From contig NZ_CP126095.1 in NCBI RefSeq assembly GCF_030123105.1, positions 3,038,001 to 3,102,000 on the forward strand: a stretch of DNA of 64,000 nucleotides. The letters run 5' to 3'. The notes below the pieces were generated by a model. It was given only the letters and a program-made list of their open reading frames with translations. It did not search any database and had not been told where the DNA came from. Position numbers and translations under genes: made by a program. This DNA comes from Paenibacillus sp. G2S3 (lineage in GTDB: Bacteria; Bacillota; Bacilli; Paenibacillales; Paenibacillaceae). How positions within the stretch are numbered: the first letter of the stretch is position 1; each line of letters opens with the position of its first letter. Below, piece after piece: positions 1 through 64,000 of this stretch.

Positions 1-2
1 TA

Positions 3-209
3 CAACAAGGCCTGAATTTTCGAATTGGAATATGCGTGGGAGATATTCAAGCTAAAGCGGGACTTGCACAGTCTGTAATCTCGAGTTATTTGTTGACTAT
101 GCAAAAAGCTGGATTGTTGGAATCTGAGCGAATTGGAAAGTGGACGTACTATCGCCGAAACGAAAAGACAATTCAGGAATTTTCCGAGTATATTAAAAAG
201 AATCTATAA
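3..209 (+). CDS. ArsR-family transcriptional regulator, C-terminal part
   Basis: This frame is open from the window edge to a TAA at 207-209 and gives 68 residues, so the start lies outside. The visible part reads as the end of a winged-helix domain: a recognition-helix stretch (AGLAQSVISSYLLTMQKAGL), then the wing (ERIGKWTYYRR) and a short C-terminal helix. This matches the ArsR/SmtB family, in which dimers repress neighbouring genes. The MFS exporter 81 bp downstream on the same strand is the likely target. No metal-binding cysteine pair is visible in this part, so the inducer cannot be inferred. Confidence 0.75.
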   Translation, partial: QQGLNFRIGICVGDIQAKAGLAQSVISSYLLTMQKAGLLESERIGKWTYYRRNEKTIQEFSEYIKKNL

Positions 210-237
210 ACGAGAGGGGGAAGGTGTTTTTTTGGAA

Positions 238-265
238 TTACATATCTACAAATCTATATATGTAA
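238..265. promoter_or_regulatory. Inverted repeat upstream of the MFS gene, candidate ArsR operator
   Basis: TTACATAT (238-245) is repeated exactly in inverted form as ATATGTAA (258-265) with a 12-base spacer. It lies between the regulator gene and the MFS start. ArsR-type repressors bind AT-rich inverted repeats of this size. The assignment is inferred from position. Confidence 0.45.
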
Positions 266-290
266 ATATGATTGGAGGATTACATTTAAT

Positions 291-1466
291 ATGAAAAAGG
301 TTAACCCGTTGCTTATCATTATTCTGGCTTTAGGTGTATTTGGTATTATCACTACGGAAATGGGGATTATAGGTGTTCTACCGCAGATAACTCAAAAATT
401 TAATATATCGACTTCACAGACTGGATGGCTTGTAAGTATATTTGCTTTAGTCGTTGCGATTTCAGGACCATTTTTGACATTACTCGCTTCTGGTATTAAT
501 CGTAAATTTATTTTATTAACGGCAGTGCTTATTTTTGCGATATCAAATATTGTTTATGCTTATACATCCATGTTTGAAGTAATGTTGATTTTCCGTATTA
601 TCCCTGCTATATTTCATCCCGTCTTTTTTTCGGTAGCTCTTGTGACCGCAGCCCAACTTGTCCCTCCAGAACAGAGTACCAAAGCAGTTACAAAGGTTTT
701 CGCCGGAATCACAATCGGGTTTGCTTTTGGTGTGCCTTTGACTTCTTATCTCGCGGACAAAATATCATTAGAAGTTGCTTTCCTGTTTGGTGCTGTTGTA
801 AGTATAATTGCCTTTTTAGGGATACTCGCTTGGCTTCCTTCCATGCCTGTTAAAGAAAAAATGTCTTATGGAAAGCAGCTTGGGATATTACGCAAACCCT
901 TATTATGGTTAAATATTGTGACAGTTATTTTTATCTTTGCAGCTATGTTTTCTGTATATAGTTACTTTGCTGAGTATCTTGGTCAAGTAACACATATGAA
1001 CGGGTCATGGATAAGCATCATGTTGATGGTCTTTGGTATAATCATGATTTTTGGGAATTTTTTATTTGGGGGCCTTTTGCATAAAAGTATTACAAAGACC
1101 GTCATCATGTTTCCTCTGCTATATGCGGTAACTTACTTTTTCGTTTATTATCTAGGATCTTATTTTATTCCGATGGTTATTATCATAATCATTTGGGGGG
1201 CAGTGCATTCCGGCGGACTCATTGTCAGTCAAGCATGGTTAACGACCGAGGCAAAAGAAGCTCCAGAATTCGGTAACAGCTTGTTTATCTCATTCTCCAA
1301 TCTTGGGATTACTATAGGAACTTCTATCGGTGGCTGGTTTATTTCTCACTCGGGTATACATGAACTCCTCTGGATTGGAATTATGTTTTCACTGCTTGCT
1401 TTCTTAACGATCATAGTCAAAATTAAAATTTCTAGATCTAGTGTAGTCGAAGTAAATGTACATTAA
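291..1466 (+). CDS. MFS transporter, 12-TM, DHA1-like efflux family
   Basis: The 391-residue protein is almost entirely hydrophobic, with the segment pattern of a 12-helix major facilitator. Residues 1-40 contain the opening helix with a TTEMGIIGVLPQI stretch, typical of the AraJ/YdhP branch of drug:H+ antiporters. The ATG follows a TTGGAGGA ribosome site by 9 bases. It sits directly behind an ArsR-type regulator, which suggests inducible export of a small toxic molecule. The substrate cannot be read from sequence. Length is normal for the family and the frame is intact. Confidence 0.85.
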   Translation: MKKVNPLLIIILALGVFGIITTEMGIIGVLPQITQKFNISTSQTGWLVSIFALVVAISGPFLTLLASGINRKFILLTAVLIFAISNIVYAYTSMFEVMLIFRIIPAIFHPVFFSVALVTAAQLVPPEQSTKAVTKVFAGITIGFAFGVPLTSYLADKISLEVAFLFGAVVSIIAFLGILAWLPSMPVKEKMSYGKQLGILRKPLLWLNIVTVIFIFAAMFSVYSYFAEYLGQVTHMNGSWISIMLMVFGIIMIFGNFLFGGLLHKSITKTVIMFPLLYAVTYFFVYYLGSYFIPMVIIIIIWGAVHSGGLIVSQAWLTTEAKEAPEFGNSLFISFSNLGITIGTSIGGWFISHSGIHELLWIGIMFSLLAFLTIIVKIKISRSSVVEVNVH

Positions 1467-1488
1467 CGGGAAAAGATATTCATAAAAA

Positions 1489-1540
1489 AGCGATAGCCAA
1501 GTATCTTGATTTCCAGGTACAAAGCTGTCGCTGTTTTTTT
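1489..1540 (+). terminator. Rho-independent terminator after the MFS gene
   Basis: AGCGATAGC (1489-1497) pairs with GCTGTCGCT (1524-1532) allowing one G-U. An inner stem continues the hairpin, and a T run follows at 1534-1540. Confidence 0.7.
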
Positions 1541-1634
1541 CATTAAGTCTCTTGTCTTGTGTTTTTCACTGTTTTGCTTTATTTTAATTAGACCCCATGA
1601 AGCTATTACATATGTAAAAGAAAGAGGTTTATCC

Positions 1635-2255
1635 ATGAGTAAAATGTATCTAGTAAAAATCTGCTTAGCTATTACCCTCCTACTCGGAATAACTACCGGT
1701 TGCACAATCACCGAGCAGTCTACTCCGGATCAAGCTCCATCTATAACAACAAGTCCTAGCCCTAAATCTGATGCTACCGCAAAGAATACAGAAGGGGACA
1801 ACAAACGTTTATTAGATGCTAAGGTAACACGGGTAGTTGATGGTGACACCATGAAGCTGACTATCGACGGTAAAAAAGAAACGATTCGTTTGTTACTAGT
1901 TGATACTCCTGAATCCGTTAATCCGAACATTCCTGAGCCACAGCCATTTTCCATAGAAGCCTCAGATTATGCCAAAAAGATGCTTACTAATAAAGATGTG
2001 CAAATTGAACTAGATGTATCAGAACGAGATAAATATGGTCGTCTGCTCTGTTATCTCTATATCGATGGCAAAATGTTTAATGAGCTTCTGCTAGAGCAGG
2101 GCTATGCACGTGTGGCATATGTATTTGCACCTAATACGAAATACGTAGATCAATTTAGAGCGATTCAGGATAAAGCAAGAGAGCAGGGAATCGGTATCTG
2201 GAGTATTGAAAATTACGCGCAAAACAATGGTTTTCATGTTCCCAAAACGCAATAA
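1635..2255 (+). CDS. Thermonuclease-family (SNase-like) lipoprotein
   Basis: I chose the ATG at 1635 because it follows an AAAGAGG ribosome site and opens directly into a lipoprotein signal peptide with lipobox ITTGC (Cys23). The longer open frame upstream runs through the preceding terminator. The 206-residue product has a low-complexity Ser/Thr/Pro linker (about 25-55) and then a staphylococcal-nuclease fold. Visible active-site motifs are VDGDT (calcium Asp), RLLLVDTPE (Arg, Asp, Glu) and ERDKYGR (second catalytic Arg). All catalytic positions are present, so an active, membrane-anchored, calcium-dependent extracellular nuclease is expected. A terminator follows, so it is probably monocistronic. 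Confidence 0.9.
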   Translation: MSKMYLVKICLAITLLLGITTGCTITEQSTPDQAPSITTSPSPKSDATAKNTEGDNKRLLDAKVTRVVDGDTMKLTIDGKKETIRLLLVDTPESVNPNIPEPQPFSIEASDYAKKMLTNKDVQIELDVSERDKYGRLLCYLYIDGKMFNELLLEQGYARVAYVFAPNTKYVDQFRAIQDKAREQGIGIWSIENYAQNNGFHVPKTQ

Positions 2256-2281
2256 AGATCTAATAATATCAGCATTTATAG

Positions 2282-2306
2282 AGCTACCATGAGGTAGCTT
2301 TTTTTA
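2282..2306 (+). terminator. Rho-independent terminator after the nuclease gene
   Basis: A 7-bp stem AGCTACC/GGTAGCT with loop ATGA is followed by eight T. Confidence 0.9.
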
Positions 2307-2338
2307 TATTAGGAAGAACATTCACCTAATGGATGTAT

Positions 2339-2367
2339 TTGACAAGTTGATGCTTTAAATGTGATAC
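2339..2367 (+). promoter_or_regulatory. Candidate sigma-A promoter for the SDR gene
   Basis: TTGACA (2339-2344) is separated by 17 bases from TGATAC (2362-2367). It lies about 50 bases before the SDR start and just after a terminator. Confidence 0.5.
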
Positions 2368-2417
2368 TCTAGTAGTTGGTACTAGTATCAGGTTACAATT
2401 CGAGGAGGATTGCCCTT

Positions 2418-3194
2418 ATGAAATACTTCATAATTACAGGAACTTCAAGAGGAATTGGAGAGTCTATAGCAGAACAACTAGTCTCTGCTGATCACTATCT
2501 GTTTTGTATCTCACGTGAAAGAAATGAGAGTTTAGTAGGTAAAAATAGTAATATAACCTACTATGAATTTGATTTGAATCACATTCATCTGATTGAATCT
2601 CTGATGGGGAGTATTTTCAATTCTATTGACGTGTCAAAAGCGGAGGGAATCTACCTTATTAATAACGCTTCAATGATTGCTCCTGTCTCATTTATTGATA
2701 CGGCTAGGATTGATGAAATAACGGGAAATATAAATGTGAATTTATTAGCGCCCATTATACTAACCTCAATGTTTATAAAATATACGAATGGTCATCTAAT
2801 CGACAAAAGGATCTTAAATATATCATCCTCTTCTGCTAAGAATCATCATCCTGGTATGAGTCTGTATTCAGCAGCAAAAGCGGGGCTAGATGTTTTTTCA
2901 CAATGTGTGGGACTAGAACAGAATCACTCCAAAACACCAGTTGGAATTGTATCCATCTGGCCAGGAATGATTGATACCAATCTGCAAAAAGAGGCTAGAA
3001 GCCAGGATAAATTAACATTTCCATCAGCAGAGATATTTGAGGTAGTTAAGGATTCTGGTATGCTCACAACACCACAGGAAACAGCACAACAAATCATTGA
3101 GTTTTTGTTTAAGCCTAATTTTGAAAACGGAGCTGTTGTGGATATTTACGATTATTCAAAGCTTCAACAGCATTTAAGTGTATCTACAGAATAA
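2418..3194 (+). CDS. SDR-family oxidoreductase (YueD/benzil-reductase-like)
   Basis: The start at 2418 follows GAGGAGG with an 8-base gap. The 258-residue classical short-chain dehydrogenase has the NAD(P) motif TGTSRGIG at 7-14, NNAS at 82-85, catalytic Ser near 136-139, and YSAAK with Tyr150 and Lys154. The Arg after TGTS and the ISRER stretch near 31-35 suggest NADP(H) preference. The overall look is closest to Bacillus YueD-type benzil reductases and sepiapterin-reductase-like enzymes, but the physiological substrate is unknown. It stands alone between terminators and a small decayed region. Confidence 0.85.
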   Translation: MKYFIITGTSRGIGESIAEQLVSADHYLFCISRERNESLVGKNSNITYYEFDLNHIHLIESLMGSIFNSIDVSKAEGIYLINNASMIAPVSFIDTARIDEITGNINVNLLAPIILTSMFIKYTNGHLIDKRILNISSSSAKNHHPGMSLYSAAKAGLDVFSQCVGLEQNHSKTPVGIVSIWPGMIDTNLQKEARSQDKLTFPSAEIFEVVKDSGMLTTPQETAQQIIEFLFKPNFENGAVVDIYDYSKLQQHLSVSTE

Positions 3195-3218
3195 AACAAC
3201 TACTTTCTGGAGGGTATT

Positions 3219-3281
3219 ATGCGAGCTATAGACTGCAGCAATTATTATTGGCAGGATGATGATCGGATCTGGGCTTACTAA
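3219..3281 (+). pseudogene. Short ORF, possible remnant of a larger gene
   Basis: An ATG at 3219 with GGAGGG just upstream opens a 20-codon frame (residues include NYYWQDDDRIW). A second frame then continues from the ATG at 3258 (GLTKDEFLEKNKAI) to a stop at about 3314. The two pieces in different frames look like a frameshifted gene start. I cannot name the family; a GNAT-type N-terminus is a weak guess. Confidence 0.25.
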
Positions 3282-3344
3282 AGATGAGTTTCTGGAAAAA
3301 AACAAAGCAATATAAGCCGTTAAGGAGAGAGAGGATGCTGTTTA

Positions 3345-3800
3345 ATGAGCAATTATATTATGGAGCTAAGAAAACTAGTAGGTTCGAGGCCGCTTATTAT
3401 GGCAGGAGCCTGTGTTTTATTATGTAACGAGCAACAATTACTATTACAACGCAGAACGGACAACGGTTGCTGGGGATTGCCAGGTGGCTCGATGGAGTTA
3501 GGAGAGACTTTAGAAGAGGTTGCTAAAAGAGAGCTTTTTGAGGAGACAGCTTTACTAGCCAAGGGGCTTGAATTGTTCGACATGTTCTCTGGACAAGAGC
3601 TTTATTACAAATATCCAAACGGTGATGAAGTATATAATGTCGTAGCTGCTTACCTATGTACAGAATTTGATGGGGCGCTTAAAGAAGACGGAATTGAAGT
3701 CCAAGAAGTCCGTTTTTTTAATTATGGAGAATTGCCCAGCGAGTTGTCTCCTCCAGATGTTCCAATCATTAAGAGATTTATGGATCGTTTCGTGAAGTAA
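3345..3800 (+). CDS. Nudix hydrolase
   Basis: The 151-residue protein contains one Nudix domain. The Nudix box is recognisable from the GGSMELGE stretch through RELFEET, with the metal-ligand glutamates present. The box ends in TAL, so the usual glycine is Ala. The PGG motif before it is intact. Enzymes of this family hydrolyse nucleoside diphosphates linked to another moiety; the substrate is not evident. The ribosome site is a purine-rich GAGAGAGG about 10 bases before the ATG. It ends 27 bases before a bidirectional terminator shared with the convergent TetR gene. Confidence 0.85.
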   Translation: MSNYIMELRKLVGSRPLIMAGACVLLCNEQQLLLQRRTDNGCWGLPGGSMELGETLEEVAKRELFEETALLAKGLELFDMFSGQELYYKYPNGDEVYNVVAAYLCTEFDGALKEDGIEVQEVRFFNYGELPSELSPPDVPIIKRFMDRFVK

Positions 3801-3827
3801 GGTAGGACGTTGTTTGAAATAATAAAA

Positions 3828-3854
3828 AGGGCTGCCAAGTGGTAGCCCTTTTTT
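3828..3854. terminator. Bidirectional terminator between converging genes
   Basis: AGGGCTGCC/GGTAGCCCT pairs around loop AAGT, with T6 on the right and A5 on the left. It can serve both the Nudix gene and the TetR gene. Confidence 0.85.
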
Positions 3855-3874
3855 CAGCATAATGATAAACATTT

Positions 3875-4411
3875 CTATACATTAAAAAAATCTAAAGTCA
3901 TTTTGGCCATTTCCTCTGGCGTTTCAATACAACCACGAATGATCCACTTTTTCAAAATGCTCCATAGGCCTCCGGCCATCATGGTTCGCATATATTCCTT
4001 CTCAATTTCATTCTGGTATTCTCGTCTAGTGCCCACAAGATGATCCATCACCTTTAAATAATGAACATACTGGTCATTAAGAAGGGCGAACAATTGATTT
4101 TGGATCAAGATGTTAAGAAAGTCTTCGTGTTTTTTCCAATAAGTGAAATAGACTAATGGCATTTCATGAGGGCCGAAGTTCTGAACCTTAATATATTCAT
4201 AAAACTCTTCGAACATCAAATCAATGATGGCTACGAGCACAGATTCTTTAGATGTAAAGTGACGATAAAAGGTTTTTCTTACAAGTCCCGCTTTATCACA
4301 TATCTCTGTAATGGTGATGCTGCTATAGGTTTTCTCTTGTAAAAGCCCAAGCATTGCATCACATAACCACTTCTTTGACCGCTCCGCAATAGGATTAACG
4401 CGAGTGGACAT
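3875..4411 (-). CDS. TetR/AcrR-family transcriptional regulator
   Basis: The ATG at 4411 has AGGAGGTG 9 bases upstream; an in-frame GTG at 4423 lies inside that ribosome site and is unlikely to be used. The 178-residue product has an N-terminal helix-turn-helix (about residues 10-55, with ITITEICDKAGLVRKTFYRHF) and a helical ligand domain. It is divergent from the CrtC-like gene. The shared intergenic region has a palindrome inside the promoter spacer, so it most likely represses that gene and itself. The ligand is unknown. Confidence 0.85.
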   Translation of the reverse strand: MSTRVNPIAERSKKWLCDAMLGLLQEKTYSSITITEICDKAGLVRKTFYRHFTSKESVLVAIIDLMFEEFYEYIKVQNFGPHEMPLVYFTYWKKHEDFLNILIQNQLFALLNDQYVHYLKVMDHLVGTRREYQNEIEKEYMRTMMAGGLWSILKKWIIRGCIETPEEMAKMTLDFFNV

Positions 4412-4451
4412 GTCACAAATCACCTCCTATGTGTAACCTGAGTCACTATTA

Positions 4452-4481
4452 TTGACTGTCTAATATAGACCCAAGTATAAT
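4452..4481 (+). promoter_or_regulatory. Promoter with embedded palindrome, candidate TetR operator
   Basis: TTGACT (4452-4457) and a perfect TATAAT (4476-4481) are 18 bases apart. The spacer contains the exact palindrome GTCTA-ATA-TAGAC (4458-4470). An outer inverted repeat, TGTGTAAC (4430-4437) and GTTACACA (4494-4501), brackets the region. A repressor bound at the inner palindrome would block RNA polymerase. Confidence 0.6.
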
Positions 4482-4533
4482 CGACCCTATCAAGTTACAC
4501 AAGTGTGACATTTATATAGATTAGGAGGGTTTT

Positions 4534-5634
4534 ATGATGAGCGATAAGGTAACCTTAGCAAATCGTAAAGAAGATTATCAGAGACTAGGAATCACAAAAA
4601 AGCCTGCCACCTGGGAAGATGGAATGAGAACAAACGGACAGGCGGGAACTTTTGAGTGGTGGTATTTTGACGCTGAATATACAGATGGTAGCAAGGTTGT
4701 TGTTGTATTTTACACGAAGGATGGGTTCGACATTAAAGGTGAGGCTTGTCCATCGATAAGATTTGAACTGACATTGCCGGATGGAAGAAGCATTACGAAA
4801 TTATTATCTGAAAAGAAAGGTAGCACCATTCGAGCTTCCAAGGAAAAGTGTGATGTGAAAATTGATCGAAGTAGCGTCCAATATTCGAATGGACAATATT
4901 TGATTCATTTTGTAGATGACGAAATTGATTATCGCTGTACTATGAAATCAATCTTACCAATGTGGCGACCTAAAACAGGATATATGTACTTTGGAGAGAA
5001 ACAAGAAGACTTTTTTGCTTGGTTTGTTGCCCAGCCTTCCGCTAAATTGGAGGCCGTACTGACTCTAAATGGAGAACGACGTGAATTAGTAGGAAACGGT
5101 TATCACGATCATAACTGGGGCAATGTTGAAATGAATAAGGTAATTAATCATTGGTACTGGTGTCGTGCGAATGTCGGACCCTATACTGTGATTTCATGCG
5201 ATATCATTGCAGAGAAAAAATACGGCTATAAGCGCAGTCCTATAATCATGATTGCAAAAGATGGTGAGATCCTAGAGGATCAAGAAGAACATACAAAGAT
5301 CGAGCGTAAGGACACAATTAATCATCCCTTTACAAAAAAATTCATGGATAACAAGTTGAAATTTACTCAATCGTCGGGACATAACACATCGTATCAAATT
5401 GAATATCACCGAAAAGATGATCTTGTTGCGAGTTCTTTATTAGCTGGAATGAAGCTTTCCCTCCCCCTAAAGATCGCTATAAAGGTATTGAAAATGAATC
5501 CAACGTATGTGCGCTGTATCGGGACAGTCACTTTGAGAGTCAATAAGAATGGGAGAGAAGAGGTATATGAGCAAGAAGCTTTGTGGGAACAGATGTTTTT
5601 TGCTAAGAATAAACACGCTATTATTCATGAATAA
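4534..5634 (+). CDS. CrtC/AttH-like lipocalin-fold protein (hydroxyneurosporene-synthase family)
   Basis: The 366-residue soluble protein begins at ATG 4534 (a second Met follows) behind AGGAGGG. Features of the CrtC/AttH family are FEWWYFDAEY near residues 38-47, and GYHDHNWGN followed by HWYWCRA near 185-205. In phototrophs CrtC hydrates carotenoids; AttH-like relatives occur in many non-phototrophs with unproven roles. No carotenoid gene is nearby, so a hydratase activity on a lipid or terpenoid is only a possibility. The divergent TetR gene and operator suggest ligand-induced expression. There is no signal peptide, so it is probably cytoplasmic. Confidence 0.7.
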   Translation: MMSDKVTLANRKEDYQRLGITKKPATWEDGMRTNGQAGTFEWWYFDAEYTDGSKVVVVFYTKDGFDIKGEACPSIRFELTLPDGRSITKLLSEKKGSTIRASKEKCDVKIDRSSVQYSNGQYLIHFVDDEIDYRCTMKSILPMWRPKTGYMYFGEKQEDFFAWFVAQPSAKLEAVLTLNGERRELVGNGYHDHNWGNVEMNKVINHWYWCRANVGPYTVISCDIIAEKKYGYKRSPIIMIAKDGEILEDQEEHTKIERKDTINHPFTKKFMDNKLKFTQSSGHNTSYQIEYHRKDDLVASSLLAGMKLSLPLKIAIKVLKMNPTYVRCIGTVTLRVNKNGREEVYEQEALWEQMFFAKNKHAIIHE

Positions 5635-5807
5635 GAGGAAACTTGTAAAGAAGTATTTAGACAAAACAGAGAAACGGTTTGCTGCACTCTAATCTCCAGG
5701 ATTAAAGCAAGTGGAAGTTACTATCTTACGCCAAGTGTCACCTTTCCCATGGAACATTAATACGATGGAACATGAACCATGACATTAGCCCGGAAAGGTG
5801 TGCGATT

Positions 5808-6911
5808 ATGAACGGAACAATCCTCAATTTCTTTGCTGGCGGCAATACGGCTCACGGCTTCTACAGCCTCTATGAGTCATCATTGCAAAATTTAACTCGT
5901 TTGTATGTTTTAAAAGGGGGCCCAGGTACGGGGCAGGCCAAACTGATTAGAGAAATCGGAGAGCAGTTGAATCAACAAGGTTATGAGATCTGGTTCATCC
6001 ACACTGCATCAGATAACGATTCATTCGACGGAGTGATTATTCCCAAATTAAATATAGGAATTGTGGATGGAACAGCTCCGCGTGTAATAAACCCTGAACT
6101 GCCTGAAGAGTCTATCGTATTCGTAGATTTGGAGCAGGCCGCCGATCAGTTCCAGTTGAGCCAGCAGAAGCTGGAAATCGATAATTTAGTTGGAGCAATT
6201 AAACAAGAACATGAATTGGCATATGCTGGCTTTGCTGAAGCGCTTCGCATTCATGACGAATGGGAAGCGATTTATATCGTGAAAATGAATTTCCAAGCAG
6301 CCGATGAGCTGACGCAGGAGTATATTAAGCTTCTGTATGGTGATCAGAAATCTGAAATAAACAGCCGGGTAGATCATCGTTTTTTAGGTGCTGCGACGCC
6401 TAAGGGAGCAGTGGATTTTGTCCCTAATCTAACCGCAGGCTTAAAAAGATATCTGGTTAAAGGACGTGCGGGCTCCGGAAAATCCACACTGTTGAAGAAA
6501 ATAGCGGCTGAAGGCATCAAGCGTGGTTTCGATGTTGAAATTTACCACTGTGGCTTCGATCCAAATAGCCTGGATATGATTATTGTACGTGAGCTTGGAT
6601 TTGCCATTTTTGATAGTACGGCTCCACATGAATACTACCCAGATCGCGCCACTGACGAGATCGTCGATATGTATTCCCGGTGTATACAGCCAGGTACAGA
6701 TGAAGAGTATTCCGAAGCTATAGCAGGCATTAAAGAACGATACTCCAGCACCATGAAACAATCCACACAACATCTGACAGATGCAAAGGTATTCCTAGGT
6801 GCGTTAAAGCAAATCTATGCTTCAACCGTGGATTTTGATCGAGTAGATCAGATTAGATCGCAGATCATACAGGAAATCAACGACATTGTTGAAAGTCCAC
6901 TGGAGGTTTAA
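5808..6911 (+). CDS. Two-domain P-loop ATPase (PRK06851-like), first P-loop degenerate
   Basis: I start it at ATG 5808 (GAAAGGTG 7 bases upstream); an in-frame ATG at 5772 has no good ribosome site. The 367-residue protein is two similar NTPase halves. Half one begins with FFAGGNTAHGFYSL and has GGPGTGQA at 37-44, where the Walker-A lysine is Gln. Half two has an intact GRAGSGKST near 218-226. Both halves repeat a pattern of I-x-DGTAP (half one) and I-x-DSTAP (half two) about 60-70 residues after the P-loop. The family is widespread in Firmicutes without an assigned function. A terminator follows, so it is monocistronic. Confidence 0.75.
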   Translation: MNGTILNFFAGGNTAHGFYSLYESSLQNLTRLYVLKGGPGTGQAKLIREIGEQLNQQGYEIWFIHTASDNDSFDGVIIPKLNIGIVDGTAPRVINPELPEESIVFVDLEQAADQFQLSQQKLEIDNLVGAIKQEHELAYAGFAEALRIHDEWEAIYIVKMNFQAADELTQEYIKLLYGDQKSEINSRVDHRFLGAATPKGAVDFVPNLTAGLKRYLVKGRAGSGKSTLLKKIAAEGIKRGFDVEIYHCGFDPNSLDMIIVRELGFAIFDSTAPHEYYPDRATDEIVDMYSRCIQPGTDEEYSEAIAGIKERYSSTMKQSTQHLTDAKVFLGALKQIYASTVDFDRVDQIRSQIIQEINDIVESPLEV

Positions 6912-6922
6912 ATCTTCATTTA

Positions 6923-6952
6923 AGATCGCTCTCTAAAGGGCGGTCTTTTTTT
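6923..6952 (+). terminator. Rho-independent terminator after the ATPase gene
   Basis: AGATCGCT pairs with GGCGGTCT (two G-U pairs) and is followed by seven T. Confidence 0.8.
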
Positions 6953-6964
6953 ATGAGAACAGAA

Positions 6965-6989
6965 ATTGGTATGGTACATACGCACCAAT
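6965..6989. promoter_or_regulatory. Inverted repeat upstream of azlC, candidate MocR operator
   Basis: ATTGGT (6965-6970) is inverted as ACCAAT (6984-6989) with a 13-base spacer. A related half-site, ACTGGAACTGTATC, lies at 7002-7015. The MocR-type regulator encoded at the end of this operon is the natural candidate to bind here. Confidence 0.4.
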
Positions 6990-7060
6990 GCGGTTATTTC
7001 CACTGGAACTGTATCCAAGTATGCTCTTTCTAGGAACAACGATAAGGGAGAGAGAAACTT

Positions 7061-7804
7061 ATGAATGATCAGAAAGTGATGTTTAAAACAGGGCTAAAAG
7101 ATTCAGTCGCAATAGTTGCGGGATTTATCCCTGCTTGCTTTACGTTTGGATTGGTCGGTAAGGGGTTAGGTTTGGGAAGTCTGGAAGTGTTCTTATTGTC
7201 AGCGCTTGTATTTGCGGGGGCTAGTCAATTTATTGGCGTGAAAATGCTTGCCGCAGGGGCAGCGGCTCCAATGATCCTGCTACTTACCTTAATCATTAAT
7301 TTGAGATATTTGTTTATCAGTTTATCCTTTGGAGGGCAGCTAAATCGTAATATCAGTGTACTAGCGAGAACTTGGATTGGCTTCAGTTTAACAGAAGAGG
7401 TATATGCAGTTAGTATGATCCCTCGAGAGGAAGGAAACCGTAAATCGGAGAATGAAAAACCTAACCAACCCTTAGGACTTCCATATCTACTTGGACTTCA
7501 AATTCCTCCTTATGTGGCCAACCTGTTAGCAACGGCTTCGGGGATAACCCTTGCTTCCTATATCCCAGCTTTATATTTACCGGCACTAAACACTTCATTA
7601 TATGCCTTGTTGATTGCGCTTGTTGTTCCTCAATTGAAGGGCAGCTTACGAAATATGGCTATATGTATATCAGCTGCAGGATCATCATGGCTACTGTACT
7701 CCTTGCTGGGAAATTCTTCAATTCTAATAGCTATGTTGATCGGCATGGCAGTGGGTTCCTTATTTAAAGCGCAAGTCAAAGCCGAGAAGGGGGTATCCGT
7801 ATGA
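7061..7804 (+). CDS. azlC: AzlC-family branched-chain amino acid exporter, large subunit
   Basis: The 247-residue membrane protein has the AzlC signature near the N-terminus (GFIPACFTFGLVGKGLGL, then FAGASQFIGV) and about 8 hydrophobic segments. AzlC and AzlD together export branched-chain amino acids and their analogues in Bacillus. The stop of this gene overlaps the azlD start by 4 bases, indicating translational coupling. AGGGAGAGA precedes the ATG. Confidence 0.9.
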   Translation: MNDQKVMFKTGLKDSVAIVAGFIPACFTFGLVGKGLGLGSLEVFLLSALVFAGASQFIGVKMLAAGAAAPMILLLTLIINLRYLFISLSFGGQLNRNISVLARTWIGFSLTEEVYAVSMIPREEGNRKSENEKPNQPLGLPYLLGLQIPPYVANLLATASGITLASYIPALYLPALNTSLYALLIALVVPQLKGSLRNMAICISAAGSSWLLYSLLGNSSILIAMLIGMAVGSLFKAQVKAEKGVSV

Positions 7805-8112
7805 CCATCTTAATCATTATAGGTATGGCTGTTATTACATTTTTATTTCGATTTGTGCCTTTACTGCTTACGAATCATACGAATGGTTCTTCCAAAGTCC
7901 AAGCGCTGCTGGAGTATTTGCCCATAGCGGTTCTTAGTGCGTTAACGGTACCTGGAATCATTCAGGTAGATCCAGATGTTAATCTTGTGGGTATCGCAGC
8001 AGGGACTGTCGCTGTTATACTGGTATTAATTAGAAAAATTCCGCTGCTCCTCGTGATTCTAGGCTCTGTTTCCGCAGCACTACTCGTAAAAATGCTTACC
8101 CTGTATTTTTAA
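7801..8112 (+). CDS. azlD: AzlD-family branched-chain amino acid exporter, small subunit
   Basis: This 103-residue protein has four hydrophobic segments and the conserved ALLEYLPIAVLSAL stretch of the AzlD family. It overlaps azlC by 4 bases (ATGA). AzlD is needed with AzlC for export; the pair is expected in the cytoplasmic membrane. The MocR-type regulator begins 32 bases downstream. Confidence 0.9.
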   Translation: MTILIIIGMAVITFLFRFVPLLLTNHTNGSSKVQALLEYLPIAVLSALTVPGIIQVDPDVNLVGIAAGTVAVILVLIRKIPLLLVILGSVSAALLVKMLTLYF

Positions 8113-8144
8113 ACAAAAGTCGGAACAGAAGGGGAGGACCTCTT

Positions 8145-9653
8145 ATGAAGCATGATTTGCTGATCACACTCGATAAAGAACGACAAATTCCATTTAGCCG
8201 TCAAATTTACGAGCAAGTTCGAAATGCTATCCATTCTGGAGCTTTAAGTGGGGGTGACCCCCTGCCTCCGTCTAGAACTTTGGCCAATCAGCTTGGAGTA
8301 TCCAGAAGTGTGATCCTTCAATCCTATGAGCTACTTCAGGCAGAAGGGTATCTGGAGATGAGAAAAGGGGCGGGAACGTTTATTGCGGAGCTGACCTTGG
8401 AGGAGAAAGTTATAAAAGATTATGAGAGCCCTTACAATTTTATAACGAAGGGACCTGATTTCCTTACGCTTAATCCTCCTTCTACTTGTGAAGTTGATCA
8501 TTTGAACCCGGTATTCTGTGATTTTCGCCATGGTGTACCTGCTTGGGATGCGTTTCCTATGGATCTGTGGCAAAAAGCTCTAATGAACGCTTGCCGACGC
8601 GCCTCACCGGATACTTTAGGTTATGGTCCTGCGGAAGGTTCCCTGGGACTGCGCCGAGAGATTGCACGTTTATTACGTTCCACACGATCCATGCCCGTTG
8701 TTCCTGAACAAATTGTGATTACCTCTGGAGCTACGCAAGCACTCGATATTTTATCGAGGATTTTCTTATTTAAAGGTGACCATGTCATTGTTGAAGATCC
8801 ATCACATAGCGTTGTACGTGAAATTTTTTCGTTTGCTGGGGCAGAAATCATCCCTGTTAAGGTAGATCAAGATGGCATCTGTGTGGAAGAAATTCAAACA
8901 AATAGTGATAACGGTAAAGAAGGTAATCATAAAAAATCACCAAAGCTAGTCTATGTCACTCCCTCACACCAGTTCCCTTTTGGGACGACACTGTCCTTGA
9001 AACGAAGAGTTCAGTTGTTGGATTGGGCCAAAGCTAATCATGCTTTTATTATTGAAGATGATTATGACAGTGAATATAGGTACGAGGGGCCGAAATTATC
9101 CGCGCTTGCGGGTCTAGATGTAGAAGGTAGAGTGATTTATGTGGGCAGCTTTAGTAAAGTATTATTTCCTTCTCTGCGGATAGGTTATGTTGTGTTGCCT
9201 CCGGCTTTGATTCAGCCTTTTTTGGCCGTTAAATGGATTACAGATCGTATGTCTTCTGCTTTGGATCAGGAAGCGTTAGCGGAATTTATTCAGAATGGTC
9301 ACTATGCAAGGCATATTACACAGATGGGAAAGCTGTATGCCTCTCGTAGAGCTTGTCTCGTAAACAGCTTGAATACTGAATTTGGGAGTCGTGTACGATA
9401 TTATGGCGAGGAAGCCGGGCTGCATTTACTGATTGAGCTGGAGTCGAATGCCGAAGAGAATCGCATTGCTGAAGTGGCGCTCCGTTACGGAGTTCGCGTA
9501 TATCCTGCATCTTCTTATTTTATGGGGAGCAGACCTAAGGGACCAGTGTTTCTACTAGGCTATTCTAATCTCACTGAAAATCAGATTAAGATGGGTGTGA
9601 ACAGCCTAATGTTAGCCGAAACCGAAGCCGCAGTTAATAGTAGTCATTTGTAA
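8145..9653 (+). CDS. MocR-type regulator (GntR HTH fused to class I aminotransferase)
   Basis: The 502-residue protein has a GntR winged helix at about 10-80 (PFSRQIYEQVRNAI ... SRTLANQLGVSRSVILQSYELL) and then a type-I aminotransferase fold. The PLP-lysine motif is visible as GSFSKVLFPSLRIGY, and the preceding IEDDYDSEYRY provides the ring-stacking and Asp contacts. MocR regulators sense PLP or PLP-amino acid adducts. It lies behind azlCD on the same strand, so it probably controls this exporter operon, perhaps in response to an amino acid. The start follows GGGGAGGA. Confidence 0.9.
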   Translation: MKHDLLITLDKERQIPFSRQIYEQVRNAIHSGALSGGDPLPPSRTLANQLGVSRSVILQSYELLQAEGYLEMRKGAGTFIAELTLEEKVIKDYESPYNFITKGPDFLTLNPPSTCEVDHLNPVFCDFRHGVPAWDAFPMDLWQKALMNACRRASPDTLGYGPAEGSLGLRREIARLLRSTRSMPVVPEQIVITSGATQALDILSRIFLFKGDHVIVEDPSHSVVREIFSFAGAEIIPVKVDQDGICVEEIQTNSDNGKEGNHKKSPKLVYVTPSHQFPFGTTLSLKRRVQLLDWAKANHAFIIEDDYDSEYRYEGPKLSALAGLDVEGRVIYVGSFSKVLFPSLRIGYVVLPPALIQPFLAVKWITDRMSSALDQEALAEFIQNGHYARHITQMGKLYASRRACLVNSLNTEFGSRVRYYGEEAGLHLLIELESNAEENRIAEVALRYGVRVYPASSYFMGSRPKGPVFLLGYSNLTENQIKMGVNSLMLAETEAAVNSSHL

Positions 9654-9663
9654 TAAAAAAGTT

Positions 9664-9692
9664 GGAACTTTATCATATAACTTGCAAGTTCC
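9664..9692. other. 7-bp hairpin between the MocR and ROK genes
   Basis: GGAACTT (9664-9670) is inverted as AAGTTCC (9686-9692). There is no T run after it, so it could be a weak terminator or an operator for the ROK gene. Confidence 0.3.
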
Positions 9693-9759
9693 CTCTATAG
9701 TTTCAGCCTTCAGGCATTCATAATGAAAGGTGAAGTTATTTCTAATTCTGGAGGTTCTT

Positions 9760-10734
9760 ATGAAACGCTACATTATAGGGATTGATCTCGGTGGAACGAA
9801 TATCAAAGCAGGGGTATATGATACCGATTTTATAGCTGTGAAAGAAATATCTACACCTACAGAAGCTGCTAAAGGCCCATTACATGTGCTGGGACGGATT
9901 AGAGAAGCTGTACGTTTGATTACTGTGGAAGCGAATATTTCATTAGATCTAGTAGTCGGTATGGGAATCGGAGTGCCCGGATTGCTTGATCCGGTTGTTG
10001 GGATTTCTTTTTTCTCACCGAATTTTCCGGATTGGGAGCATGTACATGTTGTTGACGAGATGAAGCAGTTTTACGACTTTCCTATTTTTATAGATAACGA
10101 TGTAAGGGTTAATCTTTATGGTGAATGGCAGCAAGGTGCAGGCAGAGGTTACAACAATCTAGTTCTGATTACCTTGGGAACGGGATTAGGATCGGGAATC
10201 GTGAACGACGGAAAAGTGATCTACGGCACATCTTATAGCGCTGGTGAAATCGGGCATATGAATATGTACAGGAATGGACGTCCCTGCAAATGTGGAAGCT
10301 CAGGCTGCTTAGGTCGATATGTGTCTGCGATTGGCATGGTGAATACTTTTAAAGAGAAGCTGAAAGAAGGCCGCACCAGTATGATTCAGACCTGGACTAA
10401 TGATCAAGCAGAGGAAATTACCGCACTAATGATATCTGAAGCCTACGAACTCGGAGATGCTCTCTCTATGGAGGTCATGCAGGAGACTGGAACTATACTT
10501 GGATTTGGATTAGCGAATGTGGTGAATATTCTCAACCCTGATCTTATTATTGTAGGTGGGGGGATGGCAGCGGCGGGCGATAAATTGCTCCAACCTGTAA
10601 GAGAGACTGTGAATCAGCATGCGTTGAAGCTTTCTGGCAGTAAGTGTGAAATTGTTCAAGCTGAGCTAGGAAGTCGTGCTGGAACTATTGGTGCCGCATC
10701 TTATGCATATAGTAAGCTTAAAGAAGCAGAATAG
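9760..10734 (+). CDS. ROK-family sugar kinase (glucokinase-like)
   Basis: The ATG at 9760 follows CTGGAGG; an in-frame GTG 30 bases upstream lacks a ribosome site. The 324-residue product has the ATP-phosphate motif GIDLGGTNIKAG near residues 6-17 and LGTGLGSGIV near 137-146. The ROK zinc region is CKCGSSGCLGR, whose usual Glu after GCx is Gly. There is no N-terminal helix-turn-helix, so it is a kinase rather than a repressor. It likely phosphorylates glucose or another hexose in the cytoplasm. It stands apart from any transporter. Confidence 0.85.
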   Translation: MKRYIIGIDLGGTNIKAGVYDTDFIAVKEISTPTEAAKGPLHVLGRIREAVRLITVEANISLDLVVGMGIGVPGLLDPVVGISFFSPNFPDWEHVHVVDEMKQFYDFPIFIDNDVRVNLYGEWQQGAGRGYNNLVLITLGTGLGSGIVNDGKVIYGTSYSAGEIGHMNMYRNGRPCKCGSSGCLGRYVSAIGMVNTFKEKLKEGRTSMIQTWTNDQAEEITALMISEAYELGDALSMEVMQETGTILGFGLANVVNILNPDLIIVGGGMAAAGDKLLQPVRETVNQHALKLSGSKCEIVQAELGSRAGTIGAASYAYSKLKEAE

Positions 10735-10832
10735 CTGATTGTTGCTTAGTGTTTTTCGTTATTTTGACATAGATTGGAACCAGATGGAGCCGCCCGGAAT
10801 ACAACAGTAATAAAATCCGTGGAGGTGCTCAT

Positions 10833-11102
10833 ATGTTTGCAATCATGCAATTAATAGGCGGAGTGATCCTGTCTTTAGGCTGGATTCCTCAGATTGTTCA
10901 GATCTTGAAATCAAAATCCGTAGCCGATTTAAATTTGAAGTCGTATTTGCTTATGCTGCTCGGGATTAGTCTAATGGAAGCTTATGCGATCAGTTTGGCG
11001 GTTACGGGGGTGGGTTTAGCTTTTTTGATTACGAATACGATGTCCTTATGTGTTGTGCTGCTGGTTATTATTCTAGTGATTAAATATCGAATAAGGTCAT
11101 GA
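10833..11102 (+). CDS. SemiSWEET / PQ-loop transporter
   Basis: An 89-residue protein with three hydrophobic helices and the PQ motif in GWIPQIVQILKSKS near residues 16-30. This size and motif match bacterial SemiSWEETs, which dimerise into a six-helix sugar channel. The ribosome site is GGAGGTG, 6 bases from the ATG. The sugar-kinase gene just upstream makes a sugar-uptake link plausible, though about 100 bases separate them. Confidence 0.8.
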   Translation: MFAIMQLIGGVILSLGWIPQIVQILKSKSVADLNLKSYLLMLLGISLMEAYAISLAVTGVGLAFLITNTMSLCVVLLVIILVIKYRIRS

Positions 11103-11128
11103 ATGAAACATAGAAGGAAGGAAACAAA

Positions 11129-11611
11129 ATGACGTACAGTTATCGAAAGGCCGTATCTGCGGACTATGCCGTAATATGTGCTTTTCCTAAAGATTCAATG
11201 GAAGTGTTCTTTATGTCGCCTAAGCTGGAATATCCGCTTACCTCTGACCAATTAGAGCAGGCTGCACAAGGCAGGGAAAAGCTAACAGTGATCCTGAATG
11301 AAGATGAACAGGTTATCGGATACGCCAATTTATATTACGAACAAGAACGAGATTTGTACTGGCTAGGAAATGTTATTGTTTCACCCGATTATAGAGGTAA
11401 GGGAGCCGCGAAGTTTTTGATCCGTACCATGCTTGCTGCTGCCAAAGAGGACTTAAAGCTTCGAGAGTTACATCTAGTTTGCCATAATGTGAATACAAAA
11501 GGGATGTTATTATACTCCAGATTAGGGTTTAAGCCATATGAAATTGTCAAAAGAACAGGTCCTCAGGAATCAACCATCGCCGGGATTTTTATGAAAATAG
11601 AGCTAACTTAG
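11129..11611 (+). CDS. GNAT-family N-acetyltransferase
   Basis: A 160-residue protein with the GNAT acetyl-CoA site: VIVSPDYRGKGAAKFLIRTM near residues 87-106, matching the R/Q-x-x-G-x-G/A pyrophosphate loop. A later NTKGMLLYSRLGFKPYE corresponds to motif B. The acceptor is unknown. Its start is 26 bases after the SemiSWEET stop, and the kinase-fold gene starts 23 bases after its own stop, so these are likely co-transcribed. Confidence 0.85.
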   Translation: MTYSYRKAVSADYAVICAFPKDSMEVFFMSPKLEYPLTSDQLEQAAQGREKLTVILNEDEQVIGYANLYYEQERDLYWLGNVIVSPDYRGKGAAKFLIRTMLAAAKEDLKLRELHLVCHNVNTKGMLLYSRLGFKPYEIVKRTGPQESTIAGIFMKIELT

Positions 11612-11634
11612 GTTAGTAAATTGCGGAGGTACAT

Positions 11635-12513
11635 TTGAGCGAAAAATATTTTACATACGAAATCGATGCAGTAACTTTTCAATTACAAGCGCCTTGTGAT
11701 TTTGCATGGTTATCTAAACTTGGTAGGGTGTTCAAGGTGTTCGACCAGCAGGATTCCGGAAATCTTTCTTTTGGTGTGGAGAAGGATGGTGATCAGAAGT
11801 ATTTTGTGAAGTTTGCTGGGGCAAAGCCTTTGACTTACGATGGAAATCCCATGGATGCTGTTGATAATTTGATTAAAGCTATTCCGTTGTATAATGAACT
11901 TGAATCTGAAGCACTGATCAATCTAGTGTCACACTTTGAAGTTGGAGCGGGATATGCAGCGGTGTTTGAATGGTTTGAAGGTGAATGTTTACATTCGCAT
12001 TGGCTTTTTGCGGGTGAAGCTAAGCTGAGCCATCCCGAATCGCCTTTTTACCGCTATAAGCAACTATCTGTTGAAAAACGTTTAGCGTCCTTAGACGTAA
12101 TCTTTTCGTTTCATAAACATGTTGAGTTGCAGGGTTATGTAGCTGTCGATTTTTACGATGGAAGTATTCTTTATAATTTTGAGAACGATGAAACAAGGAT
12201 TTGTGATATTGATTATTATAGACCTAAGCCAACTGAAAATGATCTAGGAGTGAACTTCTGGGGTTCAGCAAGATTCAAGTCACCGGAAGAGTTTATCTTG
12301 GGTGCACCGATTGATGAAGTAACCAATGTATTCAATATGGGCGCAACAGCATTTGTTCTTTTAGGAGGAGCCTCCGACCGATCGTTAGCAAAATGGGAAG
12401 TGAGCCAAGCGCACCACGAGGTTGCTTTACGGGCGGTTAGCCTGGAGCGGGAGCAGCGTTATCAAAGTGTGGCGGAATTTAAATCAGCTTGGGATAGAGC
12501 AGGAATTGTTTGA
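11635..12513 (+). CDS. Protein-kinase-fold protein
   Basis: It uses a TTG start (11635) with GCGGAGG upstream. The 292-residue product looks like a small divergent kinase. KYFVKFAG carries the likely nucleotide-binding lysine near residue 62, VAVDFYDGSILYNF near 169-182 replaces the HRD catalytic loop, and CDIDYY near 191-196 stands for DFG. It has no extracellular or sensor domain, so it may act on a small molecule or be a stand-alone Ser/Thr kinase. Related proteins occur in Bacillales without defined targets. Confidence 0.6.
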   Translation: MSEKYFTYEIDAVTFQLQAPCDFAWLSKLGRVFKVFDQQDSGNLSFGVEKDGDQKYFVKFAGAKPLTYDGNPMDAVDNLIKAIPLYNELESEALINLVSHFEVGAGYAAVFEWFEGECLHSHWLFAGEAKLSHPESPFYRYKQLSVEKRLASLDVIFSFHKHVELQGYVAVDFYDGSILYNFENDETRICDIDYYRPKPTENDLGVNFWGSARFKSPEEFILGAPIDEVTNVFNMGATAFVLLGGASDRSLAKWEVSQAHHEVALRAVSLEREQRYQSVAEFKSAWDRAGIV

Positions 12514-12615
12514 GGCGTTGGGAAGTGGGAACTGCTTAAGCTGCAAGATAAGAATGATAGCCCTGCTGTTGTCACATGATATGATTATTAAATAGAACAA
12601 GCAGGAGGGGTTTCA

Positions 12616-13149
12616 TTGAAAAGAGACATTCAGCATGTTCCCTACGGCTATGAGCCACCGGTTGAACAACGCAAAGGGACGTTAGTATTTTACGATTCTT
12701 TTGAACATATATCCGATCATGAACTTGAAATCGCGGCAAAAACGGCAGCAGATCGACGTTTCACTAAGCTTGTGCTATATCCACTGCATGAGGAAACGGT
12801 GAGACGGATGACCAAAGAGCCGGTGAGCGCTTATTACAAGCGTGAGGACCGGCTGCATGAATGGAAAAGGGAGCAAGGACGTAGCTTTATCACGGTAGAG
12901 AGTTTGGAGGGGAAGCGAAAGAAGTATACTCCACTTGATTCTGCGCTTCGGCATCTTGTTGAGATCTATCCTTCACCGATTTTTTTGTATTTAACACCTG
13001 AAGTGGCGAATCAGTTCGCGTCTTATTCTTCTTTTGAAGAGTGGATTGTAAAAATTCGCTTATTGTTGCCATCTGCACCTTCATCACTACATCCAAGGCT
13101 TTTAAAATTTCGCCATCGCTGGGATGTTGTTGGAGAAGAACGAGATTAA
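12616..13149 (+). CDS. Conserved hypothetical protein, 177 aa
   Basis: The gene starts at TTG 12616, 8 bases after GCAGGAGGGG. The product is soluble and basic-acidic, with no signal peptide or membrane segment. A HEETVRRM segment and a KREDRLHEWKREQG segment are notable. I do not recognise a family; there is a faint resemblance to nucleotide-binding Rossmann proteins (LVFYDSF, KLVLYPLHEE). It may be lineage-specific. It converges on the DUF4395 gene 12 bases away, without a clear terminator. Confidence 0.6.
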   Translation: MKRDIQHVPYGYEPPVEQRKGTLVFYDSFEHISDHELEIAAKTAADRRFTKLVLYPLHEETVRRMTKEPVSAYYKREDRLHEWKREQGRSFITVESLEGKRKKYTPLDSALRHLVEIYPSPIFLYLTPEVANQFASYSSFEEWIVKIRLLLPSAPSSLHPRLLKFRHRWDVVGEERD

Positions 13150-13161
13150 GGCTTAACCAAT

Positions 13162-13593
13162 TTAATTTGTGCTCTGTTTACGTCTGTAATTGTACATTCT
13201 CCACTGATAATGGATAAAACATCCGATGCAAAAACCAAGAATCGCAACAGTGGCGGCTACTGCAACGAGCGCGGTGAAAATATAAGCAGCAATCGTCCAG
13301 CCCGCGATGAAGCTGATTAAACCACCTGTGAGGCAGAAAACAGCAATGGTTTGATTAAACTGCTGCTGTGACCAGTCTTCGAGTACATAGTGCGAACGTT
13401 CTTTTCTCAGAAACTTTGCAGCCAGTTTAATGATGGGATTATAACCGAACAAGAGTCCGAGTAATCCGGCGAACAAGGGCAGCGCAAGTATCCAGTGCTG
13501 TCCTGTTAGCCATGTCAATATTACAGAAATGACGATAAACGCCTGATTAGTCTTTACTAAGGGTCGTGGGATTCCTTTGGGGACGTTTTGCAT
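13162..13593 (-). CDS. DUF4395-family membrane protein
   Basis: The start at 13593 has AAAGGTG upstream; a longer open frame extends to 13728 but its extra 45 residues are low-complexity and have no ribosome site. The 143-residue protein opens with IPRPLVKTNQAF, the family signature, and has about four hydrophobic segments. DUF4395 proteins are inner-membrane proteins of unknown function, sometimes found near thiol or sulfur genes. A TATAAT (reverse strand, near 13622-13627) could be its -10. Confidence 0.75.
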   Translation of the reverse strand: MQNVPKGIPRPLVKTNQAFIVISVILTWLTGQHWILALPLFAGLLGLLFGYNPIIKLAAKFLRKERSHYVLEDWSQQQFNQTIAVFCLTGGLISFIAGWTIAAYIFTALVAVAATVAILGFCIGCFIHYQWRMYNYRRKQSTN

Positions 13594-13692
13594 TTTATTC
13601 ACACCTTTCTCATTGGAATAATTATAGTATACGCTGAGGTTGAGGGAATGGGAAGTAGATAATTTCGAGCTTGTAGAGGTGGGTGAAGAGCT

Positions 13693-13873
13693 ATCGGACC
13701 CAAGAGACCTTATATACTCTAAAAGCAACCTTTTGTGTGATTATCGGACTCCAATGCAGCTATGCACAGAAATGTGGATGAAAACAACCTCTTTTGAGTG
13801 AAATAGCGCCGCTCAGGTCCGATAACGTGGGAAAAAGCCTGATTTAGCACAAATAGCTGCATCTTAGTCCGAT
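13693..13873. repeat. Four degenerate copies of an ATCGGAC-headed repeat in a gene-free region
   Basis: The stretch between the DUF4395 start (13593) and the lmrA-like gene (14029) has no gene. It carries related units of about 26 bp. Forward copies begin with ATCGGAC at 13693 and 13743; reverse copies end at 13823 and 13873. The copies at 13743, 13823 and 13873 share the core ATCGGAC(n8)GCnGCTAT. The outer pair are inverted, so the block could fold. Likely a decayed intergenic repeat family. Confidence 0.6.
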
Positions 13874-13959
13874 GGTAGGATGGCTATAATGTACTTGGCG
13901 GCTAGAGTACACCCCAACTCTTTTCCACCAAATTACTTTTAATTTAAGTAATTTATATG

Positions 13960-14011
13960 TTGACATATCTCTTAAAAATATGGTTTTATTATGTAGACCA
14001 ATTGTTATAAT
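13960..14011 (+). promoter_or_regulatory. Promoter and candidate operator of the lmrA-like operon
   Basis: TTGACA (13960-13965) is 18 bases from TTTTAT (13984-13989). Overlapping the -10 and start region is an imperfect palindrome with arms ATTAT and ATAAT (13988-14011) and a TAGACC half-site. LmrA/QdoR-type repressors recognise TAGAC-containing sites in Bacillus, so autoregulation is likely. Confidence 0.5.
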
Positions 14012-14028
14012 GCAAAGGAAGTGTCAGC

Positions 14029-14598
14029 GTGTCGAACAAGCCGAATATGCGTGAGGCGATTCTGGACACCGCTTCGAAATTATTTTTTTCTCAGGGATAT
14101 CATGCAACAGGACTGAATCAGATAATTAAAGATAGCGATTCACCGAAGGGGTCTCTTTATTATTACTTCCCACACGGTAAAGAAGAGCTGGCTTTAACAT
14201 GCATTAACCGGACTAGTCTAACAGTCGCTCAGAAGCTGAACTGTCATATGGAGAATAGCAATAGTGCAGCTGAAGCAATGGAGGACTTTATTCTCGGAAT
14301 GGCTATGGAAGCAGTAGAATCTTCATTCGAGGGGATCGTTCCGTTCAGTTTTTGGTTAGCGGCGGAGACCTCTTGTATTAGTGAGGAGCTGCGGACTGCA
14401 TGTAAATCTGTGTTTATGGACTTGCAGGATGTGATCAAGAAACGCCTTCTGGAAGAAGGTGTGGAGGGCAACACTGCAGCCGATAAGGCTTCAGTAGTAG
14501 TCTCATTATTTGAAGGAGCGCTTCTTCAGACGCTGACTTTACGGGATGAACAGCCGCTTCTCGCGGCGGCGAAGATTATCCCAGCAATACTTGGTTAG
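14029..14598 (+). CDS. TetR-family regulator, LmrA/YxaF type
   Basis: It starts at GTG 14029 behind AAAGGAAGTG. The 189-residue protein has an N-terminal helix-turn-helix (TGLNQIIKDSDSPKGSLYYYFPHGKEEL near 27-54). The GSLYYYFPHGKEEL stretch and the C-terminal DKASVVVSLFEGALLQTLTLRD are characteristic of the LmrA/YxaF branch. In Bacillus subtilis LmrA represses its own operon with the multidrug exporter lmrB; the same order is seen here with a 37-base gap. Flavonoids induce related repressors, but the ligand here is not known. Confidence 0.85.
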   Translation: MSNKPNMREAILDTASKLFFSQGYHATGLNQIIKDSDSPKGSLYYYFPHGKEELALTCINRTSLTVAQKLNCHMENSNSAAEAMEDFILGMAMEAVESSFEGIVPFSFWLAAETSCISEELRTACKSVFMDLQDVIKKRLLEEGVEGNTAADKASVVVSLFEGALLQTLTLRDEQPLLAAAKIIPAILG

Positions 14599-14635
14599 AG
14601 AGAGACAATAGATAAGAACATCAGGGGGATTAAGA

Positions 14636-16102
14636 GTGGAAGCAACTATGCAAGGAAAGCAACAAAAGGAAGTAAAGAAGTTTAAAACCATTCCGATTCT
14701 AGTCTCATTATTACTTGCAGGATTTATCGGAATGTTCAGTGAAACCGCACTAAATGTAGCTTTAAGTGATCTTATGAATGTCCTTCAAATTACTCCAGCA
14801 ACAGCTCAATGGTTGACGACGGCTTATCTGCTTACACTGGGAATTCTAGTACCGATTTCGGGTATGCTGCTTCAGTGGTTCTCGACTAGACAGTTGTTTG
14901 TTGCTGCATTATGTTTTTCAATACTTGGAACGTTTCTAGCTGCAGTATCACCTAGCTTCGAGTTCCTATTAACAGCGCGTGTAGTACAAGCAATGGGTAC
15001 AGCGCTCCTATTACCACTTATGTTCAATACGATCCTTATCATCATTGCTCCTGAAAAACGTGGGGCTGCGATGGGGATGATTGGTTTGGTTATCATGGTT
15101 GCTCCAGCGATCGGTCCTACTATTGCTGGACTTCTAATTGAAAGCCTAAGCTGGCACTGGATCTTCTGGCTGTCACTGCCATTCCTGGTGATCGCATTGA
15201 TATTCGGAATCCTCTTCATGCAGAACGTAACGAAGGTTACGAAGCCGAAGATTGACATCCTCTCCATAGCATTATCATCAATCGGTTTTGGTGGTATTGT
15301 GTTTGGTTTCAGTAGCGCCGGTGAAGAAGCTGGTTGGGGAAGTCCAAAAGTAATCATAGCTATCGTAGTAGGTGTGGTATCACTCTTATTGTTCGGTTTG
15401 CGCCAAATGAAGATGAAGCAGCCTATGATTAATCTGCGTGCTTTTAAATATCCAATGTTCTCCATTGGTGTGGCTATGGTATTTATTTGTATGATGGTTA
15501 TCCTGTCATCCATGTTGATTCTTCCAATGTATCTTCAACAGGGTCAAGGGTATACGGCGTTCAAGGCAGGTTTGCTGCTACTTCCAGGGGGGATTATTAA
15601 CGGATTGATGTCCCCAATCATGGGTCGTCTGTTCGATAAATACGGTCCAAAATGGCTCGTTATTCCGGGTCTGATTATTGCAGCAACAGCTTTGTGGTTC
15701 TTCTCCAGTATTACTGTAGCTTCTACGGTCGTATTCGTAATCGTACTTCACAGTACGCTTATGATTGGTGTGTCGATGGTATTTATGCCTGCACAAACCA
15801 ACGGAATTAACCAGCTGCCGCTAGAATTATATCCAGATGGTACAGCGATCATGAATACATTGCAGCAGGTTGCTGGTGCGATCGGTACTGCATTAGCTGT
15901 CAGCATTATGTCCGCAGGTTCTAAGAGTTATATGAAGACTGTGGCCGATCCAACCGATCCAGCGAATATATTGCCTGCGTTCACGAACGGTGTACAAAAT
16001 GCATTTATTTTTGGAATGAGTATGGCTATTGTGGGTCTAATTCTTGCTTTCTTCGTGAAAAGAGTAGTTGTGAATCATAAAATGAATACACCAATGCATT
16101 AA
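14636..16102 (+). CDS. DHA2-family multidrug MFS exporter, LmrB-like
   Basis: The GTG at 14636 is 8 bases from AGGGGGA; an ATG at 14648 is farther away. The 488-residue, 14-helix protein has the DHA2 motif-C area GLVIMVAPAIGPTIAGLLIE and the motif-D1-like ATAQWLTTAYLLTLGILVPISG. It follows an LmrA-type repressor in a two-gene operon, which in Bacillus confers lincomycin and other drug efflux. Length is close to LmrB. Substrates here are inferred only from the family. Confidence 0.88.
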   Translation: MEATMQGKQQKEVKKFKTIPILVSLLLAGFIGMFSETALNVALSDLMNVLQITPATAQWLTTAYLLTLGILVPISGMLLQWFSTRQLFVAALCFSILGTFLAAVSPSFEFLLTARVVQAMGTALLLPLMFNTILIIIAPEKRGAAMGMIGLVIMVAPAIGPTIAGLLIESLSWHWIFWLSLPFLVIALIFGILFMQNVTKVTKPKIDILSIALSSIGFGGIVFGFSSAGEEAGWGSPKVIIAIVVGVVSLLLFGLRQMKMKQPMINLRAFKYPMFSIGVAMVFICMMVILSSMLILPMYLQQGQGYTAFKAGLLLLPGGIINGLMSPIMGRLFDKYGPKWLVIPGLIIAATALWFFSSITVASTVVFVIVLHSTLMIGVSMVFMPAQTNGINQLPLELYPDGTAIMNTLQQVAGAIGTALAVSIMSAGSKSYMKTVADPTDPANILPAFTNGVQNAFIFGMSMAIVGLILAFFVKRVVVNHKMNTPMH

Positions 16103-16116
16103 ACATTAAGCTTGTA

Positions 16117-16194
16117 AAAATCCCCTTACGGTAGATAGTGGAGAAGGTTCATGTACGTATGAACATACCACTGTTAATCGGAGGGGATTTTTTT
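16117..16194 (+). terminator. Long branched hairpin terminator after the lmrB-like gene
   Basis: AATCCCCT near 16119-16126 pairs with AGGGGATT near 16182-16189, followed by T7. Inside, AGTGG/CCACT and GTTCAT/ATGAAC form further stems. Confidence 0.65.
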
Positions 16195-16263
16195 ACTCAT
16201 AACAAGAAAGAGGGGCCTCTCCCCGATAGAATACCGAGAAGCGTTCACCACCTAACTTCTTTT

Positions 16264-17082
16264 TTAAGAAAAATGCTGGGCTATATTAGTCAGATATTCT
16301 TCTTCATCTGTATTTTCTTTCATATGAATGAGCATTTTTGCATCTTCTCCAACAATGTACCGGAATTGACTTGTCCCATCTGTGGCGGCTTGATATATTG
16401 TTTCCGCAACAATTTCTGGAGGCGAAGCATAGGAGGGCTGTTTTTCCATCTCACCCAATTTACCCAAAAATGCTGTAGTGAAGGGTTTATAATCCGTTAA
16501 TGCATCATTAAAAAAGAACTCCATCGATCTTCCACCAAAGTCTGTTTGAATAGCACCTGGTTCAATTAACTTTACTTTGATGTTTTGTGATGCCAATTCA
16601 TAAGATACGGATTCAGAAAAACCTTCTACGGCGAATTTAGTGGAATGATACAGAGACATCGTAGGAAAGGTTACTTTCCCTCCCATAGAAGAGATATTGA
16701 TCAGTAAACCATCTTGATTAGATCGAAAATGTGGCAATATGGCTTTAGTCATACTGATAAGACCAAACACGTTCACTTCAAACTGTCTTCTGATCTGCTC
16801 ATCTGTAGCTACTTCTATAAGACCCATGGTTCCATAACCAGCATTATTGAGAAGAACGTCAATTTTACCAAACCGCTTAATCGCTTCCGCTAACGCAGGT
16901 TGAATTGTGTCTGATTTCTCAACATCAAGCTGTAAAACCAATACATTATCAAGTGTAATAAGTTCACTTTCTTGTTCAGGTGAACGCATCGTGGCTACGA
17001 CGTTCCATCCTCTTTCAGCAAAATGTTTTGCTGTAGTTCTCCCAATGCCAGACGAAGCACCCGTTATAAAAATTGTTTTCAT
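16264..17082 (-). CDS. SDR-family oxidoreductase
   Basis: The ATG at 17082 follows TAGGAGG by 8 bases; a TTG six bases upstream is in frame but less likely. The 272-residue classical short-chain dehydrogenase has TGASSGIG at 7-14, NNAG at 79-82, Ser 131-132, Tyr145 and Lys149. TMRSPEQ after beta-2 suggests NADP(H). It lies 58 bases downstream of a PadR-type regulator on the same strand, so the two probably form an operon. The substrate is unknown. Confidence 0.88.
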   Translation of the reverse strand: MKTIFITGASSGIGRTTAKHFAERGWNVVATMRSPEQESELITLDNVLVLQLDVEKSDTIQPALAEAIKRFGKIDVLLNNAGYGTMGLIEVATDEQIRRQFEVNVFGLISMTKAILPHFRSNQDGLLINISSMGGKVTFPTMSLYHSTKFAVEGFSESVSYELASQNIKVKLIEPGAIQTDFGGRSMEFFFNDALTDYKPFTTAFLGKLGEMEKQPSYASPPEIVAETIYQAATDGTSQFRYIVGEDAKMLIHMKENTDEEEYLTNIAQHFS

Positions 17083-17140
17083 TAACAATTCCTCCTAAAA
17101 GTTATCTGAGCGTTACATCTTCACTTGGTACGTACAAAAC

Positions 17141-17674
17141 TTACTTCGTAAGCACTAACTGCTCCATGTTTGACAACCCTTCGGCAATGATTTTGAGTTT
17201 TGCTTTATATTCTTCAATGCCAATTTGGATACAGATGATCTGTGCTGGATGCATTTCATCTTTATAAAGTGAATACTGCTCAAGTAACTGATCTAACTTA
17301 TGTTGTGATTCCTCCTGTACCTGCTTCAACCAAATAATCACCTTGTCATACCCAACAAATTCACCAAAGTATAGCCTCATCATAAAATCAGATTTCTTAA
17401 TACTGTCAGCCTCTAGTGGGGCTAGTAAATAGGCGTTAAAACTATCTCTTCCTTTATCCGTGATGTTTAAAAGATTCTTATTAGGCTTACCTTCCTGCTG
17501 CACATTTTCCTTAGTTATCAAACCCTCCTTTTCCATGCGAGCAAGTGTGGGATAAATCGTTCCATAACTAGAACTATAGAAATTAGAGAATACATCCTCC
17601 AATAACTGTTTTATTTCGTAACCAGTCTTCGATTCTTTCATAAGCATGCCTAAAATAACATCCTGACTGTTCAA
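17141..17674 (-). CDS. PadR-family transcriptional regulator
   Basis: It begins at TTG 17674, 8 bases after AAGGAGG. The 177-residue protein has the PadR winged helix (ILGMLMKESKTGYEIKQLLE near 7-26, then YGTIYPTLARMEKEGLI) and a C-terminal helical dimerisation region. PadR proteins respond to phenolic or other small molecules. The upstream promoter holds two tandem palindromes, which suggests autorepression and control of the downstream SDR gene. Confidence 0.88.
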   Translation of the reverse strand: MNSQDVILGMLMKESKTGYEIKQLLEDVFSNFYSSSYGTIYPTLARMEKEGLITKENVQQEGKPNKNLLNITDKGRDSFNAYLLAPLEADSIKKSDFMMRLYFGEFVGYDKVIIWLKQVQEESQHKLDQLLEQYSLYKDEMHPAQIICIQIGIEEYKAKLKIIAEGLSNMEQLVLTK

Positions 17675-17720
17675 AATAGAACCTCCTTGTTATTTAGAAA
17701 TATTTGTATATCACGCTTAT

Positions 17721-17759
17721 AATATATCGTACCAATATATATTGTGTCAATATATATTA
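17721..17759 (-). promoter_or_regulatory. PadR operon promoter with tandem palindromes
   Basis: On the reverse strand TTGACA (17750-17745) is 18 bases from TATATT (17726-17721). CAATATATATTG (17733-17744) is a perfect 12-bp palindrome lying in the spacer. A second AATATATATT (17749-17758) sits 15 bp further, overlapping the -35. The spacing places two repressor dimers across the promoter. Confidence 0.6.
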
Positions 17760-17907
17760 TTTTGATACAGGTAACTTCATAGAAATCATAAATCTCTTGT
17801 GCCTTGAGGAATGTTTGGAATGGGTACTATGAACCAATTCGTTTCAGGTTATTTCCGTATGTCCAAATATTAAGTACAATTACACATATGGCAAAGGAGG
17901 TCATTAA

Positions 17908-18816
17908 TTGAACTGGAAAAAATCAGGCTTGTTAAGTATTGCTATAGCCCTTGGTTCAGTGACAGGATTCAGTACTTTTGGTATAGAGCCAGTATCTGCC
18001 GCAACGGCAACGGAATCTGCAAGCGCCTATAATCAATTCCAGCAGTATGTACAGAAGCCGACAACTCTTGCTAGCGCACGTAATTATTTAATTAACCATA
18101 TCAAAGAAATGGATACCTGGAGAGCGACTCAGATGACACTTCAGCTCGAGAATGCACAGAAGGCTCATTTATCTGTATACTCAGAAAAGGTTTTTCCGGA
18201 CAAGATGCAGAAAGAGATAAATAGTGCTTTTTCCAAAAGCAAAAATCTAACCTATACCTCACTCCTTAATACGATCAAAGATGCCAACGTACGCAATGTG
18301 TTAATTGAAGGACGGGATAAGGGATATAAGCTGGAGACAAGCGAGGGCATGTACTATCCGGTGATGCATTATGAGGGTTTCAAAAGCTTTAAGCCTTATG
18401 TTACGAAGGACATCGCAGCTTATATTGATATCATGGCCACAGAATCTAATCAACCGAGTATATCTGATGCAACGATTGTGATTAGTTGGACCGAGTTAAC
18501 GAACAGGGCGCTTGCGCTGGAGGATTTTGTAACCCAATATCCTGCTTCTAACCGTTCAACGGCTCTTCAAAAAGAACTTCTGATTGCAACTTCACGCCTA
18601 TTGTATGGAACAAGTAACACACCTGCATATGACTATGATGAGCAAGTAATCAAACCAGAAGTAAAAAAGGCGTATGAGGAGGCACTAAAAAATAGCAAAG
18701 TTGATACTAGAATCCTTACGATTTTAGAAAAGCTGGTACAATTACTTAATGCCACAAATAATAAATTCACACCTGAAGTAGAAAAATTTCTAAATCAAAC
18801 AGTTAACTCGAAATGA
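17908..18816 (+). CDS. Secreted protein of unknown function, coupled to VanX-type gene
   Basis: It starts at TTG 17908 behind AAAGGAGG. The 302-residue product has a signal peptide (KK, hydrophobic core, cleavage near VSAAT around residue 33) and a mostly helical mature part without cysteines. I recognise no domain. Its stop overlaps the start of the VanX-type dipeptidase by 4 bases, so the two are translationally coupled and probably act together outside the membrane. A cell-wall role is inferred only from this neighbour. Confidence 0.65.
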   Translation: MNWKKSGLLSIAIALGSVTGFSTFGIEPVSAATATESASAYNQFQQYVQKPTTLASARNYLINHIKEMDTWRATQMTLQLENAQKAHLSVYSEKVFPDKMQKEINSAFSKSKNLTYTSLLNTIKDANVRNVLIEGRDKGYKLETSEGMYYPVMHYEGFKSFKPYVTKDIAAYIDIMATESNQPSISDATIVISWTELTNRALALEDFVTQYPASNRSTALQKELLIATSRLLYGTSNTPAYDYDEQVIKPEVKKAYEEALKNSKVDTRILTILEKLVQLLNATNNKFTPEVEKFLNQTVNSK

Positions 18817-19595
18817 ATAGGCGGGATCAATTGAGAATAGGATCTAGAGGAACAAGAATTGCAGCTTTCGCAGTTGTGCTGTTGTTGTGGACAAACACTA
18901 TGTTTATGGGCAGTGCTGATGCTGCTTATGTCGGCACTTCAACAGACTCTGTGCTACAGCAGATGCAATTGGAGAGGAAGAACCATTTACCGCAAGGTTT
19001 TGTCTATCTGGATGAAGTAATTCCTACGGCACAATATGAGATTCGATACTACGGGGATAACAATTTTGTAGGGAAGCGGATTGATGGCTATAAGGCGCCT
19101 TTAGCGATATTCTCGCGGACAGCGGCAACGTCTTTGAAAGCTGTAAGTGAGGATTTAGCAAAGAAAGGGTATATTCTTAAAATCTATGATGCTTACCGTC
19201 CGCAGACGGCTGTGAATCATTTTGTGAGATGGTCACAGAATGCCATAGATACTAAGATGAAACAGCAGTATTATCCGCGACTAGATAAACGTAATCTCTT
19301 CAAACTAGGATTTATAGCTAAAAAATCGGGCCATTCCAGAGGTAGCACCGTAGATTTAACGATCGTAAATAAAGAGACGGGAGCTGAAGTAGATATGGGC
19401 AGCCCGTTTGATTTTTTCGGAGACATCTCTTATTACGATACGTCCTTAATTAACAAGACTCAGAAAGCAAATCGGGCAATCCTCAAAGAGGCGATGGTAA
19501 AACAGGGATTTAAACCTTACAGTAAAGAATGGTGGCATTTTACGTTGATCAAGGAACCTTATCCTAGACAATACTTTGACTTCAAAGTGGAATAA
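18813..19595 (+). CDS. Secreted D-alanyl-D-alanine dipeptidase (VanX/peptidase M15D family)
   Basis: The 260-residue protein has an N-terminal hydrophobic signal (about 14-38, AXA near SADAA) and a VanX-type zinc peptidase domain. Visible ligands are His174 and Asp181 in SGHSRGSTVD and His242 in EWWHF, with catalytic Glu239 and substrate Arg129 in DAYRPQ. These match VanX/DdpX enzymes, which hydrolyse D-Ala-D-Ala. Because it is exported, it probably recycles wall peptides rather than giving glycopeptide resistance; no vanHA genes are near. It overlaps the preceding secreted protein gene. Confidence 0.88.
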   Translation: MNRRDQLRIGSRGTRIAAFAVVLLLWTNTMFMGSADAAYVGTSTDSVLQQMQLERKNHLPQGFVYLDEVIPTAQYEIRYYGDNNFVGKRIDGYKAPLAIFSRTAATSLKAVSEDLAKKGYILKIYDAYRPQTAVNHFVRWSQNAIDTKMKQQYYPRLDKRNLFKLGFIAKKSGHSRGSTVDLTIVNKETGAEVDMGSPFDFFGDISYYDTSLINKTQKANRAILKEAMVKQGFKPYSKEWWHFTLIKEPYPRQYFDFKVE

Positions 19596-19721
19596 CCTAG
19601 AACTTGAATGTCCATGTAAGAAGCGATTCACTTTTTTTGTAGAGCTTTACTACCATTAGGATTAGCAGATGCTGGAAACGCACATAATACTAATAGTCAA
19701 AAAAAGGGAGGTTTCGAACGG

Positions 19722-20471
19722 ATGAACAAAATCGCGGTTGTTGTGGTGTTAAGTGTACTGTTATTGGTAAATGGATTTGGTGGAACTACCTATTCTACAG
19801 CTTGGGCAGATTCTAGTGAAGTGAAGGTAGTTTTGAATGGTCAGGTTCTGAAATCAGATCAATATTCAGCGTACCCTAACGGTTCTACGGTCATGCTACC
19901 CCTAAGAGAGGCATCAAGCGTATTGAAATATCAAACTACTTATCAAAAAAGTACGGACACCATTACATTAAGTGGAGTCAAACAAAAGATTGAATATAAA
20001 GTAGGAGACGACCATATTACCATTAACGATACAGAGAAAAGAGATTTTAAGGATAATGTTGTGTTTAAAAAGGAACACTTATATGTCCCGCTTTCTTTTT
20101 TCACTAGTGTAGGACTGGTAACCTCCTATAATGCTGACGCTAATCTAGTGGAAGTTTATGCGCCCGAGGTTACAGCAAGTGTGATAGCTGGACTGCTGAG
20201 CACTGGACAATTCCAGGAATTAGAGAATCGATTCTTTAGCGATGAGATGAAGCGTTCACTTTCCGCAACGGGTTTACAGAAATATTGGGCTGACTTTACT
20301 GCACGAGCTGGTACTTACCATGGTATAAAGTCTACTGAAAGTAGTCAAAAAGAAGATCAAATGTCAATACAATGTGTACTCGGCTTCGCTGTAACGGATG
20401 CATCCCTTGAGTTTGTTCTGAATAAGTCTGGTAAGATTGTTGAAATAAAGGGAAACCTTCCTTCCATTTAG
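19722..20471 (+). CDS. Secreted stalk-domain protein (copper amine oxidase-like N-terminal domain)
   Basis: The 249-residue protein has a signal peptide (cleavage near AWADS, about residue 30) and then a copper-amine-oxidase-like stalk domain (about 35-150). It carries the family pattern KVVLNGQVLKSDQ ... VMLPLREASSVL ... YVPLSFF. The C-terminal part (about 155-249) resembles a DUF3887-like alpha/beta domain (AGLLSTGQFQELENRF). Such proteins are abundant in Paenibacillus envelopes, and the stalk is a wall-binding or display module. GGGAGG precedes the ATG. Confidence 0.75.
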   Translation: MNKIAVVVVLSVLLLVNGFGGTTYSTAWADSSEVKVVLNGQVLKSDQYSAYPNGSTVMLPLREASSVLKYQTTYQKSTDTITLSGVKQKIEYKVGDDHITINDTEKRDFKDNVVFKKEHLYVPLSFFTSVGLVTSYNADANLVEVYAPEVTASVIAGLLSTGQFQELENRFFSDEMKRSLSATGLQKYWADFTARAGTYHGIKSTESSQKEDQMSIQCVLGFAVTDASLEFVLNKSGKIVEIKGNLPSI

Positions 20472-20505
20472 TCTGGAGAATATTAATGATATAGTTTAAG
20501 GCAAA

Positions 20506-20568
20506 AGGCTATGCGTGTGTTCCTTAAGAAGAATTTTCTTATTGGGACCATGCCTAGTCTTTTTTTTG
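20506..20568 (+). terminator. Terminator after the stalk-domain gene
   Basis: A long interrupted hairpin (GTTCC/GGGAC and TAAGAA/TTCTTA at its core) is followed by eight T at 20561-20568. Confidence 0.6.
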
Positions 20569-20612
20569 GTTTTCATTAGATATTCTGGGATTTAAAGGGG
20601 GGTATTGTAGTA

Positions 20613-20792
20613 TGTGCAATAGAATCTCTCTTTTTTACACGAAGATAGTGTTCTACTGCACTTGGTACATTAGATTCAGACAAAAACCCTCTGAAAGGGT
20701 AATTCTCACGTTTCTGAGTGTAAAGAATGCAACAGAATGTGTATATCACCTCTATAATCGAAATTCTATTGCACAAAATGCAACGTGAGAAT
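20613..20792. repeat. Degenerate inverted repeats in a gene-free region
   Basis: The gap between 20471 and 20950 has no gene. TGTGCAATAGAAT (20613-20625) returns inverted as ATTCTATTGCACA (20763-20775), and ATTCTCACGTT (20702-20712) returns as AACGTGAGAAT (20782-20792). Diverged copies, TTCTACTGCAC (20651-20661) and GTACATTAGATTC (20665-20677), lie in between. This looks like clustered copies of one short palindromic repeat family. ACCCT/AGGGT makes a small extra hairpin near 20686-20700. Confidence 0.55.
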
Positions 20793-20861
20793 ACACAAAC
20801 TTCATTTCATCCATCGATCGTAAATGTAATGTATTTTTATTGTAAAAAAGGGTTTTATTTG

Positions 20862-20890
20862 TTGACTTTCACATTCATCGAAGGTAAATT
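20862..20890 (+). promoter_or_regulatory. Candidate sigma-A promoter of the second DHA2 exporter
   Basis: TTGACT (20862-20867) is 17 bases from TAAATT (20885-20890), about 60 bases before the start. Confidence 0.45.
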
Positions 20891-20949
20891 AAAATTTGAA
20901 ATAATCGTTAAAGCATTTAACTAAATTAGAGAAAAGAGTGGAGTACTGG

Positions 20950-22449
20950 ATGACAAAATCAATTACTCAGAGTAGCCCGACAGAAGAAAGGCCATTCTCA
21001 CTAAGAGCTATCCTCCCCCCGCTTCTTGCTATTATCGTCGGAATGATTATGGTTATTTTGGATGGAACCGTCGTGAATGTGGCTATACCCAAACTGGTGG
21101 ACTATTTTTCTTCAGATCTAAAAACGATTCAGTGGGCGATTACCGGTTACACGTTAGCTTTAGCTGCTGTAATACCTCTCGCAGGCTGGATGACTGATCG
21201 CTTCGGGTCAAAACAGGTGTTTCTAGTGACGCTCACGTTGTTCATTCTTGGCTCCATGTTATGTTCCGTGGCTCAAACTTCTTCGCAGCTTGTTATTTTT
21301 CGTGTGATCCAAGGACTTGGTGGGGGGATGGTAGCTCCTATTGGGATGGCTATGGTGTTTAAGTTAGCTCCAGCAGAACGAAGAGGGTCGATTATGGGAA
21401 TGCTTGGGATTCCCATGCTGCTTGCTCCTGCACTTGGTCCAATATTGTCCGGATGGCTTGTTGAATATGTTAGCTGGCATTGGATCTTCTTGATTAACGT
21501 GCCAATTGGGATTGTTGGTATTATTCTTGGTGTTAAGTATTTGCCCAAGACGGAGAAGATCGGTAAAGGCAACCTCGATATACTAGGCATTATACTGGCT
21601 CCGATTGCGTTCTCCATGCTGGCTTATGGGGTAAATGAAGGTGGTGCGAATAGCTGGTCATCCACTCCAGCGATCCTCGGTTTATCTGTTGGGGGTGTTG
21701 CACTGATTCTATTTATAATCGTTGAACTGCGGCATAAACAGCCTTTGCTGGATCTTCGTGTTTTTCGCTCCTCAGATTTCACCCGCGGCATTATTTTAAC
21801 ATGGGTCATGCAAGCCGCATTGTTTGGTTCCATGCTGTTCGTGCCGCTATACTTACAGCAGATTCGGACTTATACACCCCTAGAGACGGGGCTAATTCTG
21901 CTTCCGCAAGCTTTAGCTTGTGTAATCGGCATGCCGCTTGGTGGGAAATTGTTCGATAAGATAGGGGCGCGACCACTGGCTTTTGTGGGTCTGAGCATCA
22001 TTACGGTTACCTTGTTCCTCCTATCGGGGATTACGATGACAACAAGTCTAAACACAATTATGGTGTATCTTGCATTATTAGGGTTCGGGATGGGTATAGC
22101 AATGATGCCGCTCAATACACATGTTCTGAATGCCGCGCCGCGTGAATTGGTAAGCCGTGTCACATCTCTTACCGCAGCGGCACAACAGGTGGTTGTGGCT
22201 TTTGCCGTAGCAGGCTTGACGGGCTATCTGACAAGTCAAATCACTGTGCACATGGGCGCTTTAAAAGCAGGAAGCAATCCTTTGACAGCTGCAGTTCTGG
22301 GCTTTGATGATGTATTCTTCCTATCTGGCTGTATAGCTGTACTCGGTGTACTCATGAGTATTATCCTGCGCAAACCGAAGCTTTCCTCAAATGATTCCTC
22401 CTCTGAAGAGAGTCAGAAGGCAGATGCGGCAATGATGATGGGACATTAG
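20950..22449 (+). CDS. DHA2-family MFS exporter (EmrB/QacA-like)
   Basis: I choose ATG 20950 (GGAG 6 bases upstream) over an in-frame GTG at 20938. The 499-residue, 14-helix protein has IQWAITGYTLALAAVIPLAG (motif D1 area), RVIQGLGGGMVAPIG, and GIPMLLAPALGPILSGWLVE (motif C of antiporters). It stands alone, without a linked repressor, and ends at a strong terminator. A drug or lipid export role is a family-level inference. Confidence 0.88.
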   Translation: MTKSITQSSPTEERPFSLRAILPPLLAIIVGMIMVILDGTVVNVAIPKLVDYFSSDLKTIQWAITGYTLALAAVIPLAGWMTDRFGSKQVFLVTLTLFILGSMLCSVAQTSSQLVIFRVIQGLGGGMVAPIGMAMVFKLAPAERRGSIMGMLGIPMLLAPALGPILSGWLVEYVSWHWIFLINVPIGIVGIILGVKYLPKTEKIGKGNLDILGIILAPIAFSMLAYGVNEGGANSWSSTPAILGLSVGGVALILFIIVELRHKQPLLDLRVFRSSDFTRGIILTWVMQAALFGSMLFVPLYLQQIRTYTPLETGLILLPQALACVIGMPLGGKLFDKIGARPLAFVGLSIITVTLFLLSGITMTTSLNTIMVYLALLGFGMGIAMMPLNTHVLNAAPRELVSRVTSLTAAAQQVVVAFAVAGLTGYLTSQITVHMGALKAGSNPLTAAVLGFDDVFFLSGCIAVLGVLMSIILRKPKLSSNDSSSEESQKADAAMMMGH

Positions 22450-22478
22450 TTCATACATTATTCCTAGATAATATAAAA

Positions 22479-22516
22479 AGGGGTCGTTTAGCTTGTTAGC
22501 TAACGACCCCTTTTTT
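22479..22516. terminator. Strong bidirectional terminator between converging genes
   Basis: GGGGTCGTT and AACGACCCC form the base, TAGC/GCTA continues it, with T6 right and A5 left. It serves the exporter and the convergent EamA gene. Confidence 0.9.
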
Positions 22517-22532
22517 GTATGAGAAAATCATC

Positions 22533-23438
22533 CTATAGATGTTCTGGTTTCTTCTGAGCCAACCTAGGGCTGAACGTAACTTTACCGAGTAGCTCCGAGG
22601 CTATAATCCCCAGTAGAACAAGGGCTGCACCAGCATATCCTTGCATCGATAGCTTTTCAGCGGCGAACCAATAGCCAAACAGCGCGGCGAATACCGGCTC
22701 AAGGGAGAAGATCAGTCCGGTGCGTGTAGGCGAAGTATATTTTTGAGCAATGGGTTGTAGGATGAAGCCACAGGCACTACACAGAATCCCAAGTGCGAGG
22801 ATCGCTGCCCATGCCGGTAAAGTCGAAGGAAGCGAAGGTGTCTCGAACAATGCAGATAACACTAAAGCAAACCCTCCGGCAAAACCTAACTGTAAGATTC
22901 CAATATTCAGTGAATCACACTCTTTTACCGCCTTACCAGTAAATAAGATCTGTACCGCATAGAACACCGCCGAAAGAATACAAAGGAAGTCACCTGGCCC
23001 AATTTTCAAGGTAGCATTCAATGTAAGAAGTCCAATACCAGCTATAGCGAGTACGGAGCCGAAGACTTGCGGAGGTGCGACTCTTTTTTTGAAAAGTATA
23101 CGATCTAGTATCGGTACAAATATGACTGTCAGGGCTACTAAAAATCCAGCGTTGGAGGTTGTTGTGGTCTTCAGTCCGAACGTTATACATGTAAACACGC
23201 CGAGGAGTAAGAATCCTAGTAGAGCACCATATTTTAATGTTTTGATGTCGACTTTTCTTAAACGTTTGTGGAAGATCATTGCGGCTAATATAAAAGCAAG
23301 TCCGAAGCGGAGTGCAATCAGATTGAATTCGCCTAACGTGCCTAACCCCATTTTCATAAATATGTAGGAGGAACCCCAAAATAATGTTACAACTAACAGC
23401 ATCAGCTCAGCTTTGAGCGGTTTCATCTCGTCATCCAT
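22533..23438 (-). CDS. EamA/DMT-family transporter (10 TM)
   Basis: The 301-residue protein has about ten hydrophobic helices in two EamA repeats; the second opens with LSAVFYAVQILFTGKAV. GSSYIFMKMG near residues 23-32 is the usual start of the first repeat. Such proteins export or import metabolites; the substrate is unknown. It is divergent from a LysR-type gene 117 bases away, which commonly controls such a transporter. The ribosome site GAAGAAGG is close to the ATG. Confidence 0.85.
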   Translation of the reverse strand: MDDEMKPLKAELMLLVVTLFWGSSYIFMKMGLGTLGEFNLIALRFGLAFILAAMIFHKRLRKVDIKTLKYGALLGFLLLGVFTCITFGLKTTTTSNAGFLVALTVIFVPILDRILFKKRVAPPQVFGSVLAIAGIGLLTLNATLKIGPGDFLCILSAVFYAVQILFTGKAVKECDSLNIGILQLGFAGGFALVLSALFETPSLPSTLPAWAAILALGILCSACGFILQPIAQKYTSPTRTGLIFSLEPVFAALFGYWFAAEKLSMQGYAGAALVLLGIIASELLGKVTFSPRLAQKKPEHL

Positions 23439-23555
23439 CCTTCTTCATTTTCAACTCAATTTAGTATAATACGGCTCTATACATAAGGTAACTGAATGTT
23501 TATCATAGGATACATGAGTAAAACTTATGTAATTAATAAAGGTGAGGGATAAAGG

Positions 23556-24431
23556 TTGAGCATTAATAAATATGAGATTTTTCTCAAGGTTGTAGAGCTA
23601 GGGAGCTTAACAAAAGCAGCAGAGGTGCTGGGCTTTACGCAATCTGGAATTAGTCACACGATTAGTAGCTTGGAAATGGAGTTTGGTTTCACGTTATTAA
23701 TTAGAAATAGATCTGGCGTTAAATTGACGGTAAATGGAGAGCAAGTACTACAGCCTATCCGTGAAATTCTAAAGTGGAATGAAAAATTGAAGCAAGAGGT
23801 AGCAGATATACATGGGCTAGAGGTCGGGACCATTACCATCGGTACATTCACCAGTGTATCTGTGCATTGGCTGCCAGGGATGATTAAGCAATTTCGCAGG
23901 GAGTACCCCTATATCGAAATCAGGTTGATGGAAGGTGGTTACTTAGAGGTTGAGCAATGGATCGAGGCTGGAGTCGTTGACTGTGGTTTTATTTCTCTGC
24001 CTACGCGTGAGAAGTTCGAAGTGATTCCTTTAAAAAAGGACCGGATGCTAGGCATCGTAGCCAAAGAAAATCCGCTTAGTGCAGAACCGTTTCTGTCCTT
24101 ATCCCAAATTGCTAAAGAGGATTTTATCATCCCGAAGGCAGGTTCAGATTATGATGTTAGACGTGTGCTGGATAAGGCGGGCATCAAACCGAATATTAAG
24201 TTTTCAGCAGGTGATGACTATGCCATTATGGCCATGGTGGAGAAGGGGCTTGGAATTAGTATTTTGCCAGAGCTTGTATTAACTCGTCAGAATTATAATG
24301 TAACGATGCTTGAATTAGAGGAACGTAGTTTCAGATCACTGGGGATTGCTGTACATACCATGAAATACGCCTCTCCTGCCACTAAAAAATTCCTGAAGCA
24401 TGTACAAACGTGGTTGTTGGGGAATCCCTGA
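23556..24431 (+). CDS. LysR-family transcriptional regulator
   Basis: It uses a TTG start at 23556 after GGTGAGGG. The 291-residue protein has the LysR helix-turn-helix at about 3-60 (LGSLTKAAEVLGFTQSGISHTI) and a periplasmic-binding-like effector domain from about 90. It is divergent from the EamA gene and is its likely regulator. The intergenic region has no unambiguous T-N11-A palindrome that I would commit to. Confidence 0.88.
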   Translation: MSINKYEIFLKVVELGSLTKAAEVLGFTQSGISHTISSLEMEFGFTLLIRNRSGVKLTVNGEQVLQPIREILKWNEKLKQEVADIHGLEVGTITIGTFTSVSVHWLPGMIKQFRREYPYIEIRLMEGGYLEVEQWIEAGVVDCGFISLPTREKFEVIPLKKDRMLGIVAKENPLSAEPFLSLSQIAKEDFIIPKAGSDYDVRRVLDKAGIKPNIKFSAGDDYAIMAMVEKGLGISILPELVLTRQNYNVTMLELEERSFRSLGIAVHTMKYASPATKKFLKHVQTWLLGNP

Positions 24432-24453
24432 ACACAGAGAGTACACCGTTTCG

Positions 24454-24492
24454 ATGAGCAAATCCCCTGATTAATTCAGGGGATTTGCTCAT
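24454..24492. other. Perfect 17-bp hairpin without a T tract, after the LysR gene
   Basis: ATGAGCAAATCCCCTGA (24454-24470) pairs exactly with 24476-24492 around loop TTAAT. No T run follows on the + side. It may still stop or stabilise transcripts at the end of the LysR gene. Confidence 0.6.
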
Positions 24493-24514
24493 TCGTGAAT
24501 ATCCAAAATAAGGG

Positions 24515-24557
24515 TTGACGAAGGGCATGGTTCATGAGAGAATGTACGCGCGTACAT
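24515..24557 (+). promoter_or_regulatory. Promoter and perfect 16-bp palindromic operator of the LacI gene
   Basis: TTGACG (24515-24520) is 17 bases from GAGAAT (24538-24543). Immediately overlapping is ATGTACGC-GCGTACAT (24542-24557), a perfect palindrome with a central CG, the hallmark of LacI-family operators. A repressor there would cover the start of transcription, so the LacI product very likely represses itself and the genes behind it. Confidence 0.6.
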
Positions 24558-24589
24558 CAATTGAATGCGCTTTCGTAGGAGGGATTTCT

Positions 24590-25642
24590 ATCGCCAGCCG
24601 TAAAGAGGTTGCCGAGCTTGCCGGAGTCTCAGAAGCTACAGTCTCTCGCGTGTTAAACAACGTAGGACCGCTCAAGGAAGAAACGAAGGAACGTGTGTTG
24701 GCAGCTGCGCTCAAGCTTGGATATACCCCTAGTTCACTCGCTCAGAGCTTTGCACGTAGAAGGAGTGGAAATCTCGGAGTTGTAATGCCTTATTTGCCAA
24801 AAGCTCGCTTGTTATCCACTTATTATTTTTCAGAAATATTAAGTGGAGTTGGGAGTAAGGCGCGAGAAGAGGGTTATGATCTGTTAATGCTGTTTCGAAA
24901 TGCCGAAGAGCTAATGGACTATAACGAATTGTTTAAGATGCGGAAGATTGATGCGTGTATTGTACTCGGTGCAAAAGAAGAGCCGGGTGAGATAGCCTCA
25001 CTTCGCCGTTTGAAGGAGGAGGGTCATCCGTTTTGCCTGATTAATCAGCATTTTGAAGGAGAGGCTTTTCACGAGGTGGATGCTGATCATGTCGAAGGAA
25101 GCTGGCAAGCAGTCAGGCACTTACTGGATCAGGGCTTTACGAGGATTGCTTTTCTAAACGGGCCAGCATCTTATTCGAACAGTCGAGATCGCTTAACTGG
25201 TTATTTGCGCGCTTTGGAGGAGTCTAACCTTCCTTTGGATGAAACACTTCTATTTGAAGGTAACTTCAGTCGTAAAAGCGGTGCTATTGCTGCCAAGGAG
25301 ATGTTGCCTCTGCTGAATGAGATTGATGCGATTGTAGCTGCCAATGATCGAATGGCTATTGGGCTGCAGCAAGGTCTGCAGGAGTTAGGCATCCCAAGGG
25401 ATCTCATTCCAGCCATCGTGGGTTATGATGATTCAGATGCGGCTGAACTTACTACACCAGCCTTAAGCAGTGTGCGTGTTCCCTTTTATGAACTAGGAGA
25501 AATTGCTGTAACTAAGGTACTAGAGTTGCTGGGTTGTAGCCTCTCAGATTCAGCAGCGACCTCTCAAGTCATCCAAATTAAATTACCGACTATACTAGTA
25601 ATTCGAGCTTCATCTAAATCTAAGAAATCTGAGGAGGAATAA
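24590..25642 (+). CDS. LacI-family transcriptional regulator with apparent AUC start
   Basis: The family consensus start (M-A-S-R-K-E-V-A-E-L-A-G-V-S) aligns with codon ATC at 24590. It is preceded at 7 bases by a perfect AGGAGG (24577-24582). No ATG, GTG or TTG is in frame at that distance. The nearest upstream in-frame starts, ATG 24542 and ATG 24527, lie inside the promoter and operator. The 350-residue product has the HTH at about 4-24 (VAELAGVSEATVSRVLN), a hinge, and a sugar-binding domain from about 60. It heads a run of Gfo/Idh and ThuA genes starting 1 base after its stop. Confidence 0.75.
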   Translation: MASRKEVAELAGVSEATVSRVLNNVGPLKEETKERVLAAALKLGYTPSSLAQSFARRRSGNLGVVMPYLPKARLLSTYYFSEILSGVGSKAREEGYDLLMLFRNAEELMDYNELFKMRKIDACIVLGAKEEPGEIASLRRLKEEGHPFCLINQHFEGEAFHEVDADHVEGSWQAVRHLLDQGFTRIAFLNGPASYSNSRDRLTGYLRALEESNLPLDETLLFEGNFSRKSGAIAAKEMLPLLNEIDAIVAANDRMAIGLQQGLQELGIPRDLIPAIVGYDDSDAAELTTPALSSVRVPFYELGEIAVTKVLELLGCSLSDSAATSQVIQIKLPTILVIRASSKSKKSEEE

Positions 25643-25643
25643 G

Positions 25644-26804
25644 ATGAAACAGCTTCGCGTTGGAATGATCGGTTATAAATTTATGGGCAAGGCGCATAGT
25701 AATGCTTACCGCAGTTTGCCAATGTTTTTCCCGAAAGCGCTTAAACCTGAGATGTCTGTGATTTGTGGACGGAATGCTGAGGCGCTTGAAGAGGCTGCTA
25801 CTCAGTTAGGATGGTCGGATTGTGTTACGGATTGGAAAGATCTAATCGCTCGTGAGGATGTTGATCTTATTGATATAAATGCCCCTAGTAATGCACATAA
25901 GGAGATTGCTCTAGCAGCAGCCAAAGCTGGCAAACATATTTTTTGTGAAAAACCACTCGCGCTGACCTTGGCGGACTCCCGTGAAATGCTACAAGCCGCT
26001 GAAGATGCAGGGGTTACACATATGGTTGGTTTTAATTATCGCTTTTCACCGGCGGTTAGACTTGCTAAGAAGCTAGTAGAGAGCGGGCGGCTTGGGAAGA
26101 TCTATCATTTTCGTGCTTGGTTCCTACAAGACTGGATTATTGATCCGGAGTTCCCGTTAGTGTGGAGATTGCAGAAGGAGATTGCGGGTTCAGGCTCACA
26201 TGGTGATTTGGGTGCGCATCTCATTGATCTGGCACATTTCTTAGTAGGTGATGTGAAGGAAGTAATCGGCATGAGTGAAACCTTCATTAAAGAACGTCCA
26301 CTTGCTGCTGAAATGACCGGATTAAGTGCCAAAGGTGATAAGGATGCGCCAAAGGGCAAGGTTACTGTAGATGATGCCACATTGTTTTTAGCCCGTTTTG
26401 AAAACGGTGCCTTAGGTAGTTTTGAAGCTACAAGATTCGCAGCAGGTCATCGATCTACTAATTCTTTTGAGATCAACGGAAGTCTTGGTAGTGTGAAATT
26501 TGATTTCGAGCGAATGAATGAACTTGAAGTCTATTTAACCTCAGATGCTGAGGATGTACAGGGCTTCCGCCGTGTTCTAGCAACTGACCCTGCTCATGAG
26601 TATGCAGAGGCTTGGTGGCCGCCTGGCCATACGATTGGCTTTGAACATACGTTTATTCACGAGATGTTGGAGCTTTCCAACGCGATTGAAGAAGGACGTC
26701 AGCCTGTACCTAATTTCCATGATGGAGTGAAATGTCAAGCTGTGCTAGAAGCAGTAGAACGCTCTATTGAACAGCGCCGATGGGTCGATATCTCTGAGAT
26801 GTAA
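25644..26804 (+). CDS. Gfo/Idh/MocA-family oxidoreductase
   Basis: The 386-residue protein starts 1 base after the LacI stop behind GAGGAGG. The N-terminal Rossmann fold shows GMIGYKFMGKAHSNAY (residues 7-22), and the typical EKPLA follows at about 99-103. The C-terminal alpha/beta domain has GDLGAHLIDLAHFLVGDV with the catalytic His region. The family uses NAD(P) to oxidise a sugar, sugar acid or cyclitol hydroxyl. With the LacI gene and ThuA nearby, a sugar oxidation step is likely. The substrate is unknown. Confidence 0.88.
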   Translation: MKQLRVGMIGYKFMGKAHSNAYRSLPMFFPKALKPEMSVICGRNAEALEEAATQLGWSDCVTDWKDLIAREDVDLIDINAPSNAHKEIALAAAKAGKHIFCEKPLALTLADSREMLQAAEDAGVTHMVGFNYRFSPAVRLAKKLVESGRLGKIYHFRAWFLQDWIIDPEFPLVWRLQKEIAGSGSHGDLGAHLIDLAHFLVGDVKEVIGMSETFIKERPLAAEMTGLSAKGDKDAPKGKVTVDDATLFLARFENGALGSFEATRFAAGHRSTNSFEINGSLGSVKFDFERMNELEVYLTSDAEDVQGFRRVLATDPAHEYAEAWWPPGHTIGFEHTFIHEMLELSNAIEEGRQPVPNFHDGVKCQAVLEAVERSIEQRRWVDISEM

Positions 26805-26818
26805 TCAACAAAAATGCG

Positions 26819-26987
26819 TGTTCAAAAAGTACGGTTTTCAGCACCAAGAAGATTGAAATAAGGCAGAAACTGAGGAGCGGAGCGTAGTGGAAGCTACGTG
26901 AGCACCGGAAGTTTCGCCTGAATTCAATATTCCATGTCGAGTAAGCTTCTTGGGCTATTTCGTGATCAAAAGCGGACTTTATGAACA
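26819..26987. repeat. 169-bp hairpin-forming interspersed element
   Basis: The ends are TGTTCAAAAAGT (26819-26830) and ACTTTATGAACA (26976-26987), inverted with one mismatch. Nested inside are complementary pairs: AGCACCAAGAAG with CTTCTTGGGCT, ATTGAA with TTCAAT, and GGCAGAAACT with AGTTTCGCC. At the apex CGTAG-TGGAAG-CTACG forms a small hairpin. Almost the whole stretch therefore folds as one interrupted stem. It separates two sugar genes in the same direction. It looks like a MITE-like or structured repeat of the Paenibacillus type, but I cannot check for other copies. Confidence 0.7.
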
Positions 26988-27012
26988 ACCTCTATTAGAA
27001 GGAGTGCTGAAG

Positions 27013-27735
27013 ATGAGAAAAGCATTGATAGTATGGGGCGGTTGGGACGGTCATGAGCCTGAACAGGTAGCTGATATATTCGCTAAGGTACTGCAAGAGG
27101 AACAGTTTGAAGTTGAGGTGTCGAATACACTTGAGGCTTTTGCCGATGCGGAGAAGCTTCTTGGACTAGATTTAATAGTTCCGGTATGGACGATGGGTAC
27201 AATCGAACAGAATCTTGTGAATAATGTCTCTGCAGCTGTTCAGAACGGAACGGGTCTTGCGGGTTGCCATGGCGGGATGTGTGATTCTTTCCGAAATAAT
27301 GTAGATTGGCAGTTTATGACAGGAGGGCAATGGGTAGCTCATCCCGGCAATGACGGAGTTAACTATACCGTAGAGATTCGTCAAAGCTCAAGTCCTTTGG
27401 TAGATGGAATAGAAGATTTCACCGTGTGCTCAGAGCAATATTATCTGCATGTAGATCCCGCTGTAGAAGTACTTGCAACGACTCGCTTTCCAGTTGTTGA
27501 AGGCCCACATTCCTTCAACAAAGCCGTGGATATGCCAGTAGCTTGGACTAAACGTTGGGGTCATGGCAGAGTGTATTATAATTCACTCGGACATCATGCC
27601 GATATTGTAGCTATGCCACAGGTAAAGGAAATGATGCGCAGAGGACTGCTATGGGCTGCCGAGGGTAAAGCTCACGCGCAATCCCATATTTCAGCGGTTA
27701 GTAGTAGCTATAGCGGAATGGCAGACAGTCAATAA
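27013..27735 (+). CDS. ThuA-domain protein (trehalose-utilisation family)
   Basis: The ATG at 27013 has AAGGAG 8 bases upstream; the longer frame from 26950 runs into the repeat element. The 240-residue protein has a class-I-glutamine-amidotransferase-like ThuA fold: LIVWGGWDGHEPEQ near 5-18 and GLAGCHGGMCD near 84-94. ThuA acts with a Gfo/Idh partner (ThuB) in trehalose and related keto-sugar metabolism. Here it lies between two Gfo/Idh genes, matching that pairing. The glutaminase Cys-nucleophile role is not assured. Confidence 0.8.
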   Translation: MRKALIVWGGWDGHEPEQVADIFAKVLQEEQFEVEVSNTLEAFADAEKLLGLDLIVPVWTMGTIEQNLVNNVSAAVQNGTGLAGCHGGMCDSFRNNVDWQFMTGGQWVAHPGNDGVNYTVEIRQSSSPLVDGIEDFTVCSEQYYLHVDPAVEVLATTRFPVVEGPHSFNKAVDMPVAWTKRWGHGRVYYNSLGHHADIVAMPQVKEMMRRGLLWAAEGKAHAQSHISAVSSSYSGMADSQ

Positions 27736-27755
27736 TCTCTGGGAGCGATCATCGA

Positions 27756-28859
27756 ATGGATAAAGTCAAAGTAGGCATTATCGGATGCGGTAAAATCAGT
27801 AGTATCTATATGGAGAACTGTCAGAAGTTCGAGATTCTGGATCTAGTTGCGTGTGCGGACTTGGACTTGGATAGAGCGAAGGAACAAGCCGATATATACA
27901 ATATTCCAAGCGTTTACACCACAGAGCAATTACTGAATGATCCAGAGATAGAGATCGTTATCAATTTGACGATTCCAGCTGTTCATGCGGATGTATGCCT
28001 GAAAGCTATCGAAGCGGGCAAACATGTGTACGTTGAGAAACCTCTGGCTGTGACGAGAGAAGAAGGACGCCAAGTTCTGTCTGCGGCACGAGAAAAAGGC
28101 GTGCTTGTGGGTAGCGCACCGGAAACTTTCCTCGGAACCGGCATTCAGACGGCGCTCAAATTGATCGATGAGGGTGTAATTGGTCACCCCGTTGCAGCCA
28201 CCTCGTTTATGATGGGTCGTGGACATGAGCATTGGCATCCAGATCCTGAATTCTACTATGCTGCTGGAGGAGGTCCAATGTTCGATATGGGACCATACTA
28301 TTTGACTGCATTGGTGCAGTTATTGGGTCCAATTCGTACGGTTAGCGGGATGACTGGAAAAGCGCTAGAAGAACGTACGATTACAAGTGAGAAGAAATCG
28401 GGTAATAAAATTCCTGTTCAAATTCCAACTCACGTTGCCGGAACATTAAGATTTGCGAATGGTGCCATTGCAACGGTGATTACAAGCTTTGATATCTTTG
28501 GCGGAAGTAATCTGCCGCATATAGAAATCTATGGAACACTTGGAACGATACAGGTTCCAGATCCAAATAACTTTGGAGGTCCAGTGAAGTACCGCCTATT
28601 GGGTGAGAATGACTGGACGGAACAGCCGCTACTACCTGGATATGACCAGAACACACGGGGGATTGGTCCAGCAGATATGGCTTATGCCATTCGCACAGGG
28701 AGAGCACATCGCGCCAGTGGCGAGCTTGCTTATCATGTGCTGGAAGCGATGTGGGCATTCCATGATTCTTCAGATGCTCATTCATTCTACGAAATGGAGA
28801 GCACCTGCACTCGACCTGAAGCTCTTCCGATTGGACTCGCACCTTATACATTGGATTAG
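27756..28859 (+). CDS. Gfo/Idh/MocA-family oxidoreductase
   Basis: The 367-residue protein begins with VGIIGCGKISSIYMENCQK (Rossmann motif GCGKIS near 9-14) and has EKPLAV at about 94-99. GPMFDMGPYYLTALVQLLG is the C-terminal catalytic signature, with Asp and Tyr in the positions usual for one branch of the family. It lies 20 bases after ThuA and is likely co-transcribed. An NAD(P)-linked oxidation or reduction of a sugar ring is expected. Confidence 0.87.
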   Translation: MDKVKVGIIGCGKISSIYMENCQKFEILDLVACADLDLDRAKEQADIYNIPSVYTTEQLLNDPEIEIVINLTIPAVHADVCLKAIEAGKHVYVEKPLAVTREEGRQVLSAAREKGVLVGSAPETFLGTGIQTALKLIDEGVIGHPVAATSFMMGRGHEHWHPDPEFYYAAGGGPMFDMGPYYLTALVQLLGPIRTVSGMTGKALEERTITSEKKSGNKIPVQIPTHVAGTLRFANGAIATVITSFDIFGGSNLPHIEIYGTLGTIQVPDPNNFGGPVKYRLLGENDWTEQPLLPGYDQNTRGIGPADMAYAIRTGRAHRASGELAYHVLEAMWAFHDSSDAHSFYEMESTCTRPEALPIGLAPYTLD

Positions 28860-28934
28860 AGTGTTCTTGCTGAATCTGCAACCTATCACTTCCAATCTCC
28901 GTTTGAGAAGATAAAGAGTGAGGGAGTGATAAGG

Positions 28935-29762
28935 ATGCATAAGATGATTAGTGGCTGGATACGGATTTCAGCTGTTATCCTGTTCATAAGTGGTTGTTCA
29001 GAAGATCAACAATCGAATAAGGAGCCGGCTCCAGCTGCTGCAATTACTGTAACTCCAGATGTGTTGGCTACTGCGAGCGCTGGAATAGAAGATCCTGAAG
29101 CTGAAAAAGTGCTCTACTCCAGCGATCCTGAAGCGGTCAAAGCTTTTCTATCGGCTCAGAAGATTCCTAACGGAGATATTTATCTACAGGATAATAAGGT
29201 TCATATCAATATCGTGGGTTTGAACTCGCAGATTGAGCAGTGGTTTGCTCAGACTTTCGCGGCAGGTACTTATGAGCTCCATGATGTCAAATATTCGATG
29301 CAAGAGTTATTAGCCGCACAAGAGCTTTTGCATAAACAAGAACTCTACCAGAAGCTTAATCTATACGGTTCCGGTGTGGACACGATTGGTAATAAAGTAA
29401 CGATTACAATTCCGTCTGATTATGCTGAAACGGCCAAGCTTGAGATAGAAAAGCGGATCGATCCGGATATGTTGATCTACGACATTTCAGAGCTAGGCGA
29501 ACCACATGTAGTAGGTCAAATCGTAGATATCGATACTAAACAGAAGAAACGGATTCTCATCCTTGAACCTGGCATGGAAGATCCCTCTTACTGGTTCTCA
29601 TTTAATCCCAAGTCAACAATATTTAATGAAGCTGGAGAATCGATTAGCTTTAAGAATTTGAAGGTTGGACAGCAGGTTGAGCTATGGAGTACCGGTATGG
29701 TGGAAGAATCCTTTCCCGCGCTTGCAAATGTGCGGAGGCTAGAGCTTGCTGCTACGGAATAA
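28935..29762 (+). CDS. Lipoprotein of unknown function
   Basis: I choose ATG 28935 (GGGAG 8 bases upstream). The 275-residue product has a lipoprotein signal with lipobox FISGC (Cys around residue 20) and a Pro/Ala-rich linker. It then has two alpha/beta-looking segments, with PEAVKAFLSAQKIPNGDIYL and EIEKRIDPDMLIYDI. The C-terminal part, IVDIDTKQKKRILILEPG, resembles an OB-fold-like tail found in small Bacillales lipoproteins. No function is assignable. A terminator follows. Confidence 0.65.
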   Translation: MHKMISGWIRISAVILFISGCSEDQQSNKEPAPAAAITVTPDVLATASAGIEDPEAEKVLYSSDPEAVKAFLSAQKIPNGDIYLQDNKVHINIVGLNSQIEQWFAQTFAAGTYELHDVKYSMQELLAAQELLHKQELYQKLNLYGSGVDTIGNKVTITIPSDYAETAKLEIEKRIDPDMLIYDISELGEPHVVGQIVDIDTKQKKRILILEPGMEDPSYWFSFNPKSTIFNEAGESISFKNLKVGQQVELWSTGMVEESFPALANVRRLELAATE

Positions 29763-29769
29763 TCCTATC

Positions 29770-29808
29770 AGCACCGTTTGCGAGAGGCGAACGGTGCTAT
29801 TTTTTTGT
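29770..29808 (+). terminator. Terminator after the lipoprotein gene
   Basis: AGCACCGTT/AACGGTGCT stem, followed by A and seven T. Confidence 0.9.
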
Positions 29809-29826
29809 GCACAGAGACCGAATCTC

Positions 29827-30711
29827 CTATTTCCGAACTCTTGAAGGGGTAATGCCTTTATACTGCTTGTACAGCTTGGTAAAATAATTGGGATTGTCGC
29901 AGCCCACTCTCCCGGCAATCTCAGTCACTGTGAAATCTGTCTCGAGCAGCAATCGTTCCGCTTCATTTACTCGACAAAGATTAACATAATCGATAAAGGT
30001 TCGGCCCGTTAGCTTCTTAAAGGTTTTGCAGAAATGATAAGGATTTAGATTTACGGATCTAGCGGCGTTTTCTACAGTCATTTTGTCATCGAAATGGTTC
30101 TCCAAGTACTCTAGAAGTGGCTTAAAACGCTCGCGATTAAAGGAGTGACGCTCATTCGTTCTACCGGATACTTGTTCAGGCAGGAAAGTGCGAGAGAGCA
30201 GCACAAAGAGTAAATGCAGTTGATTCTTGATGACCAGTTGAAAAGCTGGCCCTTTCTGCAACACTTCATCAACAATGGTATCCAGAAGAGAATAATAAGT
30301 GGAGCAGGTCGGTACAAGCTCTGTAGGTTTGACTGGCAGCTGATAACGATTCTCTAAATAGGGGACTACAAACTGCTCATGTTGAGGATCTTGCTTCCAA
30401 TCCTTAAATAAAGAACTATGAAATACGACGGATATAAAACGGATATGATCATCTCGCAGACTGTACCCAACATGCAATCCTCCAGAAGGAACAAACAGTA
30501 CCTCTCCGGGATGCAGTTCGTAGGGTTTACTGTCCACATGAAAGATAGCGCTACCTTCCTGCATGATGATGATTTCGAAATGCTCATGCCAGTGCAAAAA
30601 TAGGATATTCTGGCCGATCTTTGCGTTCTTGCATTCATTAAAAAATAATCGGAATGGGTATGTTTTTTCTTCTAATTGAGGATATTCTTTAAGATCATTA
30701 GGGTAACTCAT
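29827..30711 (-). CDS. AraC-family regulator with cupin sensor domain
   Basis: I start it at ATG 30711 (GGGAG about 10 bases upstream); a GTG at 30729 is the alternative. The 294-residue protein has an N-terminal cupin (about 20-150, with LFLHWHEHFEI and HPGEVLFVPSGG) and a C-terminal double helix-turn-helix. The latter is marked by AARSVNLNPYHFCKTFKKLTGRTFIDY and the signature NPNYFTKLYKQYKGITPS. It is divergent from the TIM-barrel isomerase and Gfo/Idh pair, which are its likely targets. The ligand is probably a sugar. Confidence 0.88.
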   Translation of the reverse strand: MSYPNDLKEYPQLEEKTYPFRLFFNECKNAKIGQNILFLHWHEHFEIIIMQEGSAIFHVDSKPYELHPGEVLFVPSGGLHVGYSLRDDHIRFISVVFHSSLFKDWKQDPQHEQFVVPYLENRYQLPVKPTELVPTCSTYYSLLDTIVDEVLQKGPAFQLVIKNQLHLLFVLLSRTFLPEQVSGRTNERHSFNRERFKPLLEYLENHFDDKMTVENAARSVNLNPYHFCKTFKKLTGRTFIDYVNLCRVNEAERLLLETDFTVTEIAGRVGCDNPNYFTKLYKQYKGITPSRVRK

Positions 30712-30834
30712 ATTTCGCACAACTCCCACAAGATACGACTATATAAACACAAGATTATAAGAGTTTTAAGCTCAGAATCAGTATATACTCGGGTTATAGC
30801 ACTTACTATAAACCAATATTGGAGTGGTCACAAG

Positions 30835-31722
30835 ATGAAGGATACAATGCGAATTGGAACATTAGTAGGCGGCGGAGATGCTGTCAGAGTGATTCCGCAA
30901 ATTGTAGGACATGGATTTGAATCTTTTAGCTTAACCTTCTGGCAAACTACAGGAAAAACAGATCTCGTGGAAACTGGAAAGCGTGTGCAAGAGCTAGCAG
31001 CAGAACATGACTTCGTGATCTCATCTATTGGGATCTTCGGCAATCCTTTGATGAATACTGGTGATAATTCCGATGCAATTGCGAGCTGGGAGCGACTGAT
31101 TGATCATGCTCATTTGTTCGGAACGGATATGGTATCAGGTTTTACAGGAAGGCTGCCAGGGGTGTCCATTGATGAATCCATTCCGAAGTTTACCGAGGTA
31201 TTTGGAGAGTTGTCCAAAAGAGCAGCGGATCGCGGTTTGCGAATCGCTTTTGAGAACTGTTCCATGGGTGGAGACTGGGGATCGGGTGACTGGAATATTG
31301 CTCACAATCCATTAGCTTGGGAGAAGATGTTCAATGCTGTGCCTGTTGATAATATAGGGCTCGAATGGGAGCCATGTCATCAGATGGTCCAATTGATTGA
31401 TCCGATTCCGCAGCTTCGTAAATGGACGGACAAGATCTTCCATGTGCATGGTAAAGATGCCACCATCGCTTGGGATATCGTAAAAGAATACGGTATCCAC
31501 GGGCCAAATCCTTATGTATGGCACCGGACTCCGGGCTTTGGAGATACGAACTGGACCGATGTAATTTCTATTTTGCGTCAAGCAGGCTATAAAGGCACAA
31601 TTGATATTGAAGGCTGGCATGATCCTGTTTATCGGGATGAGCTGGAAATGATGGGACAAGTACATGCTTTGAATTATTTAAAACAATGCCGGGGCGGTAG
31701 CTTTGTACCTAATCCGCTGTAA
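30835..31722 (+). CDS. Sugar phosphate isomerase/epimerase family protein (TIM barrel)
   Basis: The ATG at 30835 follows TTGGAGTGG. The 295-residue protein is an AP-endonuclease-2-type TIM barrel (xylose-isomerase-like), with GIFGNPL near 62-68, AFENCSMGG near 142-150, GLEWEPCHQ, HVHGKDA and the C-terminal DIEGWHDP. These supply metal-binding Glu, His and Asp residues of the family. It is followed 15 bases later by a Gfo/Idh gene. The pair may be an epimerase or lyase plus dehydrogenase acting on a keto-sugar. The substrate is not known. Confidence 0.85.
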   Translation: MKDTMRIGTLVGGGDAVRVIPQIVGHGFESFSLTFWQTTGKTDLVETGKRVQELAAEHDFVISSIGIFGNPLMNTGDNSDAIASWERLIDHAHLFGTDMVSGFTGRLPGVSIDESIPKFTEVFGELSKRAADRGLRIAFENCSMGGDWGSGDWNIAHNPLAWEKMFNAVPVDNIGLEWEPCHQMVQLIDPIPQLRKWTDKIFHVHGKDATIAWDIVKEYGIHGPNPYVWHRTPGFGDTNWTDVISILRQAGYKGTIDIEGWHDPVYRDELEMMGQVHALNYLKQCRGGSFVPNPL

Positions 31723-31737
31723 CCGTAGAGGGGGAGA

Positions 31738-32787
31738 ATGATGACAGCACAGTACCGTGTAGCGGTTGCAGGTTGCGGAGGGATGGCTAACGCCTGGATT
31801 GAATACGTTTTATCACGTTCGGATACTCAGATTGTTGCTCTTGTAGATATACGATTGGAGTCAGCACAAGCAATGGCAGCAAAGCATGAGATTTCCTGTC
31901 TAACGTTTACTGACATTAAAGAAGCGATTCAGGCGACTGGAGCTAATCTTGTGTTTGACGTTACAGTTCCGGGAAGCCATTACAGCATTTCTAGCACTGC
32001 ATTAGAACTCGGATGTAATGTGTTTAGTGAGAAACCACTGGCCGAGACTATGGAAGAGTGTACTAAGATTGTTGAGATCTCAGAAAGAACCGGAAAAGCT
32101 CATGCTGTGATGCAGAATCGGCGATATGATCCGCGTATTCGTTCTTTACGCAACTTAATCGAGTCTGACACCATTGGGAGAGTAGGATACATCAGTTCTA
32201 GCTTTTTCCTCGGCGCTCATTTCGGAGGGTTCCGTGATGTCATGGAAAGTCCTCTGCTGCTGGATATGGCGATTCATACCTTTGATCAGGCCCGTTTTAT
32301 AAGTGGAGCCAATCCGATTTCCGTTTACTGTCAGGAGTTTAATCCTCTGGGATCATGGTATAAGGGGAATGCGTCGGCAGTGTGTATCTTTGAGATGTCG
32401 GACGGGTCCGTATTTACTTATCAGGGGTCTTGGTGTGCAGAAGGTGCCTCTACCTCTTGGGAAGCAGCTTGGCGTCTGAATGGGGAAAAAGGAACTGCGA
32501 TTTGGGATGGTCATGATATGCCATATGCAGAGGTAGTCGTAGCAGGAGATCAGAGTGATAAATTTATTCGTGATGTAGAGCGTGTAAATGGAGAAGCTGT
32601 TGATATGGACAAAACCTTCCATCAAGGATGTTTGGAGGAAATGTTCCTGTCACTAGCAGAAGAGCGTCCAGCAGAGACAAATTGTAGAGATAATCGGTAT
32701 AGTATGGAAATGGTATTCGGAGCGCTGGAAAGTGCTAAAACAGGCCGAAAAATTGATCTAGTGGAGTTCATGTGTACCTCAGAGTGA
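31738..32787 (+). CDS. Gfo/Idh/MocA-family oxidoreductase
   Basis: It starts at ATG 31738 or the adjacent ATG 31741 behind GAGGGGGAG. The 349-residue protein has VAVAGCGGMANAWIEYV as the Rossmann motif (about 8-24) and EKPLAE near 98-103. A LLLDMAIHTFDQARFISG segment holds the catalytic His. It is the third Gfo/Idh protein within 8 kb and is probably co-transcribed with the TIM-barrel gene. Its role is likely NAD(P)-dependent sugar oxidation or reduction. Confidence 0.87.
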   Translation: MMTAQYRVAVAGCGGMANAWIEYVLSRSDTQIVALVDIRLESAQAMAAKHEISCLTFTDIKEAIQATGANLVFDVTVPGSHYSISSTALELGCNVFSEKPLAETMEECTKIVEISERTGKAHAVMQNRRYDPRIRSLRNLIESDTIGRVGYISSSFFLGAHFGGFRDVMESPLLLDMAIHTFDQARFISGANPISVYCQEFNPLGSWYKGNASAVCIFEMSDGSVFTYQGSWCAEGASTSWEAAWRLNGEKGTAIWDGHDMPYAEVVVAGDQSDKFIRDVERVNGEAVDMDKTFHQGCLEEMFLSLAEERPAETNCRDNRYSMEMVFGALESAKTGRKIDLVEFMCTSE

Positions 32788-32865
32788 TGAAAACATTTTG
32801 TTAATTTTATCCAAACTTTAATGTTCATGTTATGATAGATAAGAACATTATTCGGGGAGGATATT

Positions 32866-33561
32866 ATGTACAAAGCCATTATATTTGATCTAGATAATAC
32901 ATTAATAAATTATAGTACTTGTGAAATCGAAGCGATGAAAAGAACCTGTAACGATCATAATCTCTTCGTAGAAGATATTGAGGCGTGGTCTTTATTTTAT
33001 GGAGAGTTTTCAGGTCATAATTTTCGCCATTGGATGAACTTTGTGGGTGGTGGTGAGGTGAAGACTATAGGAGAGGTATTGAGGTATTCTTTTAGAGATA
33101 CCCTTAAACAGGAGGAGCTTTTTCATAGCAAACTGTCAGATACTTATTGGGATTATTTTTGCAATTCCTGTTATTTTGAAGAAGGAGCGGAACAGATCTT
33201 AACTTCATTTAAAGATAAGTATGCTCTGGGGATTATCACCAATGGGATCAGTGAGGCACAAAGAAAAAGACTGCAAGCCGGTAAGATCTATGAATTATTC
33301 AAATCCATAATGATCTCTGATGAGGTAGGCATCCGAAAACCTGATAAAAAGATTTTTGAAATGTCTTTAATAGATCTACAGCTAAGCAATCATGAAGTGC
33401 TGTTCGTTGGGGATTCTTTACAAGATGATTACCATGGTGCTATGAATTCTGACATTGACTTCTGCTATTACAATCGCCAGAATATAGAGGTTCCTAAAGA
33501 CCTCAAGCCTAACTATATGATTAGTTCTCTTCTGGAGCTTAAAGATGTAGTGGGGTTGTAG
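32866..33561 (+). CDS. HAD-superfamily hydrolase (YjjG/YfnB-like)
   Basis: The 231-residue protein has the HAD nucleophile motif IFDLDNTLINYS (Asp8, Asp10), then ITNGISEAQ (motif II), RKPDKKIFE (motif III Lys) and VGDSLQDDYHGA (motif IV Asp pair). The cap is helical (about 15-100). It is most like the nucleotidase branch, which dephosphorylates noncanonical pyrimidine or purine nucleotides. The ATG follows GGGGAGG. A GNAT gene follows 24 bases later. Confidence 0.87.
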   Translation: MYKAIIFDLDNTLINYSTCEIEAMKRTCNDHNLFVEDIEAWSLFYGEFSGHNFRHWMNFVGGGEVKTIGEVLRYSFRDTLKQEELFHSKLSDTYWDYFCNSCYFEEGAEQILTSFKDKYALGIITNGISEAQRKRLQAGKIYELFKSIMISDEVGIRKPDKKIFEMSLIDLQLSNHEVLFVGDSLQDDYHGAMNSDIDFCYYNRQNIEVPKDLKPNYMISSLLELKDVVGL

Positions 33562-33585
33562 CAATGCCAGCAAGGAGAACACATA

Positions 33586-34059
33586 ATGGAAATTAGAGCT
33601 TATCAAGAATCGGATATAAGTCAGCTTATCTCATTGTTCTATGAGACGGTTCATTCCGTAAACAAACAACATTATTCACAAGAACAGCTTGATGCTTGGG
33701 CACCTAAAGAGGAAAGGGCACTCAAGCTTAATGCTTGGAGCACTTCTTTACTTCAAAATATTACTTATGTAGCCGAAATGAATGGATGGATAGTTGGCTT
33801 TTCAGATATGACGGTGGAAGGACACTTGGATCTTCTATATGTCCACAAAGATTTCCAAGGGCAAGGCGTAGCTTCTGCTCTCGTGAACAAGCTTGAAATG
33901 GAGGCGAGAGAGCTTGGTCTACATGAAATGGATACCGAAGCAAGTATTACAGCTAGGCCATTTTTTGAACGACATGGATACCCGCTTATTATGAAACAGT
34001 GTGTGGAACGAAAAGGGGTATTTTTAGTTAATTATCGGATGCGTAAAAAGTTAATTTAA
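33586..34059 (+). CDS. GNAT-family N-acetyltransferase
   Basis: A 157-residue protein with the acetyl-CoA motif LYVHKDFQGQGVASALVNKL near residues 83-102 and a C-terminal ASITARPFFERHGY. The acceptor is unknown. It lies 24 bases after the HAD gene and ends just before a strong terminator, so the two form a short operon. AAGGAGAA precedes the ATG. Confidence 0.87.
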   Translation: MEIRAYQESDISQLISLFYETVHSVNKQHYSQEQLDAWAPKEERALKLNAWSTSLLQNITYVAEMNGWIVGFSDMTVEGHLDLLYVHKDFQGQGVASALVNKLEMEARELGLHEMDTEASITARPFFERHGYPLIMKQCVERKGVFLVNYRMRKKLI

Positions 34060-34061
34060 TC

Positions 34062-34099
34062 AAAAAAAGCAGATTGCTCTAAGGAGCAATCTGCTTTTT
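34062..34099. terminator. Bidirectional terminator after the GNAT gene
   Basis: AGCAGATTGCTC/GAGCAATCTGCT stem around loop TAAG, flanked by A runs on the left and T5 on the right. Confidence 0.9.
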
Positions 34100-34131
34100 G
34101 TATCTAATGAAGGAGGATCAATCAACAAGCT

Positions 34132-34890
34132 TTATTTGGATGAAGAAAAACGATTTATAAAATTAGCGATTCCATTTGGAACGAATTTGTTAACTTCATT
34201 ATTAAACAAGTCTATATAGTTTGCAGTGATAACTTTACTTGGTACTAACGTTAAATTTGAAAAATATTGCTTATACGCCTTATCATAGGTGGATTTATTC
34301 ACTTCTTTTTGATTTACATAAAAGCTTGGCATATCATCCGTTTTTTCTTGGTCTGGTATGTCTGCCAAGAAGATCTCTTTATCATTAAATTTGGTTCCTT
34401 GAAAATTAATCTCGAAAACCTGCAGATAAGAATTGTACGAGCCACTGCGATCTACAAAAGAAATATAATGTAATGTTCCATCCTTTTTGTTCTTATAGAG
34501 ATGCAGGCCCCGATTTTCATCGCGCGGTAGAAATCCACTCATACCTGCATTAAATATGCTCTCTGAAATATCCTTCAGTTTTCCTTGGAAATTGAATGGA
34601 ATGATTTTTCCATTTTGGATGGTTAGAGCAATGTTGATGGGCTGAATGAATCGAAAAGAATACCCCTGTATAAGTTCAGGAGTACCATCAAAGTTCAAAT
34701 CTACTAAAGTGAAATAATTGTAGTTATCGTCATAAGACCTGTCTCTAGTAGCATCCATTAACGTTTTCTTGATGTACTCAGAGTAAAGTGTGTTCCATGA
34801 TTTTGCAGTTGCTGCTTTTGCTGACGCAGTAATTGGAATACTCCCCAATAATAAAAGTAATGTTACTATGATCCATGCAGTTCGCTTCAT
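34132..34890 (-). CDS. Secreted hypothetical protein
   Basis: The 252-residue protein has a signal peptide (cleavage near ASAKA, about residue 25). The mature part starts with a helix, then FTLVDLNFDGTPELIQGY, which looks like a calcium-binding FG-GAP or EF-type loop found in secreted Firmicute proteins. The family is unnamed to me. It ends beyond the shared terminator and lies on the same strand as the lipoprotein gene next to it, with about 100 bases between them. An inverted repeat lies in that gap. Confidence 0.65.
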   Translation of the reverse strand: MKRTAWIIVTLLLLLGSIPITASAKAATAKSWNTLYSEYIKKTLMDATRDRSYDDNYNYFTLVDLNFDGTPELIQGYSFRFIQPINIALTIQNGKIIPFNFQGKLKDISESIFNAGMSGFLPRDENRGLHLYKNKKDGTLHYISFVDRSGSYNSYLQVFEINFQGTKFNDKEIFLADIPDQEKTDDMPSFYVNQKEVNKSTYDKAYKQYFSNLTLVPSKVITANYIDLFNNEVNKFVPNGIANFINRFSSSK

Positions 34891-34920
34891 GACTCATTAG
34901 CTCCTTATCATATTACTATG

Positions 34921-34964
34921 TACTGGAAATTAATATTACTATTGTTAGATAATATGTTCCAGTA
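34921..34964. repeat. Inverted repeat upstream of the secreted protein gene
   Basis: TACTGGAA (34921-34928) is inverted exactly as TTCCAGTA (34957-34964). It sits upstream of the reverse-strand start at 34890 and could be an operator. Confidence 0.35.
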
Positions 34965-34987
34965 ATAATATGGTATATGAAGGCTGT

Positions 34988-35482
34988 TTAGTCATAAATC
35001 AATTTCATTAAAGCCTCCGTGTCAAAACGATCTCCTTGCACTAACCATTGACCATCCACATCAAACATAGTCATGATGCCTTCCAATGGCACACGATTAC
35101 TTTCCTTATCCTCTTTATCCAACAGTACAAGATCACAAGTATATTTTAACTCAACAATATTTTTCTTTTGTTCGGAAAGGGTGAACTTTAGATTTTCTGG
35201 TTTTAAAGAAAGCTTTTGTTTATTCGCGATTTGATATGGAATAGTTGTGATTCGGCTCCCTATAGCTTTTTCGGTATAGTATTCTGTAAAATACGGTTTC
35301 ATTTCTTCATTTCGCGCTAGAATGGATTCATCAGAAAATAAATCATCAGAAACCTTGACGGTATATTCAACATTTTTGTACTTCTCAGCAGCTTTAGTGG
35401 CATCATCCACTTCTGAGCTACATCCCATAATTAACGTTAATGATAATAAAATTATACTCAATATCAACGGTGATTTGCGCAT
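34988..35482 (-). CDS. Lipoprotein of unknown function
   Basis: The ATG at 35482 has GGGGGTG 5 bases upstream; the longer frame to 35569 has no ribosome site. The 164-residue product has a lipoprotein signal with lipobox LIMGC (Cys near residue 20). The rest is a small alpha/beta domain with a charged N-terminal linker. No named family is evident to me. It is likely anchored on the outer face of the membrane. Confidence 0.65.
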   Translation of the reverse strand: MRKSPLILSIILLSLTLIMGCSSEVDDATKAAEKYKNVEYTVKVSDDLFSDESILARNEEMKPYFTEYYTEKAIGSRITTIPYQIANKQKLSLKPENLKFTLSEQKKNIVELKYTCDLVLLDKEDKESNRVPLEGIMTMFDVDGQWLVQGDRFDTEALMKLIYD

Positions 35483-35629
35483 TCGAGCACCCCCATGTAT
35501 TTGATTCTGTATTATTATACTTATATTACCATGCATTGGTTTCGCGAATCCAATAAGGAAATGATTCAATTCCCTAAATATGGTATGGTGTAAATAGTAC
35601 TACCAATAACCTAAAGGGATGGGATACAC

Positions 35630-36616
35630 TTGAGTTTTTTTCCTGTTACATACTCACTCTTGGCAACAGACGCATTATTATTACATATTAAAGATCATTA
35701 TGAGATCCCAGAACCACTACAGCTGCAGTATTTTCTTAGAGGCATGAACGATACATATATCTTAGAAACAGTATTGGCAAAATACATCTTTCGTGTTTAT
35801 CGTGCGGATAGACGGAGCAGATCGGACATTGATTTTGAATTAGAATTGTTGAACGATTTGCACGAAAAAGGTGTAAACGTCTCCATTCCTATTCTCCGAA
35901 AAGATGGGATGATGATTAATGAATTCTTGGTGCCTGAGGGTGTGAAGTATGGCGTTATGTTTAGTTTTGCTGTTGGAAATGAAAAGCCTATTCATGCGGT
36001 GGAAGACAGCTACTTATTTGGACAGGCAGTTGCACAAATCCACAAAGCTACGGATAACTTTAAGAGTGATCATGTGAGAGGCAACCTTGATTTTGAACAT
36101 TTAATCGAGAAACCGCTTCAAACGATCAAACTGCATATGAACCATCGACAAGAGGATTATCAATTCCTGTATGACCTTGTCATACAATTAAAAGCGCAGA
36201 TTGAAGTACATCTGGAATCGGGGCTCGACTGGGGCATCTGCCATGGCGATTTGCATGGAAATACGAATGTGACTTTCACGGACGAAGGGAGATTAACGCA
36301 TTATGATTTCGATATTTGTGGTTACGGATGGAGAGCCTATGATATCGCTGAGTTTAGATTGGCAAGAGAGATTCATAGCGGCCATGATAAAGATGAAGTA
36401 GAACGGTTATGGGCAGCTTTTTTAAATGGATATAAAAGGTTAAGAGATCTCAGTGACAATGATATTAGTGTTGTACCTATGTTCGTTGTGCTTAGACAGC
36501 TTTGGTTATTTGCTTTATGTTTCAGTGAAGGAGAGCTTATTGGTGCAGCTGACTTTGACAATGGATTTATCGACAGTAAAATGGATTATTTCAGAAATTT
36601 AGAGGTGATCAAATGA
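35630..36616 (+). CDS. Phosphotransferase-family (APH/choline kinase-like) protein
   Basis: It begins at TTG 35630. The 328-residue protein has a kinase-like small lobe (about 25-100) and the catalytic HGDLHGN at 205-211, with DFD at 226-228 as the metal site. This is the aminoglycoside-phosphotransferase fold, which also includes homoserine, choline and fructosamine kinases. The substrate is open. Its stop overlaps the methyltransferase start by 4 bases. Confidence 0.83.
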   Translation: MSFFPVTYSLLATDALLLHIKDHYEIPEPLQLQYFLRGMNDTYILETVLAKYIFRVYRADRRSRSDIDFELELLNDLHEKGVNVSIPILRKDGMMINEFLVPEGVKYGVMFSFAVGNEKPIHAVEDSYLFGQAVAQIHKATDNFKSDHVRGNLDFEHLIEKPLQTIKLHMNHRQEDYQFLYDLVIQLKAQIEVHLESGLDWGICHGDLHGNTNVTFTDEGRLTHYDFDICGYGWRAYDIAEFRLAREIHSGHDKDEVERLWAAFLNGYKRLRDLSDNDISVVPMFVVLRQLWLFALCFSEGELIGAADFDNGFIDSKMDYFRNLEVIK

Positions 36617-37374
36617 ATGATGAATTGGGTAGTAAAGAAGCCATAAAAAGATGGGATAAATACGCAGAACTAATCTCATCTTCGTACGGGGAAAACGGGG
36701 ATATCCATCGCGAAATTTTCTTGAATCCAGCTTTATTCAGTCTCATAGGCTCTGTTGAAAATAAGAAGGTGCTAGATGCAGGCTGTGGTGAAGGATATTT
36801 AAGCAGAATGATAGCTAAGTCAGGAGCCTCAGTCACTGGAGTTGATTATTCGCAGAATATGATAAAGCTAGCCTCGAAAAAATCATCAGAGGCGTTAAAG
36901 ATAAGCTTCCATCATGGCAATTGTGAAGAACTTAGCTTTCTTCAAGACAAGAGCTTTGATTTAATTGTCTCCAACATGGTGATTCACGATTTATCCAATT
37001 ATGAGATGGCGATTCATGAAATGTATCGATTATTAGTTGATGGTGGAACGTTTATATTCTCAATTCCACACCCTTGCTTTGTAACCCCTGGTAGCGGATG
37101 GGTGAAGTCCGATACTGGAGAGAAAATTTATTGGAAAGTAGATAATTATTTCTACGAGGGCACTTATAATCAGAACTTCCCTATAGATCAAGAGGAAAAG
37201 TTTCTGATTTTTCATAGGACGTTATCCAGTTATGTAAATACGATTGTACGGGCTGGCTTTCAAATCAAAGAAATGATTGAACCGAAGCCCTCTGCTGAAA
37301 TGCTTGCGAAATATCCGTCTTTTGAAGAGGATTTTCGTTGCAGCGATTTTTTGGTTTTTAAACTGCGAAAGTAG
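36613..37374 (+). CDS. Class I SAM-dependent methyltransferase
   Basis: The 253-residue protein has motif I LDAGCGEGYL at about 54-63, GVDYSQNMIKLA (motif II area) and SNMVIHDL (motif III area). It looks like a small-molecule methyltransferase of the UbiE/Tam type. It overlaps the phosphotransferase gene by 4 bases and precedes the PPOX gene by 11 bases. Co-expression suggests a shared modification or resistance pathway. The acceptor is unknown. Confidence 0.87.
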   Translation: MNDELGSKEAIKRWDKYAELISSSYGENGDIHREIFLNPALFSLIGSVENKKVLDAGCGEGYLSRMIAKSGASVTGVDYSQNMIKLASKKSSEALKISFHHGNCEELSFLQDKSFDLIVSNMVIHDLSNYEMAIHEMYRLLVDGGTFIFSIPHPCFVTPGSGWVKSDTGEKIYWKVDNYFYEGTYNQNFPIDQEEKFLIFHRTLSSYVNTIVRAGFQIKEMIEPKPSAEMLAKYPSFEEDFRCSDFLVFKLRK

Positions 37375-37385
37375 GAGGGAGAAAG

Positions 37386-38021
37386 ATGAACTATAACATT
37401 TTTAAAGAGGTTATAGACTCTGAAGAAGAGTTAAGGTCAATGTATGGGTATCCCAGTGAATTGGTAAACAACAAAAGTATAACCCTCATCGATCACCATT
37501 GTCGAGATTATATATCTAAATCACCGTTGCTCTTTATAGCAACAAGTGATTCATCTGGCAATTGTGATGTGTCTCCGCGTGGAGATGCTGCAGGGTTTGT
37601 GTATGTGTTAGACGACAAACGTTTAGTCATTCCTGAACGCCCTGGTAATCGACGGTTTGATTCTTTGCGCAACATCCTTTTAAATTCAAAAGTGGGCTTG
37701 ATATTTATTATTCCCGGACTTGAAGAAACCTTAAGAATAAATGGACATGCAAGGATTATCAAAGATCAAGAGATCATGGTTCATATGGAGGCTCAAGGTA
37801 AACTACCAAAATTGGGCATTGCCGTTGAAGTTGAAGAGTGTTATATGCATTGCGCTAAAGCTTTTAAGAGATCACATCTATGGGATGAAACGTATTGGCC
37901 GTTGAAAGCAGAGCTGCCTAAACCTTCGGTTATCATAGCAGATCATGCAAAAAAGCTGGGGCTATCACAAGAGGATGTATCCAAATCTTTAAAGGATAGC
38001 TATGAGAATCGATTATATTAG
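37386..38021 (+). CDS. Pyridoxamine-5'-phosphate-oxidase-family flavoprotein (MSMEG_1061-like)
   Basis: The 211-residue protein carries a PPOX split-barrel: SPLLFIATSDSSGNCDVSPRGDAAGFV near 46-72, the usual flavin site. The GDAAGFV stretch and ending AKKLGL resemble the MSMEG_1061 branch, an FMN-dependent family of unknown substrate. The ATG follows AGGAGGGAGA. It shares orientation and short gaps with the genes on either side. Confidence 0.82.
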   Translation: MNYNIFKEVIDSEEELRSMYGYPSELVNNKSITLIDHHCRDYISKSPLLFIATSDSSGNCDVSPRGDAAGFVYVLDDKRLVIPERPGNRRFDSLRNILLNSKVGLIFIIPGLEETLRINGHARIIKDQEIMVHMEAQGKLPKLGIAVEVEECYMHCAKAFKRSHLWDETYWPLKAELPKPSVIIADHAKKLGLSQEDVSKSLKDSYENRLY

Positions 38022-38041
38022 AAGTGAAAGGATTAACAAAG

Positions 38042-38899
38042 ATGAGCAATGACTTAAAACTCACTCCCGGGAATAAAGTAGGACTTATCGCTTGTTCCGA
38101 TGGTGTGAGAGTGGAGAACCTGCCTAAAGTAGAAGAATTAATTATAATTCTGAATTCGTTTGGCCTAGAGGTAGTGAGGTCTAACACCTTGATTAGAAGA
38201 GATGCTTATTTCAGTGGCAATCCTAAGGAAAGAGCAACGGAGTTGAATCTACTTTTTAAAAATGATGAAATTCGTGCGATTTTTGATATTTCAGGTGGGG
38301 ATTCCGCGAACCAGATCTTGGAGTATATAGACTACGATAATATACGTTTGCATTCGAAGCCTTTTTTCGGAATGAGTGACTTGTCCGTTATTTTGAATGC
38401 TTTATATACGCAAAGTAATTCGAAATCCTATCATTATCAGTTAATGAATCTCGTATCTTCTGATGGGACGGTGCAGCAAGCTGCATTTTATCGAACATTC
38501 TTCGAAGGGCAAGACGATCTATATGATTTCAAATATCATTGGATTCGTGGGAACCAGATGAGCGGTATTGTATTTGGTGGGAATATTCGATGTTTTATGA
38601 AGCTGGCAGGAACAAGTTATTTTCCAGATCCTTCGAACAAGATATTATTCTTAGAGAGTTTAAGTGGCAGAGCGAACAAAATCGTCTCCTTATTTGCACA
38701 GCTGCATCAAGTTGGAACTTTTGATACATGTGCTGGGGTGATTCTTGGATCGTTTACTGAGCTTGAGAGCTATAATGAATTTTCAATCATAGAAGCGTAT
38801 TTGAAGGAGATCAGCGGGATTCCTATCGTGAAGACGAACGAGATCGGACATGGTAGTGACAGTAAGTGTATAGTTTTGGGTGAGAATATAACTTTATAA
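38042..38899 (+). CDS. S66-family peptidase (LD-carboxypeptidase/MccF-like)
   Basis: I choose ATG 38042 over a GTG at 38024. The 285-residue protein is a serine peptidase of family S66: GMSD with nucleophile Ser112, Glu in FLESLSG around residue 203, and His in IGHGSDSK near 273. Family members are either murein L,D-carboxypeptidases or MccF-like enzymes giving immunity to peptide-nucleotide antibiotics. The lack of a signal peptide and the context favour a cytosolic detoxifying role. It is only an inference. Confidence 0.8.
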   Translation: MSNDLKLTPGNKVGLIACSDGVRVENLPKVEELIIILNSFGLEVVRSNTLIRRDAYFSGNPKERATELNLLFKNDEIRAIFDISGGDSANQILEYIDYDNIRLHSKPFFGMSDLSVILNALYTQSNSKSYHYQLMNLVSSDGTVQQAAFYRTFFEGQDDLYDFKYHWIRGNQMSGIVFGGNIRCFMKLAGTSYFPDPSNKILFLESLSGRANKIVSLFAQLHQVGTFDTCAGVILGSFTELESYNEFSIIEAYLKEISGIPIVKTNEIGHGSDSKCIVLGENITL

Positions 38900-38929
38900 G
38901 ATCAAATTTACTACTAAGAGGGTGTTCAG

Positions 38930-39262
38930 TTGCTGGATTCATTTACTAAAAAGAGAATTGAAAAGATATTGTCGACTTACATTGAAGCGAAGGTACCAAA
39001 GCACATTAGAAACCAAATCAGGCTTAACTATAAGTTCAGAGGGGATAGCGTTACTTTAAATGAAGAAAGGCCCGCATATATGAGCGAAGTATGGGTAGAG
39101 TTACCTATCGCACAATTTCGATTGGAAGAAAATAAATGGACAATCTATTGGCAAGATAGCAAGAAAAAATGGCATTTTGTAGATGATTTTGCCCCTCAAG
39201 ATGATTTTGAGAAGCAACTGGAAATTGTTGATAACGATAGTAGAGGCATGTTCTGGGGCTAA
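38930..39262 (+). CDS. DUF3024-family protein
   Basis: A 110-residue protein starting at TTG 38930 behind GAGGGTG. It is soluble, with the DUF3024 pattern of an N-terminal helical part, a central RPAYMSEVWVELPIAQFRL and a tryptophan-rich ending (WTIYWQDSKKKWHF). The family has no known function. It lies between the S66 peptidase and the ClbS-like gene, 22 bases upstream of the latter. Confidence 0.7.
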   Translation: MLDSFTKKRIEKILSTYIEAKVPKHIRNQIRLNYKFRGDSVTLNEERPAYMSEVWVELPIAQFRLEENKWTIYWQDSKKKWHFVDDFAPQDDFEKQLEIVDNDSRGMFWG

Positions 39263-39284
39263 CAAAGGATCATAAGGGGGAGTT

Positions 39285-39815
39285 ATGATGTCTACACGCG
39301 ACTACCCATCGAAAGAAGCTTTGAAAAATGCTATACATACGGCCTATCTGTCTCTTGATCATGAATTTGAGGGCATTGAGAATGCTCAAAAAGACATTCG
39401 AATGGAAGGGGCCGATCGTACTCCAGCAGAAATCCTTGCCTACCAATTGGGATGGTTGAACCTTGTGATGAAATGGGATAGGGATGAAAAAGCAGAATTA
39501 ACCGTCGTTACGCCTTCACCGGACTATAAATGGAACCAACTTGGCGGATTATATCAATCGTTTTATCATACATATGCTACCTATTCATTAGATGATTTAA
39601 GATCTTTATTTAAAGAGACAGAACAGCAATGGCAGAACTGGATTGATTTTCTAAGTGATGAAGAACTCTTTACACAAGGAGTCCGAACATGGACAGGGAA
39701 AAATCCGAGATGGCCTATGATCAAATGGATTCATATCAATTCCGTTGCATCGTTCAAGACTTTTCGTTCGAAGATTCGTAAATGGAAAAAGCTTAATGTA
39801 ACTAAGGAAGTATAA
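39285..39815 (+). CDS. ClbS/DfsB-family four-helix bundle protein
   Basis: It starts at ATG 39285 (or 39288). The 176-residue helical protein matches the ClbS/DfsB family: GADRTPAEILAYQLGWLNLVMKWD near 46-69 and the C-terminal PMIKWIHINSVASFK. ClbS is a cyclopropane hydrolase that protects against the genotoxin colibactin, while DfsB relatives are of unclear role. The fold is DinB-like. It is followed by a terminator and lies at the end of a run with the S66 and methyltransferase genes. Confidence 0.8.
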   Translation: MMSTRDYPSKEALKNAIHTAYLSLDHEFEGIENAQKDIRMEGADRTPAEILAYQLGWLNLVMKWDRDEKAELTVVTPSPDYKWNQLGGLYQSFYHTYATYSLDDLRSLFKETEQQWQNWIDFLSDEELFTQGVRTWTGKNPRWPMIKWIHINSVASFKTFRSKIRKWKKLNVTKEV

Positions 39816-39819
39816 AACA

Positions 39820-39860
39820 AGCCCCCGTCTAAGAGAAATCTCTGAAGCAGGGGCTGTTTT
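39820..39860 (+). terminator. Terminator after the ClbS-like gene
   Basis: AGCCCC (39820-39825) pairs with GGGGCT (39850-39855) with an inner GAGA/TCTC stem, followed by GTTTT. Confidence 0.6.
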
Positions 39861-39949
39861 GAGCTGTTCAAGATCAATATGGAGGATATAGGATTAGTGG
39901 AAGAGAATGTATAGCAGTAGATGAATAGATTATAAAGGACGGATTATTT

Positions 39950-40465
39950 TTGAAGAAAATATCTATTATTGTAAGTGCATTTATATTATTGATTGCATTA
40001 AGCTCGATTATATTTGTCGTGGTAAACAACTCTTCCAAATCCATCAGGAGTCCTGAGAACATTGAACTAAAAGAGTTGTCGAACGGTAACAAAATACAAG
40101 TGAACTTCTCGGAGAAACCCACGGTATTCGTATTTTTCACCTCATGGTGTCCCTATTGTAATGACGACGCTCCTAAGATTGTCTCATTGTATGAGAAATA
40201 TAAAAATAGAGTGAACATATACGGAATCAATTTGCTTTATCAAGATGATCTTTCTGAAGTAGAACAATATGTGGAGGATTACAACATTAATTATCCCGTT
40301 CTCCTAGATGAAACAGGCGATCTCCATAAACATTTTGGTGAACAAGCTTTTCCTGCGTTGTTTTTTATGAACTCTGATGGCAAGGTTATGGATCAAATTA
40401 TTGGCTCGACTGATTTTGACGCTATTGAGAGCTCGTTTAAGATTTTCATTAAAAACTATGATTAG
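39950..40465 (+). CDS. TlpA/ResA-like membrane-anchored thioredoxin
   Basis: The 171-residue protein starts at TTG 39950 and has one N-terminal membrane anchor (about 4-26). An extracytoplasmic thioredoxin domain follows, with the active site WCPYC (Cys67, Cys70) and the cis-proline region QAFPALFF near 129-136. It resembles ResA/TlpA reductants that act on disulfides or cytochrome c outside the membrane. It is followed 10 bases later by the broken metallopeptidase gene. Confidence 0.82.
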   Translation: MKKISIIVSAFILLIALSSIIFVVVNNSSKSIRSPENIELKELSNGNKIQVNFSEKPTVFVFFTSWCPYCNDDAPKIVSLYEKYKNRVNIYGINLLYQDDLSEVEQYVEDYNINYPVLLDETGDLHKHFGEQAFPALFFMNSDGKVMDQIIGSTDFDAIESSFKIFIKNYD

Positions 40466-40475
40466 TGTGAGATAT

Positions 40476-41189
40476 ATGAAATCAAAGAAACCCATAATCA
40501 TCATCACCGCATTTCTTTCCTTTTTACTTCTGATGCTGATTGTAGTCTATATGATAAATCCTCAACCTGTTAATACAATGATGGTAGAATTTTCTAGTAT
40601 GGAGAAGCAAGGTAAGCATGTTTATGTAGAACCAGATATTTCAGAGGTCACAACAACGATACTTTTGAACGATTTCGAACAATCGAGGGAGAGGGTTTCT
40701 GGGTTCTTCGAAGATTTAAAAGACAATCCAACCCTTCTTTTTGTTCAATCTCCACACGCTCTTGAGAAGTATGCTCAGAAGAATCGAACGGGCCAGACTT
40801 ATTATACTTAATGGGGAAATTACATTATTATTGGTCCAGACGGATTTAACGCGGATGTAATCGCCCATGAATTGATGCATAGTGAGTTAAGAAAGAGGTT
40901 GAAGAATAAGGATAAGGTTCCTGTGTGGTTTGATGAAGGTTTGGCTACCTTAGTTGACTATAGATATAACAGCGATAAGTTTATAAGTTTTGACAAGATA
41001 AATGAGCTAAGTAGTAGAGATGTCTTTTATGAACCCTCACATGTAAAAGAAAATTATGAGATGGCCCATTCAGAAATTAATAGATGGTTTGGAATCGTTG
41101 GAAAGTCAGGTTTAGTGGAGCTTATTGATGGATTAAATAATGGAAAAGAGTTCAAAACAATCTATAAATCAATCGAATCCCAAAGCTAG
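40476..41189 (+). pseudogene. Membrane-anchored zinc metallopeptidase interrupted by an in-frame stop
   Basis: From the ATG at 40476 a frame with an N-terminal membrane helix runs 111 codons to TAA at 40809-40811. The same frame continues directly (WGNYIIIGPDGF) through an HExxH zinc motif, HELMH at 40866-40880, and a downstream FDEGLATLVDY third-ligand region, to 41189. No frameshift is needed; one base change in the TAA would restore a 237-residue peptidase. It therefore looks like a recent nonsense mutation, or less likely a readthrough site. The upstream neighbour is a TlpA-like thioredoxin. Confidence 0.75.
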
Positions 41190-41198
41190 GAGGTTGAG

Positions 41199-41639
41199 AT
41201 GAAGAAATTCATTATTGTAATTCTAGCCATAATTGCTTTATTGCCATTACATGCGGTTTCCGCGGATTGGGCCGGTTCGTTTGTTGTTTATTCAGGTGAC
41301 ATCTACGAAATATCAGACGATGAACTCATCCCCTCGGAAGAAATCGATAAGAAGATAGGGCATGTAACTAAATATTCCGATGAGGAAGGCACATACAGGG
41401 GGAATTTCTCGAATATTTATCCTAAAGGTACGCCCTACTATTCAATTATCAATACCGATCCAAAAGATTACATTGCTATTAAGACCCAAGAGGGTATCTT
41501 TGTAAAAGCTTATAATAAAGGCCATTATCCAAATGATGAATTGGTTAAAAAAATGATTTGGATGTATTTCTTATTGGGGACATCGGTTATCGTCTTATTA
41601 ATAATTTGGATAATAAAGCGGAAGAAAGCAGTGTTGTAA
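41199..41639 (+). CDS. Hypothetical membrane protein with signal peptide and C-terminal TM
   Basis: The 146-residue protein begins with a signal peptide (cleavage near VSADW, about residue 22). An extracytoplasmic domain of about 85 residues follows, and then one transmembrane helix (about 122-139) with a KRKK stop-transfer end. I recognise no family. It starts 9 bases after the broken peptidase, suggesting an operon. AGGAGGTTGAG precedes the ATG. Confidence 0.65.
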   Translation: MKKFIIVILAIIALLPLHAVSADWAGSFVVYSGDIYEISDDELIPSEEIDKKIGHVTKYSDEEGTYRGNFSNIYPKGTPYYSIINTDPKDYIAIKTQEGIFVKAYNKGHYPNDELVKKMIWMYFLLGTSVIVLLIIWIIKRKKAVL

Positions 41640-41751
41640 CTAGAACGGCGTGGTGAAATGAGATAACTCTGTACTTGTTTTTTTTTTTGTTTGTGTAATT
41701 ATTTTTGCATTTCTTTGGGTTTACGTAGAGAGAAAGGAATAAGCGATAACT

Positions 41752-41991
41752 ATGAGTGCGTGGAGGAGAATTGCCCAAGAATTGTTTTATGATCTCAGGT
41801 TTCATTTTAATCATAAAGATGATTTCATCTATTCTTTATTGGTATTTCTACGAGATAGAATTATCGAAGCGCATAGAAATAATGATTTGTCAGAACAGGA
41901 GAAAATTTATAATTATGCGGAGTGGTGTTTTAACCAATATAAGCGAAGTCCTTATATGCATAATGCTATTTGTGTTGGCTTTTATGAATAG
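41752..41991 (+). CDS. Small hypothetical protein, possibly truncated
   Basis: A 79-residue soluble protein with no signal peptide: residues include YNYAEWCFNQYKRSPYMHNAICVGFYE. It ends at TAG 41989-41991; a second frame continues to 42019, so a small deletion may have shortened the original C-terminus. I do not recognise the family with confidence. Upstream lies a run of twelve T (about 41677-41688) with no clear gene. Confidence 0.5.
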   Translation: MSAWRRIAQELFYDLRFHFNHKDDFIYSLLVFLRDRIIEAHRNNDLSEQEKIYNYAEWCFNQYKRSPYMHNAICVGFYE

Positions 41992-42045
41992 AGTGAATAA
42001 TACTGATTTTGATAGCTAAAGAATTCAAATTAGAAGGTGAATCTA

Positions 42046-42687
42046 GTGGATGAAGATCTTCATTTATTAGTGCAACCTATTTCAAAAGAATACTGGGATG
42101 GAGCAGCAGAAACAGTCATACGTTTAGGATATCCACGTGTGAAAAGCATATTGTCGGGTTTACTTGAATGGATACAAGATATAAATTGGCCAGGTGCGGG
42201 GGAAATAGCTGTTTTTTTACTTGAAATAGGGGATCCGATGATTCCATATGTTAAAGATGTACTAAATCAACACAGTGATGATGAAGAATGGGTGTACAGG
42301 ATTTTTAATGATTTAATTGATCATAGGAATACGGCACAAATCCTACAGATACAAGCAGAATTAATTAAGATTTCACAGGAAAAAGCCATTGATCTTTTGG
42401 CATTAAGAATCTTATTAACTCACGATATATACGCAAAAGATGTGGTCTGTGAAATAATCCAGCGCAAAAAAGATGTCCTTGTATTTGAACTCAAGGAACT
42501 TCATGATACTCATCCTGAAATTGATTGTGAAGCTCTTTATACAGAATTCTTCAATCAGCAGCCTAATGTAATTAAACAGTTTCATGAGCACAATAAAGAA
42601 CGTTTTTATATACGTAATGCGATATCAAAGCGCCAAGAGTATTTAAGTGAGATTGAGATTTTCACAGCTGAGTTTCTCACTTCGTGA
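42046..42687 (+). CDS. DUF5071-domain protein
   Basis: I start it at GTG 42046, 6 bases after AGAAGGTG; an upstream GTG at 42037 lies inside that site. The 213-residue protein has a DUF5071-like N-terminal half (about 1-110, helical, with NWPGAGEIAVFLLEIGDPMI). A helical C-terminal half follows, rich in charged residues. No function is known for the domain. It is often found beside immunity and toxin genes in Bacillales, but no toxin is evident here. Confidence 0.65.
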   Translation: MDEDLHLLVQPISKEYWDGAAETVIRLGYPRVKSILSGLLEWIQDINWPGAGEIAVFLLEIGDPMIPYVKDVLNQHSDDEEWVYRIFNDLIDHRNTAQILQIQAELIKISQEKAIDLLALRILLTHDIYAKDVVCEIIQRKKDVLVFELKELHDTHPEIDCEALYTEFFNQQPNVIKQFHEHNKERFYIRNAISKRQEYLSEIEIFTAEFLTS

Positions 42688-42722
42688 AGTTATACTGAAA
42701 TAAATTGAAAGGAGACTTACCA

Positions 42723-43616
42723 GTGAACAACATCAAAGTGCTTCATTATGATGCGTTTTCTCCCTATCCGAACAAAGGAAATCCAGCTGGTGTAGTATTA
42801 AATGCGGCTCATTTGAGCGAAAGTGACATGCAATCGATAGCTCATAAGGTTGGCTTTAATGAAACAGTTTTTGTAGTCCCATCAGATGTAGCGGACTTAA
42901 GACTTAAGTATTTTACGCCAGGCCATGAGATCAATCTTTGTGGACATGCTACAATGGCATCTTTATTTGCTTTAAAAACAAAGGGGATCCTTGGAGAGGC
43001 TAGCTCGGTAAAGATCGAAACAAATGTGGGCGTGCTGCCGATCCAATTTAGCTTCGATAAAAACAATCAAGTAATGATAAAAATGAAGCAAGATCAACCG
43101 AAGTTTATTGAATTTAACGGCGATAGAGCGAAGCTTGCGCACTCCATAGGCTTATCCCTTGACGAGTTGGAAGAAGACATGCCTATTGTTTATGGCTGTA
43201 CTGGTGCATGGACTCTATTAGTCCCAGTTAAGAGTATAGATAGCTTTAATAAAATGAAGCCGATAAATTCATTGTTTCCAGAGATTTTAACGCAGCTTCC
43301 AAAAGCATCTGTACACCCATTTTCACTCCAAACTCTTGATCCGCACGCTTTAATGCATGCTAGACATTTCTCATCGCCTTTTTCGGGAACCGTTGAAGAT
43401 CCAGTAACAGGTACAGCATCGGGAGTTATGGGGGCTTATTATTTAAAATATATTGATCCGCACATGGACTCGATCCAATTTGATGTAGAACAAGGACAAG
43501 AAATCGGTAGAGATGGGAAAGTAAATGTAGAAGTGTATCGATTAGATTCTGATAGAATGGATGTGTTTATTTCCGGAACTGCGGTGTTTGTGGGGGAGGT
43601 AGATTTATGGAAATGA
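42723..43616 (+). CDS. PhzF-family isomerase
   Basis: GTG 42723 follows AAAGGAGA by 7 bases; the TTG at 42705 lies within it. The 297-residue protein has the two-fold PhzF barrel with GNPAGVV near 19-25, the catalytic Glu47 in GFNETVFV and NLCGHATMAS near 70-79. A VTGTASGVMGAYY follows near 229-241. PhzF enzymes isomerise or epimerise small carboxylic acids; most are not in phenazine pathways. It overlaps the Nudix gene by 10 bases. Confidence 0.87.
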   Translation: MNNIKVLHYDAFSPYPNKGNPAGVVLNAAHLSESDMQSIAHKVGFNETVFVVPSDVADLRLKYFTPGHEINLCGHATMASLFALKTKGILGEASSVKIETNVGVLPIQFSFDKNNQVMIKMKQDQPKFIEFNGDRAKLAHSIGLSLDELEEDMPIVYGCTGAWTLLVPVKSIDSFNKMKPINSLFPEILTQLPKASVHPFSLQTLDPHALMHARHFSSPFSGTVEDPVTGTASGVMGAYYLKYIDPHMDSIQFDVEQGQEIGRDGKVNVEVYRLDSDRMDVFISGTAVFVGEVDLWK

Positions 43617-44041
43617 TAAAATATACTCATCTTGGAGTGTATGGAGTCTTAGTGAAGAACGATAAAGTATTACTAATTAAGAAAGCAAGAGGCCCTCATA
43701 CGGGAAAGTGGGACTTTCCAGGTGGATCTATAGAGTTTGGAGAGGAGCCTTATCAGACCCTTAAGAGGGAGTTTTGGGAAGAGACCGGGATTAGAAGTTT
43801 AAAAGGATTGCTTCATGATTCCATTTCCTATACGCTAATTTATCCATACAGTGACACCCAGTTAGAAGAATTACACCATATAGGAATTATATATAATGTT
43901 TCATTGTTAGATTTGAACTTTGAGCTTAAGACCGATGGGGACGGACAAGATTCTGATGGGGCACAGTGGATAGAAATTGAACAATTAGACAGCCTTGCAT
44001 TGACACCTTTTGTGAAGAAAATAATGCTGGGTCATTATTAG
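43607..44041 (+). CDS. Nudix hydrolase
   Basis: A 144-residue protein with an intact Nudix box: GGSIEFGEEPYQTLKREFWE then ETGI, near 39-62. It starts at ATG 43607 (GGGGAGG 7 bases upstream), overlapping PhzF. It is most like MutT-type pyrophosphatases. The substrate is not evident. It ends 33 bases before the first TusA-like gene. Confidence 0.87.
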   Translation: MEMIKYTHLGVYGVLVKNDKVLLIKKARGPHTGKWDFPGGSIEFGEEPYQTLKREFWEETGIRSLKGLLHDSISYTLIYPYSDTQLEELHHIGIIYNVSLLDLNFELKTDGDGQDSDGAQWIEIEQLDSLALTPFVKKIMLGHY

Positions 44042-44074
44042 AACTCTAATGATCTATGGAATGGAGGCAGCTTC

Positions 44075-44290
44075 ATGTTTGAAATTGATTGTTTGGGAGA
44101 AATCTGTCCAGTCCCAGTAATGATGTTAAAAAAACATCAAAAAGCTATTCAAAATGGTGAAAAGGTGATGCTAGTTACTGATCATAGCTGCGCAAGAGTT
44201 TCCATCACGGATTACTGTCGTGGTTCAAATTTGAAATGTTCCATTCAAGAAGTCATTAATGGGGTATGGGAGATTACGATTGAGATATAG
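44075..44290 (+). CDS. TusA-family sulfurtransferase (first copy)
   Basis: A 71-residue protein with the TusA signature CPVP (Cys11 as persulfide carrier) in DCLGEICPVPVMM and a second conserved DHSCA near 36-40. It is small and cytoplasmic. It converges with the LysR gene that controls the neighbouring sulfur locus, ending 2 bases before the LysR stop. It is most similar to the second copy at 46106. Role: likely relay of sulfane sulfur or a selenium-like chalcogen. Confidence 0.85.
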   Translation: MFEIDCLGEICPVPVMMLKKHQKAIQNGEKVMLVTDHSCARVSITDYCRGSNLKCSIQEVINGVWEITIEI

Positions 44291-44292
44291 GT

Positions 44293-45177
44293 TCAACATA
44301 ATGTATCAATCAATGTCTTTTCTATATAACGAATTAATTGTTTCGTATCATTGTCACAACGCCGATTGTGTTTTTTTACCATGTAGACATCGTTAATCAC
44401 TTGGAACTGATCAATAGGAATGATCTTGAGTTGTTTACTATACAACTCTTTTTTTATGGACATATAAGGAAGGAAGGCGACACCATGTCCTCTAATGGCA
44501 GTAAGCTTTACCGCCTCAAGGGAGTCCAGATTAAAAAGTATATTTAATTTAAGCTCCCCCGCTGATACGTTGTTTAAAGCCCTTTGCACACAATGAAGCT
44601 GTGAGGACCAGATTAAAGGATATTTAGGGAGCTCATTCAGTGTGATTTTATCAGGACAAACGGTCGTACTGCTTGCCACCAGCATAACTTGATCAGAAAA
44701 TACCATAGTGGAGCTTAATTCGGATTTCGGGGAAGGGCCGGATATAAAGCCAACATCACCTTCTTCAAGTAGTAAACGTTCTTCCACTAGAGACGATGCC
44801 CCTTCGTTTAGACTGATATGGCAATTGGGAAAATGTTTTTTTACCTCATATAAGGTGCAGGGCAGGGCATAATTACAGACTTCTGGAATCGCATAAATAG
44901 ATAGCTCATGTTGTGTTGGCTGTAAATGATTGATCTCTGTGACCATATCATCATACAATTTACAGATTTGCTCCACGTACTTCTCCGCAATAATCCCCGC
45001 TTCGGTTAGGCTAGCACCTTTATTACTTCTCACAAAAAGTTCAGAACCCAGGGTATTCTCCCATGATTTTAACTGCTGACTAAGTGCGGATTGGGTGATA
45101 TGAGATTTCTGAGCGGCTTTAGATATACTTTTTAACGAAGCAATATCTAAAAATAATTTAAGCGTTTCCAAATTCAT
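44293..45177 (-). CDS. LysR-family regulator of the sulfur locus
   Basis: The 294-residue protein has the LysR helix-turn-helix near 3-60 (LKSISKAAQKSHITQSALSQQLKSWE) and an effector-binding domain. It is divergent from the YeeE-TusA-YeeE operon, with a T-N11-A palindrome in the gap. By position it is the likely activator. Its effector is not known; a sulfur metabolite such as O-acetylserine or thiosulfate is plausible by analogy with CysB/CysL. Confidence 0.87.
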   Translation of the reverse strand: MNLETLKLFLDIASLKSISKAAQKSHITQSALSQQLKSWENTLGSELFVRSNKGASLTEAGIIAEKYVEQICKLYDDMVTEINHLQPTQHELSIYAIPEVCNYALPCTLYEVKKHFPNCHISLNEGASSLVEERLLLEEGDVGFISGPSPKSELSSTMVFSDQVMLVASSTTVCPDKITLNELPKYPLIWSSQLHCVQRALNNVSAGELKLNILFNLDSLEAVKLTAIRGHGVAFLPYMSIKKELYSKQLKIIPIDQFQVINDVYMVKKHNRRCDNDTKQLIRYIEKTLIDTLC

Positions 45178-45255
45178 ACTTATTCCCCCTGTTGCCCGCT
45201 GTTAGTGCACACTATAGCATACTTGATTACGCTCCATCTGTGCCATTAGTAACAC

Positions 45256-45268
45256 TTATACAGCATAA
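45256..45268. promoter_or_regulatory. LysR-type T-N11-A box
   Basis: TTAT-ACAGC-ATAA is a palindrome with T at 45256 and A at 45268, the T-N11-A pattern of LysR sites. It lies between the divergent LysR and YeeE genes. Confidence 0.4.
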
Positions 45269-45351
45269 AGAAAGCAGATAACCACAGCTCGAATAAGTAT
45301 GTTACTATTTTCACATAGTCAATTACATAAAAACGATGGAGGTGTTAGACG

Positions 45352-46041
45352 ATGGGGCAAACCGTAAGTCCCGAAACGAGGTCAACCCGAACCAGAGCTC
45401 CTAGAAAACCAAAAAAGAGTCAGTTGCCCATCGCGTTGCTGGTCACCGTTCTTATCATTGGATTTGGTTTTTTCCTAGACCAAGCCCACGATAAAATGGT
45501 TGTCTACTTGCTGTTCGGTATTTCGTTTGGCGTTATTTTGCAAAGATCACGCTTCTGCTTTACGGCATCTCTTAGAGATCCATGTATTACAGGCAGCACA
45601 TCGGTTACAAGAGCGGTACTGATTGCTTTTTCCCTGGCTACGATCGGATTTACAGCCATTAAGTACCCAGCATTTCTGGAAGGGAAACCGATTCCTGGGA
45701 TGGACAATGTGGGTCAGATCAGCTTCGCTTTGATTATTGGTGCTGTATTATTTGGAATTGGCATGGTTATTGCGGGTGGTTGCGCTTCTGGTACTTTGAT
45801 GCGTGTAGGTGAAGGTTTTACGATGCAGATGTTGTCACTTGTATTCTTTGTCATTGGTTCACTTTGGGGATCACATGATATGGGGTGGTGGAGAGCTAAC
45901 GTTATAAAGGATGCACCAACTGTATTTTTACCAGACGTATTTGGTTGGCTTGGCGCACTTGTTGTTCAGTTCCTGATCATTCTTCTGTTGTACATCGCTG
46001 CAGTTAAATGGCAAGAGAAAAAGATGGGGAGCGCAGATTAG
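45352..46041 (+). CDS. YeeE/YedE-family membrane protein, first half-size unit
   Basis: A 229-residue protein with a charged N-terminus (about 1-24) and about five membrane helices. It holds the family signatures RSRFCFTASLRDP near 63-75 and AGGCASGTLMRVGEG near 142-156. These cysteines line the conduction path in the thiosulfate transporter TsuA. Full-length TsuA-type proteins are about 330-350 residues; this one is half that and is paired with a second half at 46356. The start follows GATGGAGGTG. Confidence 0.83.
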   Translation: MGQTVSPETRSTRTRAPRKPKKSQLPIALLVTVLIIGFGFFLDQAHDKMVVYLLFGISFGVILQRSRFCFTASLRDPCITGSTSVTRAVLIAFSLATIGFTAIKYPAFLEGKPIPGMDNVGQISFALIIGAVLFGIGMVIAGGCASGTLMRVGEGFTMQMLSLVFFVIGSLWGSHDMGWWRANVIKDAPTVFLPDVFGWLGALVVQFLIILLLYIAAVKWQEKKMGSAD

Positions 46042-46105
46042 TTTAAGAAATTACGTGAATATTTTCACTATTTAAGTCCAAAAAAAGATAAAGGTGGTTA
46101 TTAAA

Positions 46106-46333
46106 ATGGCTGAATTTACACTTGATTGCATGGGAGAAGCTTGTCCGGTTCCGTTAATGAGAACAGAAAAGAAAATGACTGAACTCAATGTTGGTGATGT
46201 ACTAGTAGTGGCTATAGATCATAGCTGCGCAATGAAAAACGTTCCAGAATGGGCGAGAAAACAGGGACATCATGTGGAAATCGAAGAGGTAGATGATGGC
46301 GAATGGGAAGTTATTATTGAGAAGGTAAAATAA
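46106..46333 (+). CDS. TusA-family sulfurtransferase (second copy)
   Basis: ATG 46106 follows AAAGGTGG by 8 bases. The 75-residue protein has DCMGEACPVPLM with the persulfide Cys13 and the DHSCA motif. It is encoded between the two YeeE-type genes, an arrangement matching a TsuA-TsuB (thiosulfate uptake and sulfur carrier) pair. It likely accepts sulfur on the inner face and hands it to biosynthesis. Confidence 0.87.
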   Translation: MAEFTLDCMGEACPVPLMRTEKKMTELNVGDVLVVAIDHSCAMKNVPEWARKQGHHVEIEEVDDGEWEVIIEKVK

Positions 46334-46355
46334 GATCGGTTACTAGGAAAGGACG

Positions 46356-46916
46356 GTGAATGAAACGGTGAACGAATTCTGGTTGAAGATATCGTCTAAC
46401 CGCTTTTACAAGCGCTTGCTCAAAGAACCGTTTACTTATGTAACTGGAGCTGTACTTCTCGCTGTGTTTGCTACAGCACATCTAGCCGTTTTCTCTAAAG
46501 GATGGGGAGTAACTAGCGCTTTTGCGGATTGGGGAGCATGGCTGTATCGATTAGCAGGCGGAAATGTAGATCAATGGGCTTATTTTAGTTCAGAAAAAGC
46601 ACAAAAAACATTATCTTCCGGATTTTTGAATGATGGTGGTTCGATTCGAAATCTAGGAATTATCTTAGGTGCTTTAGCAGCGACTTTGTTTGCTTCCGAA
46701 TTCAAGCTGAAGAAAATTAAGTCCAAAAAGCAAGTTGTGGCGGCGGTTCTTGGTGGCTTACTTATGGGGTACGGCGCTAGACTGGCAAATGGATGTAATA
46801 TAGGTGCATTGTTTACGGCTATAGCTTCTTTATCTCTTTCAGGATGGATTTTTGGATTGTTCCTGCTGGTTGGCGCATTTATAGGCAGTAAATTATTAGC
46901 CAAATTTTTTATGTAA
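46356..46916 (+). CDS. YeeE/YedE-family membrane protein, second half-size unit
   Basis: A 186-residue protein starting at GTG 46356 (a GTG at 46368 is also possible). It has about five membrane helices. It carries GYGARLANGCNIGALF near 138-153, the matching second family motif with a conserved cysteine. The protein begins with a longer amphipathic N-terminus. Together with the 229-residue protein it would form the pseudo-symmetric full transporter. It is 22 bases after TusA and in the same operon. Confidence 0.82.
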   Translation: MNETVNEFWLKISSNRFYKRLLKEPFTYVTGAVLLAVFATAHLAVFSKGWGVTSAFADWGAWLYRLAGGNVDQWAYFSSEKAQKTLSSGFLNDGGSIRNLGIILGALAATLFASEFKLKKIKSKKQVVAAVLGGLLMGYGARLANGCNIGALFTAIASLSLSGWIFGLFLLVGAFIGSKLLAKFFM

Positions 46917-46998
46917 AAGTGAAATAGGCTGAGCTTGTAGCGCTGACGAGAGTCAGCCTATTTAATTAAGGCACAGACTCACTGGAGGGACAAACGGA

Positions 46999-48219
46999 AT
47001 GGAAAAGAAGACAGAACACTATGATGTCGTCATTATAGGTGGAGGAGCTGCTGGATTAACAGCGGGAATCTATTGTGGACGAGCGAAATTAAAGACTCTT
47101 CTCTTGGAAAAATCACTGGTAGGTGGTCTTGCCACCTATACTAATGAAATAGAAAATTATCCTGGTTTTCCTGAAGGAACGACCGGTACAGACCTTATGG
47201 GATTATTTCATAAACAAGCTAAGAAATTTGGTGTGGATTTTAAAATGACAGATGTAAAATCTGTTTCGGTAGCGGAAGATATTAAGGTAGTGGAGACCTT
47301 TCGGGTTCGTTATGAGTGCAAGGCCATTATTATAGCTAGTGGGGGAAAACCAAGAATTACCGGGGCAGCTAATGAAAATATGTTCTTATATGATAAAGGA
47401 ATTTCATTCTGTGCAACCTGTGACGCTGCGGCCAATACGGGAAAGACGGTTATGGTCGTTGGCAGTGGTGATGCTGCTATTGAAGAAGGAATGTTTCTGA
47501 CCAAGTTTGCAGATAAAGTGATCGTTTCTGTTATGCATGATCATGGCAAAATGGATTGTAATGAAATTGCCAAAACTCAGGCGCTAGAAAACCCTAAAAT
47601 GGAATTCATGTGGAATACGGTGGTAAGTTCTTTCGAAGGTGAAGAACGCTTAAATTCCGTCGTCCTCAACGATTTAAAATCTAATAAACTTCAAAACGTA
47701 AAGGTTGATTCATGTTTCTTATTTATTGGATATACGCCGAACACAGAAGTTTTATCAGGTGTAGTAGATTTGAATCGAAATGGATATATACGTGTCAATG
47801 AAAAAATGGAAACGAATATACCTGGTGTGTTCGCAGCAGGAGATGTGTGTGATAAGCTCCTTAAGCAAGTGGCTACGGCTGTCGGTGATGGTGCCATTGC
47901 AGGATATGGTGCAGAGAAGTATATCTCTGAATGTGAGATCTATGAGCATCAAATTCTAAATCAAGGTAAACTATCCGTTGTCTATTTATGGAATGCAACC
48001 GATCCTTCTTGCCGGGAGCTATTACCACTCTTTGAGGCGTTTGAGCAATCCCATCCTGAGATTAGGGTCACAAAAGTAGACGTATATAAGTCACCCGGAC
48101 TTGCCGGCAAGCTAGGAATAGATTCAGTACCTTCTATTGTCTATTTAGATGATGGAAAGATCCAAAAGGTAATTACAGAGAAGATATGTGATGAAATAAT
48201 GAATGCTCTTACGAATTGA
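46999..48219 (+). CDS. Thioredoxin-reductase-like flavoprotein fused to a thioredoxin domain
   Basis: The 406-residue protein has FAD motif GGGAAG at 14-19, redox pair CATC at 138-141, nucleotide motif GSGDAA at 155-160 and GVFAAGD at 276-282. This makes it a low-molecular-weight thioredoxin reductase. Residues 324-406 form a thioredoxin domain with the cis-Pro in SVPS (about 376-379). Its WCGPC position reads as TDPSC, so only the second cysteine (Cys338) remains. The HRRxxxR motif for NADPH phosphate is absent (it reads VMHDHGKMDC). It is 82 bases after the YeeE operon and likely reduces a sulfur intermediate. Confidence 0.82.
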   Translation: MEKKTEHYDVVIIGGGAAGLTAGIYCGRAKLKTLLLEKSLVGGLATYTNEIENYPGFPEGTTGTDLMGLFHKQAKKFGVDFKMTDVKSVSVAEDIKVVETFRVRYECKAIIIASGGKPRITGAANENMFLYDKGISFCATCDAAANTGKTVMVVGSGDAAIEEGMFLTKFADKVIVSVMHDHGKMDCNEIAKTQALENPKMEFMWNTVVSSFEGEERLNSVVLNDLKSNKLQNVKVDSCFLFIGYTPNTEVLSGVVDLNRNGYIRVNEKMETNIPGVFAAGDVCDKLLKQVATAVGDGAIAGYGAEKYISECEIYEHQILNQGKLSVVYLWNATDPSCRELLPLFEAFEQSHPEIRVTKVDVYKSPGLAGKLGIDSVPSIVYLDDGKIQKVITEKICDEIMNALTN

Positions 48220-48224
48220 TGAAC

Positions 48225-48262
48225 AAAGCCACATGCAGATATCTCTGCATGTGGCTTTTTTT
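48225..48262 (+). terminator. Terminator of the sulfur locus
   Basis: AAGCCACATGCAGA/TCTGCATGTGGCTT stem with seven T after it. Confidence 0.9.
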
Positions 48263-48342
48263 CATCAAGCTTAAGTAATATCGGACGAGCCATATCAAGA
48301 CAGTGTCAAAGTATCAATAATAGTTGTTTTGTCATATACCTT

Positions 48343-48356
48343 TGAAAGCGCTTAGA
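48343..48356. promoter_or_regulatory. cre-like site upstream of the ABC importer
   Basis: TGAAAGCGCTTAGA matches the catabolite-responsive-element consensus TGWAARCGYTWNCW at all but one position (G for C near the right end). It lies about 130 bases before the first permease gene, so CcpA control by preferred sugars is likely. Confidence 0.55.
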
Positions 48357-48482
48357 TATTAAGATTGATTCATAAGGTCGCAAACCAACGGAGGGAGAGT
48401 AGGAGAAACCAAGGCTGCAAAAAGAGAGAAAGCCATGAAAGATGCTTTATTTATAAGAATCTAGGTTTAGGAGGACTTACAT

Positions 48483-49451
48483 ATGGCGAACGCAAGCGTC
48501 GCACCAGACAAGACATCAAGACCGAATCTCGGCAAGCATCGGACCAGCGGGATAAGACGCTTTTTTAAGCAAATAGATCTGCAGCTTATGGTATTGCCAG
48601 CACTTGTTTTAGTTTTTATTTTTGCTTATATCCCCATGTACGGTATTCTTATCGCTTTTCAAGATTACAAGTTAGGCAATAGCTTTATTAGCAGTGATTG
48701 GGTTGGATTAAAACACTTTATTTACTTCTTTAATGCTCCTGAATTTGAAGTGGTTATGAAAAATACAATCATAATCAGCTTGCTGAAGTTCTGTTTTGGA
48801 TTTCCTGCACCGATTATTCTGGCGTTAATGCTGAACGAAGTTCGGAAGATGTTCTTTAAGCGAGTTATTCAGACCGTTACATACTTGCCTCACTTCTTAT
48901 CTTGGGTAGTTATCGGCTCAATGGTTACCTCGATGCTATCCGTAGATAACGGCAGTATAAATATGCTGCTTGAGAAATTGAGATTTATTGATGAACCGAT
49001 TAACTTCCTTTCTATGACCGAATATTTCTGGGGCATTCTAGTTACAACCAATGTATGGAAGGAAATTGGATTTGCATCGATCGTCTACTTAGCTGCTATT
49101 GCTGGTATTGATCCGCACTTATACGAAGCTGCTTCGATGGATGGTGCGAGTCGCTTTAAACAGATATATTTGATTACGTTGCCTTCCATTATGCCAGTTG
49201 TGATCATCTTTATGATTCTGGCAATCGGTAATCTGGTGAATGCAGGATTTGAAGATATTTTGATCCTTGCTTCCAATCCGGCTCTACGAGAGGTATCAGA
49301 TTCAGTTGATGTATATGTTGTACGTGTCGGTATAGATAACTTCAGGTACTCCTATGCGACTGCTATCGGATTGTTCAAGGCCGTTATCAGTGTGACATTA
49401 CTTACCTTTGCAAATTTCATTGCCAGAAGAGCAGGAAACAGCTTGTGGTAA
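48483..49451 (+). CDS. Carbohydrate ABC transporter permease (LplB-like)
   Basis: The 322-residue protein has six membrane helices and the ABC-permease loop EAASMDGASRFKQIYLITLP near 213-232. The N-terminus with LPALVLVFIFAYIPMYGILIAFQDY is typical of the LplB family in Paenibacillus. It starts at ATG 48483 with TAGGAGGA. The second permease and the binding protein follow. The ATPase subunit is not encoded here and is probably shared (MsmX-type). Confidence 0.9.
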   Translation: MANASVAPDKTSRPNLGKHRTSGIRRFFKQIDLQLMVLPALVLVFIFAYIPMYGILIAFQDYKLGNSFISSDWVGLKHFIYFFNAPEFEVVMKNTIIISLLKFCFGFPAPIILALMLNEVRKMFFKRVIQTVTYLPHFLSWVVIGSMVTSMLSVDNGSINMLLEKLRFIDEPINFLSMTEYFWGILVTTNVWKEIGFASIVYLAAIAGIDPHLYEAASMDGASRFKQIYLITLPSIMPVVIIFMILAIGNLVNAGFEDILILASNPALREVSDSVDVYVVRVGIDNFRYSYATAIGLFKAVISVTLLTFANFIARRAGNSLW

Positions 49452-49480
49452 TGAATTACTCAATATAGGAGGACTGAATT

Positions 49481-50377
49481 ATGAAACGTACTAACATAGG
49501 AGACCGATTGTTTATTGGATTCATATATGTATTCTTGACCTTACTGGCATTCTCCGCGTTTTATCCATTTTGGAATTCACTTGTGATTTCTTTTAATGAG
49601 GGGATGGATACTTCCAAAGGCGGAATTACTTTCTGGGTTCGTGAGTTCACACTAGAGAATTATAAGATCGTATTTGAAGATTCTCGTTTAATGGGTGGAT
49701 TCGTCATTGCAACATTGCGGACGGTAATTGGTACAGTAACAGCGATATTGGCCACTTCGATATTTGCTTATGGGATGTCGAAGCGTGAACTGATGGGTCG
49801 CAAATACTACATGATTATGTGTATCATTACTATGTATTTCGGTGGGGGACTCATTCCGTCATACATGCTTATCAGAAGTTTAGGTCTCTTCAATTCATTT
49901 TGGGTGTTTATTATTCCTGCACTTGTCAGCGTATGGAATATGATCATATTCCGGACCTTCTTCCAAGGTCTTCCGCAAGGTTTAGAAGAGTCAGCGAAGA
50001 TTGATGGTTGTGGATATTGGGGAACTTTTCTCCGAATCGTGCTTCCCTTGTCGGGGCCAGTCATCGCAACATTATCGTTGTTCACAGCAGTCAATCACTG
50101 GAATGAGTGGTTCGTAGCGAGTATCTACATTACGAAAGAGGAGTTAATGCCGATTCAAACCATCTTGAGACAGATATTGTTCTCTAATATTGCTTCAGAA
50201 CAGCTGTCTAATGTAGATGCAAGTTCCATTGCTCATATTAACTCGGCCAAGAAAATAACCTCGAAGTCGTTAACGATGGCTACGATCATGGTTGCAACCA
50301 TTCCGATTGTATGTGTATATCCATTCCTACAGAGATTCTTTGTTAAAGGGGTCTTAGTCGGATCATTGAAAGAGTAG
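49481..50377 (+). CDS. Carbohydrate ABC transporter permease (YtcP/LplC-like)
   Basis: The 298-residue protein has six helices and the loop EESAKIDGCGYWGTFLRIVLP near 170-190, with the G of the EAA motif kept. The ending PFLQRFFVKGVLVGSLKE is the family signature. It starts 29 bases after the first permease with ATAGGAGGA, so the genes are one operon. Confidence 0.9.
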   Translation: MKRTNIGDRLFIGFIYVFLTLLAFSAFYPFWNSLVISFNEGMDTSKGGITFWVREFTLENYKIVFEDSRLMGGFVIATLRTVIGTVTAILATSIFAYGMSKRELMGRKYYMIMCIITMYFGGGLIPSYMLIRSLGLFNSFWVFIIPALVSVWNMIIFRTFFQGLPQGLEESAKIDGCGYWGTFLRIVLPLSGPVIATLSLFTAVNHWNEWFVASIYITKEELMPIQTILRQILFSNIASEQLSNVDASSIAHINSAKKITSKSLTMATIMVATIPIVCVYPFLQRFFVKGVLVGSLKE

Positions 50378-50449
50378 GATGATAGAATGAGATGGGGTTT
50401 AGAGCATATTGCTTTGAACATAGATTACAAATTGAAAGGGGAAAATACA

Positions 50450-52135
50450 TTGAAGACTAAGAGAAAGATGCTTCTCGGAACGTTGTCTACCTTGCTATTG
50501 ACGACTGTGGTGGCGGGTTGTGGTGGCAACAATTCTAGCGCTCCAGCTGCAACTGCTGAACCAGCGAAAGAAGGAGGAACAGCAGTTAACACAGCAACTG
50601 AAGCTCCAGCGGCTGATCTGTATGAGTTAGGGAAAGAACCGCTTGAAGTATCATTCTACGGTAACTACGGCTGGTATCAAATGCCGAAATGGGGCAAAGA
50701 TGCTGCTTCTAAATGGATTTTAGATAATTTGAAAATCAATGTCACTGGAATTAGCTCAGGTGGTAATAATGCTCAGAAGCTGCAAACGATGATCGTTGGT
50801 AATGAGCTACCGGATATTGTATGGACTGAGAAAGGTGCTGACGTAGAGCGTCTTCGTCAAGCAGATATGCTAGTTCCTTTGGATGAATACATTGATAAAT
50901 ATCCAAACTTTAAAAAGTACTTAACAGCTGGACATTTGGAATTGCTTCGTTCTCCTGATGGAAAAATCTATCAGCTGCCGAATTACTATACAACACAGCC
51001 AAACGGTAATGCCGGTTATGCTATCAATAAGAAGATTTACAAAGAACTCGGTTCTCCTAAGCTAGAGACTACGGATGATTTGTATGCTTACTTAAATGCT
51101 GTTAAAGCGAAGTTCCCAGATGTTATACCGTTTGAGACTGGCTTAGCTAAAGATGGTAACGGTATCGATCAGTTGTTCTCCTCTTTTAAAGAGAATAACC
51201 TTTCGTATACTAGAATATACGCTGTACCTGATGGCGACAAAATGGCTTCCATTTACAAAGATGAAGGGTTCCGTGAGTCCGTTGTCTTTGGTGCTAAATT
51301 AATGCGTGAGAAGCTAATGACGCAGGATGCGAACACCCAAACGGAAGACCAAATTAGAGAAAAAGCGATGAATGGTAAGTTTGCAGTAATTGCGACATTC
51401 GATCCGATGAAATTGCTTGCTACTGCTGATGAAGAGATGAAGAAGAAAAATCCGGAAGACGGTTATATGTTTATTAAACCAATTTACAAACCGGGCTTGG
51501 ATCAAAGTAAGATCACTCCGGGAACGTACAATCAGTTAGGCTGGAACGTTGCTACAATCACTAAAAATGCTAAAAATCCAGAAGCTGTATTCGCTATGCT
51601 TGACTGGATGACAGGACCAGAAGGTTCTATGGTTCTGAACTGGGGCCCTCCAGGACCAGACGCTTACTGGGATGGATTTGAAGCAGATGGACTTACTCCT
51701 AAATTTAATAAAGAAAAATATCTAAATGAGCCAGAAGCACTGTCTGAAATTAGTGGCAAGGCTGGAGACTTGGTATGGGTAGGAAATACGGTTTTCTTGG
51801 ATAATACGAAGAAAATGATGTTGCAAACCCTTCCAGCTGACAAAATTGACTTTAGTAACCGTTGGCAGATGGAAGTAACTTGGGCATCACAAGGCGACTT
51901 TACCGAGTTCCTAAATTGGGATCCGGCTCCAGACAGTGAAGAAGGTATTATCAGACAGAGTGTCCGAGATATCTGGTTAACTGCTAGAGCGAAATCAATG
52001 TATGCGAAGACTGATGCAGAAGCATTAGCTATTCTTGACAAAGCGCACGATGATTCCATGAAGGTTGGTTATGAGAAATTCCTTGATTATGTTACAAAAG
52101 TATGGACTGAAAACAAGAAAGCTTTAGGAAAATAA
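50450..52135 (+). CDS. Extracellular solute-binding lipoprotein of the sugar ABC importer
   Basis: I start it at TTG 50450 behind AAAGGGGA; an upstream ATG at 50387 gives a non-signal N-terminus. The 561-residue protein has a lipoprotein signal with lipobox VVAGC (Cys near residue 23), a Gly/Ala/Thr linker and a large binding domain. Its size and the LplA/YtcQ-type look suggest binding of an oligosaccharide. It follows the permease genes, and a terminator follows it. Confidence 0.88.
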   Translation: MKTKRKMLLGTLSTLLLTTVVAGCGGNNSSAPAATAEPAKEGGTAVNTATEAPAADLYELGKEPLEVSFYGNYGWYQMPKWGKDAASKWILDNLKINVTGISSGGNNAQKLQTMIVGNELPDIVWTEKGADVERLRQADMLVPLDEYIDKYPNFKKYLTAGHLELLRSPDGKIYQLPNYYTTQPNGNAGYAINKKIYKELGSPKLETTDDLYAYLNAVKAKFPDVIPFETGLAKDGNGIDQLFSSFKENNLSYTRIYAVPDGDKMASIYKDEGFRESVVFGAKLMREKLMTQDANTQTEDQIREKAMNGKFAVIATFDPMKLLATADEEMKKKNPEDGYMFIKPIYKPGLDQSKITPGTYNQLGWNVATITKNAKNPEAVFAMLDWMTGPEGSMVLNWGPPGPDAYWDGFEADGLTPKFNKEKYLNEPEALSEISGKAGDLVWVGNTVFLDNTKKMMLQTLPADKIDFSNRWQMEVTWASQGDFTEFLNWDPAPDSEEGIIRQSVRDIWLTARAKSMYAKTDAEALAILDKAHDDSMKVGYEKFLDYVTKVWTENKKALGK

Positions 52136-52147
52136 TAATTAGTAATG

Positions 52148-52180
52148 CGAAGGTTTGCTACTAGGCAAGCCTTCGTTTTT
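52148..52180 (+). terminator. Terminator after the solute-binding gene
   Basis: CGAAGG...TTGC pairs with GCAA...CCTTCG (two mismatched or G-U positions) and is followed by five T. Confidence 0.7.
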
Positions 52181-52308
52181 ACGTTCTATTCTGATGACTC
52201 ATTGTTTATAAGCTGTTAGACAAATTAATGAATGGTATACTGGAAAAGAATGAATAATGCTAGAATTTACAGGAATAGATTGAATCCATTTCAAAGGAGG
52301 ACTTGTTG

Positions 52309-53889
52309 ATGTACAACGTATTATTAGTAGACGATGAGATGCTTGATCTAGAAGGTATGAAACAATTCATTCCTTGGAATGAGCTTGGTATGGAAGTTGT
52401 GGAGACAGCAAATAACGCGTTTACCGCGTGCGATATTTTAGATCAGCATGTTATTGATATTATTGTTAGTGATGTGAATATGCCGAATATGTCGGGTCTA
52501 GAGCTGGCCCGGATTGCCATAGAGAAAAAAAAGGATATACGCGTGATATTTGTAAGCGGTTACCAGGATTTCAGTTATGTTAAGCAAGCCCTGTCGCTAA
52601 AGGCGTATAGCTACGTCCTTAAGCCAATGGATGACAATGAACTCATTGCTGCGCTTCAGAAAGTAAGACAGGATTTAGACGATGAGTGTAAACGTCGTGA
52701 TGTCGAAGAAGCTTATCAGCATATGATTCCTATGGCCAAAAATGATTTGTTGATACGATTGTTTGAAGGGGAATGGGATGGGGGCGACCAGACCGGAATG
52801 TTGTCGCTTGTGAAGTCATACGGTCTGGATCAGCTGAATTGGCCTGTTCGTGTAGCGGTATTGGAGCTTGATTATTTCAATTGGCTTCAAGGACAGGATA
52901 ATCTCTCCAAGCATCAAATGTCTAAGGACTTTCTTTATGAAGTGAATAGAGTCGGTCAGAAGCATGGTATGCCACATTGCTACAAGGTATCATCCTATCG
53001 GATCGCGTTATTGATTAACGAACAGGAAATGGAAAAGTTCATGGAGGATATTTATGCCTCGATTCGCGCCAAGTTTCCAGTCACAATGACCGTGGGTGTA
53101 GGGAAACCAACATTTGCGATGGAGCAGGTCCATCTCTCCTATCGACAAGCGATGGAAGCAGTAGACGGAAAGATGTTTATTGGCAAAGGTAATCTTATTA
53201 TGTATGAAACCGTTAGCAGTGAACCTGGGATGATCGATGCTCGTATGTTAGATACCCGCATGGATACGCTGTTTAAAGCGATGAAAGAGTATGAGTTAGT
53301 TCTTATTTATGATGAGATCGACAAGCTGTTCCGCTCTGTAAGTAGTTTAAGATCCAAATTCACTATTCATAATCTGGCAATGTATATCATTTGGAAGCTG
53401 GATCAGCAGTTGAAGGATGTTAGTGAGGATTTATTTGAAATTTTAGGTATGGAGATACATAGTTTAGATGTTTTACACCAATTCGATACGATTAGTGATA
53501 TTCGCTCTTGGCTTGTACTCAAAACATTTGAGATCTCAGAGTACCTGCGTAGCAAATCAGATTCTGTGAACCATAAACTCATTAGAGAAATTATCCAAAT
53601 GATGCAGGACAGAATGAGTGATAACTTTACGCTTAAAGATATTGCGCAGCAATTCTCTTTCTCTCCTAACTATTTGGGATATCTTTTCAAAGAGGAGACT
53701 GGTAAAACATTCAGTGAAGTACTCACTCAGCTTAGAATGGAGCAAGCAGGCAAGCTTTTGAAAGATCCAACATGCAAAATCTATGAAATCGCGAGCAAGG
53801 TAGGCTATCGTTATCTCCCTTACTTTAGCAGACAGTTCAAAGAGGCTTATGGTATGACACCTATGGAGTATCGTAAGCGCGACAAGTGA
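52309..53889 (+). CDS. YesN-type response regulator (REC + AraC HTH)
   Basis: ATG 52309 follows GGAGGA by 7 bases. The 526-residue protein has an N-terminal receiver domain (Asp55 in IVSDVNMP, Lys105 in YVLKP). A middle region (about 130-420) looks like the signalling linker of YesN-type regulators. The C-terminal AraC helix-turn-helix carries FTLKDIAQQFSFSPNYLGYL and YRYLPYFSRQFKEAYGMTP. The sensor kinase gene follows 16 bases later, and the ABC importer precedes it. It likely activates that importer. Confidence 0.9.
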   Translation: MYNVLLVDDEMLDLEGMKQFIPWNELGMEVVETANNAFTACDILDQHVIDIIVSDVNMPNMSGLELARIAIEKKKDIRVIFVSGYQDFSYVKQALSLKAYSYVLKPMDDNELIAALQKVRQDLDDECKRRDVEEAYQHMIPMAKNDLLIRLFEGEWDGGDQTGMLSLVKSYGLDQLNWPVRVAVLELDYFNWLQGQDNLSKHQMSKDFLYEVNRVGQKHGMPHCYKVSSYRIALLINEQEMEKFMEDIYASIRAKFPVTMTVGVGKPTFAMEQVHLSYRQAMEAVDGKMFIGKGNLIMYETVSSEPGMIDARMLDTRMDTLFKAMKEYELVLIYDEIDKLFRSVSSLRSKFTIHNLAMYIIWKLDQQLKDVSEDLFEILGMEIHSLDVLHQFDTISDIRSWLVLKTFEISEYLRSKSDSVNHKLIREIIQMMQDRMSDNFTLKDIAQQFSFSPNYLGYLFKEETGKTFSEVLTQLRMEQAGKLLKDPTCKIYEIASKVGYRYLPYFSRQFKEAYGMTPMEYRKRDK

Positions 53890-53905
53890 CGGGGGATGAT
53901 GTTCT

Positions 53906-55654
53906 ATGAAAAAGCGAAGAAAACATAAGTATGTACCAATTGGGTACAAATTAATGCTGACATACATGTTTTTTATTATTATCCCTGTATCCCTGATCGG
54001 CTTCGTCTCTCATTCCATGTACAATAATTCATTACGCGAGCATATCGATACGAACATAAAAGGGACGTTATTGCAGATTCGCGATAATATTGATTATAAA
54101 ATGAACGAAGTTACTCGAATATCGACACAATTATATAGTGATTTTGATTTTTATCGGAATCTTCGTAGTTATGAAGAAGGCTGGGAAAATTACGATCGGA
54201 TGTCTAAGAAAGTGCTTCCGAAGTTGGACGTAGCCATTCAATCTACAGGTATGAAGATTGGGATGTCGCTATTCTTAAAGAATGAATCGATCCCGGAAAT
54301 CTATTCGAATTCACTTGAGGGCTATCTGGATAATAGTAGCTTTTATCATCTATACCATATGAAACGAATTGAAAGGAAATCTTGGTATTATGATTTTCCA
54401 ACTGAAAAATATGCTGAAACTATGAAATGGTGGCAGATAGAGAGCGATGTAGAGAATAATCGCATATCGTTACTCCGTAGATTAATTGATACCTACGAAC
54501 CTCTTGAGCCTAAGGAGATTGGGTTCTTGCGGATTAATGTAGGAATTCCAGATCTATTTGACAGTGTCAATTATACGAAGATAGGAAAAGGAAGTAATCT
54601 AATTATTAAGAATGAGTTTGGGAGAACGATGTATCAATCGGGTGAACTACCGAAAAACTATGCCGATGAAGCCGAACTTAATAAGGATTACCTTACAATT
54701 AGAGAAACAGTTATGGTTTCTAACCAAGCATGGCAATTAATTGCGCTTGTTCCGACTGCAATCCTAGAAAAGGATGCAGTGAAGGTACGTCTGTTTATTA
54801 TTTTAATGTGTCTCATATGTTGCGTGGTCTTTAGCTTCGTGGGCATATTTATATCCCGATTTTTTTCAATTCGGATTAATAAGTTCGTTTATGTGCTTAA
54901 TGCCTATCGGGAAGGTGATCTTCATAAGCGTATTAAATATCGAGGCAAGGATGAGTTCTCTCAGATTGCTACTGCGCTGAATGATATGGGAGAGAATATC
55001 GATATGTTGATTAAAGAGGTGTATTTGACGCAGCTTCAGAAGAAGGAAGCGGAGCTTGAAATCCTTCAGTCGCAAATCAATCCACATTTCCTGTACAATA
55101 CTTTGTCGTCTATTATTCAATTAGCCAAGTTTGGGCAAAATGAGAAGCTGCAGAAGATGGTACTGGAATTAGCGAAGTTTTATCGTCTAACACTTAATGA
55201 AGGCCGTACGATGATTCCGGTTCCAACTGAAATTGAGCAGGCAAACGCCTATTTAGAAATCCAGAAAATTAAATACGGTGACCGCTTGGAGGTAATGTTT
55301 GATTTTGATACAGAGATCTGGCCTTATGAGACCATTAAACTGATTCTACAACCCTTTATCGAAAACGTGCTGAAACATGCTTGGTGTGGCGATCACATTC
55401 ATTTACGCATTGTTGGCCGTAAAGAGGGCGATAATATTCTGTTCCGTATCATTGACGATGGTATAGGTATTAGACAAGAGCGTATTGATCAAATTTTCGA
55501 CTCGAAGGGGCATACAAACACAGGTTATGGCGTCCGTAATGTGGATCAACGTATTAAACTGCAATATGGACCTGAGTATGGTGTAACTATTTTTAGTCGT
55601 GTTGGGATTGGTACTTCGGTTCAGATTCTGATTCCTGCTAAAAAAAGAAAGTAA
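53906..55654 (+). CDS. YesM-type sensor histidine kinase
   Basis: The 582-residue protein has membrane helices near 16-37 and 292-314 with an extracellular sensor loop between them. A HAMP domain lies at about 315-370. The kinase core has His394 in QINPHFLYN (the His-kinase signature of the LytS/YesM class) and an ATPase domain with DDGIGI near 515-520 and GYGVRN near 533-538. It pairs with the response regulator just upstream. The likely signal is an extracellular sugar. Confidence 0.9.
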   Translation: MKKRRKHKYVPIGYKLMLTYMFFIIIPVSLIGFVSHSMYNNSLREHIDTNIKGTLLQIRDNIDYKMNEVTRISTQLYSDFDFYRNLRSYEEGWENYDRMSKKVLPKLDVAIQSTGMKIGMSLFLKNESIPEIYSNSLEGYLDNSSFYHLYHMKRIERKSWYYDFPTEKYAETMKWWQIESDVENNRISLLRRLIDTYEPLEPKEIGFLRINVGIPDLFDSVNYTKIGKGSNLIIKNEFGRTMYQSGELPKNYADEAELNKDYLTIRETVMVSNQAWQLIALVPTAILEKDAVKVRLFIILMCLICCVVFSFVGIFISRFFSIRINKFVYVLNAYREGDLHKRIKYRGKDEFSQIATALNDMGENIDMLIKEVYLTQLQKKEAELEILQSQINPHFLYNTLSSIIQLAKFGQNEKLQKMVLELAKFYRLTLNEGRTMIPVPTEIEQANAYLEIQKIKYGDRLEVMFDFDTEIWPYETIKLILQPFIENVLKHAWCGDHIHLRIVGRKEGDNILFRIIDDGIGIRQERIDQIFDSKGHTNTGYGVRNVDQRIKLQYGPEYGVTIFSRVGIGTSVQILIPAKKRK

Positions 55655-55677
55655 GCAGTATTGGAGTTACGATATAA

Positions 55678-55723
55678 CGAAGGGGTCTTTAAGCTAGCAA
55701 TAACTAGCTTAAAGACCCCTTCG
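55678..55723. other. Perfect 20-bp hairpin after the sensor kinase gene
   Basis: A 20-base arm (55678-55697) pairs exactly with 55704-55723 around CAATAA. No T run follows in either direction. It may still terminate or protect transcripts of both converging genes. Confidence 0.6.
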
Positions 55724-55739
55724 ATTGTTGAAATGATAG

Positions 55740-55946
55740 TTAGAAGCCTTTGTATTGAGGTTCTTCAGACTCTAATTCGGTTACCCGATTTTCAACCTGT
55801 GTTACGATTTGTTGCGTTTGCTCAGCTGCATTTGTGAATAAAGTTTTTGCACTTTCGTTTTGTGTTTCAAGTGCAAATTGCTCCAAGCTCGCTTGAGCGC
55901 CTTTTAAAGAAGATAAACATGTTTTTACTTGTGAGGCTACTGTCAT
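55740..55946 (-). CDS. DUF1657-family small protein
   Basis: A 68-residue helical protein with the DUF1657 look (TVASQVKTCLSSLKGAQASL). The start has GAGGAGAG upstream on the reverse strand. DUF1657 genes occur with spoVA2-type and DUF421 genes in spore-forming Bacillales, and a DUF421 gene is divergent here. The same pattern recurs at the C-terminus of that neighbour. The role is unknown; a spore inner-membrane link is inferred. Confidence 0.8.
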   Translation of the reverse strand: MTVASQVKTCLSSLKGAQASLEQFALETQNESAKTLFTNAAEQTQQIVTQVENRVTELESEEPQYKGF

Positions 55947-56155
55947 TAGGTTTCTCTCCTCTGTTTTTAAGTTTTAGCATGACGTTTCGTATTGTCCTCA
56001 ACTGCCACTTTAGTTATGCAGGAAAAAAATTCAAGCGTTTCACTATAATAGATTTTCCATAAATAAGTAGTGTAATTGCGGATTGAATGGACCTTTTTTG
56101 ACAAATAATGAGTGTTAATAAACAAGGGTTGATTCAAAAAAGGAGGGAAATTGTG

Positions 56156-57016
56156 ATGCCGGAGTGGTTGGAGGTTGTAGTACGAACACTCTTTGCTGTG
56201 GTTGTGCTTTTCTTTTTAACTAAATTACTGGGGAAGAGACAAGTATCGCAGCTTTCGTTCTTCGAGTATATTACGGGGATAACCGTCGGCAGCTTAGCTG
56301 CCTATATTTCAATGGATACGGATAAGTATTGGCATCTAGGCCTCATTGCACTGGTTGTATGGGTCGCTTGTTCTTTAGGGATTGAATATCTTCAGACCAA
56401 GAGCAAGAAAGCGAGAGATTTTATTGATTTCAAGGCCACTATCCTTATTAAGGACGGCAAAATACTCGAGGACAATTTAAAAAAGGAACTTTTGACTACA
56501 GACGAATTATTGGCGAAACTTCGTGCCAAAGATGTATTCAACATATCTGAAATTGAATTTGCGATTATGGAGTCTGATGGAGCGATTAATGTTCTGCTTA
56601 AGAAGGAGTATCTTCCTCTATCGGCAAAAGACCTGGGTGTGAAGGTTGCCCCACAGAAAGAGTCACAAGCCGTTATTATGGATGGGAAAGTATTAGATAA
56701 ACCGCTAGACACCTTAAATCTGACACGCAGCTGGCTTGATGGAGCGCTTGAGAAAATGGGGCTAACCGTCGAGAATGTATTTCTCGGTCAAGTTGATTCT
56801 TACGGTGAATTGACGGTTGATTTGTATGCTGATAACTTTAAAGTTCCACAGCCGCAAGATAAACCACAATTATATGCTTTGCTCAAAAAATGTGAAGCGG
56901 ATTTGGAAATGTTCAGTTTGTCGACTGAGAATGAAAAAGCTAAAAAAATGTATGAACAATGCTCAGAGCAATTGCAAGCATCACTCAAAATATTAAAGCC
57001 TCTAATCCAAAGCTGA
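56156..57016 (+). CDS. DUF421 membrane protein fused to a DUF1657-like domain
   Basis: ATG 56156 follows AGGAGGG by 8 bases; the longer frame from 56108 is less likely. The 286-residue protein has about three N-terminal membrane helices (GKRQVSQLSFFEYITGI is the YetF/DUF421 signature) and a cytosolic DUF421 domain to about 225. The last 55 residues, with ALLKKCEADLEMFSLSTENE, align with the neighbouring DUF1657 protein. The fused arrangement supports a functional link between the two families. A terminator follows. Confidence 0.83.
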   Translation: MPEWLEVVVRTLFAVVVLFFLTKLLGKRQVSQLSFFEYITGITVGSLAAYISMDTDKYWHLGLIALVVWVACSLGIEYLQTKSKKARDFIDFKATILIKDGKILEDNLKKELLTTDELLAKLRAKDVFNISEIEFAIMESDGAINVLLKKEYLPLSAKDLGVKVAPQKESQAVIMDGKVLDKPLDTLNLTRSWLDGALEKMGLTVENVFLGQVDSYGELTVDLYADNFKVPQPQDKPQLYALLKKCEADLEMFSLSTENEKAKKMYEQCSEQLQASLKILKPLIQS

Positions 57017-57046
57017 TGTGCTACAAACCTCATACAAAAAAACAAG

Positions 57047-57078
57047 AAAGAGCCGGTTATTTGCACCGGTTCTTTTTT
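57047..57078 (+). terminator. Terminator after the DUF421 gene
   Basis: AAGAGCCGGT/ACCGGTTCTT stem with T6 after it. Confidence 0.85.
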
Positions 57079-57103
57079 AGTCTACAGCTAAATGGAGGAG
57101 TTA

Positions 57104-57133
57104 GTATAAACCTCGTATACAATTGGCAAACTA
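57104..57133 (+). promoter_or_regulatory. Candidate sigma-G-type promoter of the ger operon
   Basis: GTATA (57104-57108) is 18 bases from CAAACTA (57127-57133), close to the forespore consensus CATnmTA. Germination receptor operons are transcribed by sigma-G, which makes the site plausible. Confidence 0.35.
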
Positions 57134-57173
57134 AGCCAGATTGGCAAGTCACATCCCAGGGGGTATAAAGCAT

Positions 57174-58616
57174 ATGTCAGGAATTCTTGAAACCATTAAA
57201 GATCAGCTGGAGGGATGCAGTGATGCGGTGTATCAGTCCATTTCTGTTCATGGGCATACCTGTCTTTTGATCTATATACCCTCCATCATCGATTCCAAGA
57301 CACTTCATGAAAGTATTGCTTTGCCACTAAAAACAGAAGCAGAAGCAAAGCTGGAATGGTCGAATTTTTTAGAACGATTAGATCAAGGAATGGTTTTTCC
57401 TATCCAATATCTCAAGGCATTTGACTTACAGAAGATTGTAGATCTGATCGTGGCTGGAAAAGTAGTGCTTTGTATAGAGGACCTTCCTTATGTTTATTAT
57501 TTTGAAATTACCCAATATCAAAAAAGATCAGTGACCGAATCACAAAACGAACTTGTAGTGATTGGTCCCCAAGAAGCTTTCATTGAAGATATTGAAACGA
57601 ATCTCTCTTTGATTCGACATAAAATTAAACATCCGGATCTAAAAACCATTCATTATTCCATTGGCAAATATACAAAAACTGATGTGTATGTGGTCTACAT
57701 TGAAGGACTTTACAAAAAAGAAGTTCTTGCTGAGATAAAACAGAAACTAAGTGAAATAGATATTGACGGGATACTAGGGATTAGTTATATATCAGAATAT
57801 TTAAGGGATGGTAACCTCACGCCATTTCCATTATTTCAATATACAGAACGTCCTGATTCGGTGGCAGCTTCTTTAATGGAAGGCCGAATCGGAATCATAC
57901 AAGATGGTACACCTACTGCAATGCTCGCTCCGACATCTTTTTTTACCATGCTGCAATCCTCTGAGGATTATTACCAAAGCTTTTATGCAGCAAGCTGGAT
58001 TCGTATTGTTAGATTTCTGTTCTCAATCATATCCATGATTCTTCCATCGCTTTATGTAGCGATTACAACCTTTCATCCTCAAATCATTCCACCGAATCTG
58101 TTAATTACGATTGCTTCAGCAAGGGAGAACATTCCTTTCTCAGCGCTTACGGAGGCTTTAATTATGGAGCTTACCTTTGAAGCGCTTAGAGAAGCTGGGA
58201 CTAGAATTCCAAAGCCTGTAGGGCAGACGGTTTCAATTATTGGGGGTATCGTTATTGGTCAGGCTGCGGTCCAAGCAGGAATTGTATCCGCTCCAATGGT
58301 TATTGTTGTTTCTATTACCGGAATTGCCACCTATATCATTCCCCATTATGAGCTAGGTCTGACTTTCAGACTACTTCGTTTCCCCTTACTGGTTATGGGT
58401 GGAACAATGGGGCTGCTAGGGGTATATATTACAGCTTTTTTGATTTATGGACATTTAGCTAATTTAAGACCATTAGGTGCTCCATATTTGCAACCCGTTG
58501 CCCCACTTGTGTTACAGGACTGGAAGGATACATTAGCTCGCTTCCCCTCAAACTTTATGAAGAAACGCAGCAACCTCTATACAGATAGGAATAAAAGGAG
58601 ACAGAAAGAGAAATGA
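57174..58616 (+). CDS. GerA-family spore germination receptor subunit A
   Basis: ATG 57174 follows AGGGGGT by 9 bases. The 480-residue protein has a soluble N-terminal domain (about 1-240, SILETIKDQ-like start) and a membrane part with about five helices. The family signatures PDSVAASLMEGRIGIIQDGTP, ENIPFSALTEALIMELTFE and GGIVIGQAAVQAGIVS are present. The A subunit forms the pentameric channel of the nutrient receptor in the spore inner membrane. The next gene overlaps it by 4 bases. Confidence 0.92.
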   Translation: MSGILETIKDQLEGCSDAVYQSISVHGHTCLLIYIPSIIDSKTLHESIALPLKTEAEAKLEWSNFLERLDQGMVFPIQYLKAFDLQKIVDLIVAGKVVLCIEDLPYVYYFEITQYQKRSVTESQNELVVIGPQEAFIEDIETNLSLIRHKIKHPDLKTIHYSIGKYTKTDVYVVYIEGLYKKEVLAEIKQKLSEIDIDGILGISYISEYLRDGNLTPFPLFQYTERPDSVAASLMEGRIGIIQDGTPTAMLAPTSFFTMLQSSEDYYQSFYAASWIRIVRFLFSIISMILPSLYVAITTFHPQIIPPNLLITIASARENIPFSALTEALIMELTFEALREAGTRIPKPVGQTVSIIGGIVIGQAAVQAGIVSAPMVIVVSITGIATYIIPHYELGLTFRLLRFPLLVMGGTMGLLGVYITAFLIYGHLANLRPLGAPYLQPVAPLVLQDWKDTLARFPSNFMKKRSNLYTDRNKRRQKEK

Positions 58617-59767
58617 GAATCCTGAAGATAGGAGCTATTGTAATCCTGCTCCTAAATATAACAGGCTGCTGGTCATCCAAGGTAGAGCTGGATGAACTAA
58701 CATTTGTATACGGAATGTTTATCGATGAAGGCAAAGAACCAAATACTGTTGAAATTACGATTAACTCACCTTTGCCCAATCGTCTTAACGCAGCTGGGCA
58801 ACCTTCGAATGGCGGTGGAGGAGACGGAAATACTTATTCTACAGTTTCTAAGACCGCAGGAACGATTGCAGATGCCATGCTGTTAATTCAAAAAGACTTA
58901 ACACGTCAGCTTAGTCTTGCTCAATTAAAAGTAATTGTCTTAGGGAAGACCTATGCCGAACAAGGAATCAGCGAACTACTATTATGGATTGAAAGAGAAC
59001 CAAGTCTTCCTCTGGGTGCTTTTGTTATGGCTAGTCCGGGAAGTGCAAAAGAGCTGAATACTTTAACACCTATTTACGAGCAAATACCCTCGGATGTACT
59101 AAGGAACTTTGGATCAGAGAGATATTTGTTTTCAACTACGATTAAGGATTGCTTGTATGCAGCGGCATCAGGTGTTGGGTTTGCTATAAACAATCTTTCA
59201 TTTGGTAAAAAAGAAGAAACATCGAAAGAGGGAAAGCCGGAGTACTGGGCAGGAATTTCAGGGGCAATGCTGTTTCACAAAGATAAGATGAAGGGAACAC
59301 TTAAGCTTAAAGAGGGAAGGGCATTAGCCTGGGCGACAGGCAGTCTTAAACTGGCAGTTTACTCCGTCGATTGGGATGAGGGAAAAAGTGCTGCAAGTGT
59401 AGTATTTGTAAGCACAAAATCATCAAAAAAGTTTGATCAAACGGATAAAGGGCCTGTGTTCACAGTGGATTTAAAAGGGAAAGCAAGCGTTATTTATTTA
59501 AGGGACCCTAAAAATAGGGATGCAGAGGAACTCGGCCAGATTATTATTGCGAAGCTTAAAGAGGAAGTCTCTGATAATCTTAACAAAGCTATTCGTAATA
59601 CCCAAAAAGCAGGGGCCGATATTTTGCAACTCGGATTATTACTGGAATGGAATGATCCAAAGCAATGGAAACAGCTTAGAGAGCGGTGGGAGAATTATTA
59701 TGCTCAAGAGGCTGATATTAAGGTGAAGACAGACTTTAGCATTGTAGATTTTGGAACAGCAAAATAA
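58613..59767 (+). CDS. Ger(x)C-family germination lipoprotein, subunit C
   Basis: The 384-residue protein has a lipoprotein signal with lipobox NITGC (Cys19) and the GerC pattern GCWSSKVELDEL. TFVYGMFIDEG follows in the first domain, and REPSLPLGAFVMASPGSAKE marks the second. It is anchored on the outer side of the spore inner membrane and needs diacylglyceryl modification. It overlaps subunit A by 4 bases, and subunit B begins 20 bases later. Confidence 0.9.
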   Translation: MRILKIGAIVILLLNITGCWSSKVELDELTFVYGMFIDEGKEPNTVEITINSPLPNRLNAAGQPSNGGGGDGNTYSTVSKTAGTIADAMLLIQKDLTRQLSLAQLKVIVLGKTYAEQGISELLLWIEREPSLPLGAFVMASPGSAKELNTLTPIYEQIPSDVLRNFGSERYLFSTTIKDCLYAAASGVGFAINNLSFGKKEETSKEGKPEYWAGISGAMLFHKDKMKGTLKLKEGRALAWATGSLKLAVYSVDWDEGKSAASVVFVSTKSSKKFDQTDKGPVFTVDLKGKASVIYLRDPKNRDAEELGQIIIAKLKEEVSDNLNKAIRNTQKAGADILQLGLLLEWNDPKQWKQLRERWENYYAQEADIKVKTDFSIVDFGTAK

Positions 59768-59787
59768 GACGTTTAGAGGGAGAAGTT

Positions 59788-60876
59788 ATGCGAACATCAA
59801 AATGGCAGCTGTTCCGTTTTTTTATTATATTCTTCAGCTCCCAAACCACTATTTTTTTGATTCCGACTCTAATTGCTACTTCATCCTATCAAGGCTGGAT
59901 TGGATTATTAATGGGGTCATTATTAGGGTTGATATTATTGTGGTTTACTTTCCGCGTCGGTATGCTGCGGCCAAATCAGCCATGGGTAAGCTTTGGAAAA
60001 GATATCATAGGTAAATGGCCGCACAAGTTCATGCTTCTTTTGCTCTTATGCTGGTGTGTTTATTATGCATCTTTTGATATTGAGAACTTTGTGCTATTCT
60101 TTGGCTCTAATTATTTGAGAGGAACCCCGCCTCTATTTATTCAGTGTGTAATTGGGCTAGTGATTATGTATACGGCAAGTTTAGGCTTTACAACGATAGC
60201 GTATATGGCTGATGGACTTTTTCTTATTTTTTTCATAACGATGATCATTTTATTTAATTTATTTCTCCCGAATGCGGACTTCAATATGCTACCCGCCTTC
60301 ATTCATTATCATGATCCCGGGATTGCCCTGAAGGACTCTATTGTAGTCATGTCATGGTTTGGAGAATGGATTGTCCTCTTGTTTGTTGTGCCCGATCTGA
60401 AGCTTGAAGCGAAGATGCTGAAAAGATTAATACTTACGGCGATATTTGTCTTAGTCACTGTCTTAATTGGTTGGTCGCTGACGATGATGAGTTTTGGTCC
60501 ACATTTGGGTCGGGAACTGCAATATCCTTTCCTTGAATTGGTGCGTAGCGCCAAACAAGATAATCTGCTAGGCAATTCGGATCCGCTTTTAATTGGAATA
60601 TGGTCGTCTTCTATGTTCATACACAGCTCATTCCTTATCTATGTAGCCTCCAGATGTGTATCCAGCTTGTTTAATACAAAAGCTAGAAGAATGTACATTC
60701 CCTTCTTAACAATAGCTTCAATAACGATAGCTTTTTTGTATTCACGACACATAGGCAGTTATTATAAACACTATAATAGTTTTGCTATTGTTGTCATTTG
60801 GCTAATCGTTGAAAGCATCCCGATCTATTATGCCATCACGGCTTTCTTTCGATATCGGAATAAAACTACGAAGTAA
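59788..60876 (+). CDS. GerB-family germination permease, subunit B
   Basis: The 362-residue protein has about ten membrane helices of the APC-type fold used by B subunits, which bind the germinant amino acid or sugar. Conserved look: SSQTTIFLIPTLIATSSYQG near 14-33 and VVMSWFGEWIVLLFVVPDLK near 190-209. It starts at ATG 59788 after GAGGGAG. It completes the A-C-B operon; no D subunit is seen nearby. Confidence 0.9.
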   Translation: MRTSKWQLFRFFIIFFSSQTTIFLIPTLIATSSYQGWIGLLMGSLLGLILLWFTFRVGMLRPNQPWVSFGKDIIGKWPHKFMLLLLLCWCVYYASFDIENFVLFFGSNYLRGTPPLFIQCVIGLVIMYTASLGFTTIAYMADGLFLIFFITMIILFNLFLPNADFNMLPAFIHYHDPGIALKDSIVVMSWFGEWIVLLFVVPDLKLEAKMLKRLILTAIFVLVTVLIGWSLTMMSFGPHLGRELQYPFLELVRSAKQDNLLGNSDPLLIGIWSSSMFIHSSFLIYVASRCVSSLFNTKARRMYIPFLTIASITIAFLYSRHIGSYYKHYNSFAIVVIWLIVESIPIYYAITAFFRYRNKTTK

Positions 60877-60900
60877 ATGATAAATGGAGGATGAATTTAG

Positions 60901-60932
60901 GTTCTGTCTTTTTTAATGGGCAGGGCTTTTTC
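60901..60932 (+). terminator. Weak terminator after the ger operon
   Basis: GTTCTGTC can pair with GGCAGGGC through several G-U pairs, and a T5 run follows at 60927. Confidence 0.35.
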
Positions 60933-61016
60933 TTATGAATTATATATTGGATACACTTTCTGTTATGATTAAAGAACTTATTACATTAATTTCCTCGGAT
61001 TGGATGGTGTATTTAC

Positions 61017-61994
61017 ATGAATCTTCAAGAAGTGACTGAACTCATCAAATCTATTAGAAACAATCTAGCTAAAGTTATTGTAGGAAAAGAGGATGGAGTA
61101 GACCTGCTTCTAACCGCATTGCTTGCGAATGGCCATGTTCTTCTGGAAGATGTTCCGGGTACAGGTAAAACCTTGTTAGCCAAAGTCCTTGCTAAGTCTT
61201 TGGATTGTTCATTTAAGCGCATTCAATTTACACCGGATTTGCTGCCTTCAGATTTAAGCGGGATTAATTTTTACAATCAAAAGTCCGGAGAATTTCAGTT
61301 TAGACCAGGTCCAGTATTTGCGAACATTTTGTTGGCAGATGAAATTAACCGTGCAACACCCAGAACACAATCCAGTCTACTGGAATGTATGGAAGAGCGA
61401 CAAATCACGATCGACGGTGTGACTCATAGTCTAGAAGCTCCATTTCTGGTTATTGCTACTCAGAATCCAATTGACAACCAGGGTACTTTTCCTCTGCCGG
61501 AAGCTCAGTTAGATAGATTTTTAATGCGGATTACTACGGGTTACCCATCCTTTGACGAAGGAATTCATATTTTACAGCGCTTCCGCGAAAATAATCCACT
61601 CGAAGAGACTGTTGCAGTGGCTTCCGCTCATGATATTCAAGCAGCGCAGCGTTTAACTGCTTCTGTAAGTGTTAGTGATGATTTGCTAGCTTATATCGTT
61701 CGAATTACGGAAGCTACACGGAAATCTACGGCAGTAAAACTAGGCGCGAGTCCTCGTGCAAGTGGGGCTTTGCTTAAATCCTCTCAAGGATATGCTCTTA
61801 TTCAAGGTAGATCTTACGTAACACCAGATGACATTAAAGCTGTAGCCGTTTCGGTGCTTGCCCATCGTCTACTTCTTCATCGTGGATTGGGTTCAAAAGA
61901 GGGGCAGGCTGCAGATATTGTGTTACAAGTGCTTCGTGAGGTAGAGGTGCCGACCGAACTCGTAACGTCCTTAAGAGGCGGAAAGGTGGAGTGA
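61017..61994 (+). CDS. MoxR-family AAA+ ATPase
   Basis: The 325-residue protein has Walker A GTGKT at about 48-52, Walker B LLADEINR near 104-111 and the sensor segment TQNPID, with MoxR features. ATG 61017 follows GGATGGTG. MoxR proteins act with DUF58 and von-Willebrand or transglutaminase-type membrane proteins. The DUF58 gene follows 3 bases later. Confidence 0.92.
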   Translation: MNLQEVTELIKSIRNNLAKVIVGKEDGVDLLLTALLANGHVLLEDVPGTGKTLLAKVLAKSLDCSFKRIQFTPDLLPSDLSGINFYNQKSGEFQFRPGPVFANILLADEINRATPRTQSSLLECMEERQITIDGVTHSLEAPFLVIATQNPIDNQGTFPLPEAQLDRFLMRITTGYPSFDEGIHILQRFRENNPLEETVAVASAHDIQAAQRLTASVSVSDDLLAYIVRITEATRKSTAVKLGASPRASGALLKSSQGYALIQGRSYVTPDDIKAVAVSVLAHRLLLHRGLGSKEGQAADIVLQVLREVEVPTELVTSLRGGKVE

Positions 61995-61997
61995 GCT

Positions 61998-63086
61998 ATG
62001 GCTTTGCCTTGGTTCATTTTCATTACAGTAGCTCTCCTGTTCCTTCTTGCCGTTATCTATGAACGGAATGGTCTGAAAGCGCTTAGCTATACCCGGTACT
62101 TTTCGACTAAGGTCGCTTATGAAGGGGATAACCTTGAGATGATCGAGGAGATCGTTAATGCGAAACTTCTCCCATTACCATGGCTTCGGCTGGAATCTAG
62201 TATTGCCAGAGGTTTGGAATTTGGAAGTCAGGATAATCTCGGCATCAGCACGGGTGAAATCTATCAGAATCATATCAGCTTGTTCTTTCTTAAATCTTAT
62301 CGTCATATTAAAAGGCGTCATCAAGTCACTTGCGAGCGGCGTGGGATATACCGTTTGGAGTCTGTCACAATGACCACTGGAGATCCCTTTGGTTTGATCC
62401 GGAAAAATAAGACTTATCCACTCCAATTAGAGTTATTGGTTTACCCTAATCTGTTGAACCTGGATGATCTTCCACTCCCGATACATAGTTGGCTGGGTGA
62501 ACTTCCAGTAAAAAGATGGATCGTAGAAGATCCTTTCCTGACTGCAGGTATTCGCGAGTATAGCTCAGGAGATTCTTTGGGACTTATAAACTGGAAGGCT
62601 ACAGCACGTACAGGGACTATGCAGGTACATAAGAAAGACTACACTGCGGATTCCAGACTCGTCATTTGCTTGAATATAGAGGACAGTGATTCCATGTGGA
62701 GAGCGGTAACGGATGTAGAACGTATCGAGCAAGGGATAAGGTATGCAGCCACTATCGCCGAATATGCCATGCGTCATGGAATTGAGACGGGATTCATCTG
62801 TAACGGTAGACTGGAGAACGGGGGCGATAGAGACCCTGTTGAAGCAGAACCTATGGCTGAGCTGGAAGACTTGCTAGAGCTGTTAGCTAAGCTGGAGCTA
62901 GACAGAACGCTTCCTATGAGTCGATTGCTAGACCTGCAAGCCGAGAGCGGAATAAGTGATACAGACTTTCTGATCATTAGCTGTCATAGAGGAGCAGAAT
63001 TACAAGAGGCTGCCGACCTCCTAAACTTGCAAGGTAATGGTGTGGAATGGCTGGATATTCCGGAACAGGGGGGAAAGGGCGCATGA
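61998..63086 (+). CDS. DUF58-family protein
   Basis: The 362-residue protein has an N-terminal membrane helix and the DUF58 signature FLTAGIREYSSGDSLGLINW near 182-201. A von-Willebrand-like ending follows. DUF58 proteins form a complex with MoxR ATPases and a membrane transglutaminase-like protein. The frame overlaps the next gene by 4 bases. Confidence 0.9.
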   Translation: MALPWFIFITVALLFLLAVIYERNGLKALSYTRYFSTKVAYEGDNLEMIEEIVNAKLLPLPWLRLESSIARGLEFGSQDNLGISTGEIYQNHISLFFLKSYRHIKRRHQVTCERRGIYRLESVTMTTGDPFGLIRKNKTYPLQLELLVYPNLLNLDDLPLPIHSWLGELPVKRWIVEDPFLTAGIREYSSGDSLGLINWKATARTGTMQVHKKDYTADSRLVICLNIEDSDSMWRAVTDVERIEQGIRYAATIAEYAMRHGIETGFICNGRLENGGDRDPVEAEPMAELEDLLELLAKLELDRTLPMSRLLDLQAESGISDTDFLIISCHRGAELQEAADLLNLQGNGVEWLDIPEQGGKGA

Positions 63087-64000
63087 AACTTCCGTTATCT
63101 GGTTACGTATGGAATACGGTCAAACTCTGGATCCTCTCTATCCTAGAACTATTATTAGTTTTACCTGTTTGGATTTTATTTCAGGTTTATGTTCTGCCCA
63201 AGCAAGTTGAACCTATGTGGCTGACCGCCATACCACTAATATCATTAGTAGGTATTCTGCTACGAAAAAAGTGTAGTGTTAGATGGAAGCAACTGCTGGC
63301 TGCTCTAATCCTTGGGACGGTGATTGGGGCTTTGTCATCAGGAAGTCTGTCTATCGAGAGTCTGCCTTTAGGTGTCGCAGGTTTTATATGCGCTTTTCTC
63401 GGAATGACTGCTGACTCTCGAGATCAGTCCGGTAGGAAGTATTGGATAGGTATTGTAATCTATTTTGTTGCGACCATTGTCTTTGGTAGAATTCCCGATC
63501 TGGAGGAAAGTGTTACACTACTGACCTGGTGCGGTAGTTTGTATCTATTGCTCACACTATTTATTTCTAATAGTAGCTATTTACAATATAGTACGCTTTC
63601 TCAAGAGGGCAAAGCTTTGCCAAAAGGATTACAAAGGAATAACCGTATTTATGTCATTGGTATAGGAATTGTTGCGGCCGTGTTAGCGGCAGGGGTCGGA
63701 AAAGCTATAGGGACACTGCTATGGAATATGGTACGTTCGTTCTTCGGATGGATTAGTAATTTATTCTCTGGGTCAAGTGAGCCGCTACCTCCGCCAGTAG
63801 AACAGCCTCAAGCGAGTCCGGAGCTACCTTTTGTTGGAGATGAAAAGCCTGGTCTACTAGCTGCTATATTAGATGTTGCTTTATATGTTGCTGGAGCTGT
63901 GTTAGTGGGCGTTGCAGCTTATTATGGACTTCGGTGGTTGTACAGAAATGCCGGAGGGAAATTGAAGAGAGCCATGGATGCCTTGCTATCCATGCTACGA
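63083..64000 (+). CDS. Membrane protein of the MoxR-DUF58 operon, cut by the window end
   Basis: The ATG at 63083 overlaps the DUF58 stop. The frame is open to the window edge (306 codons seen). It has several N-terminal hydrophobic helices, a proline-rich loop (PLPPPVEQPQ) and another helix near residues 272-290. The position fits a TgpA/YebA-like or DUF4129-type protein; the transglutaminase core is not in the visible part. Confidence 0.7.
   Translation, partial: MKLPLSGYVWNTVKLWILSILELLLVLPVWILFQVYVLPKQVEPMWLTAIPLISLVGILLRKKCSVRWKQLLAALILGTVIGALSSGSLSIESLPLGVAGFICAFLGMTADSRDQSGRKYWIGIVIYFVATIVFGRIPDLEESVTLLTWCGSLYLLLTLFISNSSYLQYSTLSQEGKALPKGLQRNNRIYVIGIGIVAAVLAAGVGKAIGTLLWNMVRSFFGWISNLFSGSSEPLPPPVEQPQASPELPFVGDEKPGLLAAILDVALYVAGAVLVGVAAYYGLRWLYRNAGGKLKRAMDALLSMLR

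Follow-up and report, generated by a model that had tools for sequence, protein, structure and literature searches.

A thioredoxin reductase-like flavoprotein linked to a split YeeE transporter and a TusA carrier in Paenibacillus sp. G2S3: a candidate module for sulfane-sulfur import, carriage and reduction

A family of thioredoxin reductase-like flavoproteins, represented in Paenibacillus sp. G2S3 at the end of a compact sulfur-relay locus, lies beside a YeeE transporter and a TusA carrier (TusA2) in all 35 reductase-bearing genomes of three samples, with the best 6 or 12 candidates per genome scored. On balance, we lean towards reading the locus as one module, in which two YeeE halves (YeeE1 and YeeE2) would import a sulfur species, TusA2 would carry it and the flavoprotein would reduce it. 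The pairing of reductase and importer extends to distant groups of bacteria, so the reductase may supply the electrons whose donor is absent from the known model of thiosulfate uptake. The window, i.e., the whole stretch of DNA analysed, comprises 64,000 nucleotides (NZ_CP126095.1, forward-strand positions 3,038,001 to 3,102,000) of a 6.7 Mb genome on one contig. The initial annotation had placed six genes within 4.2 kb of it: TusA1, a divergent LysR, YeeE half 1, TusA2, YeeE half 2 and a flavoprotein with a thioredoxin-fold C-terminus. This content is borne out, since each of the six reading frames is open at the coordinates below and every Pfam match exceeds its cut-off:

44075..44290, plus strand: TusA1, TusA-family carrier with CPxP cysteine C11, plus C6 and C39 (Pfam TusA, 61.2 bits)
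44293..45177, minus strand: LysR-type regulator, divergent from the operon (Pfam HTH_1 and LysR_substrate)
45255..45270, no strand: palindrome-like CTTATACAGCATAAAG, possible LysR site (mostly kept in an alignment of 12 Paenibacillus rows that include several near-identical ones)
45304..45319, no strand: inverted repeat ACTATTTTCACATAGT, close to YeeE1 on its upstream side (mostly kept in the same 12 rows)
45352..46041, plus strand: YeeE half 1 (YeeE1), 229 aa (Pfam Sulf_transp, 106.4 bits, profile 1-159 of 310)
46094..46333, plus strand: TusA2, with C12, C17 (CPxP) and C45, numbered from 46094 (Pfam TusA, 89.8 bits)
46356..46916, plus strand: YeeE half 2 (YeeE2), 186 aa (Pfam Sulf_transp, 121.3 bits, profile 164-310)
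46942..46957, plus strand: weak hairpin in the gap between YeeE2 and reductase (terminator-like scan; sites in the region not above chance)
46999..47931, plus strand: reductase domain, thioredoxin reductase-like flavoprotein with CATC, MHDHGKMDC replacing HRRxxxR (Pfam Pyr_redox_2, 154.1 bits)
47932..48219, plus strand: C-terminal thioredoxin-fold domain with DPSC, lacking a working CxxC; border approximate (Pfam Thioredoxin, 37.6 bits)
48225..48258, plus strand: terminator-like hairpin at the operon end, 15 pairs followed by a T run (terminator-like scan; site count not above shuffles)

The two membrane genes jointly cover the Sulf_transp profile (PF04143), exceed its cut-off of 27 and are its sole matches in the host genome (E <= 0.001). 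By alignment to 6leo, YeeE1 C69 and C144 are the counterparts of StYeeE C22 and C91, and by alignment to 8j4c YeeE2 C147 is that of StYeeE C293; all three StYeeE relay cysteines are present, distributed over the two halves. In two Spirochaetota genomes (loci L151 and L152), the halves form a single protein. Because they jointly hold the three cysteines and occur fused, the earlier idea that the two chains make up one membrane unit is a reasonable one. The splitting itself, which had been taken as distinctive, was described before: according to the available parts of the respective papers, PmpA/PmpB and YedE1E2 are likewise YeeE/YedE units built from two separate halves (PMC11582611, PMC10812762). 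As far as these texts go, the PmpA/PmpB halves have ~130 aa and one conserved cysteine each (PMC11582611) and those of YedE1E2 have ~14 kDa (PMC10812762), whereas the present halves comprise 229 and 186 aa, with two relay cysteines in half 1, and share their operon with TusA2 and the reductase.

YedE1E2 is reported, in the same available text, to import zero-valent sulfur (PMC10812762). It is thus conceivable, if unlikely, that the same module handles zero-valent sulfur or polysulfide, in which case persulfide sulfur would cross the channel and the flavoprotein would act on TusA2 as a persulfide reductase. The top NCBIfam transporter model of both halves, YedE/FdhT, points in this direction, as do the rhodaneses that adjoin the reductase in loci L037 and L038; the small size of the YedE1E2 halves and the StYeeE C22 counterpart in half 1, a feature of the thiosulfate transporter, argue against it.

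The YedE/FdhT model (NF033796) is selenium-related, and it yields 105.2 and 109.3 bits for YeeE1 and YeeE2 (cut-off 350), compared to 77.0 and 63.9 bits for the thiosulfate TsuA model NF052577 (cut-off 400) and 60.8 and 41.8 bits for NF041049 (cut-off 645); none of these cut-offs is reached, but they are set for the whole chain, and separate halves are not expected to reach them. That the halves score higher for the selenium model than for TsuA, with neither score near its cut-off, we count against the import-carry-reduce reading. The order of the halves is permuted relative to NF033796. The LysR likewise has a selenium-associated regulator, NF040786, as its best NCBIfam model (162.4 bits, cut-off 250), and the best transporter and regulator models are the same for three other loci. 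A selenium module, in which the transporter and the TusA pair deliver a selenium species and SelD receives its selenide from the reductase, would fit these matches, although all of them stay below their cut-offs. SelD exceeds its cut-off in 9/10 carriers of the reductase compared to 79/140 other relatives, in counts that ignore kinship, and in 10 of the 14 carriers reached via named loci; however, SelD is common in these relatives anyway, and it does not exceed the cut-off in carriers G001 (complete, one contig), G152 (Lachnotalea glycerini), G159 (Clostridium sp. E02), G161 and G162. A pure selenium system is weakened by these carriers, and we regard the selenium reading as rather improbable. 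With SelD missing from one complete carrier genome, selenium is not required.

Both carriers exceed the Pfam TusA cut-off of 28.6 bits. In alignments of rows from reductase-bearing loci, TusA1 keeps C11 and C39 in 31/31 and C6 in 29/31, while TusA2 keeps C12 in 44/45 and both C17 and C45 in 45/45. TusA2 is given here from a GTG at 46094; the ATG at 46106, which is preceded by a ribosome-binding-like stretch, is the likelier start. With 49.3 bits, TusA2 does not reach the cut-off of NF041048 (147.5). As in TsuA/TsuB (YeeE/YeeD), a YeeE-type channel with three relay cysteines is paired here with a TusA-family protein that carries CPxP. Unlike there, the channel is encoded by two genes that flank TusA2, the locus additionally contains a reductase and another TusA, and the equivalog cut-offs are not reached.

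The flavoprotein resembles TrxB in its fold and its CATC active site, but it stays below the TIGR01292 cut-off (320.2 vs. 343.45 bits), lacks HRRxxxR and carries an extra domain. An AlphaFold model (mean pLDDT 84.1, pTM 0.75; <50 at residues 45-60 and 288-292) and its best 50 Foldseek matches confirm the predicted thioredoxin reductase fold, with 2q7v (Deinococcus) as the closest solved chain among the matches listed. The active site, CATCD, is kept in all 323 family sequences, in which the two dinucleotide-binding glycine motifs are conserved as well. HRRxxxR, the NADPH motif of thioredoxin reductases, is found in 0/323 family sequences and in 13/13 ordinary reductases aligned alongside; its loss suggests NADH or relaxed cofactor use. 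C187 was dropped as a mark of the family, being present in 135/138 sequences of the close set yet replaced by alanine in 120/323 of the wider set. Elsewhere in the host genome are two TrxB-like genes with 39% identity to the flavoprotein. Such TrxB-like genes and further TusA genes outside the locus could be the true partners.

The initial annotation described a reductase-thioredoxin fusion. A thioredoxin-fold domain is indeed present (Pfam cut-off 23.5 bits; the match spans flavoprotein residues 314-402), but it would be unable to act as a dithiol thioredoxin here: it reads WNATDPSC, i.e., the first active-site cysteine of CxxC is absent. Of the 323 family sequences, 6 have both cysteines, 165 the second only and 152 neither, whereas the cis-proline is kept in every one. 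A working thioredoxin domain is therefore rejected for the host flavoprotein and nearly the whole family, in which the domain appears from its motifs to be nearly always redox-dead. CxxC is complete in the thioredoxin domains of L037 and L153. The reductases of L079 and L081 have no thioredoxin domain, which we count, like the dispensability of the reductase described below, against the import-carry-reduce reading. The pseudo-thioredoxin domain clearly exemplifies how a redox domain is retained as a fold after its chemistry was lost.

The reductase family was found in 10/150 relatives, 16/291 Clostridia and 9/296 Spirochaetota genomes, with the best 6 or 12 candidates scored per genome depending on the survey; further copies could be missed. 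The linkage of the reductase to YeeE and TusA genes, for which the initial annotation had suggested a survey, was thereby confirmed; the refuting outcome it had named, a reductase that mostly lies apart from these genes, did not occur in the three samples. Because the same arrangement recurs far outside this genus, it is not due to chance, and the surveys in three genome samples reject a chance neighbourhood. The linkage is one-way, since there are many split YeeE loci without the reductase: eleven such loci were read in Clostridia, with second copies in three more, and L082, L083, L089 and L090 keep TusA2 while the reductase is absent. As such loci, including some with TusA2, exist, the reductase is not obligatory; from the YeeE side, the enzyme is optional.

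This asymmetry bears on a further reading, that of a thiol-stress reductase or general redox enzyme that was carried along when a sulfur-uptake island was transferred and that has no action on TusA2. Its patchy presence (10/150 relatives, best 12 candidates per genome), the YeeE loci without it and a tree in which the Paenibacillus copies have Lachnospiraceae as neighbours would fit such a passenger. A passenger would, however, be expected to occur alone at times, and no unlinked copy was seen among the best 6 or 12 candidates of the 35 genomes, which span Bacillota and Spirochaetota and various gene orders; we consider this reading highly improbable. Recurrent neighbours in Clostridia, namely sulfonate-type transporters, a DegT/ATP-grasp/glycosyltransferase cassette and rhodaneses, do not fix the substrate. 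A replacement for missing sulfate assimilation was rejected: the PAPS reductase family, PF01507, is matched in 7/7 same-genus carriers searched and in 17/19 genomes of the same search, although it also matches in all 14 control genomes and is thus no proof of sulfate use.

In the import-carry-reduce reading, YeeE1 and YeeE2 would form one YeeE/YedE-type channel that passes a sulfane-sulfur anion, most likely thiosulfate, via YeeE1 C69 and C144 and YeeE2 C147. TusA2 would dock at the cytoplasmic exit and accept the sulfur group on its CPxP cysteine. NAD(P)H and the CATC dithiol of the flavoprotein would then reduce the loaded TusA2, freeing sulfide (and sulfite, if the cargo is thiosulfate) and resetting the carrier, while the thioredoxin-fold domain might serve as a dock that binds or orients it. 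No description of a reductase joined to YeeE/TusA appears among the titles and abstract openings listed in searches of the open-access literature. The authors of the YeeE/YeeD work state, in the available text, that it is unknown by which route electrons arrive and what accepts the sulfur of YeeD (PMC11073785). A reductase family for which none of the three samples yielded a copy apart from YeeE and TusA (best 6 or 12 candidates per genome) is a concrete candidate for the electron source or sulfur acceptor.

The NSR of Thermotoga maritima is of the CoA-disulfide-reductase type, whereas the present flavoprotein is thioredoxin reductase-like (55.7 bits for TIGR03385, far below its TIGR01292 score). 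NSR is otherwise comparable, as it is an NAD(P)H flavoprotein of the cytoplasm that shows thiosulfate reductase activity; according to the available part of the study, it is co-induced with yeeE, is encoded away from that cluster under another locus tag, and the yeeE/dsrE/tusA cluster itself is induced 42.6-fold by thiosulfate (PMC9431562). More tentatively, and with odds we place below even, the family could represent a so far unrecognised system by which fermentative anaerobes reduce thiosulfate (sulfane sulfur) in the cytoplasm: an NADH-linked thioredoxin reductase relative would reduce loaded TusA directly, with the redox-dead thioredoxin domain as a dock, and the system would later have moved into Paenibacillus. 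If true, this would explain how fermenters that have no PhsA-type reductase convert thiosulfate to sulfide. The available text of a Fusibacter genome paper reports phsA/psrA and glpE as undetected although the strain reduces thiosulfate (PMC10386464), and the reductase system is a lead for such thiosulfate-reducing fermenters.

Among non-coding elements, a riboswitch search gave no Rfam match within 42600-50500, and scans of the region yielded 6 promoter sites compared to 12.4 in shuffles and 3 terminator-like sites compared to 3.5. The LysR would probably control the operon, and the palindrome-like CTTATACAGCATAAAG is a possible binding site.

The locus at 44075-48219 comprises six genes, which the initial annotation had placed there correctly: all six reading frames are open and each scores above its Pfam cut-off. 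Four of them, from YeeE1 (the first half of a split YeeE) through the reductase, are co-directional.

44075-48219: TusA1, divergent LysR, YeeE half 1 (YeeE1), TusA2, YeeE half 2 (YeeE2), flavoprotein of 406 aa (the reductase)
46942-46957: weaker hairpin between YeeE2 and the reductase
48225-48258: terminator-like hairpin of 15 pairs, closing the four-gene run

Terminator-like sites in the region number 3 against 3.5 in shuffles, i.e., they show no excess. Two sites upstream of YeeE1 resemble palindromes and are largely conserved across 12 Paenibacillus rows; LysR probably controls the operon. The surrounding genome is a single contig of 6.7 Mb, and the closest named kin of the reductase belong to Paenibacillus. 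On the 3' side (48483-52135), inspection of the ORF list by eye suggested a pair of genes resembling ABC-transporter permeases and one for a lipoprotein-like binding protein.

YeeE1 and YeeE2 cover complementary portions of the Sulf_transp profile (Pfam), and no Sulf_transp match beyond these two halves was found in this genome. Aligned to Spirochaeta thermophila YeeE (6leo/8j4c), C69 and C144 of YeeE1 are counterparts of C22 and C91, and C147 of YeeE2 is the counterpart of C293. In the reductase-bearing loci, TusA2 has C12 in 44/45 rows and both C17 (CPxP) and C45 in 45/45, a count that includes near-identical strains and leaves locus L040, with its overlapping frames, sorted elsewhere. C13 and C39 of E. 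coli YeeD are described as important for growth on thiosulfate (excerpts of PMC11073785). The only further TusA match in this genome (G000:C1:1640933-1641142) lies within an 861-aa reading frame that also matches the reductase weakly.

The gene order is YeeE1-TusA2-YeeE2-reductase in the Bacillota loci having TusA2 and in L145, L146, and L153 of the Spirochaetota, and TusA2-YeeE2-YeeE1-reductase in L147-L150, L040, and L041; in L151 and L152, YeeE2 and YeeE1 are fused into a single protein (413 and 411 aa, respectively). That the halves are fused in some genomes and split in others argues that they pair, and would thus make up one membrane unit. Whole-chain relatives occur in the TsuA-like order YeeE1-YeeE2 (L091-L101, L111, L112; Clostridia loci and two from the taxonomic order of G2S3) and in the YedE-like order YeeE2-YeeE1 (L113-L117, L122; L113 and five Paenibacillaceae-order loci accompanied by a TusA gene). 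From these two half orders, the YeeE family looks circularly permuted.

Seen from the reductase, the association with these genes held throughout the genome samples. Among 32 named loci fetched with the reductase as query, all 21 with at least 56% identity (L023-L043, from Paenibacillus, Lacrimispora and kin, Spirochaetes, and a single Accumulibacter-labelled MAG) are adjoined by YeeE1, TusA2, and YeeE2, and in the 11 with at most 45% identity (L044-L054) all three are absent from the stretch examined. Genome samples were surveyed next, as such a query is biased toward close kin. Ten of 150 relatives, G2S3 included, carry the reductase family (E <= 1e-90; best 12 candidates per genome); the same ten have a split YeeE1 (E 4e-73 or better; next match 4e-22), and the coordinates of both genes adjoin in 10/10. 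The G023 genome among these ten is fragmentary, and its frames are broken. Among 291 Clostridia, 16 carry the family (E ~1e-141 or better, with a clear gap to the next match at 4e-87; best 6 candidates per genome) and the reductase adjoins YeeE/TusA2 in 16/16: L031, 14 more (L064, L066-L071, L074-L076, L079-L081, L084), and genome G232, where the contig breaks within YeeE2 (L154) and YeeE1 and TusA2 lie on L065. Nine of 296 Spirochaetota carry it, adjacent in 9/9 (best 6 candidates per genome). Pooled, this linkage survey, which the initial annotation had suggested for its sulfur-relay proposal, finds YeeE and TusA2 adjoining the reductase in 35/35 reductase-family genomes and the reductase apart from them in none (best 6 or 12 candidates per genome).

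Seen from the YeeE side, the linkage is weaker. A YeeE1 relative, split or whole, occurs in 34/291 Clostridia genomes (E <= 1e-20), 16 of which have the reductase family. No reductase was found in the stretch read around the split YeeE of L072, L077, L078, L082, L083, and L085-L090, nor around the split copies in L091-L093; L073 runs out at a contig edge. TusA2 is missing between the halves in L072, L077, L078, and L085-L088, and present in L082, L083, L089, and L090. Genome G295 has two split YeeE-TusA2 loci, L084 with the reductase and L082 without. Mapped onto a 61-row YeeE1 tree, presence of the reductase requires 5 changes versus 19.9 in shuffles; the tree is midpoint-rooted, excludes weak YeeE1 matches and near-copy or fragmentary loci (L032, L034, L036, L039, L042, L104-L106, L108, L110), and its remaining near copies ease clustering. 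In it, a set of Lachnospiraceae and allied rows forms the sister group of the Paenibacillus rows, a placement that points to transfer.

The reductase itself was compared in 323 sequences (the query plus 322 homologues found by similarity to three family members, best 120 per member, not an independent sample). CATCD, H180, G183, D186, C239, and the cis-proline of the thioredoxin fold are invariant in this set. C239 was rejected as a family mark, because some ordinary reductases share it. HRRxxxR, which serves NADPH binding, occurs in 0 of the 323 and in 13/13 ordinary reductases aligned alongside, including this genome's other two TrxB-like proteins. A working thioredoxin domain in the fusion is rejected for this protein and for nearly all relatives: in the same best-120-per-query set, CxxC is complete in just 6, reduced to the second cysteine in 165, and lost entirely in 152. 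Among 36 locus-derived rows, L037 adds one complete CxxC (CPNC), and L079 and L081 lack the thioredoxin domain and have partly different cofactor motifs. Given this absence and the rarity of a complete CxxC, the domain is dispensable within the family, and almost all members cannot use it as a dithiol. The Spirochaetia MAG that keeps CPNC (L037/L153) has two TusA2 genes.

In a published proposal, thiosulfate moves over three YeeE cysteines to a fourth on YeeD and is decomposed there, the electron origin being unknown according to the authors (excerpts of PMC11073785). The operon has a counterpart of each part and also an accompanying disulfide-reductase flavoprotein. In the simplest reading, the reductase would give TusA2 the electrons for decomposition; it might use NADH, and its thioredoxin fold could serve docking. 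Near L082, L083, and L090 lie DsbD_2/HMA and TatC genes, joined at some of these loci by FMN_bind and C_GCAxxG_C_C genes; together they may provide an alternative redox supply. A flavoprotein-rhodanese fusion of ~569 aa occurs in 13 loci with YeeE relatives, mostly whole-chain (L072, L077, L078, L091-L098, L100, L101; one representative, L096, scanned). Such other redox genes around transporter-family loci fit a general need for reductant.

Thiosulfate is the favoured substrate by analogy, because of the three cysteines with a CPxP partner, a T. maritima parallel (excerpts of PMC9431562), and a protein that shares 95% identity with the L080 reductase and bears the name of Thermoanaerobacter, described as reducing thiosulfate (excerpts of PMC10386464). 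Two points count against it: transporter model scores lean toward YedE/FdhT, and a split relative is reported to move zero-valent sulfur (excerpts of PMC10812762), a cargo that appears less likely here. Selenium is somewhat more doubtful still: SelD scores above cut-off in 9/10 carriers versus 79/140 other relatives, and in 10/14 carriers reached via named loci, but the complete carrier genome G001 has no SelD above cut-off.

Split YeeE is already known, as are YeeE-TusA pairs and flavoprotein sulfur reductases. Searches of an open-access library turned up no description of YeeE/TusA joined to a thioredoxin-reductase relative with a pseudo-thioredoxin domain. In L037, L066, and L085-L088, LysR/TusA1/YeeE stands next to a recurrent cassette that encodes a DegT aminotransferase, a glycosyltransferase, an ATP-grasp ligase, and an SsuA-like binding protein.
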